64,000 bases of DNA, taken from NCBI RefSeq assembly GCF_000024365.1, contig NC_013235.1:2418001-2482000 (forward strand). Reading direction: 5' to 3'. Under the pieces are notes generated by a model. That model saw only the letters and a program-made list of their open reading frames with translations. It was not told where the DNA came from and made no database searches. Position 1 is the stretch's first letter. Every line of letters starts with the position of its first letter. This document shows, one piece after another, positions 1 through 64,000 of the stretch. Source of the stretch: Nakamurella multipartita DSM 44233. Its GTDB lineage: Bacteria > Actinomycetota > Actinomycetes > Mycobacteriales > Nakamurellaceae. The position numbers and the translations under genes are program-made.

Positions 1-1
1 G

Positions 2-838
2 CTGGTGGCCCTGCAGCCATCGACCGGTGAGATCATCGCGGTGGCGCAGAACATCGCCGCCAATGCGCAAGGCACACCCGCGCTGACGGGGCAATACCCA
101 CCCGGCTCGACCTTCAAGGTGGCGACGGCGACGGCCGCGCTCGAACGGGGGCTGATCGCCCCGGGCCTGCCGGTCGGCTGCCCAGGTGTCTTCACGGTCG
201 ACGGTCGGGCGGTGCACAACTCGCACGACTTCGCACTGGGTACCGTCGATGCGACCGTTGCTTTCGCCCGGTCCTGTAACACCACCTTCGCCGACCTGGC
301 CACCCAGATGCCGGCGGACGCGCTCCCCGCCGCCGCGGCCAGCTATGGCATCGGACTCGATTTCGACATCCCCGGGGTGATTACGCTGACCGGGAAGGTG
401 CCGGACGCGCCGTCGGCAATCCAGCGCGCCGAGAATGGATTCGGCCAAGGTCAGGTGTTGGTCTCACCATTTGGCGCTGCCTTGATGGCCGCCACTGCCC
501 AGCACGGGGCGATGCCGATTCCGTCCCTGATCCGGGGTACGTCCACGACCGTGGACAAGCCGGCGCCGGAGCGGCCGGCCCAGGCCGCTGACGGGGTCCG
601 CACTTTCATGCGTGCGGTGGTCACCGAGGGGACCGGAGCTGGCCTCGAGCCGTTCGACGACGTTCACGCCAAAACCGGGACGGCCGAATTCGCCGCCGCC
701 GACGGCACCACCCATGCTCATGCGTGGACCATCGGCTACCGCGGCGACCTGGCGTTCGCCGCTCTGATCGTCGGCGGCGAGGATTCGATCAATACCAATG
801 CAGTGGTGGCCCGGTTGTTGGCGGCCGTGCCGTCCTGA
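2..838 (+). CDS. Penicillin-binding protein, transpeptidase domain (5' truncated by window edge)
   Basis: C-terminal part of a class B-type D,D-transpeptidase that cross-links peptidoglycan outside the membrane. All three active-site motifs are present in the visible fragment: STFK (nucleophile Ser about residue 35 of the visible part), SCN (about 90-92) and KTGTAEF (about 223). The N-terminal membrane anchor and dimerisation/MecA-like domain lie before the window. Followed 29 bp later by map, the same order as the lipoprotein PBP Rv2864c and mapB in M. tuberculosis, which makes that ortholog the best guess. The reading frame is open to the left edge, so the start is not visible. Confidence 0.93.
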
Positions 839-854
839 GACCACTGACGGGTCG

Positions 855-867
855 TAGTCTCGTGGTC
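855..867 (+). promoter_or_regulatory. Leaderless promoter -10 of map
   Basis: TAGTCT at 855-860 followed by 7 nt and then ATG at 868. This spacing puts the transcription start on the A of the start codon. No Shine-Dalgarno sequence is seen before the ATG. Confidence 0.55.
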
Positions 868-1722
868 ATGTTGCGCACTGCCCTGCGGCCCGGCCGGCCG
901 ACCCCCGTCCGGTCGGTGCCCGCCGCCATCGCCCGTCCCGAGTACGTCGGCCGCGACCGTCCGGCCCCCAGCACCGACCCCTGGGTGCAGACCCCCGAGA
1001 TCATCGAGAAGATGCGGCTCGCCGGCCGGCTCGCGGCCCAGGCGATGTTCGAGGGATCGAAGCTGGTGCAGCCGGGGCAGACCACCGACGCGATCGACGC
1101 GGCCGTGCACGAGTTCCTCTGCGACCACGGGGCCTACCCGTCCACGTTGGGCTACAAGCACTTTCCCAAGTCCTGCTGCACCTCGTTGAACGAGGTGATC
1201 TGCCACGGCATCCCGGACAGCACCGTGATCGAGGACGGGGACATCGTCAACATCGACGTGACCGCCTACATCGACGGCGTGCACGGCGACACCAACGCCA
1301 CCTACCTGGCCGGGGCGGTCGCGGAGGAGAACCGGCTGCTGGTGGAGCGGACGCAGGAGACCCTGCGGCGGGCCATCAAGGCGGTGGTCCCGGGGCGGCA
1401 GCTCAACGTCATCGGCCGGGTCATCGAGTCCTACGCCAAGCGGTTCGGCTACGGCGTCGTCCGCGACTACACCGGGCACGGCATCGGCCGCACCTTCCAC
1501 TCCGGGCTGGTCGTGCTGCACTACGACGATCCCAGCGTGACCACGGTGATCGAGAAAGGCATGACCTTCACCATCGAGCCGATGATCACCCTGGGCGGCA
1601 TCGACTGGGAGCTGTGGGACGACGGGTGGACGGTGACCACGAAGGACAAGTCGTGGACCGCCCAGTTCGAGCACACCCTGGTGGTCACCGACACCGGCGC
1701 GGAGATCCTGACCCTGCCCTGA
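868..1722 (+). CDS. map: Methionine aminopeptidase, type I
   Basis: Removes the initiator methionine from nascent proteins; cytosolic metalloenzyme. 284 aa. The five metal ligands are visible: D130, D141, H204, E237 and E268, with the [13 protein letters not shown] and FEHT motifs. A Pro-rich N-terminal extension of about 40 residues matches the type Ic form of mycobacteria (MapB, about 285 aa), thought to contact the ribosome. The longer frame reaching back to 724 overlaps the PBP gene and is not used: ATG 868 fits family length and sits 7 nt after a -10 element. Ends just before a strong bidirectional hairpin. Confidence 0.97.
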
Positions 1723-1765
1723 CCGTCCACGCGCCCCGCGGCACCCGCGGGGGCCCCCCGGTCTG

Positions 1766-1823
1766 CCGAGTGTGCAAAAACGGCCCCCATTCCCGAGAAT
1801 GAGGGCCGTTTCTGCACACTCGG
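1766..1823. terminator. Bidirectional hairpin terminator between map and the TerD gene
   Basis: Arms 1766-1786 and 1803-1823 are complementary over 21 bp with a single mismatch (core GTGTGCAAAAACGGCCC), and an inner CATTC/GAATG pairing shortens the loop. The A-run in one arm gives a T-run on the other strand. It lies between convergent genes. Confidence 0.85.
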
Positions 1824-1828
1824 CCGGG

Positions 1829-3142
1829 TTAGTGAGCGGCGGCGGCGATGCCCTTGGTGCGAGCGGCCCGCAGCCAGCCGGGGAACTCGTCGAGCAGCCG
1901 GCGATACAGCTCGGCGTCGGTGACCTGATCGATGTCGTCGAGGGCGAAGAAGTCGACGTTGTCGACCTCGCGCCCGTCCATGTCGTCGAGCTTTTCCAGC
2001 AGGCCGTAGTCGTTGGCCCCGATGCCGACGAACTGCCAGAAGATGGGCTTGGCGGACGCCTCGCGGATCACCCGGGTGATCTCCTTGCGCTTGTAGAACC
2101 CGCCATCGGTGAAGAACAGCACCAGCGTGGCCGGGTCGCCGCGCCGGGCGGTGCCGGACAGCTCGGTCAGGATGGGGATCTCGTCGTTGCTGCCGCCCAG
2201 CTTGCGGTAGTTGATCCCGCCGTGGGTGCCGTTCAGGTGCAGGAACTCCTCCGGCCAGGTCTCCAGGTCGGCCACCCGCAGGTCCGGCAGACGCGCGAAA
2301 GTCTTGGCGTACAAGTAGGTTTCCAGGCTGCCGTCGGTGTCGAGCTGGATCGCCACCGGCACCATGCGCTCGACCACGCGGTGGATCAGCCGGGTTCGGA
2401 ACTCCTGGTACATCGAACCGGTCTTGTCGATGACCATGACCACCCGGACCCGTTCGGCGTCGGCCCCCTTGGTCAGCAGGACCCGGTGCACCTCCTTCTT
2501 GCGCAGGTCCAGGGTCTGCCGCTTGACCAGCGACAGCCGCTCCTCGCCCGGCACCGAACGCGGGCCGGCCGGGGTCGGGGTCGGGGTCGGAGCTGGAACT
2601 GCCACCGGGGCCGCCGCCGGCGGGGCCGGGGCGGCGGCCGCGGCCGGCGGTTCCTCGTCCACCTGCACCCCGTGCTCACGCACCAGGGCGGCCAGCCCGG
2701 CGGTCCAGCCGGCCGACACCGAACGCAGCTTCCACTCGCCGGCGCGCCGGTACACCTCGGCCAGCACGGCCGCACGCTCGCTGGTCAGCCCCAGGGCCGG
2801 CACGTCGATCCCGTCCGGCTCGACCCCCACGCCCAGGCCGGCGATGCCGGCCAGTGATCCGGGCTGATCGTCGGCCAGCGCGACCGTGATCGCGATCGTC
2901 TCGATCACCGCAGGCACGGCCGCCAGGTCCAGGGTGAGCCCATCCGGCGCGGTCAGCCGCACGCCGCCCTCTGGTGAGGCCGGCTGGTTGAAGAACACCA
3001 GGTCCTCGTCGGTCCGGACGAGGCGATCGGCGGTGAGCTGGAACGCCATCAGGTCGACGACTCCGGATCGGGCTCCGCGCACGGACAGGGTCAACCGACG
3101 GGCGGACAGTGGCGCGTTCGCGCCTCGACTGAGCTGCGTCAC
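1829..3142 (-). CDS. TerD-domain / von Willebrand A-domain fusion protein
   Basis: 437 aa. The N-terminal ~170 residues are a TerD (tellurium/stress resistance) Ca2+-binding fold: LSRGANAPL start, VDLMAFQL, DEDLVFFNQP, and acidic DDQP/GVEPDGID-type loops. An Ala/Pro linker of about 35 residues follows, then a vWA domain with the MIDAS motif DKTGSM and a later FFTDGGF. The Ter proteins form membrane-linked stress complexes; vWA partners are usually encoded separately (TerY, TerF types). Start chosen at GTG 3142 because VTQLSRGANAPL aligns with the canonical TerD N-terminus; an in-frame TTG at 3181 would add 13 unrelated residues. No other ter genes are next to it. Exact substrate or partner unknown. 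Confidence 0.85.
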   Translation of the reverse strand: MTQLSRGANAPLSARRLTLSVRGARSGVVDLMAFQLTADRLVRTDEDLVFFNQPASPEGGVRLTAPDGLTLDLAAVPAVIETIAITVALADDQPGSLAGIAGLGVGVEPDGIDVPALGLTSERAAVLAEVYRRAGEWKLRSVSAGWTAGLAALVREHGVQVDEEPPAAAAAPAPPAAAPVAVPAPTPTPTPAGPRSVPGEERLSLVKRQTLDLRKKEVHRVLLTKGADAERVRVVMVIDKTGSMYQEFRTRLIHRVVERMVPVAIQLDTDGSLETYLYAKTFARLPDLRVADLETWPEEFLHLNGTHGGINYRKLGGSNDEIPILTELSGTARRGDPATLVLFFTDGGFYKRKEITRVIREASAKPIFWQFVGIGANDYGLLEKLDDMDGREVDNVDFFALDDIDQVTDAELYRRLLDEFPGWLRAARTKGIAAAAH

Positions 3143-3394
3143 CGGCCCAGCGTGACATACGCCCCGGCCGGCCGACGGCAACGTCCGCTACGACCGTTAG
3201 TTTCACAACGCAGACACCCGGGGCCGCGACGAGCAAGCTCAGGACCAGAGCGGTTCGGACGCCCCGATCGCCACAACTGAACAAGAGCCGGTCGACACGC
3301 CGTTCGTCCGGACGACATTGCGAAGAACCCCGGATCCGCACGCCGCGCCCCGGGGTTCTTGCCTGTCCGGGCCCGGACGGCGGGTCGCCCTGGT

Positions 3395-3406
3395 TAGGAT
3401 TCGCCG
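3395..3406 (+). promoter_or_regulatory. Leaderless promoter -10 of the SARP-FHA gene
   Basis: TAGGAT at 3395-3400, then 6 nt, then GTG at 3407. There is no ribosome-binding site, so a leaderless transcript is likely. Confidence 0.55.
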
Positions 3407-4564
3407 GTGACGCCCCCGCACCCCGGCCCGCCCGAGGCCGGTGGCGTGTCCCCGACGCTGGACGTGCGACTGCTCGGACCGCTGGAGCTGCGCCTGGACG
3501 GCCGGCCGATCCCGTTGCCGGGCGGCAAACCCAAGGCCGTGCTGGCCGGGTTGCTGGTCAGCCGCAATCGCGTGGTGCCGGCCGACTCTTTGGCCGACGC
3601 GATCTGGGACGGTGAGGTGCCGGCCAACTTCCTGGCCACCCTGCAGGTCCACGTGTCCGCCCTGCGCCGGGCGCTGCGCCCGGTGTCCGACCCGGGGCTG
3701 CTGACCGTCACCACCCAGTCGCCCGGCTACCGCGTCGTCGTCGACGACGCACTGGTCGACGTCGGCCGGTTCGGCCGGTGGGCGCGGGCCGGCAGCGACC
3801 TGCTGACCGCCCGCCGCTACGCCGAGGCGGCCGACCGGCTACGGGCCGCCCTGGCCGAGTGGTCCGGGTCCGCGCTGGCCGACCTGCAGGGCCTGCGGTT
3901 CGCCGACGACTTCGCCGCCGCCGTGGAGGAGGAGCGGCTGGTCGCGTTGCAGGCCCGGATCGAGGCCGACCTGGCCTGCGGGATGGAGTCGGCGGTGGTC
4001 GGCGAACTGGTCACCCTCACCGGCCAGTACCCGTTGCGCGAGCCGTTCTGGATCCAGCTGATCACTGCCCTGTATCGCTCGGGCCGGCAGGCGGACGCGC
4101 TGGACGCGGCCCGCCGCATCCGGACCCTGCTCGACGACGAACTCGGCATCGATCCCAGCCCGGCGCTGCGGGACCTGGAACGGCAGGTGCTGCGCCAGGA
4201 ACTGGCAGCGCCCGGACCGGCCCCCGTGCCGTCGATGCAGCGCACCGTGGCCGAGACCGCGGTTGTGCTGTCCAAGGCCCGGGTGCGACTGCCGTCCGGG
4301 GAATCGTTGCCGGTGCCCAGCCGGGGTCTGCGCCTGGGCCGGATGGACGACAACGACCTGGTGATCGCCGGGGAGAAGGTCAGTCGCTACCACGCGGTGA
4401 TCGGCGAATCCGCGAACGGCTTCACGGTGACCGACCTGCGCTCCACCAACGGCACCCACGTCAACGACGAGCGGGTGGTGGAGAGCCATCTGCTGCGCGA
4501 CGGGGATCGGATCCGCATCGGCGGCACCGAATTGACCTTCCAGCTCGACGCCGAGCCCGCCTGA
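3407..4564 (+). CDS. SARP-family transcriptional activator with C-terminal FHA domain (EmbR-like)
   Basis: 385 aa, the length of mycobacterial EmbR. Domain order: OmpR-type winged-helix DNA-binding domain (about 15-110), bacterial transcriptional activator domain BTAD (about 115-260; signature ELGIDPSPALRDLE), then an FHA domain (about 300-380) with LGR, VSRYHAVI and RSTNGTHVN, so the phosphothreonine-binding residues R, S, H and N are present. By family it should be switched by a Ser/Thr kinase binding through FHA; no kinase of that class is encoded nearby (the RIO kinase at 7.4 kb is a different type). Starts leaderless at GTG 3407. An 11-bp-spaced direct-repeat array lies immediately downstream, before the secreted-protein gene. 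Confidence 0.9.
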   Translation: MTPPHPGPPEAGGVSPTLDVRLLGPLELRLDGRPIPLPGGKPKAVLAGLLVSRNRVVPADSLADAIWDGEVPANFLATLQVHVSALRRALRPVSDPGLLTVTTQSPGYRVVVDDALVDVGRFGRWARAGSDLLTARRYAEAADRLRAALAEWSGSALADLQGLRFADDFAAAVEEERLVALQARIEADLACGMESAVVGELVTLTGQYPLREPFWIQLITALYRSGRQADALDAARRIRTLLDDELGIDPSPALRDLERQVLRQELAAPGPAPVPSMQRTVAETAVVLSKARVRLPSGESLPVPSRGLRLGRMDDNDLVIAGEKVSRYHAVIGESANGFTVTDLRSTNGTHVNDERVVESHLLRDGDRIRIGGTELTFQLDAEPA

Positions 4565-4571
4565 GCCGGGC

Positions 4572-4610
4572 GGTCAGCCGGCCTTCAGTCGTTCTTCGGT
4601 GAGCCTTCAG
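4572..4610 (+). promoter_or_regulatory. Candidate SARP operator: hexamer direct repeats at 11-bp intervals
   Basis: CTTCAG (4583-4588), CTTCGG (4594-4599) and CTTCAG (4605-4610) are spaced exactly 11 bp. A degenerate fourth copy, GGTCAG (4572-4577), is in phase. SARP/OmpR-type proteins bind tandem half-sites at one helical turn, so this fits a target of the adjacent SARP-FHA regulator. It lies 64 bp upstream of the ATG of the secreted-protein gene. Confidence 0.65.
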
Positions 4611-4673
4611 TGGGGCGGCCGATCCTTTGTTCAGCAGATCGAACAACCAGGATCCCGCCCCCAGGAGGACACC

Positions 4674-5150
4674 ATGGCCACCACCGCCCGCACCTTGATC
4701 CGCCGCCTCGCCGGACTCGTCGTGGCCACCGCCGCGATGTTTCTCGGCTTCGCGATCGTCGGTTCGGTCGGCGCCGCGAACGCCGATACCGTCGCCGGTA
4801 ACACCGTGTTCGGCACCACCGTGGAATGCGGGGGCGACTCGCTGGTGTTCACCAGCACCTCGGACGCCGACTCGGGCAGCTTCGCCAAGATCTGGGTCTG
4901 GGACTCCTACACCGAGCAGTGGGTGACCGACGGCTACTGGGTCGAGGCCGACTACTACGCCTCGTACAACATCTCGGACCTGACGTTCGACCCCGGCTAC
5001 TACATGGTCTACGTGCAGTACGCCCAGTGGAACGGCTACGACTTCGACTTCAGCGGTGAGTACATCGACACCTACGAGCAGTACTACACCTACTCCGACC
5101 ACCAGGCCGAGTCCTTCTGCTACATGGGCAACGACCTGACCGAGTACTGA
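4674..5150 (+). CDS. Small secreted Tyr-rich protein, unknown function
   Basis: 158 aa. Start at ATG 4674 with a strong AGGAGG at 4663-4668. Residues 1-37 form a classical Sec signal peptide (RTLIRRLAG, hydrophobic core, cleavage after AANA, residue 37). The mature ~121 residues are acidic and hold 17 tyrosines plus several Trp, in strand-like alternation (for example DGYWVEADYYASYN, GYYMVYVQYAQW), and only two Cys (52 and 149) that could form a terminal disulfide. It looks like a small beta-sandwich exported domain. No family recognised. It sits directly after the SARP-FHA gene with the phased repeats in between, suggesting it is that regulator's target. Confidence 0.8.
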   Translation: MATTARTLIRRLAGLVVATAAMFLGFAIVGSVGAANADTVAGNTVFGTTVECGGDSLVFTSTSDADSGSFAKIWVWDSYTEQWVTDGYWVEADYYASYNISDLTFDPGYYMVYVQYAQWNGYDFDFSGEYIDTYEQYYTYSDHQAESFCYMGNDLTEY

Positions 5151-5175
5151 TCCGCACCCTTGCCCACCATCGCGG

Positions 5176-5208
5176 CGAGCCCCGGCCGGGACACCCGGCC
5201 GGGGCTCG
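5176..5208. terminator. Hairpin terminator after the secreted-protein gene
   Basis: Perfect 15-bp stem (5176-5190 with 5194-5208, arm CGAGCCCCGGCCGGG) and a 3-nt loop. It lies between convergent genes; there is no T-run. Confidence 0.75.
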
Positions 5209-5251
5209 TCGTCGTCGGTCCCGGCGATCCGGGCTGGACCGACGCGGTGGG

Positions 5252-6661
5252 TCAGCCGGTCGGCCTGGGCAGGGCCAGCAACGCGTTCTCGATCACCTCG
5301 GGCAGCGCCGGGTGGATCCAGTACTGGCCGCGGGCCACGTCGTGCGCCCGCTGTCCGAACGACATCGCTTGCACCAGGGGCTGAATCACCGTCGCGGCCT
5401 CGGGCCCGATGACGTGCGCGCCCAGCAGCAGGCCGGTCCTGGGGTCGGCCAGCACCTTGGCGAATCCGGTGGTGTCCTCCCGGGCCCAGCCGGCGGCGGT
5501 GCCGCCGTAGTCGCGGCGGCCGACGACGTACTCGACGCCCTGCTCCCGGGCCTGCTGCTCGGTCAGGCCGACCGCGGCGATCTGCGGTTCGGTGAAGACG
5601 GCCGCCGGGACGAAGCGGTGGTCGGTGGTGATCCGGTCGTCCGGGTGGTTCAGGTTGTGCCGGACCACCCGGGCCTCGTGGTTGGCCACGTGCTTGAGCG
5701 CGTACGGCGAGCTCAGATCGCCCAACGCGTAGATGCCCGGGACGACCGTCTCCTGGTACTCGTCGACGACCACGCGGCTCTGCTCGTTCACGGTGACGCC
5801 GGTGGCCGGCAGGTTGAGCAGGTCCGAGTTCGGACGGCGGCCGGTCGCCAGCAACAGCACGTCGGCATCAACGGTCGCCTCGCCGTACGGGCCTTCCAGG
5901 AACACCCGGACGCCCTGCCCGTCGAGCGGTTTGATGCCGCAGATCTCGGTGTCCCGGCGCAGGTCGTAGCGGGCCCGGACGTGATCGGTGAACGTGGTTG
6001 CGACGTCCTCGTCGTGGTGACGCAGCAGCCGGGAGCCGCGGACCACCTGGGTCACCCGGGAGCCGAAGGCGTCGAAGACGTGGGCGAACTCGGCGGCGAT
6101 GTAGCCACCGCCGATGATCACGATCCGATCCGGCCGTTGGGCGATGCGCATGATCGTGTCCGAGGTGTGCACCACACCCTCGCCGACGATCTCCTCGTCC
6201 AGCCCGGGGATGTCGGGAATGACCGGGCGGCCGCCGGCGGCCAGCACGAAACGGTCGGCGGTGAGGTCGACCCGGCCGCCCGCGGTCAGGTCCACCGCCA
6301 TGGATTTGACGCCGGTGAACCGGGCGATGCCCGTCAGCATCTCCAGGTTCGGCCACTTGTCGCCCTGCCGGTACTCCAGCCCGTGGGCGGAGATCTCGTC
6401 GGTCCGGCTGAAGATCCGGTCCCGCAGCACCGCCCAGTCGACCGGCGCGACCGTGGCCTTGAGCCCCAGCCGGTCGGCCCGGGTGACCGCGTCGGCCAGG
6501 TCGGCCGGGTAGACGAAGCTCTTGGTCGGGATGCAGCCGGCATTCAGGCAGGTGCCACCGAATGCCCCGGATTCGACCAGGGCCACCCGTTGATCCCGGA
6601 ACTCCCGTCCGAGAATGGTGTTGCCCGAACCAGAACCCACCACCACCAGGTCGAAGTGCAT
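5252..6661 (-). CDS. mtr: Mycothione reductase
   Basis: 469 aa flavoprotein of the pyridine nucleotide-disulfide oxidoreductase class I group. Reduces mycothiol disulfide with NADPH in the cytosol, the actinobacterial counterpart of glutathione reductase. FAD site GSGSGNTILG near the N-terminus, redox-active pair in GGTCLNAGCIPTK (C38 and C43), NADPH site GGGYIAAEF, second FAD motif YALGDL, and the C-terminal catalytic dyad IHPALPE (H450, E455). Identity as mtr rather than lipoamide dehydrogenase rests on the GSGNTI and KHVANHEARVV style and on neighbourhood (Rv2855 in M. tuberculosis lies near proS). Start ATG 6661 is 6 nt after a TAGCCT -10. Confidence 0.93.
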   Translation of the reverse strand: MHFDLVVVGSGSGNTILGREFRDQRVALVESGAFGGTCLNAGCIPTKSFVYPADLADAVTRADRLGLKATVAPVDWAVLRDRIFSRTDEISAHGLEYRQGDKWPNLEMLTGIARFTGVKSMAVDLTAGGRVDLTADRFVLAAGGRPVIPDIPGLDEEIVGEGVVHTSDTIMRIAQRPDRIVIIGGGYIAAEFAHVFDAFGSRVTQVVRGSRLLRHHDEDVATTFTDHVRARYDLRRDTEICGIKPLDGQGVRVFLEGPYGEATVDADVLLLATGRRPNSDLLNLPATGVTVNEQSRVVVDEYQETVVPGIYALGDLSSPYALKHVANHEARVVRHNLNHPDDRITTDHRFVPAAVFTEPQIAAVGLTEQQAREQGVEYVVGRRDYGGTAAGWAREDTTGFAKVLADPRTGLLLGAHVIGPEAATVIQPLVQAMSFGQRAHDVARGQYWIHPALPEVIENALLALPRPTG

Positions 6662-6673
6662 GCGGCCAGGCTA
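6662..6673 (-). promoter_or_regulatory. Leaderless promoter -10 of mtr
   Basis: On the minus strand TAGCCT (6673-6668), then 6 nt, then ATG at 6661. No Shine-Dalgarno sequence. Confidence 0.5.
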
Positions 6674-6729
6674 CGACGCCGCGCCGCGCCGGCCACCCGG
6701 CAGGTCCGGCTCCGGTCCGGACGGGCCGA

Positions 6730-7272
6730 TCAGTAGGCGAACGTGGGGGTGATGACGGCCCGGGCCAGCGTGTGAAAGACCAGGTTGAACGCCACCACGG
6801 TGGGGCTCGCGCTCGCGTCCGGCCCGAGCGTGGGGACGTCGACCGCGTGCACGACGAAGAAGTAGCGGTGCACCTGGTCACCCGGCGGCGGGGCCGGCCC
6901 GTCGTAGCCGGCGGAGCCGAAGTCGTTGCGCACGTGGAACGCTCCGTCGGGCAGCGGGCCGCCGGCGCTGCCGGCGCCGCGCGCCAGCTCGGTCACCGAG
7001 GCCGGGATGTCGACCAGGGTCCAGTGCCAAAAGCCCGCCGGGGTCGGCGCGTCCGGATCGAAGCAGCTCACCACGAACGACTGGGTATCGGCCGGAAAGC
7101 CCGACCAGCGCAGGGCGGGCGAGAGGTTCTCGCCGCTCGGCGCGTCCGGCCCGTACCGGAACTGCGGCCCGACCTCCTGGCCGTCGGCGATGTCCGGGCT
7201 GGCGACGGTGAACGAGCCCACCTCCGGCAGCAGGGCGTACGGATCCGGGGCGACGGGTCGATCCAGGCTCAC
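6730..7272 (-). CDS. YbhB/YbcL-type phosphatidylethanolamine-binding protein (Raf kinase inhibitor-like)
   Basis: 180 aa. PEBP-family ligand-binding fold; cytosolic, no signal peptide. Signatures: FVVSCFDPDAPTPAGFWHW (CR1-like DPDAP and HW) and VRNDFGSAGYDGPAPPPGD...HRYFFVVHAVD (GPxPPxGxHRY-like). Start set at GTG 7272, which has GAGGAG about 8 nt upstream and gives the usual VSLDRPVAPDPYALLP start of actinobacterial members; ATG 7338 would add 22 untypical residues. Biochemical role of bacterial PEBPs is unclear. The gene lies between mtr and the RIO kinase, all on the minus strand with gaps of 68 and 114 bp. Confidence 0.88.
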   Translation of the reverse strand: MSLDRPVAPDPYALLPEVGSFTVASPDIADGQEVGPQFRYGPDAPSGENLSPALRWSGFPADTQSFVVSCFDPDAPTPAGFWHWTLVDIPASVTELARGAGSAGGPLPDGAFHVRNDFGSAGYDGPAPPPGDQVHRYFFVVHAVDVPTLGPDASASPTVVAFNLVFHTLARAVITPTFAY

Positions 7273-7386
7273 GGCGAACTCCTCGATTCCGGGACGGTCC
7301 AAGTCGGTGATCCCGCGTGCGGGCGGGCCCACCGGCATTCAACCATCCCACCGCGCGGGCCGGGCCGGGCTCAACCCAGGGCTCGG

Positions 7387-8361
7387 TCAGGGCAGGGCCA
7401 GTCCGCTCAGCCGCAGCGCCAGCGTCGAGGCGTCGGCCGCCAGCACGCCCCGCCGGGCGAAGAACTCGGCGATGTTGTGGCAGTCGCGGTGCAGGAAATC
7501 CGACCCCGACGGATTGGCCACCAGGTCCACCACCTGCGGCAGATCGATGAGCACGCAACGGGTGTCGTCGACGAGCACGTTGTAGGGGGACAGGTCGCCG
7601 TGGGTCAGACCGCACTGCGCCAGGACGTCCAGGGTGCCGACCAGGTCGTGCCAGAGCTCGGTGAATTCGGCCGTGCTGGCCTGCACCGCGGCCAGCCGCG
7701 GCGCCGCGGTGCCGTCCGGGTCGCCGATGAACTCCATCATCAGCTCCGAGCCGATCAGCTGCACCGGGTAGGGCACCCGGGCGCCGGCGTCCCACAGCGT
7801 GGCCAGCGCGGTGAACTCGGCCGAGGCCCACTTGCCGGCCAGCAGCTCGCGGCCGAAACCGGTCCGGGCGGCCATCGCCCGGGTCTCCCGGGACCGTCGG
7901 ACCCGGCGCCCCTCCTGATAGGTCGCGTCCCGATGGAACATGCGGTGGTGCGCGTCGCGGAACGTCTTGACCGCGAGCAAGCAACCGGGTCCACCCGGTA
8001 CGGCGCGCTCCAACAGGGCGACGTCGGCCTCCTTGCCGGACTTGATCACCCCCAGCCGGGTGTCCCGGGCCGAGAACGAGGTGACCAGCCAATCGGGTAC
8101 CGGGGCCGGCCCGTGGGCGGCGACATCGTAGCTGGAGTAGGGACTTTCGTCGGTCGAGCCGGGCCCACCGGGCGGCGTGCCGAGGTCGATGTCCGGGCTC
8201 TGGTGGCCGGATTTGCCTTCGGCCACCACCCGGGGCGGCAGATCGGCGGGCAGCGGTGGCCGGCGGTTCCGGCGGCGGGGTTCGAGCTGGTCGAAATGGT
8301 CGTGCAGGTCGTCGGCATCGTCGAAACGATCGGGTGAATCGGGTAGGCGAAAACGGGGCAC
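7387..8361 (-). CDS. RIO1-family serine protein kinase
   Basis: 324 aa. Atypical kinase of the RIO family: a Pro-rich, charged N-terminal ~90 residues, then the flexible P-loop GVIKSGKEADV (about 104-114), ATP lysine K132 (LAVKTF), catalytic loop THGDLSPYNVLV (D256, N261) and metal-binding D273 in LIDLPQVVD. No eukaryotic-type activation loop, as in all RIO kinases. In archaea and eukaryotes they act in small-subunit maturation; bacterial substrates are not established. GTG start at 8361 preceded by AGGAG. Likely independent transcription from the 8362-8590 gap. Confidence 0.88.
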   Translation of the reverse strand: MPRFRLPDSPDRFDDADDLHDHFDQLEPRRRNRRPPLPADLPPRVVAEGKSGHQSPDIDLGTPPGGPGSTDESPYSSYDVAAHGPAPVPDWLVTSFSARDTRLGVIKSGKEADVALLERAVPGGPGCLLAVKTFRDAHHRMFHRDATYQEGRRVRRSRETRAMAARTGFGRELLAGKWASAEFTALATLWDAGARVPYPVQLIGSELMMEFIGDPDGTAAPRLAAVQASTAEFTELWHDLVGTLDVLAQCGLTHGDLSPYNVLVDDTRCVLIDLPQVVDLVANPSGSDFLHRDCHNIAEFFARRGVLAADASTLALRLSGLALP

Positions 8362-8590
8362 CGGAAGACTCCTGGGTGAGGTCTCCGGGGCGCAGGGAAG
8401 GATCAGGCGGACCCGGAGGAGGGAACGGGGGCGGACAGCGGCGCGAACTGCACCAGGACGGTCATCTCGTCATCCCTCCTTCCATTGGATCGACCGCAGG
8501 TCGACCGGTCGGGGACCCGGTTCGGCGATCGCGGTCAAGACTGCGACGCCCGGGCCGGATCGTCAATCGAATTACCGGCCCGACAGAAAA

Positions 8591-8623
8591 GGCGGCCGTC
8601 CCGGATGCTCCGGGACGGCCGCC
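8591..8623 (-). terminator. Intrinsic terminator of the thiolase gene
   Basis: Perfect 14-bp stem GGCGGCCGTCCCGG (8591-8604 with 8610-8623), 5-nt loop. On the minus strand it is followed by TTTTCTG, a T-tract, 26 bp after the thiolase stop. The rest of 8362-8590 shows no gene. Confidence 0.9.
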
Positions 8624-8648
8624 TGCCGACTGCGTCAGGGGTGGTGGA

Positions 8649-9833
8649 TCAGCTCGAGCGGGGCACCTCGACCAGCAGCGCGTCGCCCTGGCCGCCACCG
8701 CCGCACAGGGTGGCCACGCCGAGGCCGCCGCCGCGCCGCTGCAGCTCCAGCGCGGTGTGCAGGACCAGGCGCGCCCCGGACGCACCGATCGGGTGGCCAA
8801 GCGCGATGGCCCCGCCGTTGACGTTCACGATCTCCTCGTCCAGGCCCAGCGCCCGGGCCGACGCGATACCGACGCAGGCGAAGGCCTCGTTGATCTCGAC
8901 CAGGTCCAACTCGTCCGGGGTGATGCCGGCCTTGTCGCAGGCCTTCTTGATGGCCCGGGCGGGCTTGTCCTGCAGGGTGGAGTCGGGGCCGGCGATCGAA
9001 CCGTGCGCCTTGATCTCGGCGATCCAGTCCAGGCCGCGCCGCAGCGCCTCGTCCTTGTCCATGACGATGACGGCGGCCGCGCCGTCGGAGATCTGCGAGG
9101 ACGAACCGGCGGTGATGGTGCCGTCCTTGCGGAACGAGGGGCGCAGCTTGGCCAGGGTCTCCACCGTGGTCTCGGCGCGGATCCCCTCGTCGGTGTCGAC
9201 GACGACGTCCCCCTTGCGGCCCTTGACCACCACGGGTTCGATCTCGGCCTTGAACACCCCGGCGGCGGTGGCCGCGGCGGCCCGCTGGTGCGACCGGGCG
9301 GAGAAGGCGTCCTGCTCCGCGCGCGAGACGTAGTCCAGGTCGTTGGTCGTCTCGGTCAGCTCACCCATCGGCACGGCGGTGAACACGTCGTGCAGCCCGT
9401 CGTGGGCCAGGTGATCGACCATCGTCACGTCGCCGTACTTGAAGCCGGCCCGCGACCCCATCAGCAGGTGCGGGGCCCGGGTCATCGACTCCATGCCGCC
9501 GGCCACGATGACCTTGAACTGGCCGGCCCGGATCAGCTGGTCGGCCAGCGCGATGGCGTCCAGACCGGACAGACAGACCTTGTTGACCGTGATGGCCGGG
9601 ACGTCCATCGGGATGCCGGCCTTGACCGCCGCCTGCCGGGCCGGAATCTGGCCGACGCCCGCCTGCAGCACCTCGCCCATGATCACGTACTCGACGTCGG
9701 ACCCGGTCAGGCCGGCCCGCTCGATGGCGCCGCGGATCGCGACCCCGCCCAGCTCGGCCGCCGAGACCGCGGCGAGCGCACCGTTGAAGCGGCCGATCGG
9801 GGTTCGGGACCCGGCGACGATGACTGACGACAT
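8649..9833 (-). CDS. Acetyl-CoA acetyltransferase (thiolase)
   Basis: 394 aa, standard degradative/biosynthetic thiolase length. Catalyses condensation or thiolysis between two acetyl-CoA and acetoacetyl-CoA in the cytosol. Nucleophile C87 in NKVCLSG, His347 in [10 protein letters not shown], and second Cys377 in CGGGGQG. Start at ATG 9833 has GGAGG 7 nt upstream; a longer reading to 9884 lacks family support. Similar to actinobacterial FadA4/AtoB. The 226-bp upstream region carries a 25-bp palindrome at 9993-10017 that probably binds a regulator. The gene ends in a strong intrinsic terminator, so it is monocistronic. Confidence 0.94.
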
Positions 9834-9992
9834 GGGAGGACCTCCGCAGGTTCCAGGTGCGCGGTGAGGCGCCACTCGGGCCACGGGACGCGCCGGCCAC
9901 CGTCGCAGTTGATCTTCACAGTGCGGCGATGAGCCTTGTGCCAGCAGGCAATTGCGCCCCGCGACGGGATGTTAACGGCTCTTTTCATTGAG

Positions 9993-10017
9993 AGGTTAGC
10001 TCGGCGTCAGCTAACCT
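9993..10017. promoter_or_regulatory. 25-bp palindromic operator candidate (copy A)
   Basis: Half-sites AGGTTAGCT (9993-10001) and AGCTAACCT (10009-10017) are perfectly complementary over 9 bp around a 7-nt spacer. It lies 160 bp upstream of the thiolase and has a near-identical copy at 10826-10850 upstream of the next gene on the same strand. Confidence 0.7.
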
Positions 10018-10060
10018 GCTAAGGGTGCCAATGTGACGGTCGTCACACGGCAGGCCCGTT

Positions 10061-10768
10061 TCAGAACGACTCGGACAGCAGGGCCTGCGCCCGGCTTTCC
10101 AGGGCCGCGGCCCGGGTCACCGCATCCGGTTCGGGGGCCCTGGACGACCCAGGGGACGACCCAGGGGTGGGCCCGGGGGTGAGCCGATCGGGGCGGCCGG
10201 GGCGGGCGAGGGGTCCGGGCTGGACCGGCAGGGCGGCGGCGCTGGGGGCCCAGCGATCGTTGTCGGGGAAGACCGCCAGGCCGACGGTGTCCGGCGCCCC
10301 GGAGGTGGGGCTCTGGCAGACGTGGGGGGAGTGCGCGGTCAGCGGCACGGCCCGGGCGATGACCGAGGCCACGACCCGACCGTCGGAATGCAACGTGGAC
10401 AGGTCGACGGCGTGCAACCAGCGGGTCAGCCCGCATGGCCCGCACAGCAGGCCGTCGGCGGTCATCTCCAGGCGGACCGCGCTGCCGTCGGGACGCGCGA
10501 TGGTGGCCACGCCGTCCTGGATGCGGATGTCGTCGACGGTCAGGTCGGCGATCTCGGTGAAGGGCAGGCCGGCGTGCCGCCAGAGCACCAGCAGGGCCCG
10601 GTCGCGCCGGCCGACCCAGCCGGCCGTCCAGCCGTGCGACGGCAGCGCGCGCAGGGCGGCCTCGACCGAACGGGTCTGCGGGCGGTGAACCGGTGGGGCG
10701 GCATTGGCGGGCGGTGCGGACCGGGGCAGCGGAATGGAGCGGCGTAGGGCACTACCAGTCGTCGGCAT
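10061..10768 (-). CDS. Hypothetical protein with degenerate tyrosine-recombinase-like segment
   Basis: 235 aa from ATG 10768 (GAGGA just upstream; GTG 10789 is possible). Residues ~45-85 (VGRRDRALLVLWRHAGLPFTEI, ADLTVDDIRI) resemble the start of the tyrosine-recombinase catalytic core, but the position of the first catalytic Arg (normally TGLR) is Pro, and no Arg/His/Tyr boxes follow. A CGPC motif (LLCGPCGLTRW) follows, then a Pro-rich low-complexity C-terminal third (PGPLARPGRPDRLTPG). Probably not an active recombinase; perhaps a DNA-binding relic. Preceded by palindrome copy B, so likely co-regulated with the thiolase. No function assigned. Confidence 0.7.
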   Translation of the reverse strand: MPTTGSALRRSIPLPRSAPPANAAPPVHRPQTRSVEAALRALPSHGWTAGWVGRRDRALLVLWRHAGLPFTEIADLTVDDIRIQDGVATIARPDGSAVRLEMTADGLLCGPCGLTRWLHAVDLSTLHSDGRVVASVIARAVPLTAHSPHVCQSPTSGAPDTVGLAVFPDNDRWAPSAAALPVQPGPLARPGRPDRLTPGPTPGSSPGSSRAPEPDAVTRAAALESRAQALLSESF

Positions 10769-10825
10769 GGCGTCCTCAACAGTCGGCACATCCGGAAAGG
10801 GCGGGAACGGCGAGCCCCTTTGAAT

Positions 10826-10850
10826 AGGTTAGCTGAATTCCAGCTAACGG
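10826..10850. promoter_or_regulatory. 25-bp palindromic operator candidate (copy B)
   Basis: AGGTTAGCT (10826-10834), 7-nt spacer, AGCTAACGG (10842-10850). Same half-sites and spacer length as copy A. It is centred about 70 bp upstream of ATG 10768, in promoter position for the minus-strand gene. Confidence 0.7.
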
Positions 10851-11327
10851 CAGGATGAACGCCGTGTGATGCGCCACATGCCCGGCCGGGTCCGTGCCGG
10901 GCCGGCGACCCGGCACCGCCCCATCCGTCCCCACAATGCGCCAGAGCTCCTGTGCGGCAGCATGTTTGGCCCGTGAATCGGAGGCTGGGGCCAGCCGCCC
11001 GGACAGCCGGTGACAGTCCGGTGGTTTCCCCCCGATTGCCCGGGGTCGATCCGAGATCGGCCGACGGGCCGTCGATGTCGCCGATTCCCGGCAATCGGAA
11101 TTGGTCACCGATTCGGGTGGATCGGCGCCGGCGTCGTCGTGATCGGTGTTGCTGACCGTCACCGGCGCCCGGTGCCACTGGCCCGGACGGGCGACGCCCA
11201 CGACGCGGTGAGACGGCCGGCACGAGGCGGCCGGGGTCCGGATAGGCTGGCCCGCGCGCCGCGCCGGACCGGCCGGGGCGTGAAGGTCAGTGATGAACGG
11301 GCTGAAGAGCCAGTCGAGGAGCCAGCA
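10851..11327 (+). promoter_or_regulatory. Intergenic region with proS promoter
   Basis: This 477-bp gap between divergent genes shows no convincing coding frame. A GATAGGCT element has its -10 TAGGCT at 11243-11248, giving a leader of about 75 nt to proS. The same -10 occurs upstream of rimP. Nothing else recognised. Confidence 0.45.
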
Positions 11328-13085
11328 GTGATCACACGGCTGTCCACCCTGTTCCTGCGCACCCTGCGGGAGGACCCGGCGGATGCGGAGGTGCCCAGCC
11401 ATCGGTTGCTGGTGCGCGCCGGTTACATCCGGCGGGCGGCGCCGGGCATCTATACCTGGTTGCCGCTGGGCTACCGGGTGCTGCGCAACGTGGAGCGCAT
11501 CGTCCGCGAGGAGATGGACGCGATCGGCGCGCAGGAGGTGCACTTCCCGGCCCTGCTGCCGCGGGAGCCCTACGAGGCGACCGGCCGCTGGACCGAGTAC
11601 GGCGACAACCTGTTCCGGCTCCAGGACCGCAAGCAGGGCGACTACCTGCTCGGGCCCACCCACGAGGAGATGTTCACCCTCCTGGTCAAGGACATGTACT
11701 CGTCCTACAAGGGTCTGCCGCTCTCGCTCTACCAGATCCAGACCAAGTACCGGGACGAGGCCCGGCCCCGGGCCGGCATCCTGCGCGGTCGCGAGTTCGT
11801 GATGAAGGACTCCTATTCCTTCGACCTGGACGACGCCGGGCTGGCGGCCTCCTACCAGCGGCATCGGGACGCCTACATCCGGATCTTCGACCGGCTCGGC
11901 CTGCGGTACGTCATCGTCGCCGCCATGTCTGGCGCGATGGGCGGGTCGGCCTCCGAGGAGTTCCTGGCCGACTGCGTCAACGGCGAGGACACCTACGTCC
12001 GCTCACCGGCCGGCTACGCGGCCAACGTGGAGGCGGTCACCACCCCGGTGCCGGCGGCCATCCCGCTGACGGACCAGCCGGCCGCCCACGTCGAGGACAC
12101 CCCCGACACACCGACCATCGACACCCTGGTCGCGCACAGCAACGCCGCCCACCCCCGGGCCGACCGGCCGTGGACGGGTGCGGACACCCTCAAGAACGTG
12201 CTGGTGATGCTGCGGAACCCGGACGGATCGCGCGAGCCGCTGGCCATCGGGTTGCCCGGCGACCGGGAGGTCGACCTCAAGCGGCTCGAGGCGCAGGTCG
12301 CGCCGGCCGAGGTCGAGCCGTTCGACGAGGTCGAGTTCGCCAAGCACCCGTCGCTGGTCAAGGGCTACATCGGGCCGGGCGTGCTCGGCTCGACCGGCAC
12401 CTCTGGCATCCGCTACCTACTCGACCCGCGGGTGGTGCCCGGAACCGCGTGGATCACCGGCGCGAACGAGCCGGGCCGGCACGTCTACGACCTGGTCGCG
12501 GGCCGCGACTTCACCGCCGACGGCACCGTCGAGGCCGCCGAGGTGCGCGAGGGTGACCAGTCGCCCGACGGATCCGGACCGCTGACCCTGGCCCGGGGCA
12601 TCGAGATGGGCCACATCTTCCAGTTGGGCCGCAAGTACGCGCAGGCGCTGGGCCTGCAGGTGCTGGACGAGAACGGCAAGCTGGTCACCGTCACCATGGG
12701 CTCCTACGGCATCGGCGTGTCCCGGGCCGTCGCCGCCATCGCCGAGTCGTCCTACGACGACAAGGGGCTGATCTGGCCGCGGGAGGTCGCGCCGGCCGAC
12801 GTGCACGTGGTGATCGCCGGCAAGTCGGCCGAGATCGTGGACACCGCGGAGCTCATCGCGGCCGGCCTGGACGCCGCCGGGATCACGGTCATGCTGGACG
12901 ACCGGAATGCCTCGGTCGGGGTCAAGTTCGCCGATGCCGAGCTGATCGGGGTGCCGACCATCTGTGTGGTCGGCCGGGGCGTGGCCAACGGAGTCGTCGA
13001 GGTGCGCGACCGGGCGAGCGGGGACAAGACCGAGGTGCCGCTGGTCGAGGTCGTCGAGCAGTTGCGAGCCCGCGTCCGCGGCTGA
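11328..13085 (+). CDS. proS: Prolyl-tRNA synthetase
   Basis: 585 aa class II aminoacyl-tRNA synthetase; charges tRNA-Pro in the cytosol. Bacterial-type architecture: catalytic core with motif 2 ([19 protein letters not shown]) and motif 3 region ([13 protein letters not shown]), an inserted editing (INS) domain between them (about 230-400), and a C-terminal anticodon-binding domain (VHVVIAGKS onward). Start GTG 11328 with GAGGAG 6 nt upstream, giving [15 protein letters not shown] as in actinobacterial homologs (M. tuberculosis 582 aa); the long upstream open frame is spurious. Monocistronic, convergent with the DUF4439 pair. Confidence 0.97.
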
Positions 13086-13140
13086 CCGCCGGCCGGCCCC
13101 GGCCGGCGTGGCGCGCACCGGGTGGGGCGGGCCGGCCGGC

Positions 13141-13704
13141 TCAGGGCTGGCCGGGGAAGGCGATCGTCGGCGGGTTGATGCCGGCGATCTGCTTCCACAT
13201 GGCCAGGCGCACGGCCGCCTCGGACAGCCCGGTCAGGGCGAACCCACGGACCTCGGCGTCGTCGGAGGAGCCGATGACCACCCGCCAGGCGGCGGCCACG
13301 CCGGATTCGATGTCCTGGGCGAGCTGCCAGGCCGAGTTCTGGTCCTGGACGTCCACCGCGACCTGGTAGGCGGCGGCCGGTTCGGGCGCGCTGGCCCCGG
13401 CCGCGGTCAGCCGGGCGGCGGTGGCGTCGCGACGCAGCAGGTGACCTGAACGGGCGTCGGCGATCATGGCCGACTGGTCCCGCGCGTGGGCGGCGACCAG
13501 CGCATAGGCCCAGACGGCGGCCTGCTCGGCCACCAGGGCGGCCTGCATCGCGGTCTGCGCGTCCGGCCCCAACGGGCCCGGCGGCGGGGTGCTGACCGGC
13601 GTGCTCAGTGGGGAGAGCGAGGAGGACGGCGAGGCCCCGGCCGAGCCGGGCGCCGCGCCGGACCCCGAACTGGGCGGGGTCGGGGTCGGGGTGGGGGAGG
13701 TCAT
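13141..13704 (-). CDS. DUF4439 ferritin-like domain protein
   Basis: 187 aa. A low-complexity Pro/Ser/Thr N-terminal ~45 residues (TSPTPTPTPPSSGSG) is followed by an all-alpha, Ala-rich ferritin-like DUF4439 domain (AMQAALVAEQAAVWAYALVA; ending SEAAVRLAMWKQIAGI). Its start codon overlaps the stop of the upstream lipoprotein gene by 4 bp (13701-13704), so the two are translationally coupled. The same gene pair lies between proS and rimP in M. tuberculosis (Rv2844/Rv2843 position). Function unknown; metal ligands typical of ferritins are not obvious. Confidence 0.8.
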   Translation of the reverse strand: MTSPTPTPTPPSSGSGAAPGSAGASPSSSLSPLSTPVSTPPPGPLGPDAQTAMQAALVAEQAAVWAYALVAAHARDQSAMIADARSGHLLRRDATAARLTAAGASAPEPAAAYQVAVDVQDQNSAWQLAQDIESGVAAAWRVVIGSSDDAEVRGFALTGLSEAAVRLAMWKQIAGINPPTIAFPGQP

Positions 13705-14240
13705 GCGAGCACCGCCCGGTGGCTGGCCAACGACGCGGCGATCGAGCCGTACAGGGCGGCCCGGTAGCGGGACGCGGTCGAGATGGCGTCGGTGAACTGG
13801 ACCTGCGCGGTCGCGGTGTCCCCGCGCACCGCCGAGACGATCGCCTGCGGCGTCCCGGGCAGGGCGACCGCGCCGGAGACCGGGGCGCCGGTGGCGGCGG
13901 CGGTGGCGTTCGGATCGCCCGGATTGCTGCGGGCGTACTCGGCGGTCAACGCGTCCAGGTGCTGCTGGCGGTCGTCCCGCAGCGGCTGCAGCTTGGCGGC
14001 ATCGGCCTGGTCGGCGGCGATCGCGGCGTCCAGGCGCAGCAGGTGCAACCGGGTGGTGGCGATCAACCCGTTGATCGGGTCCAGGGCCGACGGATTGAGG
14101 TCGACGGTGGGCGTCGGCGGGTCGTCGGAGCCGAAATAGTTGCAGCCGGCGATCGAGGACAGCACCGCGGCGGCGCCGACGGTACCGGCGCCGAGCAGGA
14201 GTGCACGCCGGGACAGCGGCGTGCCGGGAGCGGATGACAC
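13701..14240 (-). CDS. Putative Tat-exported lipoprotein, partner of DUF4439 protein
   Basis: 179 aa, GTG start. The N-terminus carries a twin-arginine-like signal with a lipobox: SRRALLLGAGTVGAAAVLSSIAGC, Cys at about 33, so an extracytoplasmic lipid-anchored protein is predicted. The remainder is Ala-rich helical (TTRLHLLRLDAAIAADQADAAKLQPL). First gene of a two-gene unit with the DUF4439 protein, divergent from rimP. Function not known. Confidence 0.78.
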   Translation of the reverse strand: MSSAPGTPLSRRALLLGAGTVGAAAVLSSIAGCNYFGSDDPPTPTVDLNPSALDPINGLIATTRLHLLRLDAAIAADQADAAKLQPLRDDRQQHLDALTAEYARSNPGDPNATAAATGAPVSGAVALPGTPQAIVSAVRGDTATAQVQFTDAISTASRYRAALYGSIAASLASHRAVLA

Positions 14241-14569
14241 CCCGCCATCATGTCAGCCGCGCGAGGATTCTCCGCCCTCGGACGTGCGCGGACGAACGGC
14301 CACATCACATCGACGGGGCGGCGTCGAGGTGATCCGGCGGGACATCCGCGCGCCCCGGCGCGGCCGATGGCACGACCGGATCGCACGGGACCGATAGGCT
14401 TTCGCACTGACCGCCGGACCGCTCGGGCGCGGGGCGCGGGGTGTTCCTTCACAACTGCACACCGCGACCGACCGCGCCGGCTGTGGCGCCGGCAATGGCT
14501 GTCGGGCCGAACGGTCGGCCCACCGGCCGGCAGTGGGCTCGACTCGGTGGGCAGAAAATGGAGGCGGCG
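14241..14569 (+). promoter_or_regulatory. Divergent intergenic region with rimP operon promoter
   Basis: 329 bp without a supported gene. TAGGCT at 14395-14400 within GATAGGCT is the best -10 for the rimP-nusA unit, implying a leader of about 160 nt. A GGAGG at 14560-14564 sits in front of ATG 14570. No riboswitch recognised. Confidence 0.4.
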
Positions 14570-15091
14570 ATGGTGGACGGCGACGAGGGCCGGCTGCGAG
14601 CGGTCGTCACCGAGGTGACGGCGGCCCGGGGCTACGACCTGGAAGAACTGGCGGTGCGGTCGATCGGCCGGCGCCGGGTGGTGCGGGTGGTGGTGGACAG
14701 CGACGACGGCGTCTCGCTGGACGACGCCGCGGAGGTCAGCCGGGAGATTTCCGAGCGACTGGACGGCCCGGACGACCCGATGGGCGAGCACCCCTACACG
14801 TTGGAAGTGACCAGCCCGGGCGTGGGCCGGCCGCTGCGCGAGCCGCGCCACTTCCGCCGGGCCCGCGGCCGGCTGCTGGTGGTCACCACCGAGCAGGGCC
14901 CGGTCACCGGGCACCTGCTGCGCGCGAGCGACACCGGCATCGAGCTGGCCCTGGCCCCGGACAAGAAGGGCGTGGTCACGGTCGTCGAGCTGCCGTTGAC
15001 CGCGATCGCCACGGCCAAGGTCGAGGTCGAGTTCTCCGCGCCGCCCGCGGCCGTGCAGGAGCTGCTGGACAAGGAAGGGGTCGGCCGATGA
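14570..15091 (+). CDS. rimP: Ribosome maturation factor RimP
   Basis: 173 aa. Assists 30S subunit assembly. An N-terminal alpha/beta domain contains [11 protein letters not shown]-like and [35 protein letters not shown] marks the inter-domain hinge; the C-terminal domain is SH3-like ([15 protein letters not shown]). Start chosen at ATG 14570 because GGAGG stands 5 nt before it; ATG 14558 has no RBS. Overlaps nusA by ATGA, the conserved rimP-nusA pair. Confidence 0.95.
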
Positions 15092-16098
15092 ACGTCGACA
15101 TTGCCGCACTGCGGGCGGTCGAGAAGGAAAAGGGCATCGACTTCAACTCGTTGATCGACACCCTGGAGACGGCGCTGCTGACCGCCTACCGGCACACCCA
15201 GGGACACGCCGGGCACGCCCGGGTGCAGATCGACCGCAAGACCGGCGGGATCCGGGTCTGGGCCCAGGAGACCGACGACTCCGGCGAGATCGTGCGCGAA
15301 TGGGACGACACCCCGGAGGACTTCGGCCGGATCGCCGCGACCACCGCCCGCCAGGTCATCCTGCAGCGGCTGCGGGACGTGGACAACGAACGCACCTTCG
15401 GCGACTTCGCCGGCCGCGAGCACGACCTGATCACCGGCACCATCTCGGCCGACGCGAAGGTCAACGCGCGCGGTGTGGTCGTGGTCAGCCTGGGCGAGGG
15501 CAAGAACGCGGTGGAGGGCATCATCCCGGCCGCCGAACAGGTGCCGGGGGAGTCCTACCCGCATGGCCAGCGGCTGCGCTGCTACGTCGTCTCGGTCGCC
15601 CGCGGGCTGCGCGGGCCGCAGATCACCCTGTCCCGCACGCACCCGAATCTGGTCCGCAAGTTGTTCGCCCTCGAGGTGCCCGAGATCGCCGACGGCTCGG
15701 TGGAGATCACTGCGGTGGCCCGCGAGGCCGGTCACCGGTCCAAGATTGCGGTGCGGCCGGCGGTGGCCGGGGTCAACGCCAAGGGTGCCTGTATCGGCCC
15801 GATGGGCGCGCGGGTCCGTGCTGTGATGAGCGAACTCAACGGCGAGAAGATCGACATCATCGACTACGACGAGGACCCGGCCACGTTCGTGGGCAACGCG
15901 CTCTCGCCGGCGCGGGCGCTGTCCACCACGGTGATCGACCCGGTGGCCAAGGCCGCCCGGGTGGTGGTCCCGGACTTCCAGTTGTCCCTGGCCATTGGCA
16001 AGGAGGGGCAGAACGCCCGGCTCGCCGCCCGGCTCACCGGTTGGCGGATCGACATCCGCAGCGACGCCGCCCCGGACCCGGCCGGCGAGGGTCGATGA
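15088..16098 (+). CDS. nusA: Transcription elongation/termination factor NusA
   Basis: 336 aa, the short actinobacterial form without the C-terminal acidic repeats of E. coli. Binds RNA polymerase and nascent RNA and modulates pausing, termination and antitermination. N-terminal RNAP-binding domain (1-~105), S1 domain (~115-180; [17 protein letters not shown]), then KH1 and KH2 ([47 protein letters not shown]). ATG overlaps the rimP stop. Followed by ylxR after 95 bp. Confidence 0.97.
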
Positions 16099-16193
16099 GG
16101 GTGGTGCCGGGGGATCGCGTCGACCCGGCATCGACCCGGCGCCGACCGGGCGTCGGACCGGTCCGAACGGTCGCGGAAAGGCGGTAGACTTCA

Positions 16194-16613
16194 ATGTTGG
16201 CCCGTCTGTCTTCGTCGACTGCCCCTGCACCTGCGCTCTCCGGCCCCCCGGGACCGGTCCGCACGTGCGTCGGTTGCCGGCGCCGGCAACGAGCCAGTGA
16301 TCTACTGCGCGTCGTGGCCGTCGACGGGGTCCTCATCCCCGATACTCGGCACCGCCTCCCCGGACGGGGAGCGTGGTTGCACCCAGAGGTTGGGTGCCTC
16401 GATCTGGCAGAGCGCCGTCGGGCGTTCGGTCGGGCCCTGCGGGCCTCCGAGCACCTGGACACCAGTAAGGTCCGAACGCTCCTCGATTCCGGGGAGTGGC
16501 GCGGACCAGCCGATCGGACCGGCCCGGATCTCGGGTCCCGGCCCGATCACGGGAAACGATCGACAAGCCGCCTGGAACAGAAAGCAGGTCGACCCAACGT
16601 GAGCACGCCGTGA
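16194..16613 (+). CDS. ylxR: YlxR-family RNA-binding protein
   Basis: 139 aa. DUF448/YlxR domain with the signature PVRTCVGCRRRQ, later LLRVVAVDG and GRGAWLHPEVGCLDLA. In other bacteria YlxR binds RNA and nucleoid or RNase P; role here inferred from family. An unusually polar C-terminal tail of about 35 residues (DRTGPDLGSRPDHGKRS) extends past the domain. A -10-like TAGACT (16185-16190) lies only 3 nt before ATG 16194, so either a second promoter makes a transcript that skips this ATG (TTG 16197 would then be first) or expression comes from the nusA transcript. Confidence 0.88.
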   Translation: MLARLSSSTAPAPALSGPPGPVRTCVGCRRRQRASDLLRVVAVDGVLIPDTRHRLPGRGAWLHPEVGCLDLAERRRAFGRALRASEHLDTSKVRTLLDSGEWRGPADRTGPDLGSRPDHGKRSTSRLEQKAGRPNVSTP

Positions 16614-16698
16614 AGCAGCAATGAGCAGCACCCGGCACATCGACTAAGAGGACGAGCGCGGCCTGAAACGCCCGCCCGCCCTCACCGTGAGGAGAGCA

Positions 16699-19600
16699 GT
16701 GGCAGGCAAGGCCCGTGTACATGAGCTCGCAAAAGAGCTCGGCAAGACCAGCAAAGAGATCATGGCGAAGCTCCAGGACCTCGGAGAGTTCGTCAAGTCC
16801 CCGTCCTCGACCATCGAAGCCCCGGTCGTGCGCAAGTTGCGCGACGCCTTCCCGGCGACTCCGCCGAAGGGTGCCGCCGCGGCCAACGGTTCCAGTGGAT
16901 CGACCTCGTCGCGTCCGGCTCAGCCGGGCCGACCCGGCGGCACTCCCGGACGTCCAGCTGCGGCCGCCGCTCCGGCGGCCAGCTCCACGCCCGCGTCGCC
17001 GGCCCCGGCCGGTGTGACCCCGCGTCCGGCCACCCCGGCGGCGCCGACCGCCCGTCCGGCGACGCCGGCCCCCCCGGTGGCCCCGGCCGCCGAGGCAGCG
17101 ACCCAGTTCGTGGCCCCGCCGGCCCGGACCGCGCCCAGCAGTTCGCCCGGACCGCGGACCGCACCGGCTCCGGCCGCCGCGGCCCGGCCCGCGCCGGCCG
17201 CTGCGGCCCGGCCGGCCGAGGCGGCGCCCGCGCCGGCCTCGTCGGCCACCGAGACCGCCGCACCGGCGGCTCGGCGTCCGCAGTCGGGCACCCCGGGGGC
17301 CCCGCCGGCCGCCGCTCGCCCGGCCGCATCGGCGGCTCCGGCCGCCCGCCAGGGTGGGACGGCTCCGGCCGCCCGGCCCGACGGCGTGCCCGGCGCGCCC
17401 CGTCCGGCTCGTCCGGCCGGCGGCGTTCCCGGCGCTCCCCGGCCGCCGCGGATGGGCAACAACCCCTTCGGCGTGCAGCAGCCGCGTAATGCCCCGCCGC
17501 GTCCCGGCGGCGTGCCGGGCGCGCCCCGACCGCCGATGGGTCGCCCCGGTGGCGCTCCCGGTGCTCCGGGTGCCCGTCCCGGCACGCCGGGCGGTCGTCC
17601 CGGCGGTGCGCCCGGAGCCGGACCCCGTCCGGGTACTCCGGGTGGTCGTCCCGGCGCCGGCGCGCGTCCGGGTGGTGCCCCCGGTGGGTACCGCGGTGGT
17701 CCCGGTGGCGGCACCGGCGGTCCCGGAGGCGGCGGCGGTGGATACCGCGGCGGTCCCGGTGGCGGCACCGGTGGTCCCGCCGGTGGCGGCGGTGGTCGTC
17801 CCGGTGGCGGTGGCGGCGGTCGTGGTCGCGGCGGTGCCGCGGGTGCGTTCGGTCGGCAGGGCGGCCCGGCTCGCAAGGGTCGCAAGTCCAAGAAGCAGCG
17901 CCGTCAGGAATTCGACAACATGCAGGCCCCGTCGATCGGTGGCGTGGCCCTGCCGCGTGGCAACGGATCGACGATCCGGCTGGCCCGCGGCTCGTCGCTG
18001 GCCGACTTCGCCGACAAGATCGATGCCAACCCGGCCTCGATGGTGCAGGCGCTGTTCCACCTGGGCGAGATGGTCACCGCCACCCAGTCGGTGTCCGACG
18101 ACATCCTGGAGCTGCTCGGCTCCGAGATGGGCTACCAGGTCGAGATCGTCTCGCCGGACGACGAGGACCGTGAGCTGCTGGAATCCTTCGACCTCACCTA
18201 CGGCGAGGACGAGGGCGACGAGAGCGATCTGGTCGTCCGGCCGCCGGTGGTCACCGTCATGGGTCACGTCGACCACGGCAAGACCAAGTTGCTCGACGCC
18301 ATCCGCAACACCCACGTGGTGGACAAGGAAGCCGGTGGCATCACCCAGCACATCGGCGCCTACCAGGTCGCCACGCACCTGGGCGACGAGGAACGGCTGA
18401 TCACCTTCATCGACACCCCGGGTCACGAGGCGTTCACCGCCATGCGGGCCCGTGGTTCGCAGTCCACGGACATCGTGGTGCTGGTGGTCGCGGCCGACGA
18501 CGGCGTGATGCCGCAGACGGTCGAGGCGATCAACCACGCCAAGGCCGCGGACGTGCCGATCGTGGTGGCGATCAACAAGATCGACAAGGAGGGGGCCAAC
18601 CCCGACAAGATCCGCCAGCAGCTCACCGAATACGGGCTGGTCGCCGAGGAGTACGGCGGCGACACCATGTTCGTGGAGATCTCGGCCAAGGCCATGATCA
18701 ACATCGACGGCCTGCTCGAGGCCGTCCTGTTGACCGCGGATGCGGCCCTGGACCTGCGGGCGAACCCGAACATGAACGCCGAGGGTGTGGCCATCGAGGC
18801 CCACCTGGACCGGGGTCGCGGCGCGGTCGCGACCGTCCTGGTCCAGCGCGGCACGCTGCGGGTCGGCGACTCGATCGTCGCCGGCAACGCGTATGGCCGG
18901 GTCCGGGCCATGCTCGGCGATCACGGCGAGCAGGTGGCCGAGGCCACCCCGTCGCGTCCGGTGCAGGTGCTCGGGTTCACCTCGGTGCCCGGCGCCGGCG
19001 ACTCGTTCATGGTCGTCGAGGAGGACCGCGTCGCCCGGCAGATCGCCGAGCGGCGGCAGGCCCGAGCCCGCAAGGCGCAGATCGGCAACCGTCGCCGCAT
19101 CTCGCTGGAGGACTTCGGCAAGGCCCTGGCCGAGCAGAAGATCGAGCAGCTCACGCTGATCATCAAGGGTGACAACTCCGGCACCGTGGAGGCGCTGGAG
19201 GACTCGCTGCTCAAGCTGGACGTGGGCGAGGAGGTCGACCTGCGGGTGGTGCACCGTGGCGTCGGCGGCATCACCCAGGACGACATCAACCTGGCCGCCA
19301 CCACCGACGCCATCGTCATCGGCTTCAACGTCAAGCCGGTTCGAGGCGTGCAGGAGCTGGCCGACCGCGAGGGTGTCGACATCCGCTACTACACGGTCAT
19401 CTACCAGGCCATCGACGAGGTGGAAGCGGCGCTCAAGGGCCTGCTCAAGCCCGAGTTCGAAGAGGTCCAGACCGGGTCGGCGGAGATCCGGGAGATCTTC
19501 CGGTCCTCCAAGTTCGGCAACATCGCCGGCTGCATCGTGCGCAACGGCGAGATTCGCCGCAACGCCCGGGCCCGGCTGCTCCGTGGTGGTGTCGTGCTCA

Positions 19601-19758
19601 ACGACAACCTGCAGATCGATTCGCTGCGCCGGTTCAAGGACGATGTCACCGAGGTCCGCGAGGGCTTCGAATGCGGCATCGGCCTGGGCTCGTGGAACAA
19701 CATCGAGCTGGAGGACACCATCGAGACCTACGAGGTCCGGGAGAAGCCGCGAAGCTGA
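16699..19758 (+). CDS. infB: Translation initiation factor IF-2
   Basis: 1019 aa GTPase that recruits initiator tRNA to the 30S subunit. IF2_N domain at the start ([17 protein letters not shown]), then a Pro/Ala/Gly low-complexity linker from about 70 to 400, the distal part built of GGPGGG-type repeats. The G domain has G1 GHVDHGKT (about 522), G3 DTPGHE and G4 NKID, followed by domains II-IV (C-terminal [20 protein letters not shown]). Start GTG 16699 preceded by AGGAG and matching [14 protein letters not shown] of relatives; an in-frame GTG at 16687 would overlap the RBS. Followed by a long hairpin. Confidence 0.97.
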
Positions 19759-19764
19759 CGCACC

Positions 19765-19861
19765 CGCCCCACTTGAGATTGATCATGGCGAACTCTGCTC
19801 GACACGCCGGCAACACGCCGGCCCGGCGGCAGAGTTCGCCATGATCAACCGGGATGGGGCG
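19765..19861. repeat. Long inverted repeat between infB and the DUF503 gene
   Basis: Perfect 20-bp arms at 19779-19798 and 19829-19848 (core TGATCATGGCGAACTCTGC), a 30-nt loop, and outer CGCCCCA/TGGGGCG pairing after a bulge. It stands 20 bp after the infB stop, like a terminator, but its right arm contains ATG 19841 of the next gene. Confidence 0.85.
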
Positions 19862-20155
19862 GTCTACGTCGGCGTCCTGGAGTGCGACGTGCTGCTCGGC
19901 GCCGTCGGTTCGCTCAAGCAGAAGCGGGCCATCATCCGGCCGGTGCTGGCCCGGTTGCGGCGGTTGGACGTCGCCGCCACCGAGGCCGGCGATCCGGACC
20001 GGCATCGCCGGGCCCTGATCGCGATCGCTACCGTGGCCGGCGACCCCGCTGCGGTGCAGCGGGTGCTGGACACCTGCGAACGACAGATCGTCGGTGAGGT
20101 TGAGTTCGAGGTGCTGTCCACCCGGCGACGGGTGGTCGGTGCGCACGACGAATAG
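19841..20155 (+). CDS. DUF503 / YlxP-family protein
   Basis: 104 aa, the typical length. YVGVLECDVLLGAVGSLKQKRAIIRPVLARLRR is the family start, and DRHRRALIAIATVAGD with CERQIVGEVEFEVLSTRRR completes it. Found between infB and rbfA across Gram-positives; presumably tied to translation, function unproven. The only start compatible with the conserved N-terminus is ATG 19841, which lies in the right arm of a 20-bp perfect inverted repeat and has no clear RBS, so hairpin formation in the infB read-through transcript could limit its translation. Confidence 0.88.
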   Translation: MINRDGAVYVGVLECDVLLGAVGSLKQKRAIIRPVLARLRRLDVAATEAGDPDRHRRALIAIATVAGDPAAVQRVLDTCERQIVGEVEFEVLSTRRRVVGAHDE

Positions 20156-20175
20156 TTCCGACAAGGAGAACGACC

Positions 20176-20757
20176 ATGGTGGACACCGCCCGGGCCCGTC
20201 GGCTGGCCAAGCGCATCGTCAGCATCGTGGCCACCCAGATCCAGCACGAGGTGAAGGATCCGCGGCTGGACATGGTGACGATCACCGCTGCGACCGTGAC
20301 CCCCGATCTGCGGGAGGCCACCGTCTACTACACCGTCTACGGCGACGACGACGTGGTCGCCGCGGCCGGGGCCGGACTGGCCAGCGCGACCGGGGTCCTG
20401 CGGTCCGCGGTCGGCGCCCAGACCGGCATCAAGTTCACCCCGACCCTGGAGTTCCGGCTGGACGCGGTGCCGGCCAACGCGCATCGGATCGACGAGTTGC
20501 TGGCTGCCGCCCGGGACGCGGACGCCCGGGTCGCACAGCAGGCGGCCGGGGCGCGGTACGCCGGCGACGCCGACCCGTACAAGGCGCCCCGTACTCCAGA
20601 AGAGATCGAAGCAGACGAGATTGATGCGGACGAGATCGATGCGGACGAGATCGATGCGGACGAGTCCGACCTGAGCGAGTCGGACGGGCTCGATCATCCG
20701 GCGACGCCGGGCCGCGCCAGTGACCCGGCGCCGGTGCCGGGCGAGCGAGTACCGTAA
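20176..20757 (+). CDS. rbfA: Ribosome-binding factor A
   Basis: 193 aa. KH-like fold (DTARARRLAKRIVSIVATQI; DMVTITAATVTPDLREATVYYTVYG; TLEFRLDAVPANAHRIDELL) that binds the 30S subunit for 16S 5'-end maturation. ATG 20176 with AAGGAG upstream. The core ends near residue 115. The unusual acidic tail (about 140-165) contains four ADEID-type pentapeptides encoded by four 15-bp tandem repeats at 20611-20670. Confidence 0.95.
   Translation: MVDTARARRLAKRIVSIVATQIQHEVKDPRLDMVTITAATVTPDLREATVYYTVYGDDDVVAAAGAGLASATGVLRSAVGAQTGIKFTPTLEFRLDAVPANAHRIDELLAAARDADARVAQQAAGARYAGDADPYKAPRTPEEIEADEIDADEIDADEIDADESDLSESDGLDHPATPGRASDPAPVPGERVP
20611..20670 (+). repeat. 15-bp tandem repeat inside rbfA
   Basis: Four consecutive units of GCGGACGAGATCGAT: 20611-20625 (two changes), 20626-20640 and 20641-20655 (identical) and 20656-20670 (degenerate). 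They encode (A)DEID repeats in frame. Confidence 0.9.
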
Positions 20758-20891
20758 TCATGCGCCGGCATGGGAGCCGGCAAACGGTCGATTCCGCGCG
20801 GGCGCACCGGTCACGGTGAGTCAGCAGGGTCGGCCGAACCGACTGCACTGTGGGCCGGCCCTCGGGCCGGTCACCGACTTCCGGAGGCGCC

Positions 20892-21965
20892 GTGACGGAC
20901 ACCCGCACGATCCGCAACCGCACTCGCGGGGGACGCGTGCGCATGTCCGCGACGACGGCTGACCTGCCGACCGGGCCGACCGAACCGGGGGCCGACGGAT
21001 CGGCCCGGGACATGGACGTGGCCGCCGGGCTGCTGGCCGCGGCCCGCTCGGTGGTGCTGGTCGCCCACGTGCATCCCGACGCGGACGCCCTGGGCAGCGC
21101 CTTGGCCCTGGGTCTGGGTCTGGCCCGCCGCGGCACGCAGGTCAAGGTCTCCTTCGCCGAGCCGGACACGGTCCCCGAATCGCTGCGCCACCTGCCCGGG
21201 ATGGCCCTGGTCGTCGATCCCGACGAGCTGGTCGCCGACGGCTCGGACATGTTCGTCAGCCTGGACGTGGGCTCCCGGGAACGGCTCGGCTCGCTGGTGC
21301 GGGTGCTGGATGCCTGCCCGATGAGCCTGGTCATCGACCACCACGCGTCCAACGCCCGGTTCGGCCGGTACAACCTGATCGACGTCGGCGCCGAGGCCAC
21401 GGCGGTGCTCGTCGCCCGCCTGCTGGACCGGCTGGGCATCCCCATCGACCGGGACATCGCCGAGAACCTGTACGCCGGACTGGCCACCGACACCGGCCAC
21501 TTCCGGCACGCCGACGCCGACGTGCACCGGCTGGCCGCTCGCCTGATCGACTGCGGGGTGCGTCCGGTCGACGTGCTGCACCCGATCACCGACTCGCACC
21601 CGTTCGGCTGGCTGGGGATGCTGTCCCGCGTGCTGGACGGCGCCGGTCTGGTCCCGGACGCGGCCGGCGGCGGTGGCCTGGTCTACGCGATCATCGACGA
21701 CGCCGTCCGGGACGGCCTGCGGCAGGAAGAGCTGGACTCGGTCATCGACATCCTGCGCACCGCCCAGGAGGCCGAGGTGGCCACCGTGATCAAGCAGACC
21801 GGTCCGGACGCCTGGCAGGTCTCGCTGCGCTCGCGCAGCAGCGTCGACGTCGCCGCCGCGGCCGCCGCCCTGGGCGGCGGCGGGCACGTGCGCTCGGCCG
21901 GCTTTTCCCATGTCGGCACCGCGATGCAGGCCGTCACCCGGCTGTGCGAGGTCCTGGACCGTTAG
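20892..21965 (+). CDS. DHH/DHHA1 phosphoesterase (NrnA-like oligoribonuclease / PAP phosphatase)
   Basis: 357 aa. N-terminal DHH domain with VLVAHVHPDADALGSA and VIDHHASN (Mn ligands), C-terminal DHHA1 with GGGGHVRSAGF. The family degrades nanoRNA, cyclic dinucleotide products or 3'-phosphoadenosine phosphate in the cytosol; M. tuberculosis Rv2837c is the positional counterpart next to rbfA. Start GTG 20892 has GGAGG 4 nt upstream; ATG 20943 would also give a full domain. Located 134 bp after rbfA. Confidence 0.93.
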   Translation: MTDTRTIRNRTRGGRVRMSATTADLPTGPTEPGADGSARDMDVAAGLLAAARSVVLVAHVHPDADALGSALALGLGLARRGTQVKVSFAEPDTVPESLRHLPGMALVVDPDELVADGSDMFVSLDVGSRERLGSLVRVLDACPMSLVIDHHASNARFGRYNLIDVGAEATAVLVARLLDRLGIPIDRDIAENLYAGLATDTGHFRHADADVHRLAARLIDCGVRPVDVLHPITDSHPFGWLGMLSRVLDGAGLVPDAAGGGGLVYAIIDDAVRDGLRQEELDSVIDILRTAQEAEVATVIKQTGPDAWQVSLRSRSSVDVAAAAAALGGGGHVRSAGFSHVGTAMQAVTRLCEVLDR

Positions 21966-22007
21966 CGGCCCGAAGGCCGGCCGCCGGGAGACGGGACGTT
22001 TGACCCT

Positions 22008-22027
22008 GGCGTGACCCTGGTCACGCC
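22008..22027. promoter_or_regulatory. 20-bp palindrome upstream of the GntR-type gene
   Basis: GGCGTGACC-CT-GGTCACGCC is a perfect 9-bp inverted repeat with a 2-nt centre, 51 bp upstream of ATG 22078. Size and symmetry suit a GntR/FadR dimer operator; alternatively it is the 3'-end hairpin of the DHH gene (stop 21965). Confidence 0.5.
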
Positions 22028-22077
22028 CGCTCGCAGTACTGGAACCTGCCGGCGTGGGCACGCATCATAGATACATC

Positions 22078-22746
22078 ATGGATACAACCGGCCAACCCTC
22101 TGCCGCCGACCGCGCCTACGACCATGTCCGCCACGGCATCCTGAGCTGCCGCTACGCCGACAACGAACTGCTCGCCGAGGGCAGCATCGCCGCCGAGACC
22201 GGGGTGTCCCGCACCCCGGTGCGCGAGGCGCTGCTCCGGCTCGAGGCGGAGGGCATGATCCGGCTGCTGCCCAAGCGGGGTGCCCTGGTGCTCCCGGTCA
22301 CCGCCCAGGAATGGCGGGACGTGGTGTCCACCCGGCTGCTGGTCGAGGCGCACTGCACCCGCTCGGTCATCGAGTCCGGCCGCGGCCCCGCGGTCGCCCG
22401 GGCGCTGGAGGTGCCGCTGGCCGATCTGCGCGCCGCCGCCCAGGCGCTGGACGTGCCGGCCTACGTCACCGCCGACCGCACCTTCCACGCGACGATCGTC
22501 GCGGCCGAGGGCAACCTGATCCTGATCCGCCTGTACGGCTCCCTGCGCGACCGGCAGCTGCGGATGGGTGCGGCCAATCTGGCCGGGCCCGACGGTGAGC
22601 TGGACGCGGTGCGGATGCGCACCACGGTGGCCGACCACGAGGCGATCGCCGCCGCCATCGCCCACGAGGACGGCGCGCTGGCCGAGCACCTGACCCGGGA
22701 ACACCTGCGGCACGCCGACCGCGCCCTGCGGGGGGTGCGCGCATGA
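22078..22746 (+). CDS. GntR-family transcriptional regulator (FadR subfamily, FCD domain)
   Basis: 222 aa. N-terminal winged helix with RTPVREALLRLEAEGMIRLLPKRGALV, C-terminal all-helical FCD effector domain (DRTFHATIVAAEGN supplies metal-binding D/H; VADHEAIAAAIAHED supplies the next H). Likely controls the MFS gene, with which it overlaps by ATGA (22743-22746). ATG 22078 has no Shine-Dalgarno; a CATAGAT element lies just upstream, so a near-leaderless start is possible. This GntR-MFS pair occupies the place where relatives have a MATE (dinF) gene. Effector unknown. Confidence 0.88.
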   Translation: MDTTGQPSAADRAYDHVRHGILSCRYADNELLAEGSIAAETGVSRTPVREALLRLEAEGMIRLLPKRGALVLPVTAQEWRDVVSTRLLVEAHCTRSVIESGRGPAVARALEVPLADLRAAAQALDVPAYVTADRTFHATIVAAEGNLILIRLYGSLRDRQLRMGAANLAGPDGELDAVRMRTTVADHEAIAAAIAHEDGALAEHLTREHLRHADRALRGVRA

Positions 22747-24203
22747 ACCGCCTGCGGGCCGGCTGGCGTTGGCTGGCCCAGCGCCCCCTGATCATCTGGT
22801 TCGCGGCCGTCGGCTGCTACCTGCTCGCCGTCTTCCACCGCACCTCGCTCGGCGTCGCCGGTCCGCTGGCCGCCCAACGGCTGGATCTGTCCGCCGGTCA
22901 GCTGAGCAGCTTCGTCATGCTGCAGCTGGGCGTGTACGCGGCCATGCAGGTGCCCGCCGGCATCCTGATCGACCGGTTCGGTCCGCGCCGGATGCTGCTG
23001 ACCGCCACCTTGATCATGGGCTCGGCCCAGGTGCTGTTCTCGCTGGTGCACAGCTACCCGCTGGCCCTGCTGGCCCGGGGCCTGCTCGGCGTCGGCGACG
23101 CGATGACCTACATCTCGGTGCTGCGGCTGGTCGCCGGCTGGTTCCCGGCTCGCCGCTACCCGATGATGGTCGGCCTGACCAGCCTGACCGGGATGCTGGG
23201 CAACGTGGTGGCCACCGTGCCGCTGACCCTGATGCTCACCGATCTGGGCTGGGGCCCGACCTTCGCCATCGCCGGCGGGCTGTCCCTGGGCTACGCCCTG
23301 CTGTTGCTGCGCCCGGCGGTGGCCGCCCCCTACCGCGAGGCGGAGAGCGCGGCCGGCCCGATGGGTGGTCGCGAGGTGCTGGCCCAGGTCAAGCACGCGT
23401 GGACGCTGCCGGCCGGCCGGCTCGGCTTCTGGATCCACCTGTCGACGATGGCCGGGCCGACCGTGTTCGCCGTGCTCTGGGGTTACCCGTACCTGACCCA
23501 GGCCCTGGGCTACTCGCCCGGGGTGGCCTCCTCGCTGCTGATGCTGCTGGTCTTCGGCGGCCTGATCGGCAACCTGATGCTCGGACCGGTCATCGCCCGG
23601 CGCCCGTTCATCCGCGGCTGGCTCGCGCTGATCGTGGCCGGGCTGTGCCTGACCGGCTGGCTGGTGCTGATCGGCTGGCCCAACGGGCAGCCGCCGGTGG
23701 CCGTGGTCGTCGCTGTCATCTGCGTCTTCTCCGTCGGCGGACCGGCCTCGGGCATCGGGTTCATGCTGGCCCGGGACTACAACCCGCGGCATCGCATCTC
23801 CACCGCGACCGGTCTGGTCAACGTCGGCGGCTTCTGCGGCGCCGTGGTCATGGTGTTCGCGGTCGGCCAGATCCTGGACCTGGTCGAGCCGGGGGCCGTC
23901 ACCCACACCGCGGCCGCCTACCGGTGGGCGTTCGGCGCGATCGCGCTGCTCACCGCGTTCGGCATTGCCCGGATGATCACCTGGATCCTGCGTACCCGGG
24001 TCCACGTGCTGCGGGCCGCGGCCCGCGGGGAAGATGTCCCGGTGGAGATCGTGCCCCATCGCTGGGACCTGCTGGACACCGGAGAATTCCGCCTGGTCAC
24101 CGGGACCAAGCCCGGCGAGGTGCGGTTCGAGGACCTGAGCCGCCGACCGGTGGTCGACCCCTCGACCGACCAGCGACCCGCGCCCGTGCGGCGCGAGCCG
24201 TGA
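22743..24203 (+). CDS. Major facilitator superfamily transporter
   Basis: 486 aa integral membrane protein with about 12 predicted helices. MFS signatures: the loop 2-3 motif GILIDRFGPRRML, repeated GLVNVGGFCGAVVMVFAVGQ in the second half. A C-terminal cytosolic tail of about 70 residues (ARGEDVPVEIVPHRW...) is longer than usual. Coupled to the upstream GntR gene (4-bp overlap) and to truB downstream (GTGA overlap at 24200-24203), so all three are on one transcript. Substrate not inferable; regulated import of a carboxylate or similar metabolite fits the FCD-type regulator. Confidence 0.88.
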   Translation: MNRLRAGWRWLAQRPLIIWFAAVGCYLLAVFHRTSLGVAGPLAAQRLDLSAGQLSSFVMLQLGVYAAMQVPAGILIDRFGPRRMLLTATLIMGSAQVLFSLVHSYPLALLARGLLGVGDAMTYISVLRLVAGWFPARRYPMMVGLTSLTGMLGNVVATVPLTLMLTDLGWGPTFAIAGGLSLGYALLLLRPAVAAPYREAESAAGPMGGREVLAQVKHAWTLPAGRLGFWIHLSTMAGPTVFAVLWGYPYLTQALGYSPGVASSLLMLLVFGGLIGNLMLGPVIARRPFIRGWLALIVAGLCLTGWLVLIGWPNGQPPVAVVVAVICVFSVGGPASGIGFMLARDYNPRHRISTATGLVNVGGFCGAVVMVFAVGQILDLVEPGAVTHTAAAYRWAFGAIALLTAFGIARMITWILRTRVHVLRAAARGEDVPVEIVPHRWDLLDTGEFRLVTGTKPGEVRFEDLSRRPVVDPSTDQRPAPVRREP

Positions 24204-25171
24204 CCGGCCCCGCCCGCCCGGAACGCCGCTCGGTCCAGCTGCCGCCCGGCGGCGGGCTGCTGCTGGTCGACAAGCCGGCCGGCTGCACCTCGCACGATGT
24301 CGTCGGCCGGGTCCGGCGGGTGCTCGGCCTGCGCCGGGTCGGCCACGCCGGGACCCTGGACCCGATGGCCACCGGCCTGCTGGTGATCGCCGTGGACCGG
24401 GCCACCAAGCTGCTGGGCCACCTGGCCCTGACCGACAAGACCTACCTGGCCACCATCCGGCTCGGGATCAGCACCGACTCCGACGACGCCGACGGCGACG
24501 TGGTCGCGACCGCCGACCCGGCCCGGGTCGCCGCGGTGGACGACCGGCAGCTCGAAGACGGCATCGCCGCCTTGACCGGCGAGCTGATGCAGGTGCCCAG
24601 CGCCGTGTCGGCGATCAAGGTCGACGGCCGCCGGGCCTACGACCGGGTCCGCGCCGGCGAGCAGGTGGCCCTGGCCGCCCGGCCGGTCACCGTGAGCCGC
24701 TTCGCCCGCACCGGCCCGGCGCGCCGCGGCCCGGCGGGGATCGACGTGGACGTGGTCGTCGACGCCAGCACCGGCACCTACGTGCGTTCGCTGGCCCGCG
24801 ACCTGGGCGCCGCGCTGGGCGTGGGCGGCCACCTGACCGCGTTGCGCCGGACCCGGGTCGGGCCGTTCACCGTCGCCGACGCCGTCGACGTGTACGCCGG
24901 TCCACCGGCGGAGCGGCCGGCGGTCACCGACGCGCTGGTGGCCGCGGTGTCCGGCGCCCTGCTGCCGGCGGCCGACGCGGTCCGGCGGGCGTTCCCGGTC
25001 CACACCGTCGACGACCGGCAGGCCGTCGACCTCGGCCACGGCCGGCGCATCCCCGCCGCGGGCCTGCCCGGCACCTACGCCGCGTTCGATCGCAGTGGCG
25101 CGCTCATCGCCCTGGCCTGCGACGACGGCGCCCAGGCCCGGTCGGTCTTCGGCTGGCACAGCCCGGCCTGA
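24200..25171 (+). CDS. truB: tRNA pseudouridine-55 synthase
   Basis: 323 aa. Makes pseudouridine 55 in the T-loop of tRNAs. Catalytic Asp54 in GHAGTLDPMATGLL, preceded by LLLVDKPAGCTSHDVV; YDRVRAGE and GTYVRSLARDLG are the other family boxes; short C-terminal PUA-like part. GTG start overlaps the stop of the MFS gene (GTGA), an unusual partner for truB. Confidence 0.96.
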   Translation: MTGPARPERRSVQLPPGGGLLLVDKPAGCTSHDVVGRVRRVLGLRRVGHAGTLDPMATGLLVIAVDRATKLLGHLALTDKTYLATIRLGISTDSDDADGDVVATADPARVAAVDDRQLEDGIAALTGELMQVPSAVSAIKVDGRRAYDRVRAGEQVALAARPVTVSRFARTGPARRGPAGIDVDVVVDASTGTYVRSLARDLGAALGVGGHLTALRRTRVGPFTVADAVDVYAGPPAERPAVTDALVAAVSGALLPAADAVRRAFPVHTVDDRQAVDLGHGRRIPAAGLPGTYAAFDRSGALIALACDDGAQARSVFGWHSPA

Positions 25172-25248
25172 GCGCGCCCACCCCGACCGGATCCGCCGGT
25201 CTCGTCCCGGCTCACACCGCGCCGCAGGAAGGTGGCAGGCTGTCGGCC

Positions 25249-26190
25249 GTGGAACGGTGGCGTGGCGTCGACGAGATCCCCCCGAACTGGGGCCGGTGCG
25301 TGGTGACCATCGGCGTGTTCGACGGGGTGCACCGCGGACATCAGGCGCTGATCGGCGAGGCGGTGCGGGTCGGCCGCGAGCACGGATTGCCGACCGTGCT
25401 GATGACCTTCGACCCGCATCCGGCGGAGGTGGTCCGTCCCGGCAGCCATCCGGCGATGCTGGTCACCCTGCGTCGGCGGGCCGAGCTGATCGCCGAGCAG
25501 GGCGTGGACGCCCTGCTGGTCCTGCCGTTCACCCCGGCCCTGTCCCAGGTCAGCGCGGAGGAGTTCGTGCACGACGTGCTGGTCGACCGGCTGCACGCCG
25601 CGCACGTGGTGGTGGGGGAGAACTTCCGGTTCGGTCACCGCGGCGCCGGTTCGGTCGACCTGCTGCGGGAGCTGGGTCCCCGGTTCGGCTTCGCCGTGCA
25701 CGGGATCACCCTGGTGCCGGGACCGGACGAGGTCACCGTCAGCTCCACCTATGTGCGGGCCTGCGTCGGCGCCGGGGACATGGTCGCCGCGACCGCGGCG
25801 CTGGGCCGCCCGCACCGGGTCGAGGGCTTCGTCGTGCACGGGGAGGGCCGCGGCGGCGCGCAGCTGGGCTATCCCACGGCCAACCTGGACGTCGCCGAAC
25901 ACGCCGCGATCCCGGCCGACGGCATCTACGCCGGCTGGTTCGTACTGGGCACCCGGCGGTCCCCGCTGGCCGTCTCCATCGGCACCAACCCCACGTTTTC
26001 CGGGCGCGAGCGCACGGTCGAAGGATTCGTCATCGACGAGGGTGGGAATTTCTACGGCCGGCGGGTCGCGTTCGACTTCGTCGAACGGCTGCGCGACACC
26101 GTCAAGTTCGACTCGGTGGACGCGCTGATCGCCCAGATCGACACGGACGTGGCTCGCACCAGGCAGGTGCTGGGCTGGGACGAGCAGTAG
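25249..26190 (+). CDS. ribF: Bifunctional riboflavin kinase / FAD synthetase
   Basis: 313 aa. Phosphorylates riboflavin to FMN and adenylylates it to FAD. N-terminal nucleotidyltransferase domain (VTIGVFDGVHRGHQ; TFDPHPAEV; VSSTYVR) and C-terminal flavokinase domain (LGYPTANLDV; DGIYAGW; SIGTNPTFSG). GTG start at 25249; upstream CAGGCT-N7 is a weak leaderless-type match. Ordered truB-ribF-rpsO as in mycobacteria, though here with DUF2630, transporter, Usp, esterase and DUF4436 genes inserted before rpsO. Confidence 0.96.
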   Translation: MERWRGVDEIPPNWGRCVVTIGVFDGVHRGHQALIGEAVRVGREHGLPTVLMTFDPHPAEVVRPGSHPAMLVTLRRRAELIAEQGVDALLVLPFTPALSQVSAEEFVHDVLVDRLHAAHVVVGENFRFGHRGAGSVDLLRELGPRFGFAVHGITLVPGPDEVTVSSTYVRACVGAGDMVAATAALGRPHRVEGFVVHGEGRGGAQLGYPTANLDVAEHAAIPADGIYAGWFVLGTRRSPLAVSIGTNPTFSGRERTVEGFVIDEGGNFYGRRVAFDFVERLRDTVKFDSVDALIAQIDTDVARTRQVLGWDEQ

Positions 26191-26197
26191 GGAGACC

Positions 26198-26446
26198 GTG
26201 GTGGACGAGCATTCGATCCTGACCCAGATCACGACCCTGGTGGACCAGGAGCACGAGCTGCGCACCCAGTTCCAGCGGGGGGAGCTGACCGGCGACTCCG
26301 AACGGGAGCAGCTGGCCGCGCTGGAGGGGGCCCTGGACCAGTGCTGGGACCTGCTGCGCCAGCGACGGGCCCGGCGCGAGTTCGGGCAGAACACCGACGA
26401 CGTGCAGGTGCGCAGCGTCGAGCAGGTCGAGAACTACCGGCAGTGA
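26198..26446 (+). CDS. DUF2630 protein
   Basis: 82 aa, helical. Pattern HSILTQITTLVDQEHELRTQ, then LEGALDQCWDLLRQRRARRE and a VE.YRQ end, matches the DUF2630 family of actinobacteria. Start 7 bp after ribF with GGGAGA in between, so translationally linked to ribF. Function unknown. Confidence 0.88.
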   Translation: MVDEHSILTQITTLVDQEHELRTQFQRGELTGDSEREQLAALEGALDQCWDLLRQRRARREFGQNTDDVQVRSVEQVENYRQ

Positions 26447-26510
26447 GGATTTCTCGGTTCCGCCGGGCCGGCGGACGCTGTGTCGACGGACGCTGGGCCG
26501 ACGGACGCTG

Positions 26511-27776
26511 ATGTCGCCGATCCTGGCCACCGTCATCGGTGTGCTGTTGCTGCTGGCCGTCCTGGGTTTTTCCATCGCCCGGCCCAAGGGCCTGCCGGAG
26601 GCCGTCGCCGCCGTCCCGGCCGCCGGCCTGGCCCTGCTGCTCGGCCTGATCAGCCCGGCGCAGGCGCTCTCCGGTGTCGAGACCCTGGGGCCGACCATCG
26701 GGTTCCTGGCCGCCATCCTGGTCATCGCGCACCTGGCCGACGAAGACGGGGTGTTCCGCTGGATCGGCGGCCTGCTGGTGGCCGGCAGCCGGGGCAGTGC
26801 GCAGCGCCTGCTCACCCTGGTCTTCGTGGTCGCCTCGCTGACCACGGCGCTGCTGTCGCTGGATGCCACCGTGGTCCTGCTGACCCCGGTGCTGCTCGGC
26901 GCGGTGCGCCGGCTGCAGGTCAGTGCCGCCCCGCCGGTCTACGCGGCGGCGCACCTGTCCAACACCGCCTCGTTGCTGTTGCCGGTGTCGAACCTGACCA
27001 ACCTGCTGGCCTTCCACGCCTCGGGGCTGACCTTCGTCGGGTTCGCCGGGCTGATGGCCGGGCCGTGGGTGGCGGCGATCGTCGTCGAGTACGTGATCTT
27101 TCGGTGGATGTTCGCCGGTGACCTGGCCCCCTCGCACGACAGCCCGGCCGGCCGGACCGCCGACCCCGACCCGCAGCCGGCGCCGACCGGGTCGCTGATC
27201 CTGCTCGGGGCGATCCTGGTCGCGGTGTTCGGCTCGTCCGCCTTCGGGGTCGAACCGGTGTGGGTGGCCGGGCTCGGCGCACTGGTCTGGGCGATCTGGG
27301 ATCTGGCCCGCCGGCGGGTGCGGGCCGGTGCGCTGCTGACCGCGCTCAACCCGTGGTTCCTGGTCTTCGTCGCCGCGCTGGCCGTCGTCGTCCAGGCCGC
27401 CATCGGGCACGGGCTCCAGGACGGGCTGGCCGCCGTGCTCCCGGTCGGGGACGGCATCGGCCAGCTGATCCTGCTCGCGGTCATCGCCGCGGTGCTGGCC
27501 AACCTGATCAACAACCTGCCGGCCACCCTGGTCATGCTGGCCGCGCTGGGCGCCAGCCCGGCGGCCGCGGCCGTGCTGGCCGTGCTGATCGGGGTGAACA
27601 TCGGACCGAACCTGACCTACGCCGGCTCGCTGGCCACCATGCTGTGGCGGCGGATCCTGCACGAGAAGGGTCACGGCCCGTCGCTGCGCCGGTTCACCCT
27701 GCTCGGCCTGGCCACGGTCGGGCCCGCCCTGCTGGCCGCGGTGCTGGCGCTGTGGCTGGGGCACAGCCTGGTCTGA
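26511..27776 (+). CDS. SLC13/ArsB-type membrane transporter
   Basis: 421 aa, about 10-12 hydrophobic segments. Ion-transporter superfamily features in two repeats: LSNTASLLLPVSNLTNLLAF in the first half and LANLINNLPATLVMLAAL / IGVNIGPNLTYAGSLATMLW in the second, the paired discontinuous-helix motifs of ArsB/NhaD-like carriers. Arsenite export is possible but no arsR or arsC is nearby, so the substrate is open. ATG 26511 lacks an obvious RBS; the 64-bp spacer from DUF2630 contains three GACGGACGCTG-like direct repeats. Confidence 0.85.
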   Translation: MSPILATVIGVLLLLAVLGFSIARPKGLPEAVAAVPAAGLALLLGLISPAQALSGVETLGPTIGFLAAILVIAHLADEDGVFRWIGGLLVAGSRGSAQRLLTLVFVVASLTTALLSLDATVVLLTPVLLGAVRRLQVSAAPPVYAAAHLSNTASLLLPVSNLTNLLAFHASGLTFVGFAGLMAGPWVAAIVVEYVIFRWMFAGDLAPSHDSPAGRTADPDPQPAPTGSLILLGAILVAVFGSSAFGVEPVWVAGLGALVWAIWDLARRRVRAGALLTALNPWFLVFVAALAVVVQAAIGHGLQDGLAAVLPVGDGIGQLILLAVIAAVLANLINNLPATLVMLAALGASPAAAAVLAVLIGVNIGPNLTYAGSLATMLWRRILHEKGHGPSLRRFTLLGLATVGPALLAAVLALWLGHSLV

Positions 27777-27797
27777 GCCCCGGCTCGGCCGCGCTCG

Positions 27798-28325
27798 TCA
27801 GTGCGGCGGGTGCGGGGGTGGCGGCGGCTGGTGGCCGGGCGGCGGGGGCGGCGGGATCGTGCCGACCCCGGGCGCGCGCTCGGGCCAGACCAGCAGCACC
27901 GGGCACGGGCTGTGGTCGACGACGAACCGGGTGGCCGGACCGAGCGAGCGGGGCCCGAGCCGGCTGCGGTCGCCGTCGCGGGCCAGGACCAGCAGGTCGG
28001 CGCCCTCGGCGGCGGCCACCACCTCCCGTTCCAAGCGGCCGTGCCGGCTGACCATCTCGGCCGGCCGGCCGAGCCGGTGCCGGGCGGCGTCGAGTACCTC
28101 GGTCGAGGAGGCCGACAGCTGCTCGTCGATGCCGGAGCCGCCCGAGTAGCGGCGTCCCAGCAGGCCGGCGAAGGCGCCCTTGGCCACCTCGCCGACGTCG
28201 TCGGCGACCACGTGCACCAGGGTGACCTCGGCCGCCTCGGGGGCGATCGTCCGGGCCTGGTCGACGGCGGCTTCCCACACGCCGTCGGCCACCCACACCA
28301 GGACCTTCATGACGCCGGCATTCAT
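27798..28325 (-). CDS. Universal stress protein (UspA family)
   Basis: 175 aa, single Usp domain: MKVLVWVADG start and the ATP-binding-type end GDRSRLGPRSLGPATRFVVDHSPCPVLLVWP (G-2x-G-9x-G pattern, slightly altered). Ends with a Pro/His tail, PPPPPPGHQPPPPPHPPH, not typical for the family and conceivably metal-binding. Start at ATG 28325 is preceded by GGAAGGG; an internal ATG at 28310 gives the canonical N-terminus. Convergent with the transporter gene, 20 bp after the esterase gene on the same strand. Confidence 0.87.
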   Translation of the reverse strand: MNAGVMKVLVWVADGVWEAAVDQARTIAPEAAEVTLVHVVADDVGEVAKGAFAGLLGRRYSGGSGIDEQLSASSTEVLDAARHRLGRPAEMVSRHGRLEREVVAAAEGADLLVLARDGDRSRLGPRSLGPATRFVVDHSPCPVLLVWPERAPGVGTIPPPPPPGHQPPPPPHPPH

Positions 28326-28345
28326 GAGGCCGCCCTTCCCGGCCG

Positions 28346-29494
28346 TCAGTGGCCGGCGGAACTCGCGTGATGCTGCGGGACCGGATTCTGACCGATCTCG
28401 TGATCACCCACGGGTCGCGACGCGACCGGGTCGACCGCGCCGTGACCGACCGTATCCCGAGCCTGCGGCGGGGTCGAGGGGACCGCCCCGGGCAGCGGGC
28501 GGGTGGCCCGCTCGGGTGCCGAGGTGGGGTACAGCGCCAGCCGTTGCTCGGCGCACATCTCGGCCAGCGCCTGCCGGACGGTGCCGCGAATGACCGACGG
28601 GAAGCTGAAGTAGCCGTGCGGCATGCCGACGTACTCGGTGAGCCGAACCTGGTTACCGGCCTGCTGCAGGGCCCGGGCGTAGCGGATGCCGTCGTCGCGC
28701 AGCGGGTCGTACTCGGCGACCTGGATCAACGCGGGCGGCAGCCCGGCCAGGTCCGGCGCCAGGATCGGCGAGGCCATCGGATTGTCGGCGTCGCCGTCGG
28801 GCCCCAGGTACTGGTCGCGGAAGGTCATCATGATGGCCGAGGACAGGATGGGCCAGTCGCCCCGGGCCGGCGCGGCCGCGTCGAAGTCCTCGGGGGTGCG
28901 CAGGTCGGTGGCCGGGTAGATCAGCGACTGGTGGGCGATGGCCGGCCCGCCGCGGTCCCGGAAGACCTGGCAGGCCACGGCGGCCAGGTTGCCGCCGGCG
29001 CTGTCGCCCATCAGGGCGATCCGGGAGGTGTCCGCGCCGAGCTCGTCGCCGTGGGTGGCCACCCAGGTCACGGCGGCCAGGCTGTCCAGAACGGCGGTAG
29101 GGAACCGGTACACCGGGGCCAGCCGGTAGTCAACCGACACCACGACGGCGCCGACGCCCAGGCAGACCTGGCTGCACAGCCAGTCCGAATGGTCCAGGGC
29201 GCCCAAGGCCCACCCGCCGCCGTGGAAGTAGATGACCACGGGGCTGTCGGCCGGTTGCGTGGCCGCGCGATAGATGCGGATCGGCACTCGTTCGCCGTCC
29301 TGCTCGATCACCCGGTCCTGGGTCACCACGCCCTTGGCCAGCTTGCCGGTGACCCCGGTGGTCAGCTTGCCGTGGCTGGCCAACAGTTCCTGCGCCCGGA
29401 CGATCTGTTCGGGGGTCTTGGTGTCCACCGATCCACCCGGCGTGTGTGCGAACAGCCAGGCGAACGCCCGCACCCGTCGATCCAGCTTGCCCAT
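28346..29494 (-). CDS. Alpha/beta hydrolase, HSL-type esterase/lipase
   Basis: 382 aa. Oxyanion motif YFHGGGWALG, nucleophile GDSAGGN, acid EYDPLRDDG and His in GMPHGYF form a complete HSL-family (LipN/LipH-like) triad. About 55 polar residues follow the catalytic domain (SAPERATRPLPGAVPSTPP...), of unknown role. No signal peptide, so cytosolic. Transcribed toward the usp gene, divergent from the DUF4436 gene. Substrate class: short- to medium-chain acyl esters by family. Confidence 0.9.
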   Translation of the reverse strand: MGKLDRRVRAFAWLFAHTPGGSVDTKTPEQIVRAQELLASHGKLTTGVTGKLAKGVVTQDRVIEQDGERVPIRIYRAATQPADSPVVIYFHGGGWALGALDHSDWLCSQVCLGVGAVVVSVDYRLAPVYRFPTAVLDSLAAVTWVATHGDELGADTSRIALMGDSAGGNLAAVACQVFRDRGGPAIAHQSLIYPATDLRTPEDFDAAAPARGDWPILSSAIMMTFRDQYLGPDGDADNPMASPILAPDLAGLPPALIQVAEYDPLRDDGIRYARALQQAGNQVRLTEYVGMPHGYFSFPSVIRGTVRQALAEMCAEQRLALYPTSAPERATRPLPGAVPSTPPQARDTVGHGAVDPVASRPVGDHEIGQNPVPQHHASSAGH

Positions 29495-29584
29495 ACCGGT
29501 CCCTACTCGTCAGTAACTTATGGCTCCATTGTGCCAGCGACGGCCCGGCGATGCCCGGAAAGCGGCCCGATCAGAGGGTCGGCG

Positions 29585-30514
29585 ATGGTGCGGGTCACAA
29601 TGCAGCCCATGCCCACTCCGGCCGATCCGCTCACCGGCCCGGCCATCGACCCCGCCTCCGGGCGGCGGCGGGCCCGGCTGCGGGCCGGCGCCCGGGTGGT
29701 GGCCGCGGTGGCCGTGGTGGTCGCGCTCTACGTCGCGCTGGTCGTCACCTACGCGCTCAGCGACGCGGCCACCGTGGACCGTAAGGCCGTGCCCCGGCCG
29801 GACGGCGGGGTGGCCGTCATCCTCACCGCGCGCACCATCACCGCGGCCGCCGGCACCATGCGGGTCGACGTCGCCATCGATCCGGATCCGTCGCTGCTCG
29901 GGTCCGACGGTTACCCGAGCCGGCCCATCACCGTCGCGGTGGACCCGACCGAGGAGGACGCCGACCTGGTCTTCGAGGCGGACCGGCGGCCCCAGGCCCG
30001 CCAGCTCACGGTGCTCTTCGACGGCGACATCCAGGACTGGCCGTTCGACCGGTACACCGGCTCGCTCACCGCGACGGTCACCGTGGGGCAGGGGGCCGAC
30101 GCCGTCCTTGTCGATTCGGTGATCGAGCTGGACGGCTCGGTGCAGGGCTGGGACCTGGCCGAATCCGCGGACCCGCAGGCGCCCGACCTGCTGGTCGACG
30201 TCAGCTTCCACCGCTCGTCGGCCATCATGTTGTTCGGCCTGACCCTGGTGCTGGTGCTGATCCTGCTGCCGGTGGCCTGCTGGATCGTGCAGGTTCGGCT
30301 CTACCGGGACCGCCGGCTGTTCGAGGCGGGCATGCTGGGCTGGACCGCGGCGCTGTTGTTCGCCACCATTCCCATCCGCAACTTCTTCCCCGGCTCACCG
30401 CCGCCGGGGTCGTGGGTGGACGTGCTGGTGGTGCTGTGGGTGGTGGTGGCGTTGGCGGCGGCCCTGTTCGTCGGCGTCGCCGCCTGGATCCGCAGCCCGC
30501 GCCCGTCGCCGTGA
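29585..30514 (+). CDS. DUF4436 membrane protein
   Basis: About 309 aa. One N-terminal transmembrane helix (about 32-55, VVAAVAVVVALYVALVV), an extracytoplasmic domain of about 150 residues with PFDRYTGSL, then three C-terminal helices (IMLFGLTLVLVLILLPVACW and two more). Matches the DUF4436 family of actinobacterial membrane proteins. Starts possible at ATG 29585 (AGAGGG upstream), 29600 or 29609; the first is listed. The long open frame to 28349 is an antisense shadow of the esterase gene. Function unknown. Confidence 0.8.
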   Translation: MVRVTMQPMPTPADPLTGPAIDPASGRRRARLRAGARVVAAVAVVVALYVALVVTYALSDAATVDRKAVPRPDGGVAVILTARTITAAAGTMRVDVAIDPDPSLLGSDGYPSRPITVAVDPTEEDADLVFEADRRPQARQLTVLFDGDIQDWPFDRYTGSLTATVTVGQGADAVLVDSVIELDGSVQGWDLAESADPQAPDLLVDVSFHRSSAIMLFGLTLVLVLILLPVACWIVQVRLYRDRRLFEAGMLGWTAALLFATIPIRNFFPGSPPPGSWVDVLVVLWVVVALAAALFVGVAAWIRSPRPSP

Positions 30515-30697
30515 TCGCCGGGGGTCGGGCTGTATCCGGGTCCAGGTCCGGGTCCGGGTCCGGGTCCGACCGTCGGCGCTGATAGACTGGTCGACTGGGT
30601 CCGGCTGCAGTCCGTGGCGGCCGGCACCGTCATCCCCCCGGCGAAGGTAGTCCGGAGCGGGCCGAGCACGGGACAAGAACCAGTAGGAGCACCAGAC
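30515..30697 (+). promoter_or_regulatory. rpsO promoter and leader
   Basis: A CCGGGT hexamer array (30535-30569) is followed by GATAGACT with -10 TAGACT at 30583-30588. The resulting leader of about 100 nt before GTG 30698 is long enough for the S15 autoregulatory structure known in several bacteria, but I cannot assign a fold. Confidence 0.45.
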
Positions 30698-30967
30698 GTG
30701 GCGTTGACCGCCGAGCAGAAGAAGGAAATCCTCGCCGAGTACGGCCTGCACGAGAGCGACACCGGTTCGCCCGAGGCGCAGGTTGCGATGCTCTCGAAGC
30801 GGATCGCCGATCTGACCGACCACCTCAAGCAGCACAAGCACGACCACCACACCCGCCGCGGCCTGATGGGCCTGGTCGGCCGGCGGCGTCGGCTGCTGCG
30901 TTACCTGCAGCAGGTCGACATCACCCGCTACCGCTCGCTGATCGAGCGGCTCGGGCTGCGTCGATAG
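30698..30967 (+). CDS. rpsO: Small ribosomal subunit protein uS15
   Basis: 89 aa, exact family length. Binds 16S rRNA helices 20-22. [21 protein letters not shown], then [21 protein letters not shown] are diagnostic. GTG start with AGGAG 8 nt upstream; the 28 extra N-terminal codons of the open frame are not coding. Upstream of pnp, the conserved rpsO-pnp pair. Confidence 0.98.
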
Positions 30968-30981
30968 CATCATCTCGGCCA

Positions 30982-31006
30982 CCGGGCCGCCGCGTTGGCG
31001 GCCCGG
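30982..31006 (+). terminator. Hairpin after rpsO
   Basis: Perfect 10-bp stem CCGGGCCGCC (30982-30991 with 30997-31006), loop GCGTT, 15 nt after the rpsO stop. No T-run; may act as terminator/attenuator or as a 3'-end stabiliser before pnp. The remaining ~250 bp to pnp show no gene. Confidence 0.6.
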
Positions 31007-31260
31007 GCGCCGAGTCCAACTGAATACCCCACACCAGGGCCACTCACCTGTTCGTACGGCGCCGTCGTCATCGCGACGCTCCCTCGGCCGGTCCTCGGTA
31101 GTGGCCACCGGAACACGACCCCGCCCCGCGGGCGGGCCGTGGGTCCGGCGGCTTCGATCGAAGGCCGGCATCTTCCGGCGAGCGCGCACGCCGTCGTCTC
31201 GCACCCGAGTGGCCCCCAGCACCGGTCCGGCGTCGCCGCGACCGGCAACCAAGGAGCCAC

Positions 31261-33513
31261 ATGTCAGATCCGACCACCACCAGCGCCACCGCCGTCCTGG
31301 ACAACGGCTCGTTCGGGACCCGCACGGTCCGGTTCGAGACCGGCCGGCTGGCCCAGCAGGCCGCCGGCGCCGTCGCCGCCTACCTGGACGACGACACCAT
31401 GCTGTTGTCGGCCACCAGCGTCGGCAAGCATCCGAAAGAGCAGTTCGACTTCTTCCCGCTCACGATCGACGTCGAGGAGCGGATGTACGCGGCCGGGCGC
31501 ATCCCCGGATCCTTCTTCCGCCGCGAGGGCCGTCCGTCCGAGGACGCGATCCTGACCTGCCGGCTGATCGACCGCCCGCTGCGCCCCACCTTCACCAACG
31601 GGCTGCGCAACGAGGTCCAGGTCGTCATCACCGTGATGGCGCTGAACCCGGACGACCTGTACGACGTGCTGGCCATCAACGCCGCGTCGGCGTCCACCCA
31701 GATCTCCGGTCTGCCGTTCTCCGGCCCCGTCGCCGGCGTCCGCGTGGCCCTCATCGACGGCCAGTGGGTCGCCTTCCCGCGGCACTCCGAGCTGGAGCGG
31801 GCGGTGTTCGACATGGTGGTCGCCGGCCGGCTGGCCGGTGATGATGTCGCGATCATGATGGTCGAGGCCGAGGCCACCACCGCCACCGTCGGCCTGGTCG
31901 CCGGCGGCGCCGTCGCGCCGACCGAGGAGGTCGTCGCCGAGGGTCTGGAGGCGGCCAAGCCGTTCCTGCGGGTGCTGTGCCAGGCGCAGAACGAGCTGGC
32001 CGGCAAGTCGGCCAAGCCGGTCGCCGAGTTCCCGCTCTTCCCGGCCTACCAGGAAGACGCCTTCGCGGCCGTCGAGAACGTGGCCTCCGACGAGCTGGCC
32101 CAGGCGCTGACCATCGCCGGCAAGCAGGACCGCGACGCCGCCGTGGACGCGGTCAAGGCCCGGGTCTACGAGCAGCTCTCGGCGACCTTCGCCGGCCGGG
32201 AGTCCGAGCTGGGCAACGCGTTCCGCTCGGTGACCAAGAAGCTGGTCCGCCAGCGGGTGCTCAAGGACAAGGTCCGCATCGACGGCCGTGGCCTGACCGA
32301 CATCCGCACCCTGGGCGCCGAGGTCGGCTACCTGCCGCGGGTGCACGGGAGCGCGCTGTTCGAGCGGGGCGAGACCCAGATCCTGGGCGTCACCACGCTG
32401 AACATGCTCCGGATGGAGCAGCAGCTGGACACGCTGGCGCCGGAGAACCGCAAGCGCTACATGCACAACTACAACTTCCCGCCCTACTCGACCGGTGAGA
32501 CCGGCCGGGTCGGCTCGCCCAAGCGGCGCGAGATCGGGCACGGCGCCCTGGCCGAGCGGGCCCTGGTGCCCGTGCTGCCCACCCGCGAGGAGTTCCCCTA
32601 CGCCATCCGGCAGGTCTCCGAGGCGCTGGGCTCCAACGGCTCCACCTCGATGGGCTCGGTCTGTGCCTCGACCCTGTCCCTGCTGAACGCGGGCGTGCCG
32701 CTGAAGGCGGCCGTGGCCGGCATCGCCATGGGCCTGGTGTCCGACACCGTCACCGCCGAGGACGGCACCTCGTCGGTGCAGTACGTCGCGCTGACCGACA
32801 TCCTGGGCGCCGAGGACGCGTTCGGCGACATGGACTTCAAGGTCGCCGGCACCCGGCAGTTCGTCACCGCGCTGCAGCTGGACACCAAGCTGGACGGCAT
32901 CCCGTCCGAGGTCCTGCGCGGTGCGCTGGTGCAGGCCCGGGACGCCCGGTTCACCATCCTGGACGTCATGCACGAGGCGATCGACGCGCCGGACCCGATG
33001 AGCGAGAACGCCCCGCGGATCACCACCATCAAGGTGCCGGTCGACAAGATCGGCGAGGTGATCGGGCCGAAGGGCAAGATGATCAACTCGATCACCGAGC
33101 AGACCGGCGCGGACATCGCGATCGAGGACGACGGCACGATCTTCGTGTCCGGGCCGGACGGCGGCGCCGTGCAGGCCGCGATCGACATCATCAACTCGAT
33201 CGCCAACCCGCAGCTGCCCAAGGTCGGCGAGCGCTTCCTGGGCACCGTGGTCAAGACCACTGCCTTCGGCGCCTTCGTCTCGCTGCTCCCGGGTCGCGAC
33301 GGCCTGGTGCACATCTCCAAGCTGGGCAGCGGCAAGCGGATCGCCAAGGTCGAGGACGTGGTCAACGTCGGCGACAAGCTGCAGGTCGAGATCGTCGAGA
33401 TCGACGCCCGCGGCAAGATCAGCCTGGTCCCGGTCAAGGCCGACGACCCGGCGGACGCGCCGGCTCCGGCCGATTCGGCTCCGGTGGCCGAGCCCGAGCC
33501 CGCGCAGGTCTGA
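31261..33513 (+). CDS. pnp: Polynucleotide phosphorylase
   Basis: 750 aa. Phosphorolytic 3'-5' exoribonuclease of the RNA degradosome, also involved in (p)ppGpp synthesis in actinomycetes (GpsI). Two RNase PH domains (first 30-~230, second ~330-570 with [15 protein letters not shown] and [14 protein letters not shown]), KH domain ([12 protein letters not shown]) and C-terminal S1 domain ([29 protein letters not shown]), then a Pro/Ala tail. ATG 31261 has AAGGAG. Followed 4 bp later by the M16 protease gene. Confidence 0.98.
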
Positions 33514-33517
33514 CCGA

Positions 33518-34873
33518 GTGGTTGCCGTGGTGACCGGCCCGGTCCGGCGGGCTCGCACCACGGTGCTGGAGCGGGCGGCTGACGGTTCCACCGTCACCGC
33601 CACGCTCCTGCCCGGTGGCCTGCGGGTGGTCACCGAAAGTGTGCCGGGCGCGCGCAGCGCGACCATCGGCGTCTGGGTGGGCGTGGGGTCGGTCGACGAG
33701 ACCCCACGCCTGGCCGGCGCGTCGCACTTCCTGGAGCACCTGCTGTTCAAGGGCACCCGTACCCGCACCGGGTACGAGATCGCCGACGCGGTCGACGCCG
33801 TCGGCGGCGAGCTGAACGCGTTCACCTCGCACGAGTACACCTGCTACTACGCGCGCATCCTGGCCGAGCAGGCCAAGCTGGCCGTCGACCTGGTGTGCGA
33901 CGTCGTGCTGGATGCGGTGATCGCCACCGACGACGTGGACACCGAGCGCACGGTCATCCTGGAAGAGATCGCCATGCGCGACGACGACCCGGAAGACACG
34001 CTGGCCGATGCCTTTGCCGAGGCCGTGTTCGCCGGGCATCCGGTGGCCGCCCCGGTGATCGGCTCGACCGGCACGATCACCGCGATGTCCCGATCGCAGA
34101 TCGCCGGCTACTACCGGCGTCGCTACCACCCCGGGCAGATGGTGGTGGCGATCGCCGGCGGCGTCGATCACGGCGATGCGCTGCGCTGGGTGCGCGCCGC
34201 CTTCGCGTCCCGGCTGGCCCGGGACCCGGAGGCCGGCCCCGCGCAGTACCGCAGCGGGCGCGGCCGGGCCCGCGCGCTCGGCCGGCCGCTGGTGATCACC
34301 CGGGACACCGAACAGGCCCACCTGTGCCTGGGTGTCCCTTCGGGCAACCGCAACTCGCCCGACCGCAGCGTGCTGGCCGTGCTGTCGTCCGCGTTGGGCG
34401 GCGGCATGAGCTCCCGGCTGTTCCGCTCGATCCGCGAGGAACGCGGCCTGGCCTACTCGTGCTACTCGGGCACCGCCGCCTACTCCGACGTCGGCGCGCT
34501 GTCGGTGTACGCCGGCTGCGCCCCCGACCACCTCGGCGAGGTGGCCAGCCTGATCGGCCGGGAACTGCTCGACGTCGCCGAGAACGGGCTGCGGCCGGAC
34601 GAGCTGACCCGGGTGCGCGGCCAGCTGTGCGGCTCGCTCGCCCTGGCGCTGGAGGACTCCGAGTCGAAGATGAGCCGGATCGGCAAGTCGCTGCTGGTCC
34701 GCCAGGAGTTCCGCACCGTCGAGCAGGAATTCGCCGCGATCCGGTCGGTCACGGCCGAGCAGGTCGGCGCCCTGGCCCGCCAGTTGCTGCAGCGCCCCCT
34801 GTCCGCCGCCATCGTCGGCCCCTACGCCGACGCCGACCAGCTGCCCGCGCCGCTGCGCGACCTCGTCGGCTGA
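33518..34873 (+). CDS. M16-family zinc metallopeptidase (PepR-like)
   Basis: 451 aa. Inverted zincin motif HFLEH with downstream Glu (VILEEIAMRDD), then a second, inactive-half M16 domain (GGGMSSRLFRSIREERGLAYS is the conserved signature). Processing-peptidase type; M. tuberculosis Rv2782c (pepR) also follows gpsI/pnp. GTG start 4 bp after the pnp stop with no own RBS, so translational coupling is likely. Substrate unknown. Confidence 0.93.
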   Translation: MVAVVTGPVRRARTTVLERAADGSTVTATLLPGGLRVVTESVPGARSATIGVWVGVGSVDETPRLAGASHFLEHLLFKGTRTRTGYEIADAVDAVGGELNAFTSHEYTCYYARILAEQAKLAVDLVCDVVLDAVIATDDVDTERTVILEEIAMRDDDPEDTLADAFAEAVFAGHPVAAPVIGSTGTITAMSRSQIAGYYRRRYHPGQMVVAIAGGVDHGDALRWVRAAFASRLARDPEAGPAQYRSGRGRARALGRPLVITRDTEQAHLCLGVPSGNRNSPDRSVLAVLSSALGGGMSSRLFRSIREERGLAYSCYSGTAAYSDVGALSVYAGCAPDHLGEVASLIGRELLDVAENGLRPDELTRVRGQLCGSLALALEDSESKMSRIGKSLLVRQEFRTVEQEFAAIRSVTAEQVGALARQLLQRPLSAAIVGPYADADQLPAPLRDLVG

Positions 34874-34923
34874 CCCCGCCCCCGTCCCTCCCTCCCGCCC
34901 CCCTTTCCCGCGCGGATCATCTT

Positions 34924-34994
34924 CCCCGGCGCGGAGGAACTCGACGACTCCCGTCCCACTCGTCACATTCGGCGTCACTTCATCCGCGCCGGGG
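34924..34994. repeat. Long-loop inverted repeat after the M16 protease gene
   Basis: Perfect 12-bp arms CCCCGGCGCGGA (34924-34935) and TCCGCGCCGGGG (34983-34994) with a 47-nt loop, 50 bp past the stop codon. Resembles in design the other long palindromes at gene ends in this window; probably 3'-end element or terminator. Confidence 0.65.
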
Positions 34995-35071
34995 TACCGC
35001 CCGATGAATCCGGCGCCGTCGACCGGTCGAACGGGCAGGCCGAGATCCGGCCGTCAGGGAGGGACGCCGAC

Positions 35072-35350
35072 ATGGTCATCGTCGCGGGACATCTGATCGT
35101 CGATCCGGCCGGCCGGACGCAGTATCTGGCCGGCTGCACGGACGCGGTCCGCGCGGCCCGGGCCGCGCCGGGGTGCCTGGACTTCGCCCTGGGCGCCGAT
35201 CTGCTCGATCCGGCCCGGGTGAACGTGTTCGAGCGCTGGACCTCGCCGGCCGCACTGGCCGCGTTCCGGGGGCAGGGCCCGAGCGAGGGTCAGCTGGACG
35301 AGATCCGGCGGTTCTCGATCGACGAGTTCGTCGTCGGCCGCGACGCATGA
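35072..35350 (+). CDS. Antibiotic biosynthesis monooxygenase (ABM)-domain protein
   Basis: 92 aa dimeric alpha/beta-barrel-type domain: VIVAGHLIVDPAGRTQYLAGCTDAVRAARAAPGCLDFALGAD, then NVFERWTSPAALAAF. ABM-fold proteins include quinol monooxygenases and small oxidative-stress enzymes that need no cofactor; exact substrate unknown. ATG start with GGAGGG 7-8 nt upstream. Confidence 0.88.
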   Translation: MVIVAGHLIVDPAGRTQYLAGCTDAVRAARAAPGCLDFALGADLLDPARVNVFERWTSPAALAAFRGQGPSEGQLDEIRRFSIDEFVVGRDA

Positions 35351-35428
35351 CGGTCCGCCGGTCCGCGCGCCGGATTATCCTGCCCACGACCACTTCTGGT
35401 CATCACTAACGTCATCGGGAGGCAGCGC

Positions 35429-35740
35429 GTGGCCGGGACCCGGTACGAGTTCGCCGCCGAACTGTGGCGGTGGGCCGCCCGCACCGAACAGTGGGTGTTC
35501 CTGCGCCTGCCCGACGACGTATCCGCCGAGATCGCCGACGTGCCGCGACCGCGGGCCGGGTTCGGCGCGGTCAAGGTGGCGGCCACCATCGGCGGGTCCC
35601 GGTGGCGCACGTCGATCTTCCCCGAGCGCACCGGCGGCCCCTACGTCCTCCCGGTCAAGAAGGCGGTCCGCATCTCCGAGGGTCTGGAGGTCGGCGACGT
35701 GGCTCGGGTCGGCATCGAAACCCTCGACGACGCCGGCTGA
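35429..35740 (+). CDS. DUF1905 protein
   Basis: 103 aa. YEFAAELWRWAARTEQWVFLRLP, GGSRWRTSIFPERTGG, YVLPVKKAVRISEGLEVGD are the DUF1905 family pattern (small beta-barrel-like domain). GTG start with GGGAGG upstream. Stands 78 bp after the ABM gene; may be co-transcribed. Function unknown. Confidence 0.88.
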   Translation: MAGTRYEFAAELWRWAARTEQWVFLRLPDDVSAEIADVPRPRAGFGAVKVAATIGGSRWRTSIFPERTGGPYVLPVKKAVRISEGLEVGDVARVGIETLDDAG

Positions 35741-35767
35741 GTCGGGCCGCAGACCAGCCGCGAGCAA

Positions 35768-36676
35768 TCAGCTCGACAGCTCGGCCGCCCGCCGGCGCAG
35801 CGACTCCAGCAGGTGCTCGACGGTCGGGTTGCGCCACGGGCGCGCGGGCACCCAGGCGCCGACGTACCGCGTCGGCGGCGGGTCCAGGGTCAGCACGCGG
35901 ACGTCGTCGCGTTCGGGCAGCGCCAGCGCGGGCAGCAGCGTGACCCCGACCCCGGCCCCGACCAGGGCGGACATGAAGCGGTAGTCGCTGGACCGGCACA
36001 CCACCTGGGGGCGGAATCCGGCCAGGGCGGCCAGGGCGTCCACCACCTCGGCCGGGCCACCCCACCCGTGGATCCAACGGTCGCCGGCGAAGTCGGCCAG
36101 GTCGATCGTGGGCCGGCCGACCAGCGGGTGATCGGCCGGCACCACCAGCCGGAACGGCTCGGTGAGCAGCGGGGTGTAGGTGCCCGGGCCGGCGGCCGCC
36201 GCCCAGCCACGCGGCGGCTCGGGCAGGTGGAAGTGATAGAGCAGGGCCAGATCGGCCCGACCGTCCCGCACGGCATCCAGCGCCTGTTCGGGCTCGGCCT
36301 CGATCACCGTGATGTCGACGTGCCGGCCGGCGGTGATCGGGCTCAGCGCCGGGGCGAGCAGCGGCTCGCCGGCGCTGGGGAAGGTGACCACCGTCAGGGT
36401 CGGCGGACCCTGCTCCCGAAGTTCGGTCAGGTGCCGCTCGGCGGCGGTCAGTTCGGCGTGCACGGCGTCGGCGGTGGTCACGAGCAGGCGACCGGCCTCG
36501 GTCAGCCGCACGCCGCGGGTGCTGCGCTCGACCAGGACCAGACCGGCGCTGCGCTCCAGGGCCGCCACCTGCTGCGAGACCGCCGACGGCGTGTGGCGCA
36601 GCACCGCGGCGGCGCCGGCGAAGCTGCCGGCCCGCGCGACCTCGCGGAGCACGGCCAGCCGCTGGACGTCGATCAA
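35768..36676 (-). CDS. LysR-family transcriptional regulator
   Basis: 302 aa. N-terminal winged HTH (DVQRLAVLREVARAGSFAGAAAVLRHTPSAVSQQVAALE) and a substrate-binding domain. Start chosen at TTG 36676, because AGGAG lies 5 nt upstream and LIDVQRLAVL is the expected N-terminus; ATG 36748 would run through the divergent promoter and overlap the EamA gene. Divergent from, and probably regulating, the EamA exporter gene. Effector unknown. Confidence 0.92.
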   Translation of the reverse strand: MIDVQRLAVLREVARAGSFAGAAAVLRHTPSAVSQQVAALERSAGLVLVERSTRGVRLTEAGRLLVTTADAVHAELTAAERHLTELREQGPPTLTVVTFPSAGEPLLAPALSPITAGRHVDITVIEAEPEQALDAVRDGRADLALLYHFHLPEPPRGWAAAAGPGTYTPLLTEPFRLVVPADHPLVGRPTIDLADFAGDRWIHGWGGPAEVVDALAALAGFRPQVVCRSSDYRFMSALVGAGVGVTLLPALALPERDDVRVLTLDPPPTRYVGAWVPARPWRNPTVEHLLESLRRRAAELSS

Positions 36677-36746
36677 CAGTTCTCCTAATGATGGGGTCGG
36701 CAGAATGATACTTCCGCTAATGACTGCCGCGGCCGAGGCTGGGGTC
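36677..36746. promoter_or_regulatory. LysR/EamA divergent promoter with AATGA(T/C) repeats
   Basis: This 70-bp region has three direct repeats: AATGAT (36687-36692), AATGAT (36704-36709) and AATGAC (36719-36724). It is the likely binding region of the LysR protein. Confidence 0.45.
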
Positions 36747-37706
36747 ATGACGATGCGGGTGGGATGGGCCGGACAGGAGCGGTCGGGCGCGCTGCTGGCC
36801 GGTGGTGCGGTCGTGCTGGTGGGCGGTTCGGTGGCCGCCTCCAGCCTGGTGGGGGACTACCCGGTGTTGGGCGGCCAGGGCGTGCGGTACCTGCTGGCCG
36901 GGCTGCTGCTGGCCGCCTGGTCGCGGCTGCGCGGGGAGCCGCTGATCCGCCCGACCGGGCGCGAATGGGGTTGGCTGGGGGCGCTGGCGGCGGTCGGTCT
37001 GGCCGGCTGCAGCGTGTTGATGATCCAGGCCACCCGGGTGGCCGATCCGGGCAGCGTCGGCGTGGTGATCGGCGCCGCGCCGCTGGTGATCGTGCTGGCC
37101 GGCGCGCTGGTCCGGCGGCGCCGCCCCGCGACCCGGCTGCTGGTGGCCGCCGCGGTGGTGGCGGCCGGTGCCGCGGCGGCCCAGTCGGGCTCCGGGGCCG
37201 GCTCGTTCAGCCTGCTCGGGTTCGCGCTGTCGCTCGGCGCCCTGGCCGGTGCGGTGGGCACGACCGTGCTGGCCGCGCCGGTGCTGCCCCGGCTCGGGCC
37301 GATGACCGTCACCGTGTATTCCTGTGTGCTGGCCGGGGGGTTGCTGCTGGTCCTGGCCGTGCAGGACGGCCTGGCCACCGGGGCCACCGTGCTGCGGATG
37401 CCGACGCTGGTCGAGTTCGGAGCGCTGGCCTACCTGGCCGTCATGGTCACCGGGGTGGTCTGCATCGCCTGGTTCGGCGCGATGCAGCGGCTGGGGTCCG
37501 AGCGCACCGGCCTGTTCAACGGCCTGATCCCGGTGGCCTCCCTGGCCGCGGTGCTGCTGGTCGGGGCCGGCCAGGTCGGCGCCTGGCAGCTGATCGGGGC
37601 GCTGGCCGTGCTCGTCGGAGTGGTCCTCGGGCTGCGCCGCGGCCCGGTCGTCACCGCGACTGCGTCCGGGCCGACCATCGCCGGCGCGGTGCCCGTCGGG
37701 CGCTGA
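36747..37706 (+). CDS. EamA/DMT-family transporter
   Basis: 319 aa with about 10 hydrophobic helices in two EamA repeats (SSLVGDYPVLGGQGVRYLLAGLLLA and the second ending in GLFNGLIPVASLAAVLLVG). Drug/metabolite transporter superfamily, plasma membrane; a metabolite exporter is the usual role. Divergent from a LysR gene. Starts at ATG 36720, 36747 or 36753 are possible; 36747 is listed as the middle choice, none has a strong RBS. Confidence 0.87.
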   Translation: MTMRVGWAGQERSGALLAGGAVVLVGGSVAASSLVGDYPVLGGQGVRYLLAGLLLAAWSRLRGEPLIRPTGREWGWLGALAAVGLAGCSVLMIQATRVADPGSVGVVIGAAPLVIVLAGALVRRRRPATRLLVAAAVVAAGAAAAQSGSGAGSFSLLGFALSLGALAGAVGTTVLAAPVLPRLGPMTVTVYSCVLAGGLLLVLAVQDGLATGATVLRMPTLVEFGALAYLAVMVTGVVCIAWFGAMQRLGSERTGLFNGLIPVASLAAVLLVGAGQVGAWQLIGALAVLVGVVLGLRRGPVVTATASGPTIAGAVPVGR

Positions 37707-37842
37707 GCACCGGCCGGTGTTGGCCGGTTCGACGGCACCCCGGACAATGCTCCCGGACGTGGCTAGTCGAGGGCTGGGATCGGAGAACGGACGAGATGAC
37801 CCTGGGATGCGTGGCAGTGCGGCGTGAGGGCGGGGCGGCGTG

Positions 37843-38601
37843 ATGACCGAGGCACCGTTGCGGGTGGGCGTCATCGGGGCCCGCGGCCGGATGGGCGCGC
37901 AGACCTGCCAGTCCGTCGTCGAGGCCCCGGACATGGATTTGGTGGCCGCCGTGGGCGGCCGGGAATGGCTGTTCTCGCTGGCCGACGCGGACAGCCAGGT
38001 CGTCGTCGACTTCAGCCATCCCGACGTGGTGATGGAGCACATCCGCTTCTGCCTGGACAACAACATCAACGTCGTCGCCGGCACGTCCGGGTTCGACCAG
38101 GACCGGCTGGACACCATCACCGACTGGTTGCAGGCCAAGCCCGAACTCGGGGTCATCGTGGTGCCCAACTTCGCCATCGGGGCGGTGCTGGCCGCCCGGT
38201 TCGCCCGGGAGGCGGCCCGCTTTTTCGAGTCGGTCGAGATCATCGAGCTGCACCACGCCGGCAAGGCCGATGCGCCGTCGGGCACCGCGGCGGCCACCGC
38301 CCGGGCGATCGCCGCGGCCCGGGAGCAGGCCGGACTCGGGCCGGGTCCGGATGCGACGACGATCGAGCAGCCCGGCGCCCGGGGTGCCTCGGTGGACGGC
38401 ATCCGGGTGCACTCGGTCCGGCTGCCCGGGTTGGTGGCGCATCAGGAGGTGATCCTGGGCACCGCGGGGGAGACGCTGACCATCCGGCACGACTCGCTGG
38501 ATCGGGTCTCGTTCATGCCCGGGGTGCTCACCGCCATCCGCTCGGTGCCCGGCCGCCCCGGCCTGACCCTGGGGCTCGAGCAGCTGCTCGGCGTGGTCTG
38601 A
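37843..38601 (+). CDS. dapB: 4-hydroxy-tetrahydrodipicolinate reductase
   Basis: 252 aa. Second step of the diaminopimelate/lysine branch. NAD(P) site VGVIGARGRMG, catalytic/binding loop ELHHAGKADAPSGTA, and the C-terminal FMPGVLTAIR helix. ATG 37843 listed; GTG 37840 immediately before it is equally placed behind a GAGGG-containing leader. Followed 15 bp later by a small membrane protein gene, as in M. tuberculosis (Rv2773c/Rv2772c). Confidence 0.96.
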   Translation: MTEAPLRVGVIGARGRMGAQTCQSVVEAPDMDLVAAVGGREWLFSLADADSQVVVDFSHPDVVMEHIRFCLDNNINVVAGTSGFDQDRLDTITDWLQAKPELGVIVVPNFAIGAVLAARFAREAARFFESVEIIELHHAGKADAPSGTAAATARAIAAAREQAGLGPGPDATTIEQPGARGASVDGIRVHSVRLPGLVAHQEVILGTAGETLTIRHDSLDRVSFMPGVLTAIRSVPGRPGLTLGLEQLLGVV

Positions 38602-38616
38602 CGATGGCCCGACCAC

Positions 38617-39099
38617 GTGGGTAGGGCCTACCGCACCCGGATCGTCGTCGCGCTGCTGACGCTGGCCCTGATCGCGTACTTCATCCTGCTCGGCGGCCGG
38701 GCCATTGCCCTGATCGAGTCCGGCAGCGCGGCCGGGATCGCGCTGGGCATCGGGGTGCTGCTGCTGCCGATCATCGGTGTCGTGCTGCTGTTCTGGGAGC
38801 TTCGGTTCGGCTGGCAGACGCAGCGGCTGGGTCGCCAACTGGCCGAGCAGGACCGGCTGCCCGACGACTCCGACCTGCCCCGGCGACCGTCCGGGCGGGT
38901 CGAACGGGACGCCGCCGACGCGCATTTCGAGACGGTCCGGGAACGGGTGGAGGCGGCGCCGCAGGACTGGCGCGGGTGGTACGAGCTGGCCCACGCCTAC
39001 GACCTGGCCGGCGACCGCAAACGGGCCCGCGCGGCGATGCGGCACGCGATCGACCTGGAACGGGGTCGGGCCACGACGGACGGGCCGGACTCGGCCTGA
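38617..39099 (+). CDS. Conserved membrane protein with TPR-like C-terminus
   Basis: 160 aa. Two N-terminal transmembrane helices (VVALLTLALIAYFILLGG; GIALGIGVLLLPIIGVVLLF) and a soluble C-terminal part with one TPR-like helix pair (DWRGWYELAHAYDLAGDRKRARAAMRHAIDLE). Matches the conserved dapB-linked transmembrane protein of mycobacteria by position and layout. GTG start. Function unknown. Confidence 0.82.
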   Translation: MGRAYRTRIVVALLTLALIAYFILLGGRAIALIESGSAAGIALGIGVLLLPIIGVVLLFWELRFGWQTQRLGRQLAEQDRLPDDSDLPRRPSGRVERDAADAHFETVRERVEAAPQDWRGWYELAHAYDLAGDRKRARAAMRHAIDLERGRATTDGPDSA

Positions 39100-39126
39100 C
39101 GTGCTCACGGGGGGTCGGGCCGGGGG

Positions 39127-39651
39127 TCAGACCGCGACCAGGTCCAGTGAGCCCGACCACCGCAGCTCGACGATCGGCGGGCCGCCGGTGTCCAGTTCAC
39201 GGCGCACCCCGTCCTCGGCCCAGCCGGCGGCGGTGACGAAACGGGTGGTCGCCGCGTCCACCTGCGGGATCCACCAGCGTCCAATGTGGGCACCGCGCCG
39301 GCGCAGTTCCGCGCCGGCGGAGACCAGCATTCGCCCGCCGTGGCCGCGCCGGCCCCAGCGGGGCTCCACGTGCAGCACCTCGATCTCCCCGAGCGGCTCC
39401 AGCAGGTTCTGCGGATCGAAGGTGCTGCTCAACGCGGCGAACCCGACCGGCTCGGCGCCCTCGACGGCCAGCAGCACCGGCCCGCCGCGCGCGATCCGTT
39501 CGGTCCAGGCGGCCGCGTGCTCGGCCGGGTCGAGGGTCAACGCGGCCGCCGGCAGCACCGTGGCGTAGGCCTGCCGCCAGACCGAGAGTTGCAGGTCGGC
39601 GATGACGCGCCCGTCGTCGACGGTCGCCGGTCGCACCGAGCTGGAGGCCAC
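39127..39651 (-). CDS. GNAT-family N-acetyltransferase
   Basis: About 174 aa. GNAT fold: VRPATVDDGRVIADLQLSVWRQAYA, motif A IEVLHVEPRWGRRGHGGRMLVSAGAELRRRG (acetyl-CoA pyrophosphate loop), and the terminal strand. Start taken at GTG 39651, giving VASSSVRPATVDDG; GTG 39669 is an alternative, and the longer frame to 39861 overlaps the divergent gene. Substrate unknown. Confidence 0.85.
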   Translation of the reverse strand: MASSSVRPATVDDGRVIADLQLSVWRQAYATVLPAAALTLDPAEHAAAWTERIARGGPVLLAVEGAEPVGFAALSSTFDPQNLLEPLGEIEVLHVEPRWGRRGHGGRMLVSAGAELRRRGAHIGRWWIPQVDAATTRFVTAAGWAEDGVRRELDTGGPPIVELRWSGSLDLVAV

Positions 39652-39793
39652 GAGCAGCCAGCATGCCACCTGGGCGGGCGGGCCCGGCACCGCCCGGGCT
39701 CCGCGACGCTGTCCTGGCCCTGTCGTGGCCCTGTTTGCGACCGTGTCCGGCGCGGGCGGGGCACTGTCGGTGCGGGGTGGCAGCATCGCCGGC

Positions 39794-41107
39794 GTGAGCA
39801 CCAGTACCTCCCGCCCGTCGCCGATCCGGCCCGCCCCCCGCCGGCCGACCGGGCCGGTCACCGGTCCGGCCCCGGTGGCGCTGTCCGCCGCTCAGGCCCG
39901 CCGGGTGGCCATCGCCGCCCAGCGACTGGACGCGCCGCCGGCCGACCCGGCCCGGCCGGTCAACCGCGGCCACCTGCGCCGGCTGGTGCACAGCATCGGC
40001 CTGCTCCAGATCGACTCGGTCAACGTGCTGGCCCGGGCGCATCTGCTGCCGGTGTTCAGCCGGCTCGGTCCTTACCCGGTGGGCATCCTGGAGGGCGCGG
40101 CCTGGCCGGCGCGCACCCAGGACCGGTTGCTGATCGAGTCCTGGGCGCACATGGCCTCGCTGATCCCGGTCGAGCTGGAGCCGCTGCTGCGCTGGCGGCA
40201 ACAGGAAAAGGTCGACGGGCCCTGGGGCATGCTGACCCGGCTGACCGAGCAGCACCCGGGATTCCTGGACGTCGTGCTGGCGACCATCGGCGATCTGGGA
40301 CCCAGCTCGGCCGGCGACATCGAGAAGGCGCTCGAGGCGCCCGGGCGGGCCGAGGCCGGCTGGTGGGAATGGTCGATCACCAAGATCGCCTGCGAGCACC
40401 TGTTCGGGACCGGAGCGATCGGCGTTGCCCAGCGGCGCGGCTTCGAGCGGCTCTACGACCTGACCGAGCGGGTCCTGCCGCCGTCGATCCTGGCCACGCC
40501 GACGCCGGACCGGGCGGATGCGCAACGGGCCCTGGTCGCGCTCGCGGCCCGGGCCCACGGGATCGCGACAGTCGCCGATCTGGCCGATTACTTCCGGATG
40601 GGGATGGCCGACACCCGGCGCGCGCTGACCGACCTGGTCGAGGAGGGCGTGGTACGGCCGGCGCTCGTCGACGGTTGGCGGGAGCCGGCCTACCTGCACC
40701 GGGAAGCGCGGATCCCGCGGGCGGTGGCCGGCGCGGCGCTGTTGAGCCCGTTCGACCCGCTGGTCTGGCGCCGGGAGCGCACGGAGCGGCTCTTCGGGTT
40801 CCATTACCGGATCGAGATCTACACGCCGGCGGCCCGCCGGGTGTACGGCTACTACGTGTTGCCCCTGCTGGTCGGGGATGCGCTGGCCGGGCGGGTCGAC
40901 CTGAAGGCCGACCGGGCCACCGGGCGGCTGCTGGTGCAGGCGAGTTGGTCCGAGCCGGGGGCTGGAGAGTCGGCCACGGCCGAAGCGGCGGCCACCGAAC
41001 TCGGGCGCATCGCCGGTTGGCTCGGCCTGACCGAGGTGGTGGTCGAACCGCGTGGCAACCTGGCCGCGCGCCTGGCTGTCCAGCCGGGACTGCGCTTGGC
41101 CCGATAA
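39794..41107 (+). CDS. YcaQ/AlkZ-family winged-helix DNA glycosylase
   Basis: 437 aa. HTH_42/YcaQ family that unhooks DNA crosslinks or excises bulky alkylated bases. Contains LVHSIGLLQIDSVNVLARAH, with the Q-hydrophobic-D catalytic motif (QID) of the YcaQ (AlkX) branch rather than the QxQ type, ESWAHMASLIP, and the C-terminal SPFDPLVWRRERTERLFGF and YGYYVLPLLVGDALAGRVDLKADR blocks. GTG 39794 chosen as start; the extension to 39602 overlaps the divergent GNAT gene. Nine bp upstream of the GGT gene. Confidence 0.9.
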   Translation: MSTSTSRPSPIRPAPRRPTGPVTGPAPVALSAAQARRVAIAAQRLDAPPADPARPVNRGHLRRLVHSIGLLQIDSVNVLARAHLLPVFSRLGPYPVGILEGAAWPARTQDRLLIESWAHMASLIPVELEPLLRWRQQEKVDGPWGMLTRLTEQHPGFLDVVLATIGDLGPSSAGDIEKALEAPGRAEAGWWEWSITKIACEHLFGTGAIGVAQRRGFERLYDLTERVLPPSILATPTPDRADAQRALVALAARAHGIATVADLADYFRMGMADTRRALTDLVEEGVVRPALVDGWREPAYLHREARIPRAVAGAALLSPFDPLVWRRERTERLFGFHYRIEIYTPAARRVYGYYVLPLLVGDALAGRVDLKADRATGRLLVQASWSEPGAGESATAEAAATELGRIAGWLGLTEVVVEPRGNLAARLAVQPGLRLAR

Positions 41108-41116
41108 CCTGCGCGG
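41105..41116 (+). promoter_or_regulatory. Leaderless promoter -10 of the GGT gene
   Basis: TAACCT at 41105-41110, overlapping the stop of the upstream gene, 6 nt, then GTG 41117. No Shine-Dalgarno. Confidence 0.5.
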
Positions 41117-42526
41117 GTGATTACCTTGCCGGCCTCCGTGGCCGCCGGGCATCCGGCCACCGCTGCGGCCGGACGGGACATCCTGCAGCAGGGTGGGTCC
41201 GCGGCCGACGCCGTCGCCGGGATGATCCTGGCCGGCTGCGTGTCCGAGACCCTGTTCACCGGACTGGGCGGCGGCGGGTTCGCCACCGTCTACGACGCGG
41301 TCACCCGGCAGGTGCACTGCCTGGACTTCTTCGTCGCCGTTCCCGGGCTCGACGGCACCCTGCCGGCCCCCGCCCGGGACATCAAGGTCGCCTTCGGTGA
41401 CGTCGAGGTCCCGTACGCGGTCGGCGGGCCGAGCGTCGCCGTGCCGGGTACGCCGTCCGGGGTGGCCGCCCTGCACACCCGGTTCGGGCGCCTGCCCTGG
41501 GCGCAGATCGTCGGCCCGGCCCGGGATCTGGCCGAGTCCGGCACCCCGTTCCCGATGCAGCACGCGGTGCTGCTGCCCGATGTCGCCGCCGCGATGGTGC
41601 TCGGCGACGGCATCGCGGTCTACTCCCGACCGGACGGCAGCGGCGGCCGGCGGACCCTGGGACCCGGCGAGCTGCTGCACCACGAGGGCCTGGCGCAGAC
41701 CCTGGACGACTACCTCAACGACGGCCCCGACGCGCTGACCACCGGAGCGCGGGGCCGCGCCTTCGTCGACGCCGTCCGCGCGGACGGCGGCGCGCTGTCC
41801 GAGATGGACATGGCCAGCTACCGGGTGCGGGAGCTGACCGTGGCCCGCGCCGAGTTCGGCCCGGGCGTCATCTGCGTCCGCGACAACGATCTGGACCAGT
41901 TCGCCGCCACCGCGCGGGTGCTGGCCTCCGGGCTGGCCGACACCGACCCGGCCGCGCGGGCCCGGCACCTGGCCACGGCGTTGCGGGCGCCGGCCGTGCG
42001 CACCGAAACCACCACCGTGGTCGCGGTCGACGCGGACGGCAACGCCTGCGCGGCGACACATTCGCTCGGGCTCGGGTCGGGTGTCTGGTACGGCGGCGTG
42101 CACGGCAACTCGATGCTGGGCGAGGGTGAGCTGCTGCGGGCCGAGCTGCGGCCGGGCGAGCGGATGCCCTCGATGATGGTGCCGCTGGTGGTCACCGACC
42201 CCGCCGGCGGCCTGCTGTTCGCCGGGGGTGCCGCCGGCGGCAGCCGTATCCGCCCGGCCCTGCTGCAGGTGCTGACCCGGGTCATCGTCGACGGCCGCAG
42301 CCCGGCCGAGGCGGTCGCCGCCCCGCGGATGACCGCCACTCCGGACGCCGTGCACCTGGAACCCGGGTTCGGTGCCGGGGTGATCGCCGCGCTGACCGAC
42401 GACGGCGAGAACGTGGTGCAGTGGCCCGAGCAGCGGCCGTTCTTCGGCGGGGTCGCCGTCATCGGCCGCGACGGTCCCGCCGCCGACCCCCGCCGCGGCG
42501 GCCTGGCCCTGCGCCTGCACCCCTGA
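41117..42526 (+). CDS. Gamma-glutamyltranspeptidase-family protein
   Basis: 469 aa, shorter than the ~560-580 of secreted GGTs and without signal peptide, so probably cytosolic (YwrD-like). Ntn-hydrolase that self-cleaves before a Thr; the likely site is ETTTVVAVDADGNACAATHSLG, where the usual TTH(Y/L)S reads TTTVV. Large-subunit marks: HPATAAAGRDILQQGGSAADA, GLGGGGFATVYD. Small-subunit end: MMVPLVVTDPAGGLLFAGGAAGGSRI. The His-to-Thr change next to the nucleophile leaves activity to be proven. Glutathione is absent from these bacteria, so another gamma-glutamyl compound is likely. Confidence 0.88.
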   Translation: MITLPASVAAGHPATAAAGRDILQQGGSAADAVAGMILAGCVSETLFTGLGGGGFATVYDAVTRQVHCLDFFVAVPGLDGTLPAPARDIKVAFGDVEVPYAVGGPSVAVPGTPSGVAALHTRFGRLPWAQIVGPARDLAESGTPFPMQHAVLLPDVAAAMVLGDGIAVYSRPDGSGGRRTLGPGELLHHEGLAQTLDDYLNDGPDALTTGARGRAFVDAVRADGGALSEMDMASYRVRELTVARAEFGPGVICVRDNDLDQFAATARVLASGLADTDPAARARHLATALRAPAVRTETTTVVAVDADGNACAATHSLGLGSGVWYGGVHGNSMLGEGELLRAELRPGERMPSMMVPLVVTDPAGGLLFAGGAAGGSRIRPALLQVLTRVIVDGRSPAEAVAAPRMTATPDAVHLEPGFGAGVIAALTDDGENVVQWPEQRPFFGGVAVIGRDGPAADPRRGGLALRLHP

Positions 42527-42540
42527 CTCCGGCCGCTGGG

Positions 42541-42596
42541 CTGATCAAACCCGCGCGTGTGCGTCGGATTCGGCCGATCGACGCGGCTTTGATCAG
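42541..42596. repeat. 56-bp palindromic repeat, copy 1
   Basis: Outer arms CTGATCAAACCCGCG and CGCGGCTTTGATCAG pair with one mismatch; an inner CGTCGG/CCGA(T)CG pairing folds the centre. 14 bp after the GGT stop, so it may also serve as its terminator. Confidence 0.85.
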
Positions 42597-42623
42597 CGAG
42601 GCCGGGGTGTCCGGGCCGCTGGG

Positions 42624-42679
42624 CTGATCAAACCCGCGTGGGTGCGTCGGATTCGGCCGATCGACGCGGATTTGATCAG
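42624..42679. repeat. 56-bp palindromic repeat, copy 2
   Basis: Same palindrome, 83 bp from copy 1 and with the same left context (GCGAGGCCGGGGTGTCCGG). Followed by a second small inverted repeat GTCACC...GGTGAC (42679-42702) and GGCGTGAAAATG. Confidence 0.85.
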
Positions 42680-42755
42680 TCACCCTGTCCCTTCCGGTGA
42701 CGCCACAGAGGCGTGAAAATGTGCACCAGCAGCACCACCAGCCTCATGCGTACCT

Positions 42756-42778
42756 ATTTTCCGGTCAGCGAAGCCGGG
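42756..42778 (+). repeat. 23-bp direct repeat, left copy
   Basis: Begins ATTTTCCGGTCAGCG and is identical over 23 bp to 44555-44577. The pair brackets palindrome copy 3 and the IS110 element. Confidence 0.85.
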
Positions 42779-42795
42779 GTGTCCGGGCCGCTGGG

Positions 42796-42851
42796 CTGAT
42801 CAAACCCGCTTTTGTGCGTCGGATTCGGCCGATCGCCGCGGCTTTGATCAG
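42796..42851. repeat. 56-bp palindromic repeat, copy 3
   Basis: Same palindrome and same flanks on both sides (left GCCGGGGTGTCCGGGCCGC, right GTCACCCTGTCCCTTCCGG), 172 bp from copy 2. The shared right flank ends at GCGTGAAAATG (42883-42893), after which similarity to the copy 2 context stops. Confidence 0.85.
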
Positions 42852-42893
42852 TCACCCTGTCCCTTCCGGTGACGCCACGACGGCGTGAAAATG

Positions 42894-43087
42894 GGAGGTG
42901 GGTTGCCTGTCGACGCCGATTCGTTCGCTTGAGCTTCGAGCCCGTTGATCAGTCTGGCGCCGGGGCCCGACCTTGACGGGTCACGCACTGTTGCTTCGAG
43001 CACGCCGGTCAGATTTTCGGTTCCCGACCGAGGCCCCCGGGCAGCCCGCCGTGGCGGTGGTGCACCTCAGGGAAGGAGCGACGCGGT
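42894..43087 (+). ncRNA. Candidate bridge RNA region of the IS110 element
   Basis: 194-nt non-coding left end directly before the transposase, the place where IS110-group elements encode the bridge RNA that guides recombination. It contains two copies of GCTTCGAGC (42933-42941 and 42993-43001) and CCGGTCAGATTTTCGG (43005-43020), whose words GATTTTC and CCGGTCAG recur in the right flank at 44554-44567. Assignment is positional; no fold was computed. Confidence 0.4.
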
Positions 43088-44488
43088 GTGATGACCAAAC
43101 AGGTCGAGGAGATCCTCGACGAACCCCATGAACAGATCGTGCAGCGGGTCTGCGCGATCGACGTGGGCAAGGACTCGGGCACAGTCTGCGTTCGCGTACC
43201 AGCCGCGTCCGGGACGGGTCGGCGAGTGAGCAAAGTCTGGGACGTCCCGGCCCGAACCAGAGCGGTCCTGGGCCTGGCCGCACAGCTGTCAGACCAGGGC
43301 ATCGAGAAGGTGACCCTGGAATCGACTTCGGACTACTGGCGGATCTGGTTCTATCTGCTGGAAGCTCATGGCCTGGACGTGCAGTTGGTCAATGCCCGCG
43401 ATGTCAAGAACGTCCCCGGTCGCCCCAAAACGGACAAGCTGGACAGTGTGTGGTTGGCCAAGCTCACCGAGAAGGGGCTGTTGCGTCCATCGTTCGTGCC
43501 ATCAGCGCAGGTCCGGCAGTTGCGCGACTACACCCGGATGCGGGCCGATCTGACCGGCGACCGGACCAGGTACTGGCAACGGCTGGAGAAGCTGCTGGAG
43601 GACGCCCTGATCAAGGTCACCTCCGTGGCGAGCAGGATCGACACCCTGTCCGTCCGGGACATGATTGAGGCCCTGATCGCGGGCCAGCGGGACCCGCGGG
43701 TTCTGGCCGGCATGGCCCGCGGCCGGATGCGGCTCAAGTACGCCGACCTGGTCGAGTCGCTGACCGGTCAGTTCGACGATCATCACGCCGAGCTGGCCCG
43801 GATGCTGCTGCATCAGATCGACACGCTGACCGATCAGATCGACGTCCTGACCGCACGCATCGAGGCACTCCTGGCCAGCTTGCCGGCCGGTAACACCCCC
43901 GATCCGGACCGCCCCGCACCGGATGGCCAAACTCGGCCCGGTACGAGGGCTAACGCACCCGCCGACGAGGCGGCCCAGCGCCGGACACCGCCGACGGCCG
44001 CAGACATGATCAAGATCCTGGACCAGATACCCGGGATCGGCCCAAGCAACGCACAGGTCATCATCGCCGAGATCGGGCTGGACATGAGCCGGTTCCCGAC
44101 CGCTGGCCATCTGGTGTCCTGGACCCGGCTGTGCCCCCGCACGATCCAGTCCGGGAAACGATCAACAACCGGTAAGACCGGCAAGGGCAACCGTTACCTG
44201 CGCGCCGTGCTTGGTGAAGCGGCCGCGACCGGCGGCAAGACCCAAACCTTCCTGGGAGAACGCTATCGACGCCTGATCAAACGCCGCGGCAAACTCAAAA
44301 CGATCGTCGCCATCGCCCGATCCATCCTTGTCATCATCTGGCACCTGCTCGCCAACCCCGGCACGACCTTCCACGACCTCGGCGTCGATTTCAACGACCA
44401 CCGCATCGACATCGGACGCCGAACCCGTAACCACGTCCGGCAACTCGAAGCCCTCGGCTTCAACGTCACCCTGACCGCGGCCGCCTAA
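43088..44488 (+). CDS. IS110-family transposase (DEDD recombinase)
   Basis: 466 aa. N-terminal RuvC-like domain with D25 (CAIDVGKDSG), E78 (VTLESTSDYW), D116 and D119 (KTDKLDSVWLAKL), a helical/coiled middle (~220-270), and the C-terminal Transposase_20 domain (IPGIGPSNAQVIIAEIGLD; LVSWTRLCPRTIQSGKR with the conserved Ser-Gly; GNRYLRAVLGEAA). The frame is intact, so the element may be active. GTG 43088 stands 8 nt after GGAG. Base and codon use is slightly less GC-biased than neighbours (for example AACGCCG, CAAAACG runs), in line with mobility. Confidence 0.96.
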   Translation: MMTKQVEEILDEPHEQIVQRVCAIDVGKDSGTVCVRVPAASGTGRRVSKVWDVPARTRAVLGLAAQLSDQGIEKVTLESTSDYWRIWFYLLEAHGLDVQLVNARDVKNVPGRPKTDKLDSVWLAKLTEKGLLRPSFVPSAQVRQLRDYTRMRADLTGDRTRYWQRLEKLLEDALIKVTSVASRIDTLSVRDMIEALIAGQRDPRVLAGMARGRMRLKYADLVESLTGQFDDHHAELARMLLHQIDTLTDQIDVLTARIEALLASLPAGNTPDPDRPAPDGQTRPGTRANAPADEAAQRRTPPTAADMIKILDQIPGIGPSNAQVIIAEIGLDMSRFPTAGHLVSWTRLCPRTIQSGKRSTTGKTGKGNRYLRAVLGEAAATGGKTQTFLGERYRRLIKRRGKLKTIVAIARSILVIIWHLLANPGTTFHDLGVDFNDHRIDIGRRTRNHVRQLEALGFNVTLTAAA

Positions 44489-44554
44489 ACCCGACACCCA
44501 CCCAACCCGATGGTCACCACCACGGGTCACCCTTGGCTGCCCAACGGCACGTTG

Positions 44555-44577
44555 ATTTTCCGGTCAGCGAAGCCGGG
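44555..44577 (+). repeat. 23-bp direct repeat, right copy
   Basis: Identical to 42756-42778. It lies 66 bp after the transposase stop and ends 12 bp before the DUF4097 gene stop (minus strand). Confidence 0.85.
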
Positions 44578-44588
44578 TGGGGCCGGCG

Positions 44589-45620
44589 TCAGTGGGAGGC
44601 GGCGGCGCGGTGCAGGCGGATGTCGCCGGAGGTGGTCTTGACCCGCAGATCCAGCAGCGGCTCGTCGGTCCCGGCGTGCGGTCCGGCCGCCGAACCGGCA
44701 TCGGTGCTCACGCGGGAGCCGCCCTCGGCGTCGAACTCGGCATCGGCCAGGTAGGCCGCGTCGGCGACGGTTGGCGTCTCCGGGGCCGGCGGGGCGGCGC
44801 TGACCACGAAGTCGTTCGCGGTGCTGCCGGAGACGGTGTTCAGATCGATCGCGGCGAGCGTGCCGGCGTGCACGCCAACCTCGACGTCACCGGAGACGCT
44901 GATCAGCTCGGCCCGGCCGGCGGTCACGTCGAGCAACCGCAGGTCGCCCGACACGCTGCGGGCGCTGACGTCGCGGCCGGCCGCGTCGATCCGGATGTCG
45001 CCGGAGGTCGAATGCACCAGCGCCTCGGCCCGGACCCGGCGCAGCTCGATGTCACCCGAGGCGGTCCGCACGTCACACTCGGCGGTGTCGGAGATCGTCA
45101 CGTCGCCGCTGGCGGTCTGCACCACCGAGCGACCCAGCACCTGGTCGACGCGGACGTCGCCGGAGGCGGTGCGCACCTCGACCCGGTCGGCGATCCCGTT
45201 CACCACCCCGGAGGCCGATTGCGTCTGCACCCGTACCCCGGAGCCGGCCGGGGCGGTCACGTGCACGGTGAAGGAGGACTTCCAGCCGTCCCGGGCGGGA
45301 TCGGTGTCCACGATCAACGTGCTGGCCCCGCCCTCGGAGCCGCCCGGGCGCAGATCCACCCGGACCCGCTCGGCGGGATCGTCGGTGGGGACGTCGGCGC
45401 CCCACCCGTGGTCGGCGTGCGCGTCCGGCCCGCCCGAGCGGGCGCCGACGAACTGGGCCTTGGCCGCCCGGATGACGTCGTCCAGGAACCCCAGCGGGTG
45501 CGAGGGCCCGGCGACGACGTCGACGGTGCTGGTGGTGACGTCGGCCAGGTCGATCAGGACGGAGCCGGCGGAGTTGCGGATCTCGATGGTGACCGGTTCA
45601 GGGGTCAGGAAGGTGTGCAT
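44589..45620 (-). CDS. DUF4097-family putative adhesin/polymer-forming beta-helix protein
   Basis: 343 aa. About ten short repeats around (T/S)-(A/V/T)-S-G-D-(V/I/L) (for example VRTASGDVRV, VQTASGDVTI, VRTASGDIEL, VHSTSGDIRI, ARSVSGDLRL, LISVSGDVEV) form a right-handed parallel beta-helix of the DUF4097 type. No signal peptide or membrane anchor, so cytosolic despite the adhesin label. Downstream partner (62-bp gap) of the HicB-like gene, probably one operon. Function unknown; the pairing with a ribbon-helix-helix protein suggests a sensory or regulatory complex. The IS110 array lies just past its 3' end. Confidence 0.85.
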   Translation of the reverse strand: MHTFLTPEPVTIEIRNSAGSVLIDLADVTTSTVDVVAGPSHPLGFLDDVIRAAKAQFVGARSGGPDAHADHGWGADVPTDDPAERVRVDLRPGGSEGGASTLIVDTDPARDGWKSSFTVHVTAPAGSGVRVQTQSASGVVNGIADRVEVRTASGDVRVDQVLGRSVVQTASGDVTISDTAECDVRTASGDIELRRVRAEALVHSTSGDIRIDAAGRDVSARSVSGDLRLLDVTAGRAELISVSGDVEVGVHAGTLAAIDLNTVSGSTANDFVVSAAPPAPETPTVADAAYLADAEFDAEGGSRVSTDAGSAAGPHAGTDEPLLDLRVKTTSGDIRLHRAAASH

Positions 45621-45682
45621 GGGGTCCTCGTCAGCAGGAGTCGGTCGGAAGTCGGGACAGTGGGAAGCCGGGCCGCGGGCGG

Positions 45683-46252
45683 TCAGCCGCGGATGTAGCC
45701 GGTGACGGTGCGCTCGGAGTCGCCGCCCCGCCCGCGCTGGTTCTTGGTCGGCACGGCCGAGCGCACCGAGTCGGACACGGCCCGCGAGATGTAGGTGTTC
45801 AGCGACACGCCCTGCTCTGCGGCGGCCCGCTCGGCTTGCGTCTTGAGCTCGTTGAACAGCCGCACCGTGGTCCGCGACAGTTCGCCGCCGGCGTCCTGGA
45901 CGGCCCGCTTGAGATCCTCGGGCGAGTCGCCGGCGTCGGCGCCCGCGGGGGAGTCGGGCTTGCGCAGGTAGTCGGCCGAGCCGGCACCGGGGCTCACCGG
46001 TTCCGCGGCCTGGTGGTGGGTGACGCAGACCCGGACGTCCCGGCCGTCGAGCTTGAGTTCGACGGTGGTGTCGCGCAGTGCGCCGGTCACCTCGGCGGCC
46101 AGGTCGGCCAGTGCGTTCATGATGGCCAGCCGGGCGGCCGGTTCGATCGCGCCGGCCAGCATGGCGGCGGCGCGGCGGGCCGCGTCATCGCCGACCGATG
46201 CGGCGGTGATCAGGTCGTCCCGCAGGCTCTGGGTGTAGGGGGTGAGGTCCAT
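45683..46252 (-). CDS. HicB-like / ribbon-helix-helix protein
   Basis: 189 aa. The C-terminal ~55 residues (TTVRLFNELKTQAERAAAEQGVSLNTYISRAVSDSVRS) are a HicB/Arc-type ribbon-helix-helix DNA-binding domain; the N-terminal part is helical with a segment LRDTTVELKLDGRDVRVCVTHH. No HicA toxin is adjacent; the neighbour is DUF4097. ATG 46252 is exactly at the predicted transcription start (-10 CATTAT, 6 nt away), so the mRNA is leaderless; the longer frame to 46405 overlaps ferritin. Likely represses its own promoter through TGACGCCA/TGACGTCA sites. Confidence 0.85.
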   Translation of the reverse strand: MDLTPYTQSLRDDLITAASVGDDAARRAAAMLAGAIEPAARLAIMNALADLAAEVTGALRDTTVELKLDGRDVRVCVTHHQAAEPVSPGAGSADYLRKPDSPAGADAGDSPEDLKRAVQDAGGELSRTTVRLFNELKTQAERAAAEQGVSLNTYISRAVSDSVRSAVPTKNQRGRGGDSERTVTGYIRG

Positions 46253-46319
46253 GACGCCATAATGACACCACATTGGCGTCACTTCAAGGGCAAATGACGT
46301 CACCCGTAATATGCCCGCC
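46252..46319. promoter_or_regulatory. Divergent leaderless promoters and operator of hicB-like / ferritin genes
   Basis: Minus strand: -35 TTGAAG (46287-46282), 17-nt spacer, -10 CATTAT (46264-46259), 6 nt, ATG 46252. Plus strand: -10 TAATAT (46307-46312), 7 nt, ATG 46320. Superimposed are TGACGCCA (46252-46259), its inverted partner TGGCGTCA (46274-46281) and the palindrome TGACGTCA (46295-46302), suited to a ribbon-helix-helix repressor. Confidence 0.7.
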
Positions 46320-46865
46320 ATGACCGCCACTGAGAGCCCCACCCGTTTCGTCGGCCTGCTGCGCGAGCAGGTCCGGCACGAGTTCAACGCCAGCCAGCAG
46401 TACATCGCGATCGCGGTCTGGTTCGACGCGCACGACCTGCCGCAGTTGGCCGCGCACTTCTACCGCCAGGCGGTCGAGGAGCGCAATCACGCGATGATGA
46501 TCGTGCAGTGGATGCTCGACCGGGACCTGCACATCTCCATCCCCGGCGTCGACGAGGTGCGCGGCGACTTCGACTCGATCGTCGACCCGATCGCCCTGGC
46601 CCTGGCCCAGGAGCGCACCGTCACCGACCAGATCAAGGAGCTGTTCGCCACCGCCCGGGCCGAGAACGACTTCCTGGGGGAGCAGTTCATGCTCTGGTTC
46701 CTCAAGGAGCAGGTCGAGGAGGTGGCGTCGATGTCCACGCTGCTCAACGTCGCCCAGCGGGCCGGCAATGACTGGTTCGACGTCGAGACCTACCTGGCCC
46801 GGGAATCGGTCGGCGACGGTGGCGGCGACTCCAGTGCGCCGGCGGCCGCCGGCGGCGCGCTCTGA
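46320..46865 (+). CDS. Ferritin (BfrB-like, non-haem)
   Basis: 181 aa. Forms a 24-mer iron-storage cage. Ferroxidase-type residues in [20 protein letters not shown] and [20 protein letters not shown], and the [19 protein letters not shown] helix; close in every block to M. tuberculosis BfrB, including an Ala/Gly-rich C-terminal tail. ATG 46320 chosen, 7 nt after TAATAT (leaderless); ATG 46311 lies inside that -10. Overlaps the probable CTG start of thyX by 4 bp, so the two are co-transcribed. Confidence 0.94.
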
Positions 46866-47608
46866 GCGGGTCGCCGACCGTCCGGCTGATCGCCCGGACC
46901 GAGTTCTTGCCGCCGCCGGACGTGCCGTGGACCACGGATGCGTCCGGCGGCCAGGCGCTGGCCGAGTTCGCCGGCCGGGCCTGCTACCAGTCATGGAACA
47001 AGCCGATCCCGGCGACCGCGACCAACGCCGGCTATCTGGACCACATCCTGCAGGTCGGGCATCTGTCGGTCCTCGAGCACAGCTCGGCCACGTTCTACCT
47101 GACCGACATCTCCCGGTCGGTGACGCACGAGCTGATCCGGCACCGACACTTCTCGTTCTCCCAGCTGTCCCAGCGGTACCTGCCGGCGAGCGGGCCCGAG
47201 GTGGTCGAGCCCGACGCGATCGCCGCCGACCCGGAGCTGCACGCGCTGTTCCAGGCGGCGGTCGCGCAGTCGGCGCAGGCGTATCAGGATCTGCTGGCCG
47301 GGTTGGAGGAGCGGGCAAGCCAGGCGTCGGACGGCACCCTGGCCCGCAAGCAGGCCCGGCAGGCGGCCCGCGCGGTGCTGCCGAACGCGACCAGCACGGC
47401 GATCGTGGTCACCGGTAACTACCGGGCCTGGCGGCACTTCATCGGCATGCGGGCCACCGAGGCCGCGGACGTGGAGATCCGCACCCTGGCGGTGGCGGTG
47501 CTGCGGGAGCTGCAGGCGTTGGCGCCCAACGTGTTCGCCGACTTCCGGATCAGCGAGTTGGCCGATGGGACCGCCGTGGCCGCCTCGCCGCTGGTCGGCG
47601 ACGGCTGA
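46862..47608 (+). CDS. thyX: Flavin-dependent thymidylate synthase, probable CTG start
   Basis: 248 aa if started at CTG 46862. Makes dTMP using FAD, NADPH and methylene-tetrahydrofolate. ThyX motif [13 protein letters not shown] and HELIRHRH; C-terminal [21 protein letters not shown]. The conserved N-terminus (VRLIARTEF, then [17 protein letters not shown]) begins well before the first ATG/GTG/TTG in frame (TTG 46907, which would delete 15 residues). CTG 46862 gives [14 protein letters not shown] and a CTGA 4-bp overlap with the ferritin stop, like the ATGA/GTGA couplings elsewhere here. Family length about 250 aa agrees. Confidence 0.9.
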
Positions 47609-47624
47609 CCGCGCGGGTGCCGGC

Positions 47625-47647
47625 CCGCGCCGGGTCAGCCGGCGCGG
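47625..47647. terminator. Bidirectional hairpin between thyX and the lipoprotein gene
   Basis: Perfect 9-bp stem CCGCGCCGG (47625-47633 with 47639-47647), loop GTCAG, between convergent genes; overlaps the last codons of the lipoprotein gene. Confidence 0.6.
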
Positions 47648-48117
47648 ACGGTGGTCACCTCGAACGGCCGGCCCTGCTGGCACGTCGTCATCAGGTCCGG
47701 GTTGAACGACCCGGACACCGTGACCACGCCGCTGACGTCCACCCCGGTCGGGTCGAAGCCGATGAGATTGGCCAGGACGGTGCCCGCGTCGTCGACCAGC
47801 ACGGTGCAGCCGGATTCGACCCCCTCCTTGATCCGCCCGGTCAGGTCCTGCTCGACGGGGGCCGCATCCGTCGACCCTGAGCCGTCCGGCGCCAGCGCTG
47901 AGGCCGACAGCGAACCGGACCCCGACGATCCCGTCCCCATCGCCGTCGTGGAGATCACCGGGGAGGTCGCCGTGGACGCCCCCGTGGAGGCCGAGGTCGG
48001 CGGGCCACCCGGCCCGGACGGTGCAGTCGACCCGCAGCCGGCCAGCGCGAGGGTCACGGTCGCCGCGGCCGCCGCGAGGAGCCCCCGCGTCCAGCGGTGG
48101 GTGGCTGATGCTCGCAT
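47635..48117 (-). CDS. Small lipoprotein of unknown function
   Basis: 160 aa. Signal peptide with lipobox VTLALAGC (Cys about 28), a Ser/Thr/Gly/Pro low-complexity stretch (about 30-85) as a cell-wall spacer, then a ~70-residue domain (LTGRIKEGVESGCTVLVDDAGTVLANLIGFDP...CQQGRPFEV) with two Cys. ATG preceded by CGGAG. Not assigned to a family. Monocistronic and convergent with thyX. Confidence 0.78.
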   Translation of the reverse strand: MRASATHRWTRGLLAAAAATVTLALAGCGSTAPSGPGGPPTSASTGASTATSPVISTTAMGTGSSGSGSLSASALAPDGSGSTDAAPVEQDLTGRIKEGVESGCTVLVDDAGTVLANLIGFDPTGVDVSGVVTVSGSFNPDLMTTCQQGRPFEVTTVRAG

Positions 48118-48253
48118 CGATGCTCCGTTCCGGCGGGGTCATGACTCGGGCCCGGGCCCGAGGAATCAGGCCTGGCGATCAGCCTCGGCCCGGAGACGGA
48201 CGCCGACCCGGCCGAGGTTGCACGGACATTAGCCTGGCGGAAGCGACGCAGGG

Positions 48254-48523
48254 ATGACCGACGCAGGGATGACCGACGAAGGGCTGATCATGGACGCCGT
48301 GCCGTACATCGTCGGGTGGACCACCTCGGAGCAAGATCTGCGCGCCGACCTGGCCGCCCACCTGCCGCAGGCGCAGGTTCAACGCCGGATGAGCGGCGAC
48401 CGGCTCGTGGTGCGGCTGCGGCCGGACCTGGCCGGCCGCCTCGCCGCCCTGACCGAGGTGGCGTCGGTGGTCCGGGACGAGCTGCGCCAGCCGGACCGGC
48501 CCGGTGGGGCCGCGCGAAGCTGA
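48254..48523 (+). CDS. Small protein, possibly I9-propeptide-like
   Basis: 89 aa from ATG 48254 (starts at 48269 and 48290 also possible; the region contains GACGCAGGGATGAC tandem repeats). The pattern VPYIVGWTTSEQDLRADLAAHLP...RRMSGDRLVVRLRPDLAGRLAALTEVASVV resembles the subtilisin propeptide/inhibitor I9 fold. It converges with the large subtilase gene, with a perfect 12-bp hairpin at its 3' end. Weakly supported: short, no strong RBS, family not confirmed. Confidence 0.5.
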   Translation: MTDAGMTDEGLIMDAVPYIVGWTTSEQDLRADLAAHLPQAQVQRRMSGDRLVVRLRPDLAGRLAALTEVASVVRDELRQPDRPGGAARS

Positions 48524-48538
48524 GCCTCGCGCGGCCCC
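48506..48538. terminator. Bidirectional hairpin between the small ORF and the subtilase gene
   Basis: Perfect 12-bp arms GGGGCCGCGCGA (48506-48517) and TCGCGCGGCCCC (48527-48538), 9-nt loop, covering the stop of the plus-strand ORF and 14 bp past the subtilase stop. Confidence 0.8.
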
Positions 48539-48551
48539 GTCGGCCGACCGG

Positions 48552-51500
48552 CTACCGCCGGTTCACCGTGATCGTGGCTTCCTTCACCGTCGTGCCCAGG
48601 ATGCTCGGCGACGTCATGGTCGAGGTCACCGTGCCGGTCCCGGTGGAGGCGCCCTGCACCTCCAAGGTGTAGCTCACGCTGCCGCCCGGCTGTGGGTCGG
48701 TGCTGGTGACCACCAGATCGCCGGTGGGCAGCCCGCTGATCTGTCCACCACCCGAGCCGTCGCTGTTCTCCGCGCCGACGGTGAGCGCCTGGCTGCCCGG
48801 AGCAGCCGGCAGGTTGTCCGGGTCGTAGGCGAAGGAGATGTCCTGCGTGCCGTTCACGCCGATCCAGGTTTGGAACGTGCGGGCATTGGCGGTGCCGAAG
48901 ACCTTCACCTGCCATTGCACGACGACCCAGCTGTGCTTGCCGTCGGTCAGCGAGGCGACCGAGATGCCGGGCGCCCCGGTGCCGTCCAGGTCGGTCCAGA
49001 ACGGCGCCAGCACATTGTTCGGCTTGGCCGGGTCGGGCAGGGTCTGCGGTTCGTAGGCCTGGTCCTCCGACGTACCGCCGCCGACCACCAGGTAGCCGTT
49101 GGAACTGACCCCGATCGAGGTGAACGACTGGCCGTTGTACTGGAACGCGGGCACCGTGAAGTTCGCCATCTCCTCGTCGCCGATGGCCTGCGGGGCGATG
49201 CCCAAACTGGCCAGCGCGCGGTAACCGACCGGCGATCGGCCGCTCGCGATGGACGGCGTACCCGGTCGGTTGCCGGCCAGGGTCACCTTGGACAGGGCGA
49301 CCGAGGTGGTGCTGTCCCGGGTGGCCCCCTGGACGCCGGTGATTCGCAGGCGGTTGGACACCGAGGTCCGCAGGTCGACGGTGACCGGGGCGGCGCCGGT
49401 GTTGGCCGCGGTCACCGTGCAGGTGGACGCGGTGACCGGGCGCAGCGTGATCGTGCTCGGGTCGCAGGTGTTGGTCAGGGTCACCGCCGCCGATCCCGGG
49501 GTGAACGCGACCGGCAGGTGCGCATCGCGGGCCTTGCCGCCGATCTCGGTCAACTGAATCTGGCCGAACTGGGCCGCGGTGGTCCCGGGCGCCAGCTTCG
49601 TGGCGTCGATGGTGACCGACAGCTCCACCGACTGTCCCTTGCGCAAGGTGAAGCTGCGCGGGCGGACGGTGATGGTCGAGCCGTCGGGCGACGCGGCGCT
49701 GGTGGTGTAGCGGATGGTGCCGCCGGTGACGTTGGTGGCGGTCCGCTTGACCGTCACCAGGCCCGGCAGGGTCGGCACGTCGATCGACGGCTGGTTCAGA
49801 TCGGCAACGGCGACGGGGTTCTGCCCGGCCTTGAGGAACCCGCGGGCGGATTCGTCGAAGGTGACACCGGGGTTGCCCGCCTTGGTCAGGTCGATCCGTC
49901 CGGCCCCCATGTCGAACGGATCGGCCGCGGTGGTGGTGTCCTCCTTGACCACCTTGGTGATCGCGGTCGTCATCAGGGCCGACTTGATCTGGCCCGGCGT
50001 CCAGTCCGGGTGCAGGGCCCGGAGCAGGGCGGCCGAACCGGCGACGTGCGGCGAGGACATCGAGGTGCCGGCGATGGCCTGGAAGTACTGGCCGGGGGGT
50101 CCCTCGGTGGTCGACTCCGGAGTGGGCGTCTGCCCGGCCAGGATCTCCACGCCGGGGGCGGTCAGGTCCGGCTTGATCGACGAGCCGGCCGGTCCGCGGG
50201 AGGAGAACGCCGCCATCACGTCGCCCTGGCCGTTGGCCTTGACCCCGGCGGTGAAGCTGGCGGTGGCGTCCGGGTGGGCGCCCAGGTAGGCCAGGAAGGC
50301 GGTCCCGTCGGCCAGGTGCACCGTCGGCAGCCAGTGGTTGTCGGTTTCGACGTCGGCCAGGGACGGGTTGTACAGGATCATTCCCGCCGCGCCGCCCTGC
50401 TTGACGTTGTAGCCCTTGTCGACCCGGGCGTTGCCGCCGCGCTGGCAGGCCACGATCTTGCCGTCGAACAGGCCGGCCGGGGCCGGCGCCGAACACAACG
50501 CGTTGCCGTAGGGCGCACTGGAAGCCAGCACCACCGGTGCCGGTCCGGCCCCCGCAGTGATCGAGGCGCCGGTGGCGACGAACGGCGCGGCCCCGCTGCC
50601 GGTGACGGTCAGCGTGGACTGGAAGGCCCGGGTCTGGGTCGAGGCGGCCACCGTGGTCACCCAGGGCGCCAGGTGGTTGGCCGTGCCGGCGCCGGGGCCG
50701 TCATTGCCGGCCGAGGTGGAGACGAACACGCCGGCCCCGTAGGCGTCCAGGAAGGCCAGCTCGACCGGATCGGTGAACGGGTTGGTGCCCCCGGAGATGG
50801 AGAAGTTGATGACGTCGACGCCGTCGTTGATGGCCTGCTGCACGGCGTCGGCGGAGTCCGAGCTGTAGCAGCCCTGGGCGCCGCAGACCTTGTAGACGGC
50901 GACGTGCGCGCCCGGGGCGATGCCCTGGATCGGCCCGCGACTGACCCCGAGGGTCTGGGCATCCGCCACCGGTGAGCCGGCCGCGGTCGATGCGGTGTGG
51001 GTGCCGTGCCCGTTGCTGTCCCGGGCCGAGTCCGGATAGATCTCACCGGAGTTGTTGGCGTTGTAGGTCTGCAGGAACGGCTGGCCCGAGATCAGCTTGT
51101 TGTTGCAGACGAACACGTCGTTCGCCGGGGTGAGCGGGTTGTCCCCGAAGTCGCACACGCGAGCCTGGCCGTTGGCCAGCGGCGGTGGCGCCGGCAGGCC
51201 GGGATCGGCGAAGGACGGATGCTCGGGCCAGGCGCCGCTGTCCAGCACGCCGACGATCACCCCGGAACCGGCCGTGGTCGAGGAGCCCAAGGCGTTGTAG
51301 ATGGTGGGCGCGCCGATGAACGCCGGGCTGGAGTCGGTCAGTGGCTGGTTGAGGTGGTCGGCCTGGACCGCGACGACACCGGGGATGTCGAGCAGGTTCT
51401 TGGCCTGGTCGGCCGGCAGCCGGACGGAGACACCGCCGTACACCGTCCGCAGCCGGGTTCCGACCTCGGCGTCGGGGACGGCGGCGGCCAGATCGGCGAC

Positions 51501-51899
51501 GAACGAGTCCTCGACCCCGGCGACGTGCTGCTCGTACTCCTGCACCGCGCCGGCGTTGTCCTGCAGGCTCTTGTCCGTCTCGGCCGGGCTGGTCGGGGCC
51601 AGGTCGGCGACGCCGCCGGTGTAGGTGGCCACCGAGTCGTAGTCGAGCTTGACCATGACCGGCACGGTGTCCGTGCCGGTGGCGGCCAGCACCGCGGGAT
51701 CGCTTTCGGCCAAACGGCTGGTGGCGGCCTTGGGCACGGAAACCCGGTCCGCGACCTCGATCGCGGTGCCGGTGAGGTTTCCGGCGTCGGCCGGCTCGGC
51801 CCCGGCGGTGGCCGGCAGCAGGGCGCTGGCCAGCAGCGATGCCGTCACCACCCCAAGAATCCGACTTGTCCGACGATGCCCGGTTCGCCTGATTCTCAT
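48552..51899 (-). CDS. Large secreted subtilisin-like serine protease (S8) with PA domain
   Basis: 1115 aa from ATG 51899. Signal peptide (about 1-34, cleavage near TAGA), I9 propeptide (about 75-185, ending VVAVQADH), S8 catalytic domain with D220 (GVLDSGAW), H298 (NGHGTHTA), oxyanion N399 and S613 (GTSMSSPHVAG), interrupted by a PA domain (about 430-550), then Fn3/beta-sandwich domains and a C-terminal beta-rich domain (about 880-1115). Similar in layout to plant-type cucumisin subtilases found in actinomycetes. Extracellular protein degradation. Monocistronic; 5' extension to 51980 lacks support. Confidence 0.93.
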   Translation of the reverse strand: MRIRRTGHRRTSRILGVVTASLLASALLPATAGAEPADAGNLTGTAIEVADRVSVPKAATSRLAESDPAVLAATGTDTVPVMVKLDYDSVATYTGGVADLAPTSPAETDKSLQDNAGAVQEYEQHVAGVEDSFVADLAAAVPDAEVGTRLRTVYGGVSVRLPADQAKNLLDIPGVVAVQADHLNQPLTDSSPAFIGAPTIYNALGSSTTAGSGVIVGVLDSGAWPEHPSFADPGLPAPPPLANGQARVCDFGDNPLTPANDVFVCNNKLISGQPFLQTYNANNSGEIYPDSARDSNGHGTHTASTAAGSPVADAQTLGVSRGPIQGIAPGAHVAVYKVCGAQGCYSSDSADAVQQAINDGVDVINFSISGGTNPFTDPVELAFLDAYGAGVFVSTSAGNDGPGAGTANHLAPWVTTVAASTQTRAFQSTLTVTGSGAAPFVATGASITAGAGPAPVVLASSAPYGNALCSAPAPAGLFDGKIVACQRGGNARVDKGYNVKQGGAAGMILYNPSLADVETDNHWLPTVHLADGTAFLAYLGAHPDATASFTAGVKANGQGDVMAAFSSRGPAGSSIKPDLTAPGVEILAGQTPTPESTTEGPPGQYFQAIAGTSMSSPHVAGSAALLRALHPDWTPGQIKSALMTTAITKVVKEDTTTAADPFDMGAGRIDLTKAGNPGVTFDESARGFLKAGQNPVAVADLNQPSIDVPTLPGLVTVKRTATNVTGGTIRYTTSAASPDGSTITVRPRSFTLRKGQSVELSVTIDATKLAPGTTAAQFGQIQLTEIGGKARDAHLPVAFTPGSAAVTLTNTCDPSTITLRPVTASTCTVTAANTGAAPVTVDLRTSVSNRLRITGVQGATRDSTTSVALSKVTLAGNRPGTPSIASGRSPVGYRALASLGIAPQAIGDEEMANFTVPAFQYNGQSFTSIGVSSNGYLVVGGGTSEDQAYEPQTLPDPAKPNNVLAPFWTDLDGTGAPGISVASLTDGKHSWVVVQWQVKVFGTANARTFQTWIGVNGTQDISFAYDPDNLPAAPGSQALTVGAENSDGSGGGQISGLPTGDLVVTSTDPQPGGSVSYTLEVQGASTGTGTVTSTMTSPSILGTTVKEATITVNRR

Positions 51900-52129
51900 G
51901 TGGTACCGCCCGTTCTCGCTGTGCCGGCGCTGTGTTTTCCCGGACTGTAAGCCCGCGCTCCGACGCAAGCACCTCGGCAATCAGATGACATTTTCTGGGT
52001 ATTTGGGTCACTTTCGGTGAGTGAACGCGCGTTTCGACAACTCGTTCGCTCGGATAGACGATGGCGGTCGCGGGGCCGGTGCCGGTTACGTTCCGTTCGC
52101 GCCGCCTGCCCGCACGTACTGTGGCGATC
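51900..52129. promoter_or_regulatory. Divergent intergenic region, subtilase / DinB-like gene
   Basis: 230 bp. Plus-strand -10 TACTGT at 52117-52122 precedes ATG 52130 by 7 nt (leaderless). The AT-richer segment 51984-52016 (TGACATTTTCTGGGTATTTG) is the likely minus-strand promoter of the protease. No gene seen. Confidence 0.45.
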
Positions 52130-52759
52130 ATGAGCCTTGCCCGTACCGAACGTGCCGCCCTGGCCGATCTGTTCGCCGCCGTCGGACCCGACCAACCGAC
52201 CCTTTGCGAGGGTTGGCAGACGCGGGATCTGTTGACGCACCTGTTGATCCGGGAGCGCGACCCGCTGGGCGCGGTCGGCACCCAGCTCAAGCCGCTGCAC
52301 TCGTTCACCGAGAAGGCCGAGCAGGGATACCGCAGCCGGCCCTGGACGTCGATGATCGAGCAGTACCGGGCCGGCCCGCCGGCCTGGAACCCCACCGGCT
52401 GGGGTCCGGTCGACGACCTGGTCAACGGCAACGAGATGTTCATCCATCACGAGGACGTCCGGCGCGGCCAGCCGGGTTGGCAACCCCGCGAGCTGAGCGA
52501 GCAGGACACCGCCGAGCTGGCCAAGAGCGTCACCTCGCCGCTGTCCCGGCTGATGGTGCGCAAGGCCCCGACCGGCATCGTCGCGCACATCCCCGGTCAT
52601 GAGCCGGTGGTGCTGCGCAAGGGTGAGCCGGTGGTGACGCTGACCGGCGAGCCGGGGGAGATCGTGCTGTGGCTCTCCGGCCGGGACGAGGTCGAGCTGG
52701 AGTTCGGCGGCGACCCGGCCGCAGTGGGTGCCCTGCGTACCCTCCAGCGGGGTTTCTGA
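52130..52759 (+). CDS. TIGR03085-type DinB/maleylpyruvate isomerase-fold protein
   Basis: 209 aa. Four-helix DinB-like domain: LARTERAALADLFAAVGPDQPTLCEGWQTRDLLTHLLIRERDP, then NEMFIHHEDVRRGQPGW (His ligands in HHEDVRR) and a C-terminal SCP2-like part (VVTLTGEPGEIVLWLSGR). Probable metal-dependent thiol (mycothiol) transferase or isomerase by family; substrate unknown. Leaderless-type start. Confidence 0.87.
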   Translation: MSLARTERAALADLFAAVGPDQPTLCEGWQTRDLLTHLLIRERDPLGAVGTQLKPLHSFTEKAEQGYRSRPWTSMIEQYRAGPPAWNPTGWGPVDDLVNGNEMFIHHEDVRRGQPGWQPRELSEQDTAELAKSVTSPLSRLMVRKAPTGIVAHIPGHEPVVLRKGEPVVTLTGEPGEIVLWLSGRDEVELEFGGDPAAVGALRTLQRGF

Positions 52760-52827
52760 CCGCGCGCCGGGCCCTGATCCGGCCCCGATCCGGCCGGGTC
52801 GTGGCCGCCGGGGCTCGCCGGTGACGG

Positions 52828-52840
52828 TAGGTTTCCGGGT
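52828..52840 (+). promoter_or_regulatory. Leaderless promoter -10 of dapA
   Basis: TAGGTT at 52828-52833, 7 nt, then ATG 52841; no Shine-Dalgarno. Confidence 0.5.
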
Positions 52841-53764
52841 ATGACAACGCTTTCCGCGGGACCGGCGGGTCGGCCGGGCCGGCCCTTCGGCACCGTGCTG
52901 ACCGCCATGGTCACCCCTTTCACGGCGACCGGCGACTTGGACGTGAACGCCACCGGTCTGCTGGCCGAGCGACTGGTCGCCGAGGGCAACAACGGCCTGG
53001 TCGTCAACGGCACCACCGGTGAGTCCCCGACCACCAGCGACGCCGAGAAGGAACTGGTGATCCGCGCGGTGGTGGACGCCGTCGGCGACCGGGCCACCGT
53101 CGTGGCCGGGGTCGGCACCTACGACACCGCGCATTCGGTCAAGCTGGCCAAGGCGGCCGAGAAGGCCGGCGCCCACGGGGCCCTGGTCGTCACGCCGTAC
53201 TACTCCCGCCCGCAGCAGGACGGTCTGCTGGCCCACTTCGCCGCCGTCGCCGACGCCTCCGACCTGCCGGTCATGCTGTACGACATCCCGCCGCGGGCCG
53301 TCGTCGCGATCGCCCCGGAGACGCTGCTGCGGCTGGCCGAGCACCCCCGGATCACCGCCGTCAAGGACGCCAAGGGCGACCTGTACGCCGGATCGCTGGT
53401 GATGGGCGGGTCCGACCTGGCCTACTACTCGGGCGACGACCCGTTGAACTTGCCGTGGCTGTCGGTCGGCGGTGTCGGTGTGGTCAGCATCATCGGGCAC
53501 GTGCTCGGTGGGCACCTGCGGGCCATGGTCGACGCGGCCGAGGCCGGCGACTACGTCAGGGCCCGCAAGCTGCACTACGAGCTGATGCCCGCGCACCGGG
53601 CGATGACCCGCTGCGGCGGCGGATCCGGCCTGGTGTTTGCCAAGGCGGCGCTGCGGCTGCGCGGGTTCGGCGTCGGCGATCCCCGGCTGCCGCAGATCCC
53701 GGCCACGGCCAAACAGACCGAACAGATCGCCCAGGACCTCGACGAGATCGGGCCCTTGTTGTGA
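52841..53764 (+). CDS. dapA: 4-hydroxy-tetrahydrodipicolinate synthase
   Basis: 307 aa TIM-barrel Schiff-base aldolase: pyruvate plus aspartate semialdehyde, first committed step to lysine and meso-diaminopimelate. Catalytic K175 (ITAVKDAKGD), Y147 (VMLYDIPPR), and NGTTGESPTT pyruvate site. Last codon region overlaps the rnj GTG start (GTGA at 53761-53764), the conserved dapA-rnj pair. Starts leaderless at ATG 52841. Confidence 0.97.
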   Translation: MTTLSAGPAGRPGRPFGTVLTAMVTPFTATGDLDVNATGLLAERLVAEGNNGLVVNGTTGESPTTSDAEKELVIRAVVDAVGDRATVVAGVGTYDTAHSVKLAKAAEKAGAHGALVVTPYYSRPQQDGLLAHFAAVADASDLPVMLYDIPPRAVVAIAPETLLRLAEHPRITAVKDAKGDLYAGSLVMGGSDLAYYSGDDPLNLPWLSVGGVGVVSIIGHVLGGHLRAMVDAAEAGDYVRARKLHYELMPAHRAMTRCGGGSGLVFAKAALRLRGFGVGDPRLPQIPATAKQTEQIAQDLDEIGPLL

Positions 53765-55503
53765 GCCGCTCGGCCGGTCCCGGATCCAACTCACCGGCGG
53801 GTCGGCCCGAGCAGTCGGCCGCCCGCGTGCGTAAACCGGCCCCCCCGAAGCCGTTGGCCAAGGATGCCCTGCGCGTGGTCGCGCTCGGCGGCATCGGCGA
53901 GATCGGCCGCAACATGACCGTCTACGAGTTCGACGGCCGGCTGCTGATCGTCGACTGCGGGGTGCTGTTCCCCGAGGACGGCCAGCCCGGGGTCGATCTG
54001 ATCCTGCCCGATCTGCGGCTGGTCGAGGATCGCATCGACGACATCGACGCCGTGGTGATCACCCACGGCCACGAGGACCACATCGGGGCCCTGCCCTGGC
54101 TGCTGCGGCTGCGACCGGACCTGCCCGTGCTGGGTGCCCGGTTCTCGCTCGCGCTGATCGCGGCCAAGTGCCGCGAGCACCGTCTTACCCCGACCCTGCA
54201 GGTCGTCACCGAGGGCGAGCGGCGCAAGGCCGGCCCCTTCGACCTGCGCTTCTACGCGGTCAACCACTCGATTCCGGACGCGCTCGCGGTGAGCATCCGG
54301 ACCCCGGCCGGCACGGTGCTGCACACCGGCGATATCAAGCTCGACCAGCTGCCGCTGGACGGTCGGCTGACCGACCTGGGCGGCTTCGCCCGGCTCGGCG
54401 ACAAGGGTGTTGACCTGTTCCTGGTCGACTCGACCAACGCCGAGGTGCCCGGATTCGTCGCCCCGGAACGCGAGATCGGTCCGGTGATGGACTCTTTCAT
54501 CGCCAAGGCGACCCAGCGGGTGATCGTCGCCTCGTTCGCCAGCCACGTGCACCGGGTGCAGCAGATGCTCGACTCGGCCTACCGGCACGGCCGCAAGGTC
54601 GCCTTCGTCGGCCGGTCGATGGTCCGCAACATGCAGATCGCGCAGGAACTGGGCCTGCTCACCGTGCCGGACGGGCTGGTGCGCTCGCTGGACAAGGTGC
54701 TCGAGCTGCCGCCGGACCAGGTCATGCTGGTCTCCACCGGCTCGCAGGGCGAGCCGCTGTCCGCGCTGTCCCGGATGTCGCGGGGCGAGCACCGGCAGGT
54801 CAACCTGACCGCCGGCGACACCGTCATCCTGGCCTCGTCGATGATTCCGGGCAACGAGACCAGCGTGTTCACCATCATCAACGAGCTGGCCAAGATCGGC
54901 GTCACCGTGGTGCACCAGGGCGTGGCCAAGGTGCACGTGTCCGGGCATGCCTCGGCCGGCGAGCTGCTGTACCTGTACAACGCGGTCAAGCCCCGCAACG
55001 TGATCCCGGTGCACGGCGAATGGCGGCACCTGCGTGCGCAGGCCAAGCTGGCGATCGCCACCGGGGTGCCCGAGGACCGGGTCATCCTGGCCCCCAACGG
55101 CACCGTGGTCGACCTGGTGCGCGGCCGGGCCTCGGTGGTCGGGCACGTCGAGGTCGGCATGGTCTACGTGGACGGCAACGCCGTCGGCGACGTCGGCGAC
55201 AACACGCTCTCGGACCGGCTGGTGCTGGGCGAGGGCGGGTTCATCTCCATCACTGTGGCCATCGACTCGCACACCGGGCGGGCGATCGCATCCCCGACCA
55301 TCTCCGGGCGCGGCTTCTCCGACGATCCGAAGGCGCTGCACGCGGTGGTGCCGCTGGTCGAGGCCGAGCTGTCGCGGACCGAGGCGGACGGGGTCACCGA
55401 TCCGCACCGGGTGGCGCAGGCGGTCCGGCGGGTGGTCGGCCGTTGGGTCGGCGACACCTACCGGCGGCGGCCAATGATCGTGCCCACCGTGCTGGCGGTC
55501 TGA
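53761..55503 (+). CDS. rnj: Ribonuclease J
   Basis: 580 aa. Metallo-beta-lactamase/beta-CASP nuclease with 5'-3' exo- and endonuclease activity in mRNA turnover and rRNA maturation. Zn motif THGHEDHIGALPW (H102, H104, D106, H107), ASFASHVHRVQ, GSQGEPLSALSRM and HVSGHASAGEL are the beta-CASP boxes. A ~40-residue polar N-terminal extension precedes LRVVALGGIGEIGRNM. GTG start overlaps dapA. Confidence 0.96.
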   Translation: MSRSAGPGSNSPAGRPEQSAARVRKPAPPKPLAKDALRVVALGGIGEIGRNMTVYEFDGRLLIVDCGVLFPEDGQPGVDLILPDLRLVEDRIDDIDAVVITHGHEDHIGALPWLLRLRPDLPVLGARFSLALIAAKCREHRLTPTLQVVTEGERRKAGPFDLRFYAVNHSIPDALAVSIRTPAGTVLHTGDIKLDQLPLDGRLTDLGGFARLGDKGVDLFLVDSTNAEVPGFVAPEREIGPVMDSFIAKATQRVIVASFASHVHRVQQMLDSAYRHGRKVAFVGRSMVRNMQIAQELGLLTVPDGLVRSLDKVLELPPDQVMLVSTGSQGEPLSALSRMSRGEHRQVNLTAGDTVILASSMIPGNETSVFTIINELAKIGVTVVHQGVAKVHVSGHASAGELLYLYNAVKPRNVIPVHGEWRHLRAQAKLAIATGVPEDRVILAPNGTVVDLVRGRASVVGHVEVGMVYVDGNAVGDVGDNTLSDRLVLGEGGFISITVAIDSHTGRAIASPTISGRGFSDDPKALHAVVPLVEAELSRTEADGVTDPHRVAQAVRRVVGRWVGDTYRRRPMIVPTVLAV

Positions 55504-55515
55504 GGCGGCCGGATC

Positions 55516-55842
55516 ATGGCCGAGCCGATCTTCCACTGCAGCCTGCTGACCGACTGGCAGGCGGCGCAGGCGGCGGGGGAGTACACGATCTCCACCCGGG
55601 GCCGGACGCTGGCCCAGGAGGGCTTCATCCATGCCTCCTATGCCGGGCAGGTGGACGGGGTGCGCCGGCGGTTCTACGCCGACGTCACCGAGCCGATGGT
55701 GCTGCTGCGGATCGACCCGGACCGGCTCGGCGTGCCGGTGGTGCCGGAGAGCCCGCCGGGGGTCGACGAGCTGTTCCCGCACATCTACGGGCCGGTGCCG
55801 GTGACGGCGGTCGTCGCGGTGACCGAGCTGGACCCGATGTGA
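55516..55842 (+). CDS. DUF952 protein
   Basis: 108 aa. IFHCSLLTDWQAAQAAGEYT, EGFIHASYAGQVDGVRRRFY, LFPHIYGPVPVTAVV are the DUF952 family boxes (conserved His residues). ATG 13 bp after rnj, so co-transcribed. Function unknown; the fold resembles small ADP-ribosyl-type domains in other annotations, unproven. Confidence 0.9.
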   Translation: MAEPIFHCSLLTDWQAAQAAGEYTISTRGRTLAQEGFIHASYAGQVDGVRRRFYADVTEPMVLLRIDPDRLGVPVVPESPPGVDELFPHIYGPVPVTAVVAVTELDPM

Positions 55843-56052
55843 CGGACTGGTCCGGCGGTCACCGGACGTGATCGGGCCGGACCCGCCGGCCGGCGTGATG
55901 TCGATCACCGCCCGCGCCGGATAAGCGTGCGGCCGTAACATTGCGACCCGAGCTGACCGGCCCGGTCGCCGTCGGTGGCGACCCTGTGTGACGTCCCGCC
56001 CGCAGCCGTGACCTGCGCTTGTGAGGACAACACAGTCCTGCCGTAACAGTGC
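55843..56052 (+). promoter_or_regulatory. Upstream region of the nitrate operon with 14-bp direct repeats
   Basis: GCCGTAACATTGCG (55932-55945) and GCCGTAACAGTGCG (56040-56053) differ at one position and lie 108 bp apart. AGGAC-N6-GTCCT (56023-56038) is a small palindrome between them. Candidate sites for a nitrogen regulator; they do not fit the GTNAC-N6-GAAAC GlnR box cleanly. Confidence 0.45.
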
Positions 56053-58668
56053 GTGGCGGCCGATGAAACATGCGTGCCGACACTCGGAGATGTGCCCACC
56101 GCCTCCCGTGTCCCCACGGCGACCCATTGCCCGTACTGCTCCCTGCAGTGCGGGATCACCATGGTCGCCGGCGGCCGGCCGGCCACCCTGCAACCGCAGG
56201 AGGACTTCCCGACCAACCGCGGCGGCCTGTGCGCCAAGGGCTGGACCGCGGCCGATCTGCTCGACCACAAGGACCGGCTGCTCACCCCGCTGGTGCGCGA
56301 GATCGACGGCGACCGCACCAGTGCGCTGCGGCCGGCCAGCTGGGACGAGGCGTTCGGACGGATCGTCGCCGCCATCACCCGCACCCAGCACGAGCACGGC
56401 CGGGACGCCGTCGGCATCTTCGGCGGCGGCGGCCTGACCAACGAGAAGGCCTACGCCCTGGGCAAGTTCGCCCGCGTCGGGCTGCGCACGGCGATGATCG
56501 ACTACAACGGCCGGTTCTGCATGTCCTCGGCGGCGACGGCCGGCAACAAGGCGTTCGGCATCGACCGCGGCCTGCCCTTCCCGCTCGCCGACGTGGCCGA
56601 GGCCGCCGCGATCCTGCTGGTCGGTTCCAACCCGGCGGACACGATGCCGCCGGCCATGCAGTACTTCGACCAGGGCCGGGCCAACGGCGCCCGGCACATC
56701 GTGATCGACCCCCGCCGGACCAGCACGGCCGAGGGCGCATCACTGCACCTGGCCCCGGTGCCCGGCACCGACCTGGCCCTGGCCAACGGCCTGCTGCACA
56801 TCGCGATCCGCGAGGGTTACCTGGATCAGGCCTACATCGCCGAGCGCACCACCGGTTTCGCCGCGGTCAAGGCGGCCGTGAGCTCGTATTGGCCGGACTG
56901 GGTGGAGCGCACGACGGGCGTCCCGGTGGCCGACCTGCGCGAGACGGTGCGCACCCTGGCCACCGCGCCGTCGGCGATGATCCTGACCGCCCGCGGCGCC
57001 GAGCAGCACAGCAACGGCACCGACACCGCGCAGGCCTTCATCAACCTGGCCCTGGCCCTGGGCCTGCCCGGCAAGTGGGCCTCGGGCTACGGCACCGTCA
57101 CCGGTCAGGGCAACGGCCAGGGTGGGCGCGAGCACGGCCAGAAGGCCGACCAGCTGCCCGGGTACCGCCGGCTGGACGATCCGGCGGCCCGCGCGCACGT
57201 GGCCGGGGTATGGGGCATCGACCCGGACGAGCTGCCGATGCCGGGCCGGTCCGCGTTCGAGATGCTCGACCGGCTCGGCACCGACGGCGGGGTGCGCACC
57301 CTGCTGGTGCTGGCCTCCAACGTGGTCGTCTCGGCCCCGGACGCCAACCGGATCCGGCACCGGCTGGCCGCCCTGGACACCCTGGTCGTCTCCGACATCT
57401 TCCTGTCCGAGACGGCCATGCTCGCCGACGTCGTGCTGCCTACCGCCCAATGGGCCGAGGAGGAGGGCACGATGACCAACCTGGAGGGCCGGGTGATCCG
57501 GCGCAAGATGGCCCTGCCGCCGCCGGCAGGTGTGCTCGACGACCTGCAGATGATCACCGAGCTGGCCACCAGACTCGGCCGCGGCCAGTACTTCTCGGAC
57601 CAGCCGGCCGAGGTGTTCGAGGAGCTGCGACGGGCCTCGGCGGGCGGCATCGCCGACTACTCCGGCATCACCTACGACCGGATCGAGGCCGAGCAGGGCG
57701 TGTTCTGGCCCTGCCCCTCGGTCGAGCATCCGGGCACCCCGCGGCTGTTCACCGACGCGTTCCCGACCCCGGACGGCCGGGCCCGGTTCCTGCCGGTCAC
57801 CCACCGAGCCCCGGCCGAGACCCCCGACGCGGCCTACCCGTACGTGCTGACCACCGGCCGGCTGCTGCAGCAGTACCAGAGCGGCACCCAGACCCGCCGG
57901 CTCGGCGGCACCATGGTGCCCGACCCGCACGTGCAACTGCACCCGAACCTGGCCCGGGCCCTGTCCATCGAGGCCAGCGACATGATCGAGCTGCGAACCC
58001 GGCGGGGAGCGGCCGTGTTCCGCGCCCAGATCACCGACGCCATCCGGCCCGAGGTGCTGTTCGTGCCGTTCCACTGGGGCGGGGCGTCGAACGCGAACTC
58101 ACTCACCGACCCGGCGCTGGACCCGTACTCCAAGATGCCCGAATTCAAGGTGTGCGCGGTCGCCGCCACCCGGATCGGCGGCCCCGACGACACCCACCTG
58201 CTGGCCGCGCTGCCCAGCCAGCCGGACGTCCTGCCGTTCCGGTCACTGCCCATCACCCCCCGCTCGCCCGCCCGCCGACGCACCACCCGGACCCGACCGC
58301 CGAATCAGAAGGGCACTTCCATGCACAGCAAGAACCGTTTCCTCCAGGGCATTTTCCCGTTCACCGGGGCCGGGGTGGACAAGCCCGCGCCGATCGACGC
58401 GACCTTGACCTACGTGGTGCCGGACGGGTCGGTGGCGCAGGCGCTGTACTTCCGCGGGGGCAACACCACCGCCGAGCTGATCACCGTGGTGCTCATGCGC
58501 GACGGCGTGCCGATGCGGTACTTCCCGATCGGGGCCAAGTCCGACGTGCACGTGCCGCTGCGGGTGGTCGAGGACCTGGAGGGCGGCACCGCCCTGGAAC
58601 TGGCCGTGGCTGCGCCCGACAAGCTCACCGGCACGGTCGTTCTCGACCTCGGGCTGGTGGAGGTCTGA
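56053..58668 (+). CDS. nasA: Assimilatory nitrate reductase catalytic subunit fused to a small accessory protein
   Basis: 871 aa if read from GTG 56053 (GTG 56092 is also possible). Residues ~20-740 are a molybdopterin nitrate reductase: [4Fe-4S] ligands C26, C29, C33 and C60 (THCPYCSLQC; GGLCAKG), Mo-ligand C156 in GRFCMSSA, and MGD-binding blocks. No extra FAD or [2Fe-2S] domain. The last ~115 residues (from M757, KNRFLQGIFPFTGAG) form a second domain that I recall as a separate small gene between nasA and nirB in related actinomycetes. Here the frame is continuous, with an internal GAAGGG-N6-ATG at 58321, so fusion or internal initiation is open. Stop overlaps nirB by 1 bp. Confidence 0.9.
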   Translation: MAADETCVPTLGDVPTASRVPTATHCPYCSLQCGITMVAGGRPATLQPQEDFPTNRGGLCAKGWTAADLLDHKDRLLTPLVREIDGDRTSALRPASWDEAFGRIVAAITRTQHEHGRDAVGIFGGGGLTNEKAYALGKFARVGLRTAMIDYNGRFCMSSAATAGNKAFGIDRGLPFPLADVAEAAAILLVGSNPADTMPPAMQYFDQGRANGARHIVIDPRRTSTAEGASLHLAPVPGTDLALANGLLHIAIREGYLDQAYIAERTTGFAAVKAAVSSYWPDWVERTTGVPVADLRETVRTLATAPSAMILTARGAEQHSNGTDTAQAFINLALALGLPGKWASGYGTVTGQGNGQGGREHGQKADQLPGYRRLDDPAARAHVAGVWGIDPDELPMPGRSAFEMLDRLGTDGGVRTLLVLASNVVVSAPDANRIRHRLAALDTLVVSDIFLSETAMLADVVLPTAQWAEEEGTMTNLEGRVIRRKMALPPPAGVLDDLQMITELATRLGRGQYFSDQPAEVFEELRRASAGGIADYSGITYDRIEAEQGVFWPCPSVEHPGTPRLFTDAFPTPDGRARFLPVTHRAPAETPDAAYPYVLTTGRLLQQYQSGTQTRRLGGTMVPDPHVQLHPNLARALSIEASDMIELRTRRGAAVFRAQITDAIRPEVLFVPFHWGGASNANSLTDPALDPYSKMPEFKVCAVAATRIGGPDDTHLLAALPSQPDVLPFRSLPITPRSPARRRTTRTRPPNQKGTSMHSKNRFLQGIFPFTGAGVDKPAPIDATLTYVVPDGSVAQALYFRGGNTTAELITVVLMRDGVPMRYFPIGAKSDVHVPLRVVEDLEGGTALELAVAAPDKLTGTVVLDLGLVEV

Positions 58669-61202
58669 TGACGCTGGCCGAGGATGCGATGACCGAGTTC
58701 GAGGAGGAGTTCGGCGACCGGCGGCGCAAGCTCGTGGTGATCGGCAACGGCATGGCCGGTGCCCGCACGGTGGAGGAGATCCTGTCCCGCGGGGGCGCCG
58801 AGCAGTTCGCCATCACCATGTTCGGCGACGAGCCGTACGGCAACTACAACCGGATCATGCTCTCGCACGTGCTCTCCGGGGAGGAGGCCGAGACCGACAT
58901 CTTCCTCAACAGCATGGCCTGGTACGCCGAGAACAACATCACCCTGTTCGCCGGGGTGCGGGCCACCCGGATCGACCGCTTCGCCAAGATCGTCTACGCC
59001 GAGCACACCGTCGACGGCACCACGTACGAAACCCCGTACGACGAGCTGATCATCGCCACCGGCAGCCGCTCGTTCATCCCGCCGATCGACGGCGTGCGGA
59101 TGGACGACGGGTCGCTCAAGCCCGGCGTCTTCGCCTTCCGGACCATGGAAGACACCCAGGGGATGATCACCTACGCCCAGCACGAGGACCACCGCCGCGC
59201 CGTCGTGATCGGCGGCGGGCTGCTCGGTCTGGAGGCCGCGCGCGGCCTGCAGGGTTTCGGGCTGCAGGTCGACGTGCTGCACGCCGGCCCGCACCTGATG
59301 AACGCCCAGATCGGTCCCGAGGGCGGCGACATCCTGCGCAAGAGCGTGGAAGAGCTGGGCATCTACGTCCACACCAAGGCGCGGACCACCTCGATCATGG
59401 GTGAGGACAAGGTCGAGGGCGTCTGGATGGCCGACCATCCGCTGCTCGAATGCGACATGGTGGTCGTCGCCGCCGGCATCCGGCCCAACGTCGACCTGGC
59501 CGTCACCAGCGGCTTCACCGTCGAGCGGGCCATCGTCGTGGACGACCAGATGCGCACGGTCGACGACCCGGACGTGTACGCGGTCGGCGAGTGCGTGCAG
59601 CACCGCGGGGAGGTCTACGGCCTGGTCCAGCCGCTGTGGGAGCAGGCCGTCGTGCTGGCCGAGCACCTGACCGGCACCGACCCGGACGCCGCCTACCACG
59701 GTTCGCGGACCTCGACCAAGCTCAAGGTGGCCGGCGTCGACGTTGCCGCCATGGGTGTGCAGGGGCCGGAGCGGGACACCGACGAGCACATCGTGTTCTC
59801 CGAACCGCGCAAGGGCATCTACAAGTCGCTGGTCATCCGGGACGAGAAGCTCATCGGGGCCACCATGCTCGGCGACACCTCCAAGGTCGCCTTCCTGATC
59901 CAGGCGTTCGACCGCGGGCTGCCGCTGCCCGAGGAACGGCTGGAGATGCTGTTCAACCTGGGCACCCCGGCCGAGGAGGTCGGCATCGCCGAACTCGCCG
60001 ACGACGCCCAGGTCTGCAACTGCAACGGCGTGTCCAAGGGCGCCCTGGTGGCCTGCGTGGAGAGCGGCACCAAGACGGTCGCCGGGGTCATGGACAAGAC
60101 CAGGGCCGGCAAGGGCTGCGGCTCCTGCAAGAACATGGTCTGCCAGATCGTCGAGTGGGCGGCCGGGGGCAAGGTCGAGGAGGATCCGTCGGCCAACTGG
60201 TACGTGCCCGGGGTGCCGATGGACAAGCCGGACCTGATGCGGGCGATCCTGGCCCAGGAATTGAGGTCGGTGTCCGCAGTATTTGCTGCCCTTGCCCCGG
60301 AGGGGGCCGAGGACGCCAAATCCAAGATGGGCCTGGCCTCCCTGCTCAAGATGATCTGGGCCGACGAGTACATCGACGAGAAGGACGCCCGGTTCATCAA
60401 CGACCGGGTGCACGCCAACATCCAGAAGGACGGCACCTTCTCGGTCGTCCCGCAGATGAAGGGCGGCGTCACCACCCCGGCCCAGCTGCGCAAGATCGCC
60501 GACGTCGCCGAGAAGTGGAACGTGCCGATGGTCAAGCTGACCGGCGGCCAGCGGATCGACCTGCTGGGCATCCGCAAGGAGGACCTGCCCGGGGTCTGGG
60601 CCGACCTGGGCATGCCGTCCGGGTACGCCTACGGCAAGAGCTTTCGCACGGTGAAGACCTGCGTCGGGCAGGAGTTCTGCCGGTTCGGGGTCGGTGACTC
60701 GACCAACCTGGGCATCAAGATCGAGTCCCGGTTCCAGGGGCTGGAGTCGCCGGCCAAGATCAAGATGGCGGTCACCGGCTGCCCGCGCAACTGCGCCGAG
60801 TCGCTGTGCAAGGACGTCGGTCTGGTGGCCATCGACGGCGGCCGGTGGGAGATCTACATCGGTGGCGCGGCCGGGGCGCACATCCGCAAGGGCGACCTGC
60901 TGGCCACGGTGGACGACCCGGACCTGGCAGTGACGCTGTCCGGCCGGTTCATGCAGTACTACCGGGAGAACGCCAAGTGGCTCGAGCGCACCTACGCGTT
61001 CGTGCCCCGGATGGGCATCGAGTTCCTCCGCGAGGTGATCGTCGAGGACAGTCTGGGCATCGCCGCCGATCTCGACGAGCGCATGCAGAAGTCCGTGGAC
61101 GCGTACCGGGACCCGTGGCAGGAGGGCGCGAAACCCGCCACTGCCGGCCAGTTCCGCACCTCCCTGCCGCTGGAGGTCCTGCCCCAGGTGCCGACCCGAT
61201 GA
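58668..61202 (+). CDS. nirB: Nitrite reductase [NAD(P)H] large subunit
   Basis: 844 aa. Six-electron reduction of nitrite to ammonium in the cytosol. N-terminal FAD/NADH module (KLVVIGNGMAGARTVEEIL; RRAVVIGGGLLGLEAARGL), BFD-like [2Fe-2S] domain with C450, C452, C484 and C487 (CNCNGVS; GCGSCK), then sirohaem/[4Fe-4S] domains with C665, C671, C705 and C709 (TCVGQEFC; TGCPRNC). ATG 58668 with GGAGG upstream; the open frame to 56070 is a shadow over nasA. Overlaps nirD by ATGA. Confidence 0.97.
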   Translation: MTLAEDAMTEFEEEFGDRRRKLVVIGNGMAGARTVEEILSRGGAEQFAITMFGDEPYGNYNRIMLSHVLSGEEAETDIFLNSMAWYAENNITLFAGVRATRIDRFAKIVYAEHTVDGTTYETPYDELIIATGSRSFIPPIDGVRMDDGSLKPGVFAFRTMEDTQGMITYAQHEDHRRAVVIGGGLLGLEAARGLQGFGLQVDVLHAGPHLMNAQIGPEGGDILRKSVEELGIYVHTKARTTSIMGEDKVEGVWMADHPLLECDMVVVAAGIRPNVDLAVTSGFTVERAIVVDDQMRTVDDPDVYAVGECVQHRGEVYGLVQPLWEQAVVLAEHLTGTDPDAAYHGSRTSTKLKVAGVDVAAMGVQGPERDTDEHIVFSEPRKGIYKSLVIRDEKLIGATMLGDTSKVAFLIQAFDRGLPLPEERLEMLFNLGTPAEEVGIAELADDAQVCNCNGVSKGALVACVESGTKTVAGVMDKTRAGKGCGSCKNMVCQIVEWAAGGKVEEDPSANWYVPGVPMDKPDLMRAILAQELRSVSAVFAALAPEGAEDAKSKMGLASLLKMIWADEYIDEKDARFINDRVHANIQKDGTFSVVPQMKGGVTTPAQLRKIADVAEKWNVPMVKLTGGQRIDLLGIRKEDLPGVWADLGMPSGYAYGKSFRTVKTCVGQEFCRFGVGDSTNLGIKIESRFQGLESPAKIKMAVTGCPRNCAESLCKDVGLVAIDGGRWEIYIGGAAGAHIRKGDLLATVDDPDLAVTLSGRFMQYYRENAKWLERTYAFVPRMGIEFLREVIVEDSLGIAADLDERMQKSVDAYRDPWQEGAKPATAGQFRTSLPLEVLPQVPTR

Positions 61203-61528
61203 CCGCCGTCATGGGGTCGGACGCGGTGGGCCACCGGCTCGGGCCGCTGACCCAGGTGCCGATGGGGGAGGGCCGGGCCTTCGGCGTCGACGGCACCCAG
61301 GTGGCCGTCTTCCATCTGCGAACCGGTGCCGTGCATGCCGTCTCGGCAGTCTGCCCGCACAAGGGCGGGCCGCTGGCCGACGGCCAGATCGACGGTTCGG
61401 TCGTGCTGTGCCCGTTGCACCTGAACGCCTGGGAGCTGGCCACCGGTTGCTCGCGCAGCGGCCAGCCGGATCTGCAGACCTGGCGGGTCGAGATCGAGAA
61501 CGACGAGATCGTTCTCTACACCCACTGA
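61199..61528 (+). CDS. nirD: Nitrite reductase small subunit, Rieske-type
   Basis: 109 aa. Partner of NirB. Rieske-like fold that here retains a full cluster-ligand set: C52-x-H54 (VCPHKGG) and C71-x2-H74 (LCPLHLN), unlike NirD proteins such as that of E. coli that lack them. So it may carry a [2Fe-2S] centre and feed electrons. ATG overlaps the nirB stop. Confidence 0.93.
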   Translation: MTAVMGSDAVGHRLGPLTQVPMGEGRAFGVDGTQVAVFHLRTGAVHAVSAVCPHKGGPLADGQIDGSVVLCPLHLNAWELATGCSRSGQPDLQTWRVEIENDEIVLYTH

Positions 61529-61570
61529 TTCGCACCCTTTCGGACCCCTGAAGAACAGGACCCGCGCCTG

Positions 61571-62980
61571 ATGAGCACACCCGAGATCACCCCCGTCCAA
61601 GCGGAACTGGCCACCACGCCGGCCGACCCGGCCATTCCCAAGACCCACCACGGCGCGCACTGGATCGAGGACTGGCGGCCCGAGGATCCGGTCTTCTGGC
61701 AGGAGAAGGGCGCCCGGATCGCCAAGAAGAACCTGATCTTCTCGGTGCTCTCCGAGCACATCGGTTTCTCCGTCTGGTCGATGTGGTCGGTCCTGGTGCT
61801 GTTCCTGGGACCGGAGTACGGCATCGACGCGGCCGGCAAGTTCCTGCTGACCGCGTTGCCCACGCTGCTGGGCGCCGGGCTGCGACTGCCCTACACCTTC
61901 GCGGTGGCCACCTTCGGCGGGCGCAACTGGACCGTGATCAGCGCCCTGCTGCTGCTCATCCCGACCATCGGCATCGTGATCGTGCTGCAGCCCGGGGTCG
62001 CCTACAGCACCCTGCTGTTCGTCGCCTGCCTCGGCGGGGTCGGCGGCGGCAACTTCGCCTCGTCGATGACCAACATCAACGCTTTCTACCCGGCCCGGCT
62101 CAAGGGCTGGGCGCTGGGCATCAACGCCGGCGGCGGCAACATCGGCGTGCCGGTGGTGCAGTTGATCGGCCTGCTGATCCTGGCCACCATCGGCGCCAGC
62201 TACCCGCGGGTGCTGCCCCTTATCTACATCCCGCTGATCATCGCGGCCGCCGTCGGCTCGTACCTGAAGATGAACAACCTGACGGAGATGCGCAACGCCA
62301 AGCGGGCGATGCGGGACGTGTCCAAGGACGCGCACACCTGGGTCATCTCGCTGCTCTACATCGGCACCTTCGGCTCGTTCATCGGCTTCTCGTTCGCCTT
62401 CGGCCAGGTGCTGCAGGTGCAGTTCGCGGACATCTTCTCCACCCCGGTCAAGGCCGCCTACCTGACCTTCATCGGGCCGCTGATCGGCTCGTTGATCCGT
62501 CCCTACGGCGGTTCCCTGGCGGACAAGTTGGGCGGCGCCCGAGTCTCGTTCGTCAACTTCGTGGCCATGGCGCTGGGCGCGATCATCGTGCTGACCGCGT
62601 CGCTGATGCACTCGCTGCCCCTGTACCTGGTCGGCTTCATCATGCTGTTCGCCTTCAGCGGCCTGGGCAACGGTTCGGTCTACAAGATGATCCCGGCCAT
62701 CTTCAAGGCCAAGTCGGGCCTGGAGATCACCCGCGAGGGCGTCGATCCGGCCGTCTCGATGGCCAGGTCGCAGCGCTACGCCGGCGCGCTGATCGGGATC
62801 GCCGGCGCCATCGGGGCCTTCGGTGGCGTGCTGGTGAACCTGGCCTTCCGCCAGTCGTTCCTGGCCACCAAGTCGGCCGACTCGGCCTACATCGCGTTCA
62901 TCTGCTTCTACGCGATCTGCTTCGCCGTCACCTGGTACGTCTACCTGCGACCGTCGGCCAAGCGGCTCGAAGGTGTCTGA
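61571..62980 (+). CDS. narK: Nitrate/nitrite transporter, NarK family
   Basis: 469 aa MFS protein with about 12 transmembrane helices and a ~45-residue hydrophilic N-terminus. Nitrate signature motifs GGVGGGNFASSMTNINAFYP and FAFSGLGNGSVYKMIP, and LLTALPTLLGAGLRLPYTF with the conserved Arg. Imports nitrate for the operon; exchange of nitrite also possible. Overlaps the next gene by 8 bp. Confidence 0.95.
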   Translation: MSTPEITPVQAELATTPADPAIPKTHHGAHWIEDWRPEDPVFWQEKGARIAKKNLIFSVLSEHIGFSVWSMWSVLVLFLGPEYGIDAAGKFLLTALPTLLGAGLRLPYTFAVATFGGRNWTVISALLLLIPTIGIVIVLQPGVAYSTLLFVACLGGVGGGNFASSMTNINAFYPARLKGWALGINAGGGNIGVPVVQLIGLLILATIGASYPRVLPLIYIPLIIAAAVGSYLKMNNLTEMRNAKRAMRDVSKDAHTWVISLLYIGTFGSFIGFSFAFGQVLQVQFADIFSTPVKAAYLTFIGPLIGSLIRPYGGSLADKLGGARVSFVNFVAMALGAIIVLTASLMHSLPLYLVGFIMLFAFSGLGNGSVYKMIPAIFKAKSGLEITREGVDPAVSMARSQRYAGALIGIAGAIGAFGGVLVNLAFRQSFLATKSADSAYIAFICFYAICFAVTWYVYLRPSAKRLEGV

Positions 62981-64000
62981 TCACCGCTCGTCCGATCACT
63001 GCGCGGATGCCGGCCTGCTGCCCCTGCACCTGGCGGTGCGGGGGCGGCGGGTCGTCGTGGTCGGCGGGGGACCGGTGGCCGCCCGCAAGGTCGCCGGCTG
63101 CCTGGACGCCGGCGCCGACGTGCTGGTGGTCGCCCCGTTCGCCTGCGAGTCGATCGTGGCCGACGAGGCCGCCGGTCTGCTGACCTGGCGGTGCGCCGAA
63201 TACACGACCGGCGACCTGGACGGCGCCTGGCTGGTGTTCGCGGCCACCGGTGAGCGGGCCACTGACGACGCGGTCGCGGCGGATGCGGAGGCGGCCCGGG
63301 TGTTCTGCGTGCGGGCCGACGACGCCGCGCTGGGCAGCGCCCGCTCGGCCGCGGTGATCCGGCGCGACGACGTGCTGGTCTCGGTCGGTTCGGCCGACGC
63401 GGCCGATCCGCGCCGGGCGGTCGCCGTGCGTGACGCCATCACCCACGGGCTGGACACCGGGGCGCTGCCGGTGCGCCGGCAACGCGGCGGGCCCGGCCGG
63501 GTGGTGCTGGTCGGCGGCGGGCCCGGCGACGGCGACCTGCTGACCCTGCGCGGCCGGCGGGAACTGGCCGCCGCCGACGTCGTCGTCATCGACCGGCTGG
63601 CTCCGCGGTCGGTCATCGACGAACTCGGCCCCGGCGTGCTGGTCCTCGAGGTCGGCAAGGCGCCCGGCCGGCACCCGGTGCCGCAGCCGGAGATCAACCG
63701 GTTGCTGGTCGAACACGCCCAGGCCGGCCGCCGGGTGGTCCGGCTCAAGGGCGGCGACCCGTTTCTGTTCGGCCGCGGCGGCGAGGAGGTCGCCGCCTGC
63801 CGCGAGGCCGGCGTCGAGGTATCCGTGATCCCCGGGGTGACCAGCGCGTTCGCCGTGCCCGCGGCGGCCGGGATCCCGGTGACCCACCGGGGCCAGTCCC
63901 GGCAGGTCACCGTCATCACCGGGCACGACGCCGTCTCACCCGGCGGGCTGCCGGCCGACCTGGACTGGGCCGCCCTGGCCCGCGGTCGCGGCACCCTGGT
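62973..64000 (+). CDS. cysG: Siroheme synthase / uroporphyrinogen-III C-methyltransferase (3' truncated)
   Basis: At least 342 aa, running off the window. GTG 62973 inside the narK end. N-terminal precorrin-2 dehydrogenase/ferrochelatase domain (VVVVGGGPVAARKVAGCLDAGA; ARSAAVIRRDDVLVSVGS), then a methyltransferase domain (VVLVGGGPGDGDLLTLRG; RLKGGDPFLFGRGGEE; IPGVTSAFAVPAAAGIPVTHRG). Supplies sirohaem to NirB (and sulfite reductase), hence its place in the operon. Confidence 0.92.
   Translation, partial: MSDHRSSDHCADAGLLPLHLAVRGRRVVVVGGGPVAARKVAGCLDAGADVLVVAPFACESIVADEAAGLLTWRCAEYTTGDLDGAWLVFAATGERATDDAVAADAEAARVFCVRADDAALGSARSAAVIRRDDVLVSVGSADAADPRRAVAVRDAITHGLDTGALPVRRQRGGPGRVVLVGGGPGDGDLLTLRGRRELAAADVVVIDRLAPRSVIDELGPGVLVLEVGKAPGRHPVPQPEINRLLVEHAQAGRRVVRLKGGDPFLFGRGGEEVAACREAGVEVSVIPGVTSAFAVPAAAGIPVTHRGQSRQVTVITGHDAVSPGGLPADLDWAALARGRGTL

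Follow-up and report, generated by a model that had tools for sequence, protein, structure and literature searches.

A single locus of Nakamurella multipartita raises the question of whether a short stretch of DNA, located between a regulatory gene and the gene for a small exported protein, serves as an operator, and if so which protein reads it. The stretch carries three phased hexamers within the window, by which we mean the whole 64-kb piece of DNA that was analysed. With moderate confidence, we favor a model where this array is an operator for an activator of the SARP class, and where the adjacent SARP-FHA protein is its most likely reader. We infer binding, activation and phospho-control from features of the sequence.

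The flanking genes

The upstream gene (3407..4564, forward strand) codes for the presumed reader of the array, an EmbR-like protein of 385 amino acids with Trans_reg_C, BTAD and FHA domains. Its DNA-binding domain (PF00486, E 1.3e-8) and BTAD domain (PF03704, E 1.7e-41) both score over the cut-off, which places the protein in the SARP family. Together with a C-terminal FHA domain (PF00498, E 3e-19), these Pfam matches bear out an earlier note on this DNA, which had described the neighboring gene product as a SARP with an FHA domain. The FHA motifs GR, SR.H and NG, which we take to be the residues of the phosphothreonine pocket, align with those of EmbR and are kept in the SARP-FHA protein of a sister species (genome G012), as is characteristic of an EmbR-type FHA domain. 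The best match among PDB sequences is to EmbR itself (2fez, E 1.3e-84, residues 14-382).

The downstream gene (4674..5150, forward strand) is the presumed target, and codes for an exported, Tyr-rich protein of 158 amino acids. Removal of the signal peptide at a guessed cleavage site would leave about 121 residues, including 17 Tyr and 2 Cys. Pfam yields no match to the protein at E<=1, NCBIfam yields nothing above the cut-off, and a profile search of the PDB gave only chance-level matches. Matches were found in two of the 61 genomes searched, its own included, and a single-sequence query of GTDB contigs found no relatives.

Beside the SARP-FHA gene on the reverse strand is a gene for a TerD/vWA protein (1829..3145), which in the sister species is located between the SARP-FHA and exported-protein genes. 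Of 17 genomes, 11 have relatives of the TerD/vWA protein at E<=1e-30, and in nine of these both the SARP-FHA and the exported-protein genes are missing. The names quinone oxidoreductase, mycothione reductase, methionine aminopeptidase and penicillin-binding protein derive from frames read by eye, and gene starts and -10 elements were assigned in the same manner.

The earlier note had also placed a kinase before the regulator in a signaling circuit. Gene linkage lends no support to this step: none of the 16 matches to the Ser/Thr kinase domain PF00069 in the genome falls at the window coordinates, and a kinase motif scan of the 64-kb window found none. The linked kinase gene of an EmbR-type system therefore has no counterpart in the window.

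The hexamer array

The 109-bp intergenic stretch contains the hexamers CTTCAG (4583..4588), CTTCGG (4594..4599) and CTTCAG (4605..4610), all on the forward strand and at a pitch of exactly 11 bp, just as had been noticed before. Direct repeats with a spacing of 11 or 22 bp are characteristic of SARP operators, and the array has this geometry. On the same strand, a predicted -10-like element, GATCCT (xAnnnT, 4621..4626), begins exactly 10 nucleotides (N10) after the third repeat, and a ribosome-binding-site-like AGGAGGA (4663..4669) is located ahead of the ATG at 4674. A degenerate fourth copy had been proposed in phase at 4572..4577 (forward strand), but we find this unsupported. The hexamer there, GGTCAG, matches CTTCAG at 4 of 6 positions, and lies outside a duplicated block that starts at 4580 (see below), and G012 lacks any equivalent 11 bp ahead of its first repeat.

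The presumed leader includes a perfect inverted repeat, TTGTTC-N8-GAACAA (4627-4646), which is found in the duplicate and is absent from G012.

The repeats might be a product of chance without any regulatory function. In the 6.06-Mb genome (6,060,298 bases, one contig), CTTCRG-N5-CTTCRG-N5-CTTCRG is found as an exact trimer at two places, and its reversed control is absent. When the 109-bp stretch was shuffled with dinucleotide content preserved, a comparable generic triplet at pitch 11 appeared in 9 of 20000 shuffles, and in 33 of 20000 when pitches of 10, 11, 21 and 22 were all allowed. Across the 64-kb window, generic pitch-11 triplets occupy 9 positions in 3 places, and shuffled windows give a mean of 1.44 positions with a maximum of 6. 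Such triplets are thus not rare in 64 kb of G+C-rich DNA, which is the argument for chance, and so local statistics alone are insufficient for the array. The case is carried instead by conservation and by the promoter register. The pitch is kept in the sister species, the -10 register recurs at 4 of 5 trimer sites, and related boxes are enriched at SARP loci, all of which make chance a very improbable explanation.

Conservation in a sister species

In G012, the region upstream of the exported-protein gene carries CTTGAG-N5-GTTCAG-N5-CTTCAG, whose three repeats correspond in order to those of the window and have the same 11-bp pitch and the same -10 register. By hand count, the hexamers of the two arrays are identical at 15 of 18 positions and the spacers at 4 of 10. 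When the 180 bp upstream of the G012 gene were shuffled 20000 times with mononucleotide content preserved, no shuffle reached the score of its array. The SARP-FHA proteins of the two species are 60% identical and the exported proteins 45%. Two genes separate the SARP-FHA and exported-protein genes in G012, and the pitch is kept despite this non-adjacency. The two loci have in common the genes for a penicillin-binding protein, a methionine aminopeptidase, SARP-FHA, TerD/vWA, the exported protein and a reductase, where all names other than TerD/vWA and SARP-FHA were read by eye. Loss of phasing in a relative that retains both genes had been proposed as grounds for abandoning the operator model, and the only such relative found, G012, keeps the phasing.

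Among the other 15 genomes of the genus, the exported protein is unmatched (E<=0.001) and no match to SARP-FHA is above 47% identity. A tree of TerD/vWA proteins places the own genome (G000) and G012 as sisters with support of 98/97, and thus the co-occurrence of the SARP-FHA and exported-protein genes represents one event.

A duplicated 573-bp block

The array, promoter and exported-protein gene moved as one 573-bp unit (4580..5152, forward strand), which begins with the array and ends shortly after the stop codon. Its copy is located 1.2 Mb away (G000:C1:3634865-3635437, reverse strand) and has 10 differences. At 98% identity, the copies offer little information on selection. The second exact trimer of the genome belongs to this block. 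The distant copy adjoins a gene that by eye resembles a quinone oxidoreductase, with no SARP gene beside it. Because promoter and gene moved together, the regulated unit could spread without its regulator. Gene order suggests that the window copy is likely the older of the two, since G012 keeps the same neighbors. The duplication has sharp ends, and a target-site duplication was not seen by eye.

Related sites and the -10 register

A search of the own genome for the trimer with two mismatches allowed gave 8 matches, versus 2 for the reversed control. These comprise both exact copies, a further frame that overlaps the window site, one coding match at 3673048, and three intergenic sites, one of which was matched in two frames. 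The coding match was dropped because it lies inside a frame read as aspartyl-tRNA synthetase-like. All three further intergenic sites are in the right orientation. The site at 225094 precedes a membrane-protein-like ORF that is divergent from a short-chain dehydrogenase, and the site at 865244 precedes a PNPOx-like gene. The site at 3573985 has four repeats, is without the -10 register, and is followed by a gene for which the other 16 genomes yield nothing at E<=1e-20. We conclude that the same class of operator is probably present before the distant gene copy and before two or three other genes. The second block copy and these three sites are difficult to reconcile with the single target that the earlier note had envisaged.

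Of the 5 distinct trimer sites, 4 have an xAnnnT element at N10 after the last repeat (GATCCT, GATCGT, TAGGTT and CACACT), and the -10 element had played no part in the trimer search. No such signal was observed at the other 15 of the 16 registers tried. The N10 register has a P value of 7.7e-7, or about 1.2e-5 after correction for 16 registers. If the homologous promoters of the window and G012 are counted once, the signal is present at 3 of 4 sites, for which the corresponding values calculated by hand are about 3e-5 and 5e-4. A fixed distance between the last repeat and the -10 is another characteristic of SARP operators, and it is seen here for a putative -10 assigned from sequence. Across 17 genomes, 31 trimer matches were recorded, 5 of which have the N10 xAnnnT (the four sites and the window's duplicate) and 26 of which do not. 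In the rest of the genus, with G000 and G012 set aside, the trimer gave 21 matches versus 16 for the control, which represents background. A crude coding filter was discarded because long stop-free frames run through several promoter sites too.

The corresponding dimer scan gave 11 matches in the own genome versus 2 for the control, and 65 versus 26 in all 17 genomes, with 54 of the matches outside the own genome. Five own-genome matches (2295644, 4394144, 5136252, 5855173 and 6025197) were viewed by eye and not counted. One of these, 4394144, is located immediately upstream of an ATG, but the hexamer resembling a -10 would run into that start codon. For other genomes, a subset of the dimer matches was viewed. 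Twelve loci were read, two of which (L138 and L144) were kept and ten dropped. Several of the ten overlap coding frames, and at least one (L143, from G004, a genome without SARP-FHA) carries an intergenic dimer between divergent genes.

Which protein might read the array?

To look for the dimer TTCAG-N6-TTCAG followed by the -10 register, we used 60 SARP loci in 14 of the 17 genomes, drawn from about 69 matches to the DNA-binding domain. With at most one mismatch the box is present at four loci and the reversed control at none, and with at most two mismatches the counts are 13 of 60 versus 4. Two of the four loci are those of SARP-FHA in G000 and G012, and the other two encode large SARPs, one in G013 and one near 0.87 Mb in the own genome. 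If the 65 matches in the genus were placed at random, about 0.46 loci would be expected, giving a P value of 0.0013 for four, or 0.012 if the two SARP-FHA loci are counted once (three loci).

All four box-bearing SARPs have a recognition helix of the form VS[AS]LR, versus 1 of 55 others (Fisher 1.1e-5, n=59; locus L172 gave no aligned helix, and the motif was chosen after seeing the data). The lone exception, L218, has a VSALR helix but no such box nearby. Of the 55 other SARPs, 7 have A or S where AfsR has R92 (Fisher 7e-4). In G012, SARP-FHA is the only one of five SARPs examined that has the VS[AS]LR helix. Among 18 SARP loci from other genera, none has the trimer within the DNA examined. 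Their sole full-length SARP-FHA, a 47% relative (L091), has the helix VSNLR and no trimer.

In G013 (L138, G013:C1:1429500-1437500, positions 2436-6098), the large SARP gene is followed by a TTCAG dimer box and then by a small exported-protein gene, with the same anatomy as in the window. The box has C, not T, after the first repeat. A profile comparison of the G013 and window exported proteins aligns only the signal-peptide stretch, and therefore we make no claim that they belong to one family.

OmpR/PhoB-type proteins bind 11-bp direct repeats, and the array could be a genuine activator operator that is read by a different protein, namely an OmpR-family response regulator encoded at about 5.19 Mb (G000:C1). 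TTCAG dimers with the same pitch and register occur in the divergent promoter of this regulator in G000 and in eight other genomes including G012, and in its helix, FISGLRR, the position of AfsR R92 is again occupied by a small residue. However, the two sets of sites differ in sequence. At all 14 sites of the response regulator the first repeat is followed by C or G, whereas T follows the middle repeat in 5 of 5 distinct trimers (8.6e-5). The distinct trimers thus lack the C or G that would mark sites of this regulator. The SARP box of G013 also has C there. The base separates the two classes of site only in part, and cross-reading may occur. In addition, the response regulator gene is unlinked to the exported-protein gene in both G000 and G012. 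On balance, we consider this protein the leading alternative, though an unlikely reader.

The divergent promoter itself (L085, G000:C1:5187000-5193000, positions 2833-2918) has two outward-pointing TTCAG dimers between the OmpR-type two-component system and a gene for a DUF5666 secreted protein. Eight other genomes of the genus carry one or two TTCAG dimers at the equivalent promoter, and the system includes a sensor kinase.

Another SARP of the own genome might also read the array, such as the large SARP near 0.87 Mb, whose gene is located a few kb from a trimer promoter. This protein has a VSSLR helix and a box before the nearby PNPOx-like gene. However, its gene seems to be interrupted by an IS481-type element, and the other four SARPs examined in G012 are without this helix type, yet the array is kept in that species. 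We regard such a reader as quite unlikely. The IS481-type transposase gene (L144, G000:C1:863000-873000, positions 4879-5922) is located in or at the large SARP gene.

The co-occurrence of the box with SARPs and with the VS[AS]LR helix type, including the evidence from G012 and from the interrupted SARP near 0.87 Mb, thus favors SARP-FHA as the reader. Weighing against this model are the trimer site at 3573985 with no -10 register, the C in the G013 box, the box-less L218, the lack of trimers at the SARP loci of other genera, and the intergenic dimer of L143.

A proposed model for regulation by SARP-FHA

If SARP-FHA reads the array, the candidate operator would overlap the -35 region of the exported-protein promoter. 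Two or three activator protomers could sit next to one another along the same face of the helix, with one (C)TTCAG repeat for each. Much like AfsR at afsS, the activator might then recruit RNA polymerase to a poor promoter, in which a -10-like element follows the last repeat at a distance of 10 bp. The FHA domain might tune the activity of SARP-FHA through a phosphothreonine partner. The base-contacting residues T88 and R92 of AfsR align with V81 and A85 of SARP-FHA, and so its reading of bases must differ from that of AfsR. Overall, the 11-bp pitch, the -10-like register, conservation and the correlation with the recognition helix are consistent with the earlier suggestion of a SARP/OmpR-type operator.

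A broader proposal, which we offer tentatively and consider rather doubtful, is that a code exists across the genus wherein SARPs with a small residue in place of AfsR R92 (VS[AS]LR) recognize TTCAG repeats close to the genes that encode them. Such a code would involve two SARP lineages, would place the repeats before an orphan exported protein, would include a candidate trimer operator for an EmbR-type FHA-SARP, and would allow the 573-bp unit to spread without the regulator.

EmbR-type regulators couple Ser/Thr-kinase signaling to transcription. No operator consensus for any regulator of this type was found in the literature searched, a collection that lacks most subscription papers. A conserved and phased candidate operator would make direct tests of recognition and phospho-control simple, and the correlation between helix and box provides a testable rule for predicting SARP targets.

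Comparison with known systems

The -10 element of a promoter conventionally begins at position -12. According to a study of AfsR at afsS in Streptomyces coelicolor (PMC10936776), the binding site consists of 11-bp direct repeats with the -35 element TTCAGC and the poor -10 CACTGT, AfsR contacts T-27 of the downstream repeat, and T88 and R92 contact bases. If the afsS -10 is at -12, it lies 15 nucleotides from the first T of the last repeat, just as in the window (4606 to 4621). The SARP domain of AfsR is also homologous to that of SARP-FHA (E 7.3e-34). In contrast, the afs box has two repeats rather than three, AfsR carries NOD and TPR domains where SARP-FHA has FHA, and T88 and R92 are V and A here.

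EmbR of Mycobacterium tuberculosis consists of an OmpR-type DNA-binding domain, BTAD and FHA, and a published study reports that PknH phosphorylates EmbR in vitro, that PknH acts through the FHA domain, that phosphorylation occurs only under acidic and hypoxic conditions, and that embCAB transcripts are unaffected (PMC9239209). SARP-FHA has the same domain order and near full-length homology. However, pknH is located in the embR operon whereas no kinase gene is present in the window, the EmbR helix is VSNLR, and the targets of EmbR differ from the presumed target here.

PimR of Streptomyces natalensis acts on pimM, its unique target gene, through three direct repeats formed by a heptamer and a 4-nt spacer, as described in PMC5930380. 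This precedent shares with the window a three-repeat SARP operator of 11-nt pitch in the promoter of the target, and differs in its heptamer (CGGCAAG), in an operator that is clear of the -35, and in its SARP-LAL architecture.

The earlier note had known of no described system with the form of a kinase, an FHA-SARP and a single target. EmbR/PknH shares the architecture and PimR combines three repeats with a unique target. Given these precedents, and with no kinase gene in the window, the notion of an undescribed circuit is overstated. Most likely, the arrangement of the array is of a known kind, and what it adds is that an EmbR-type regulator now has a candidate operator that can be tested.
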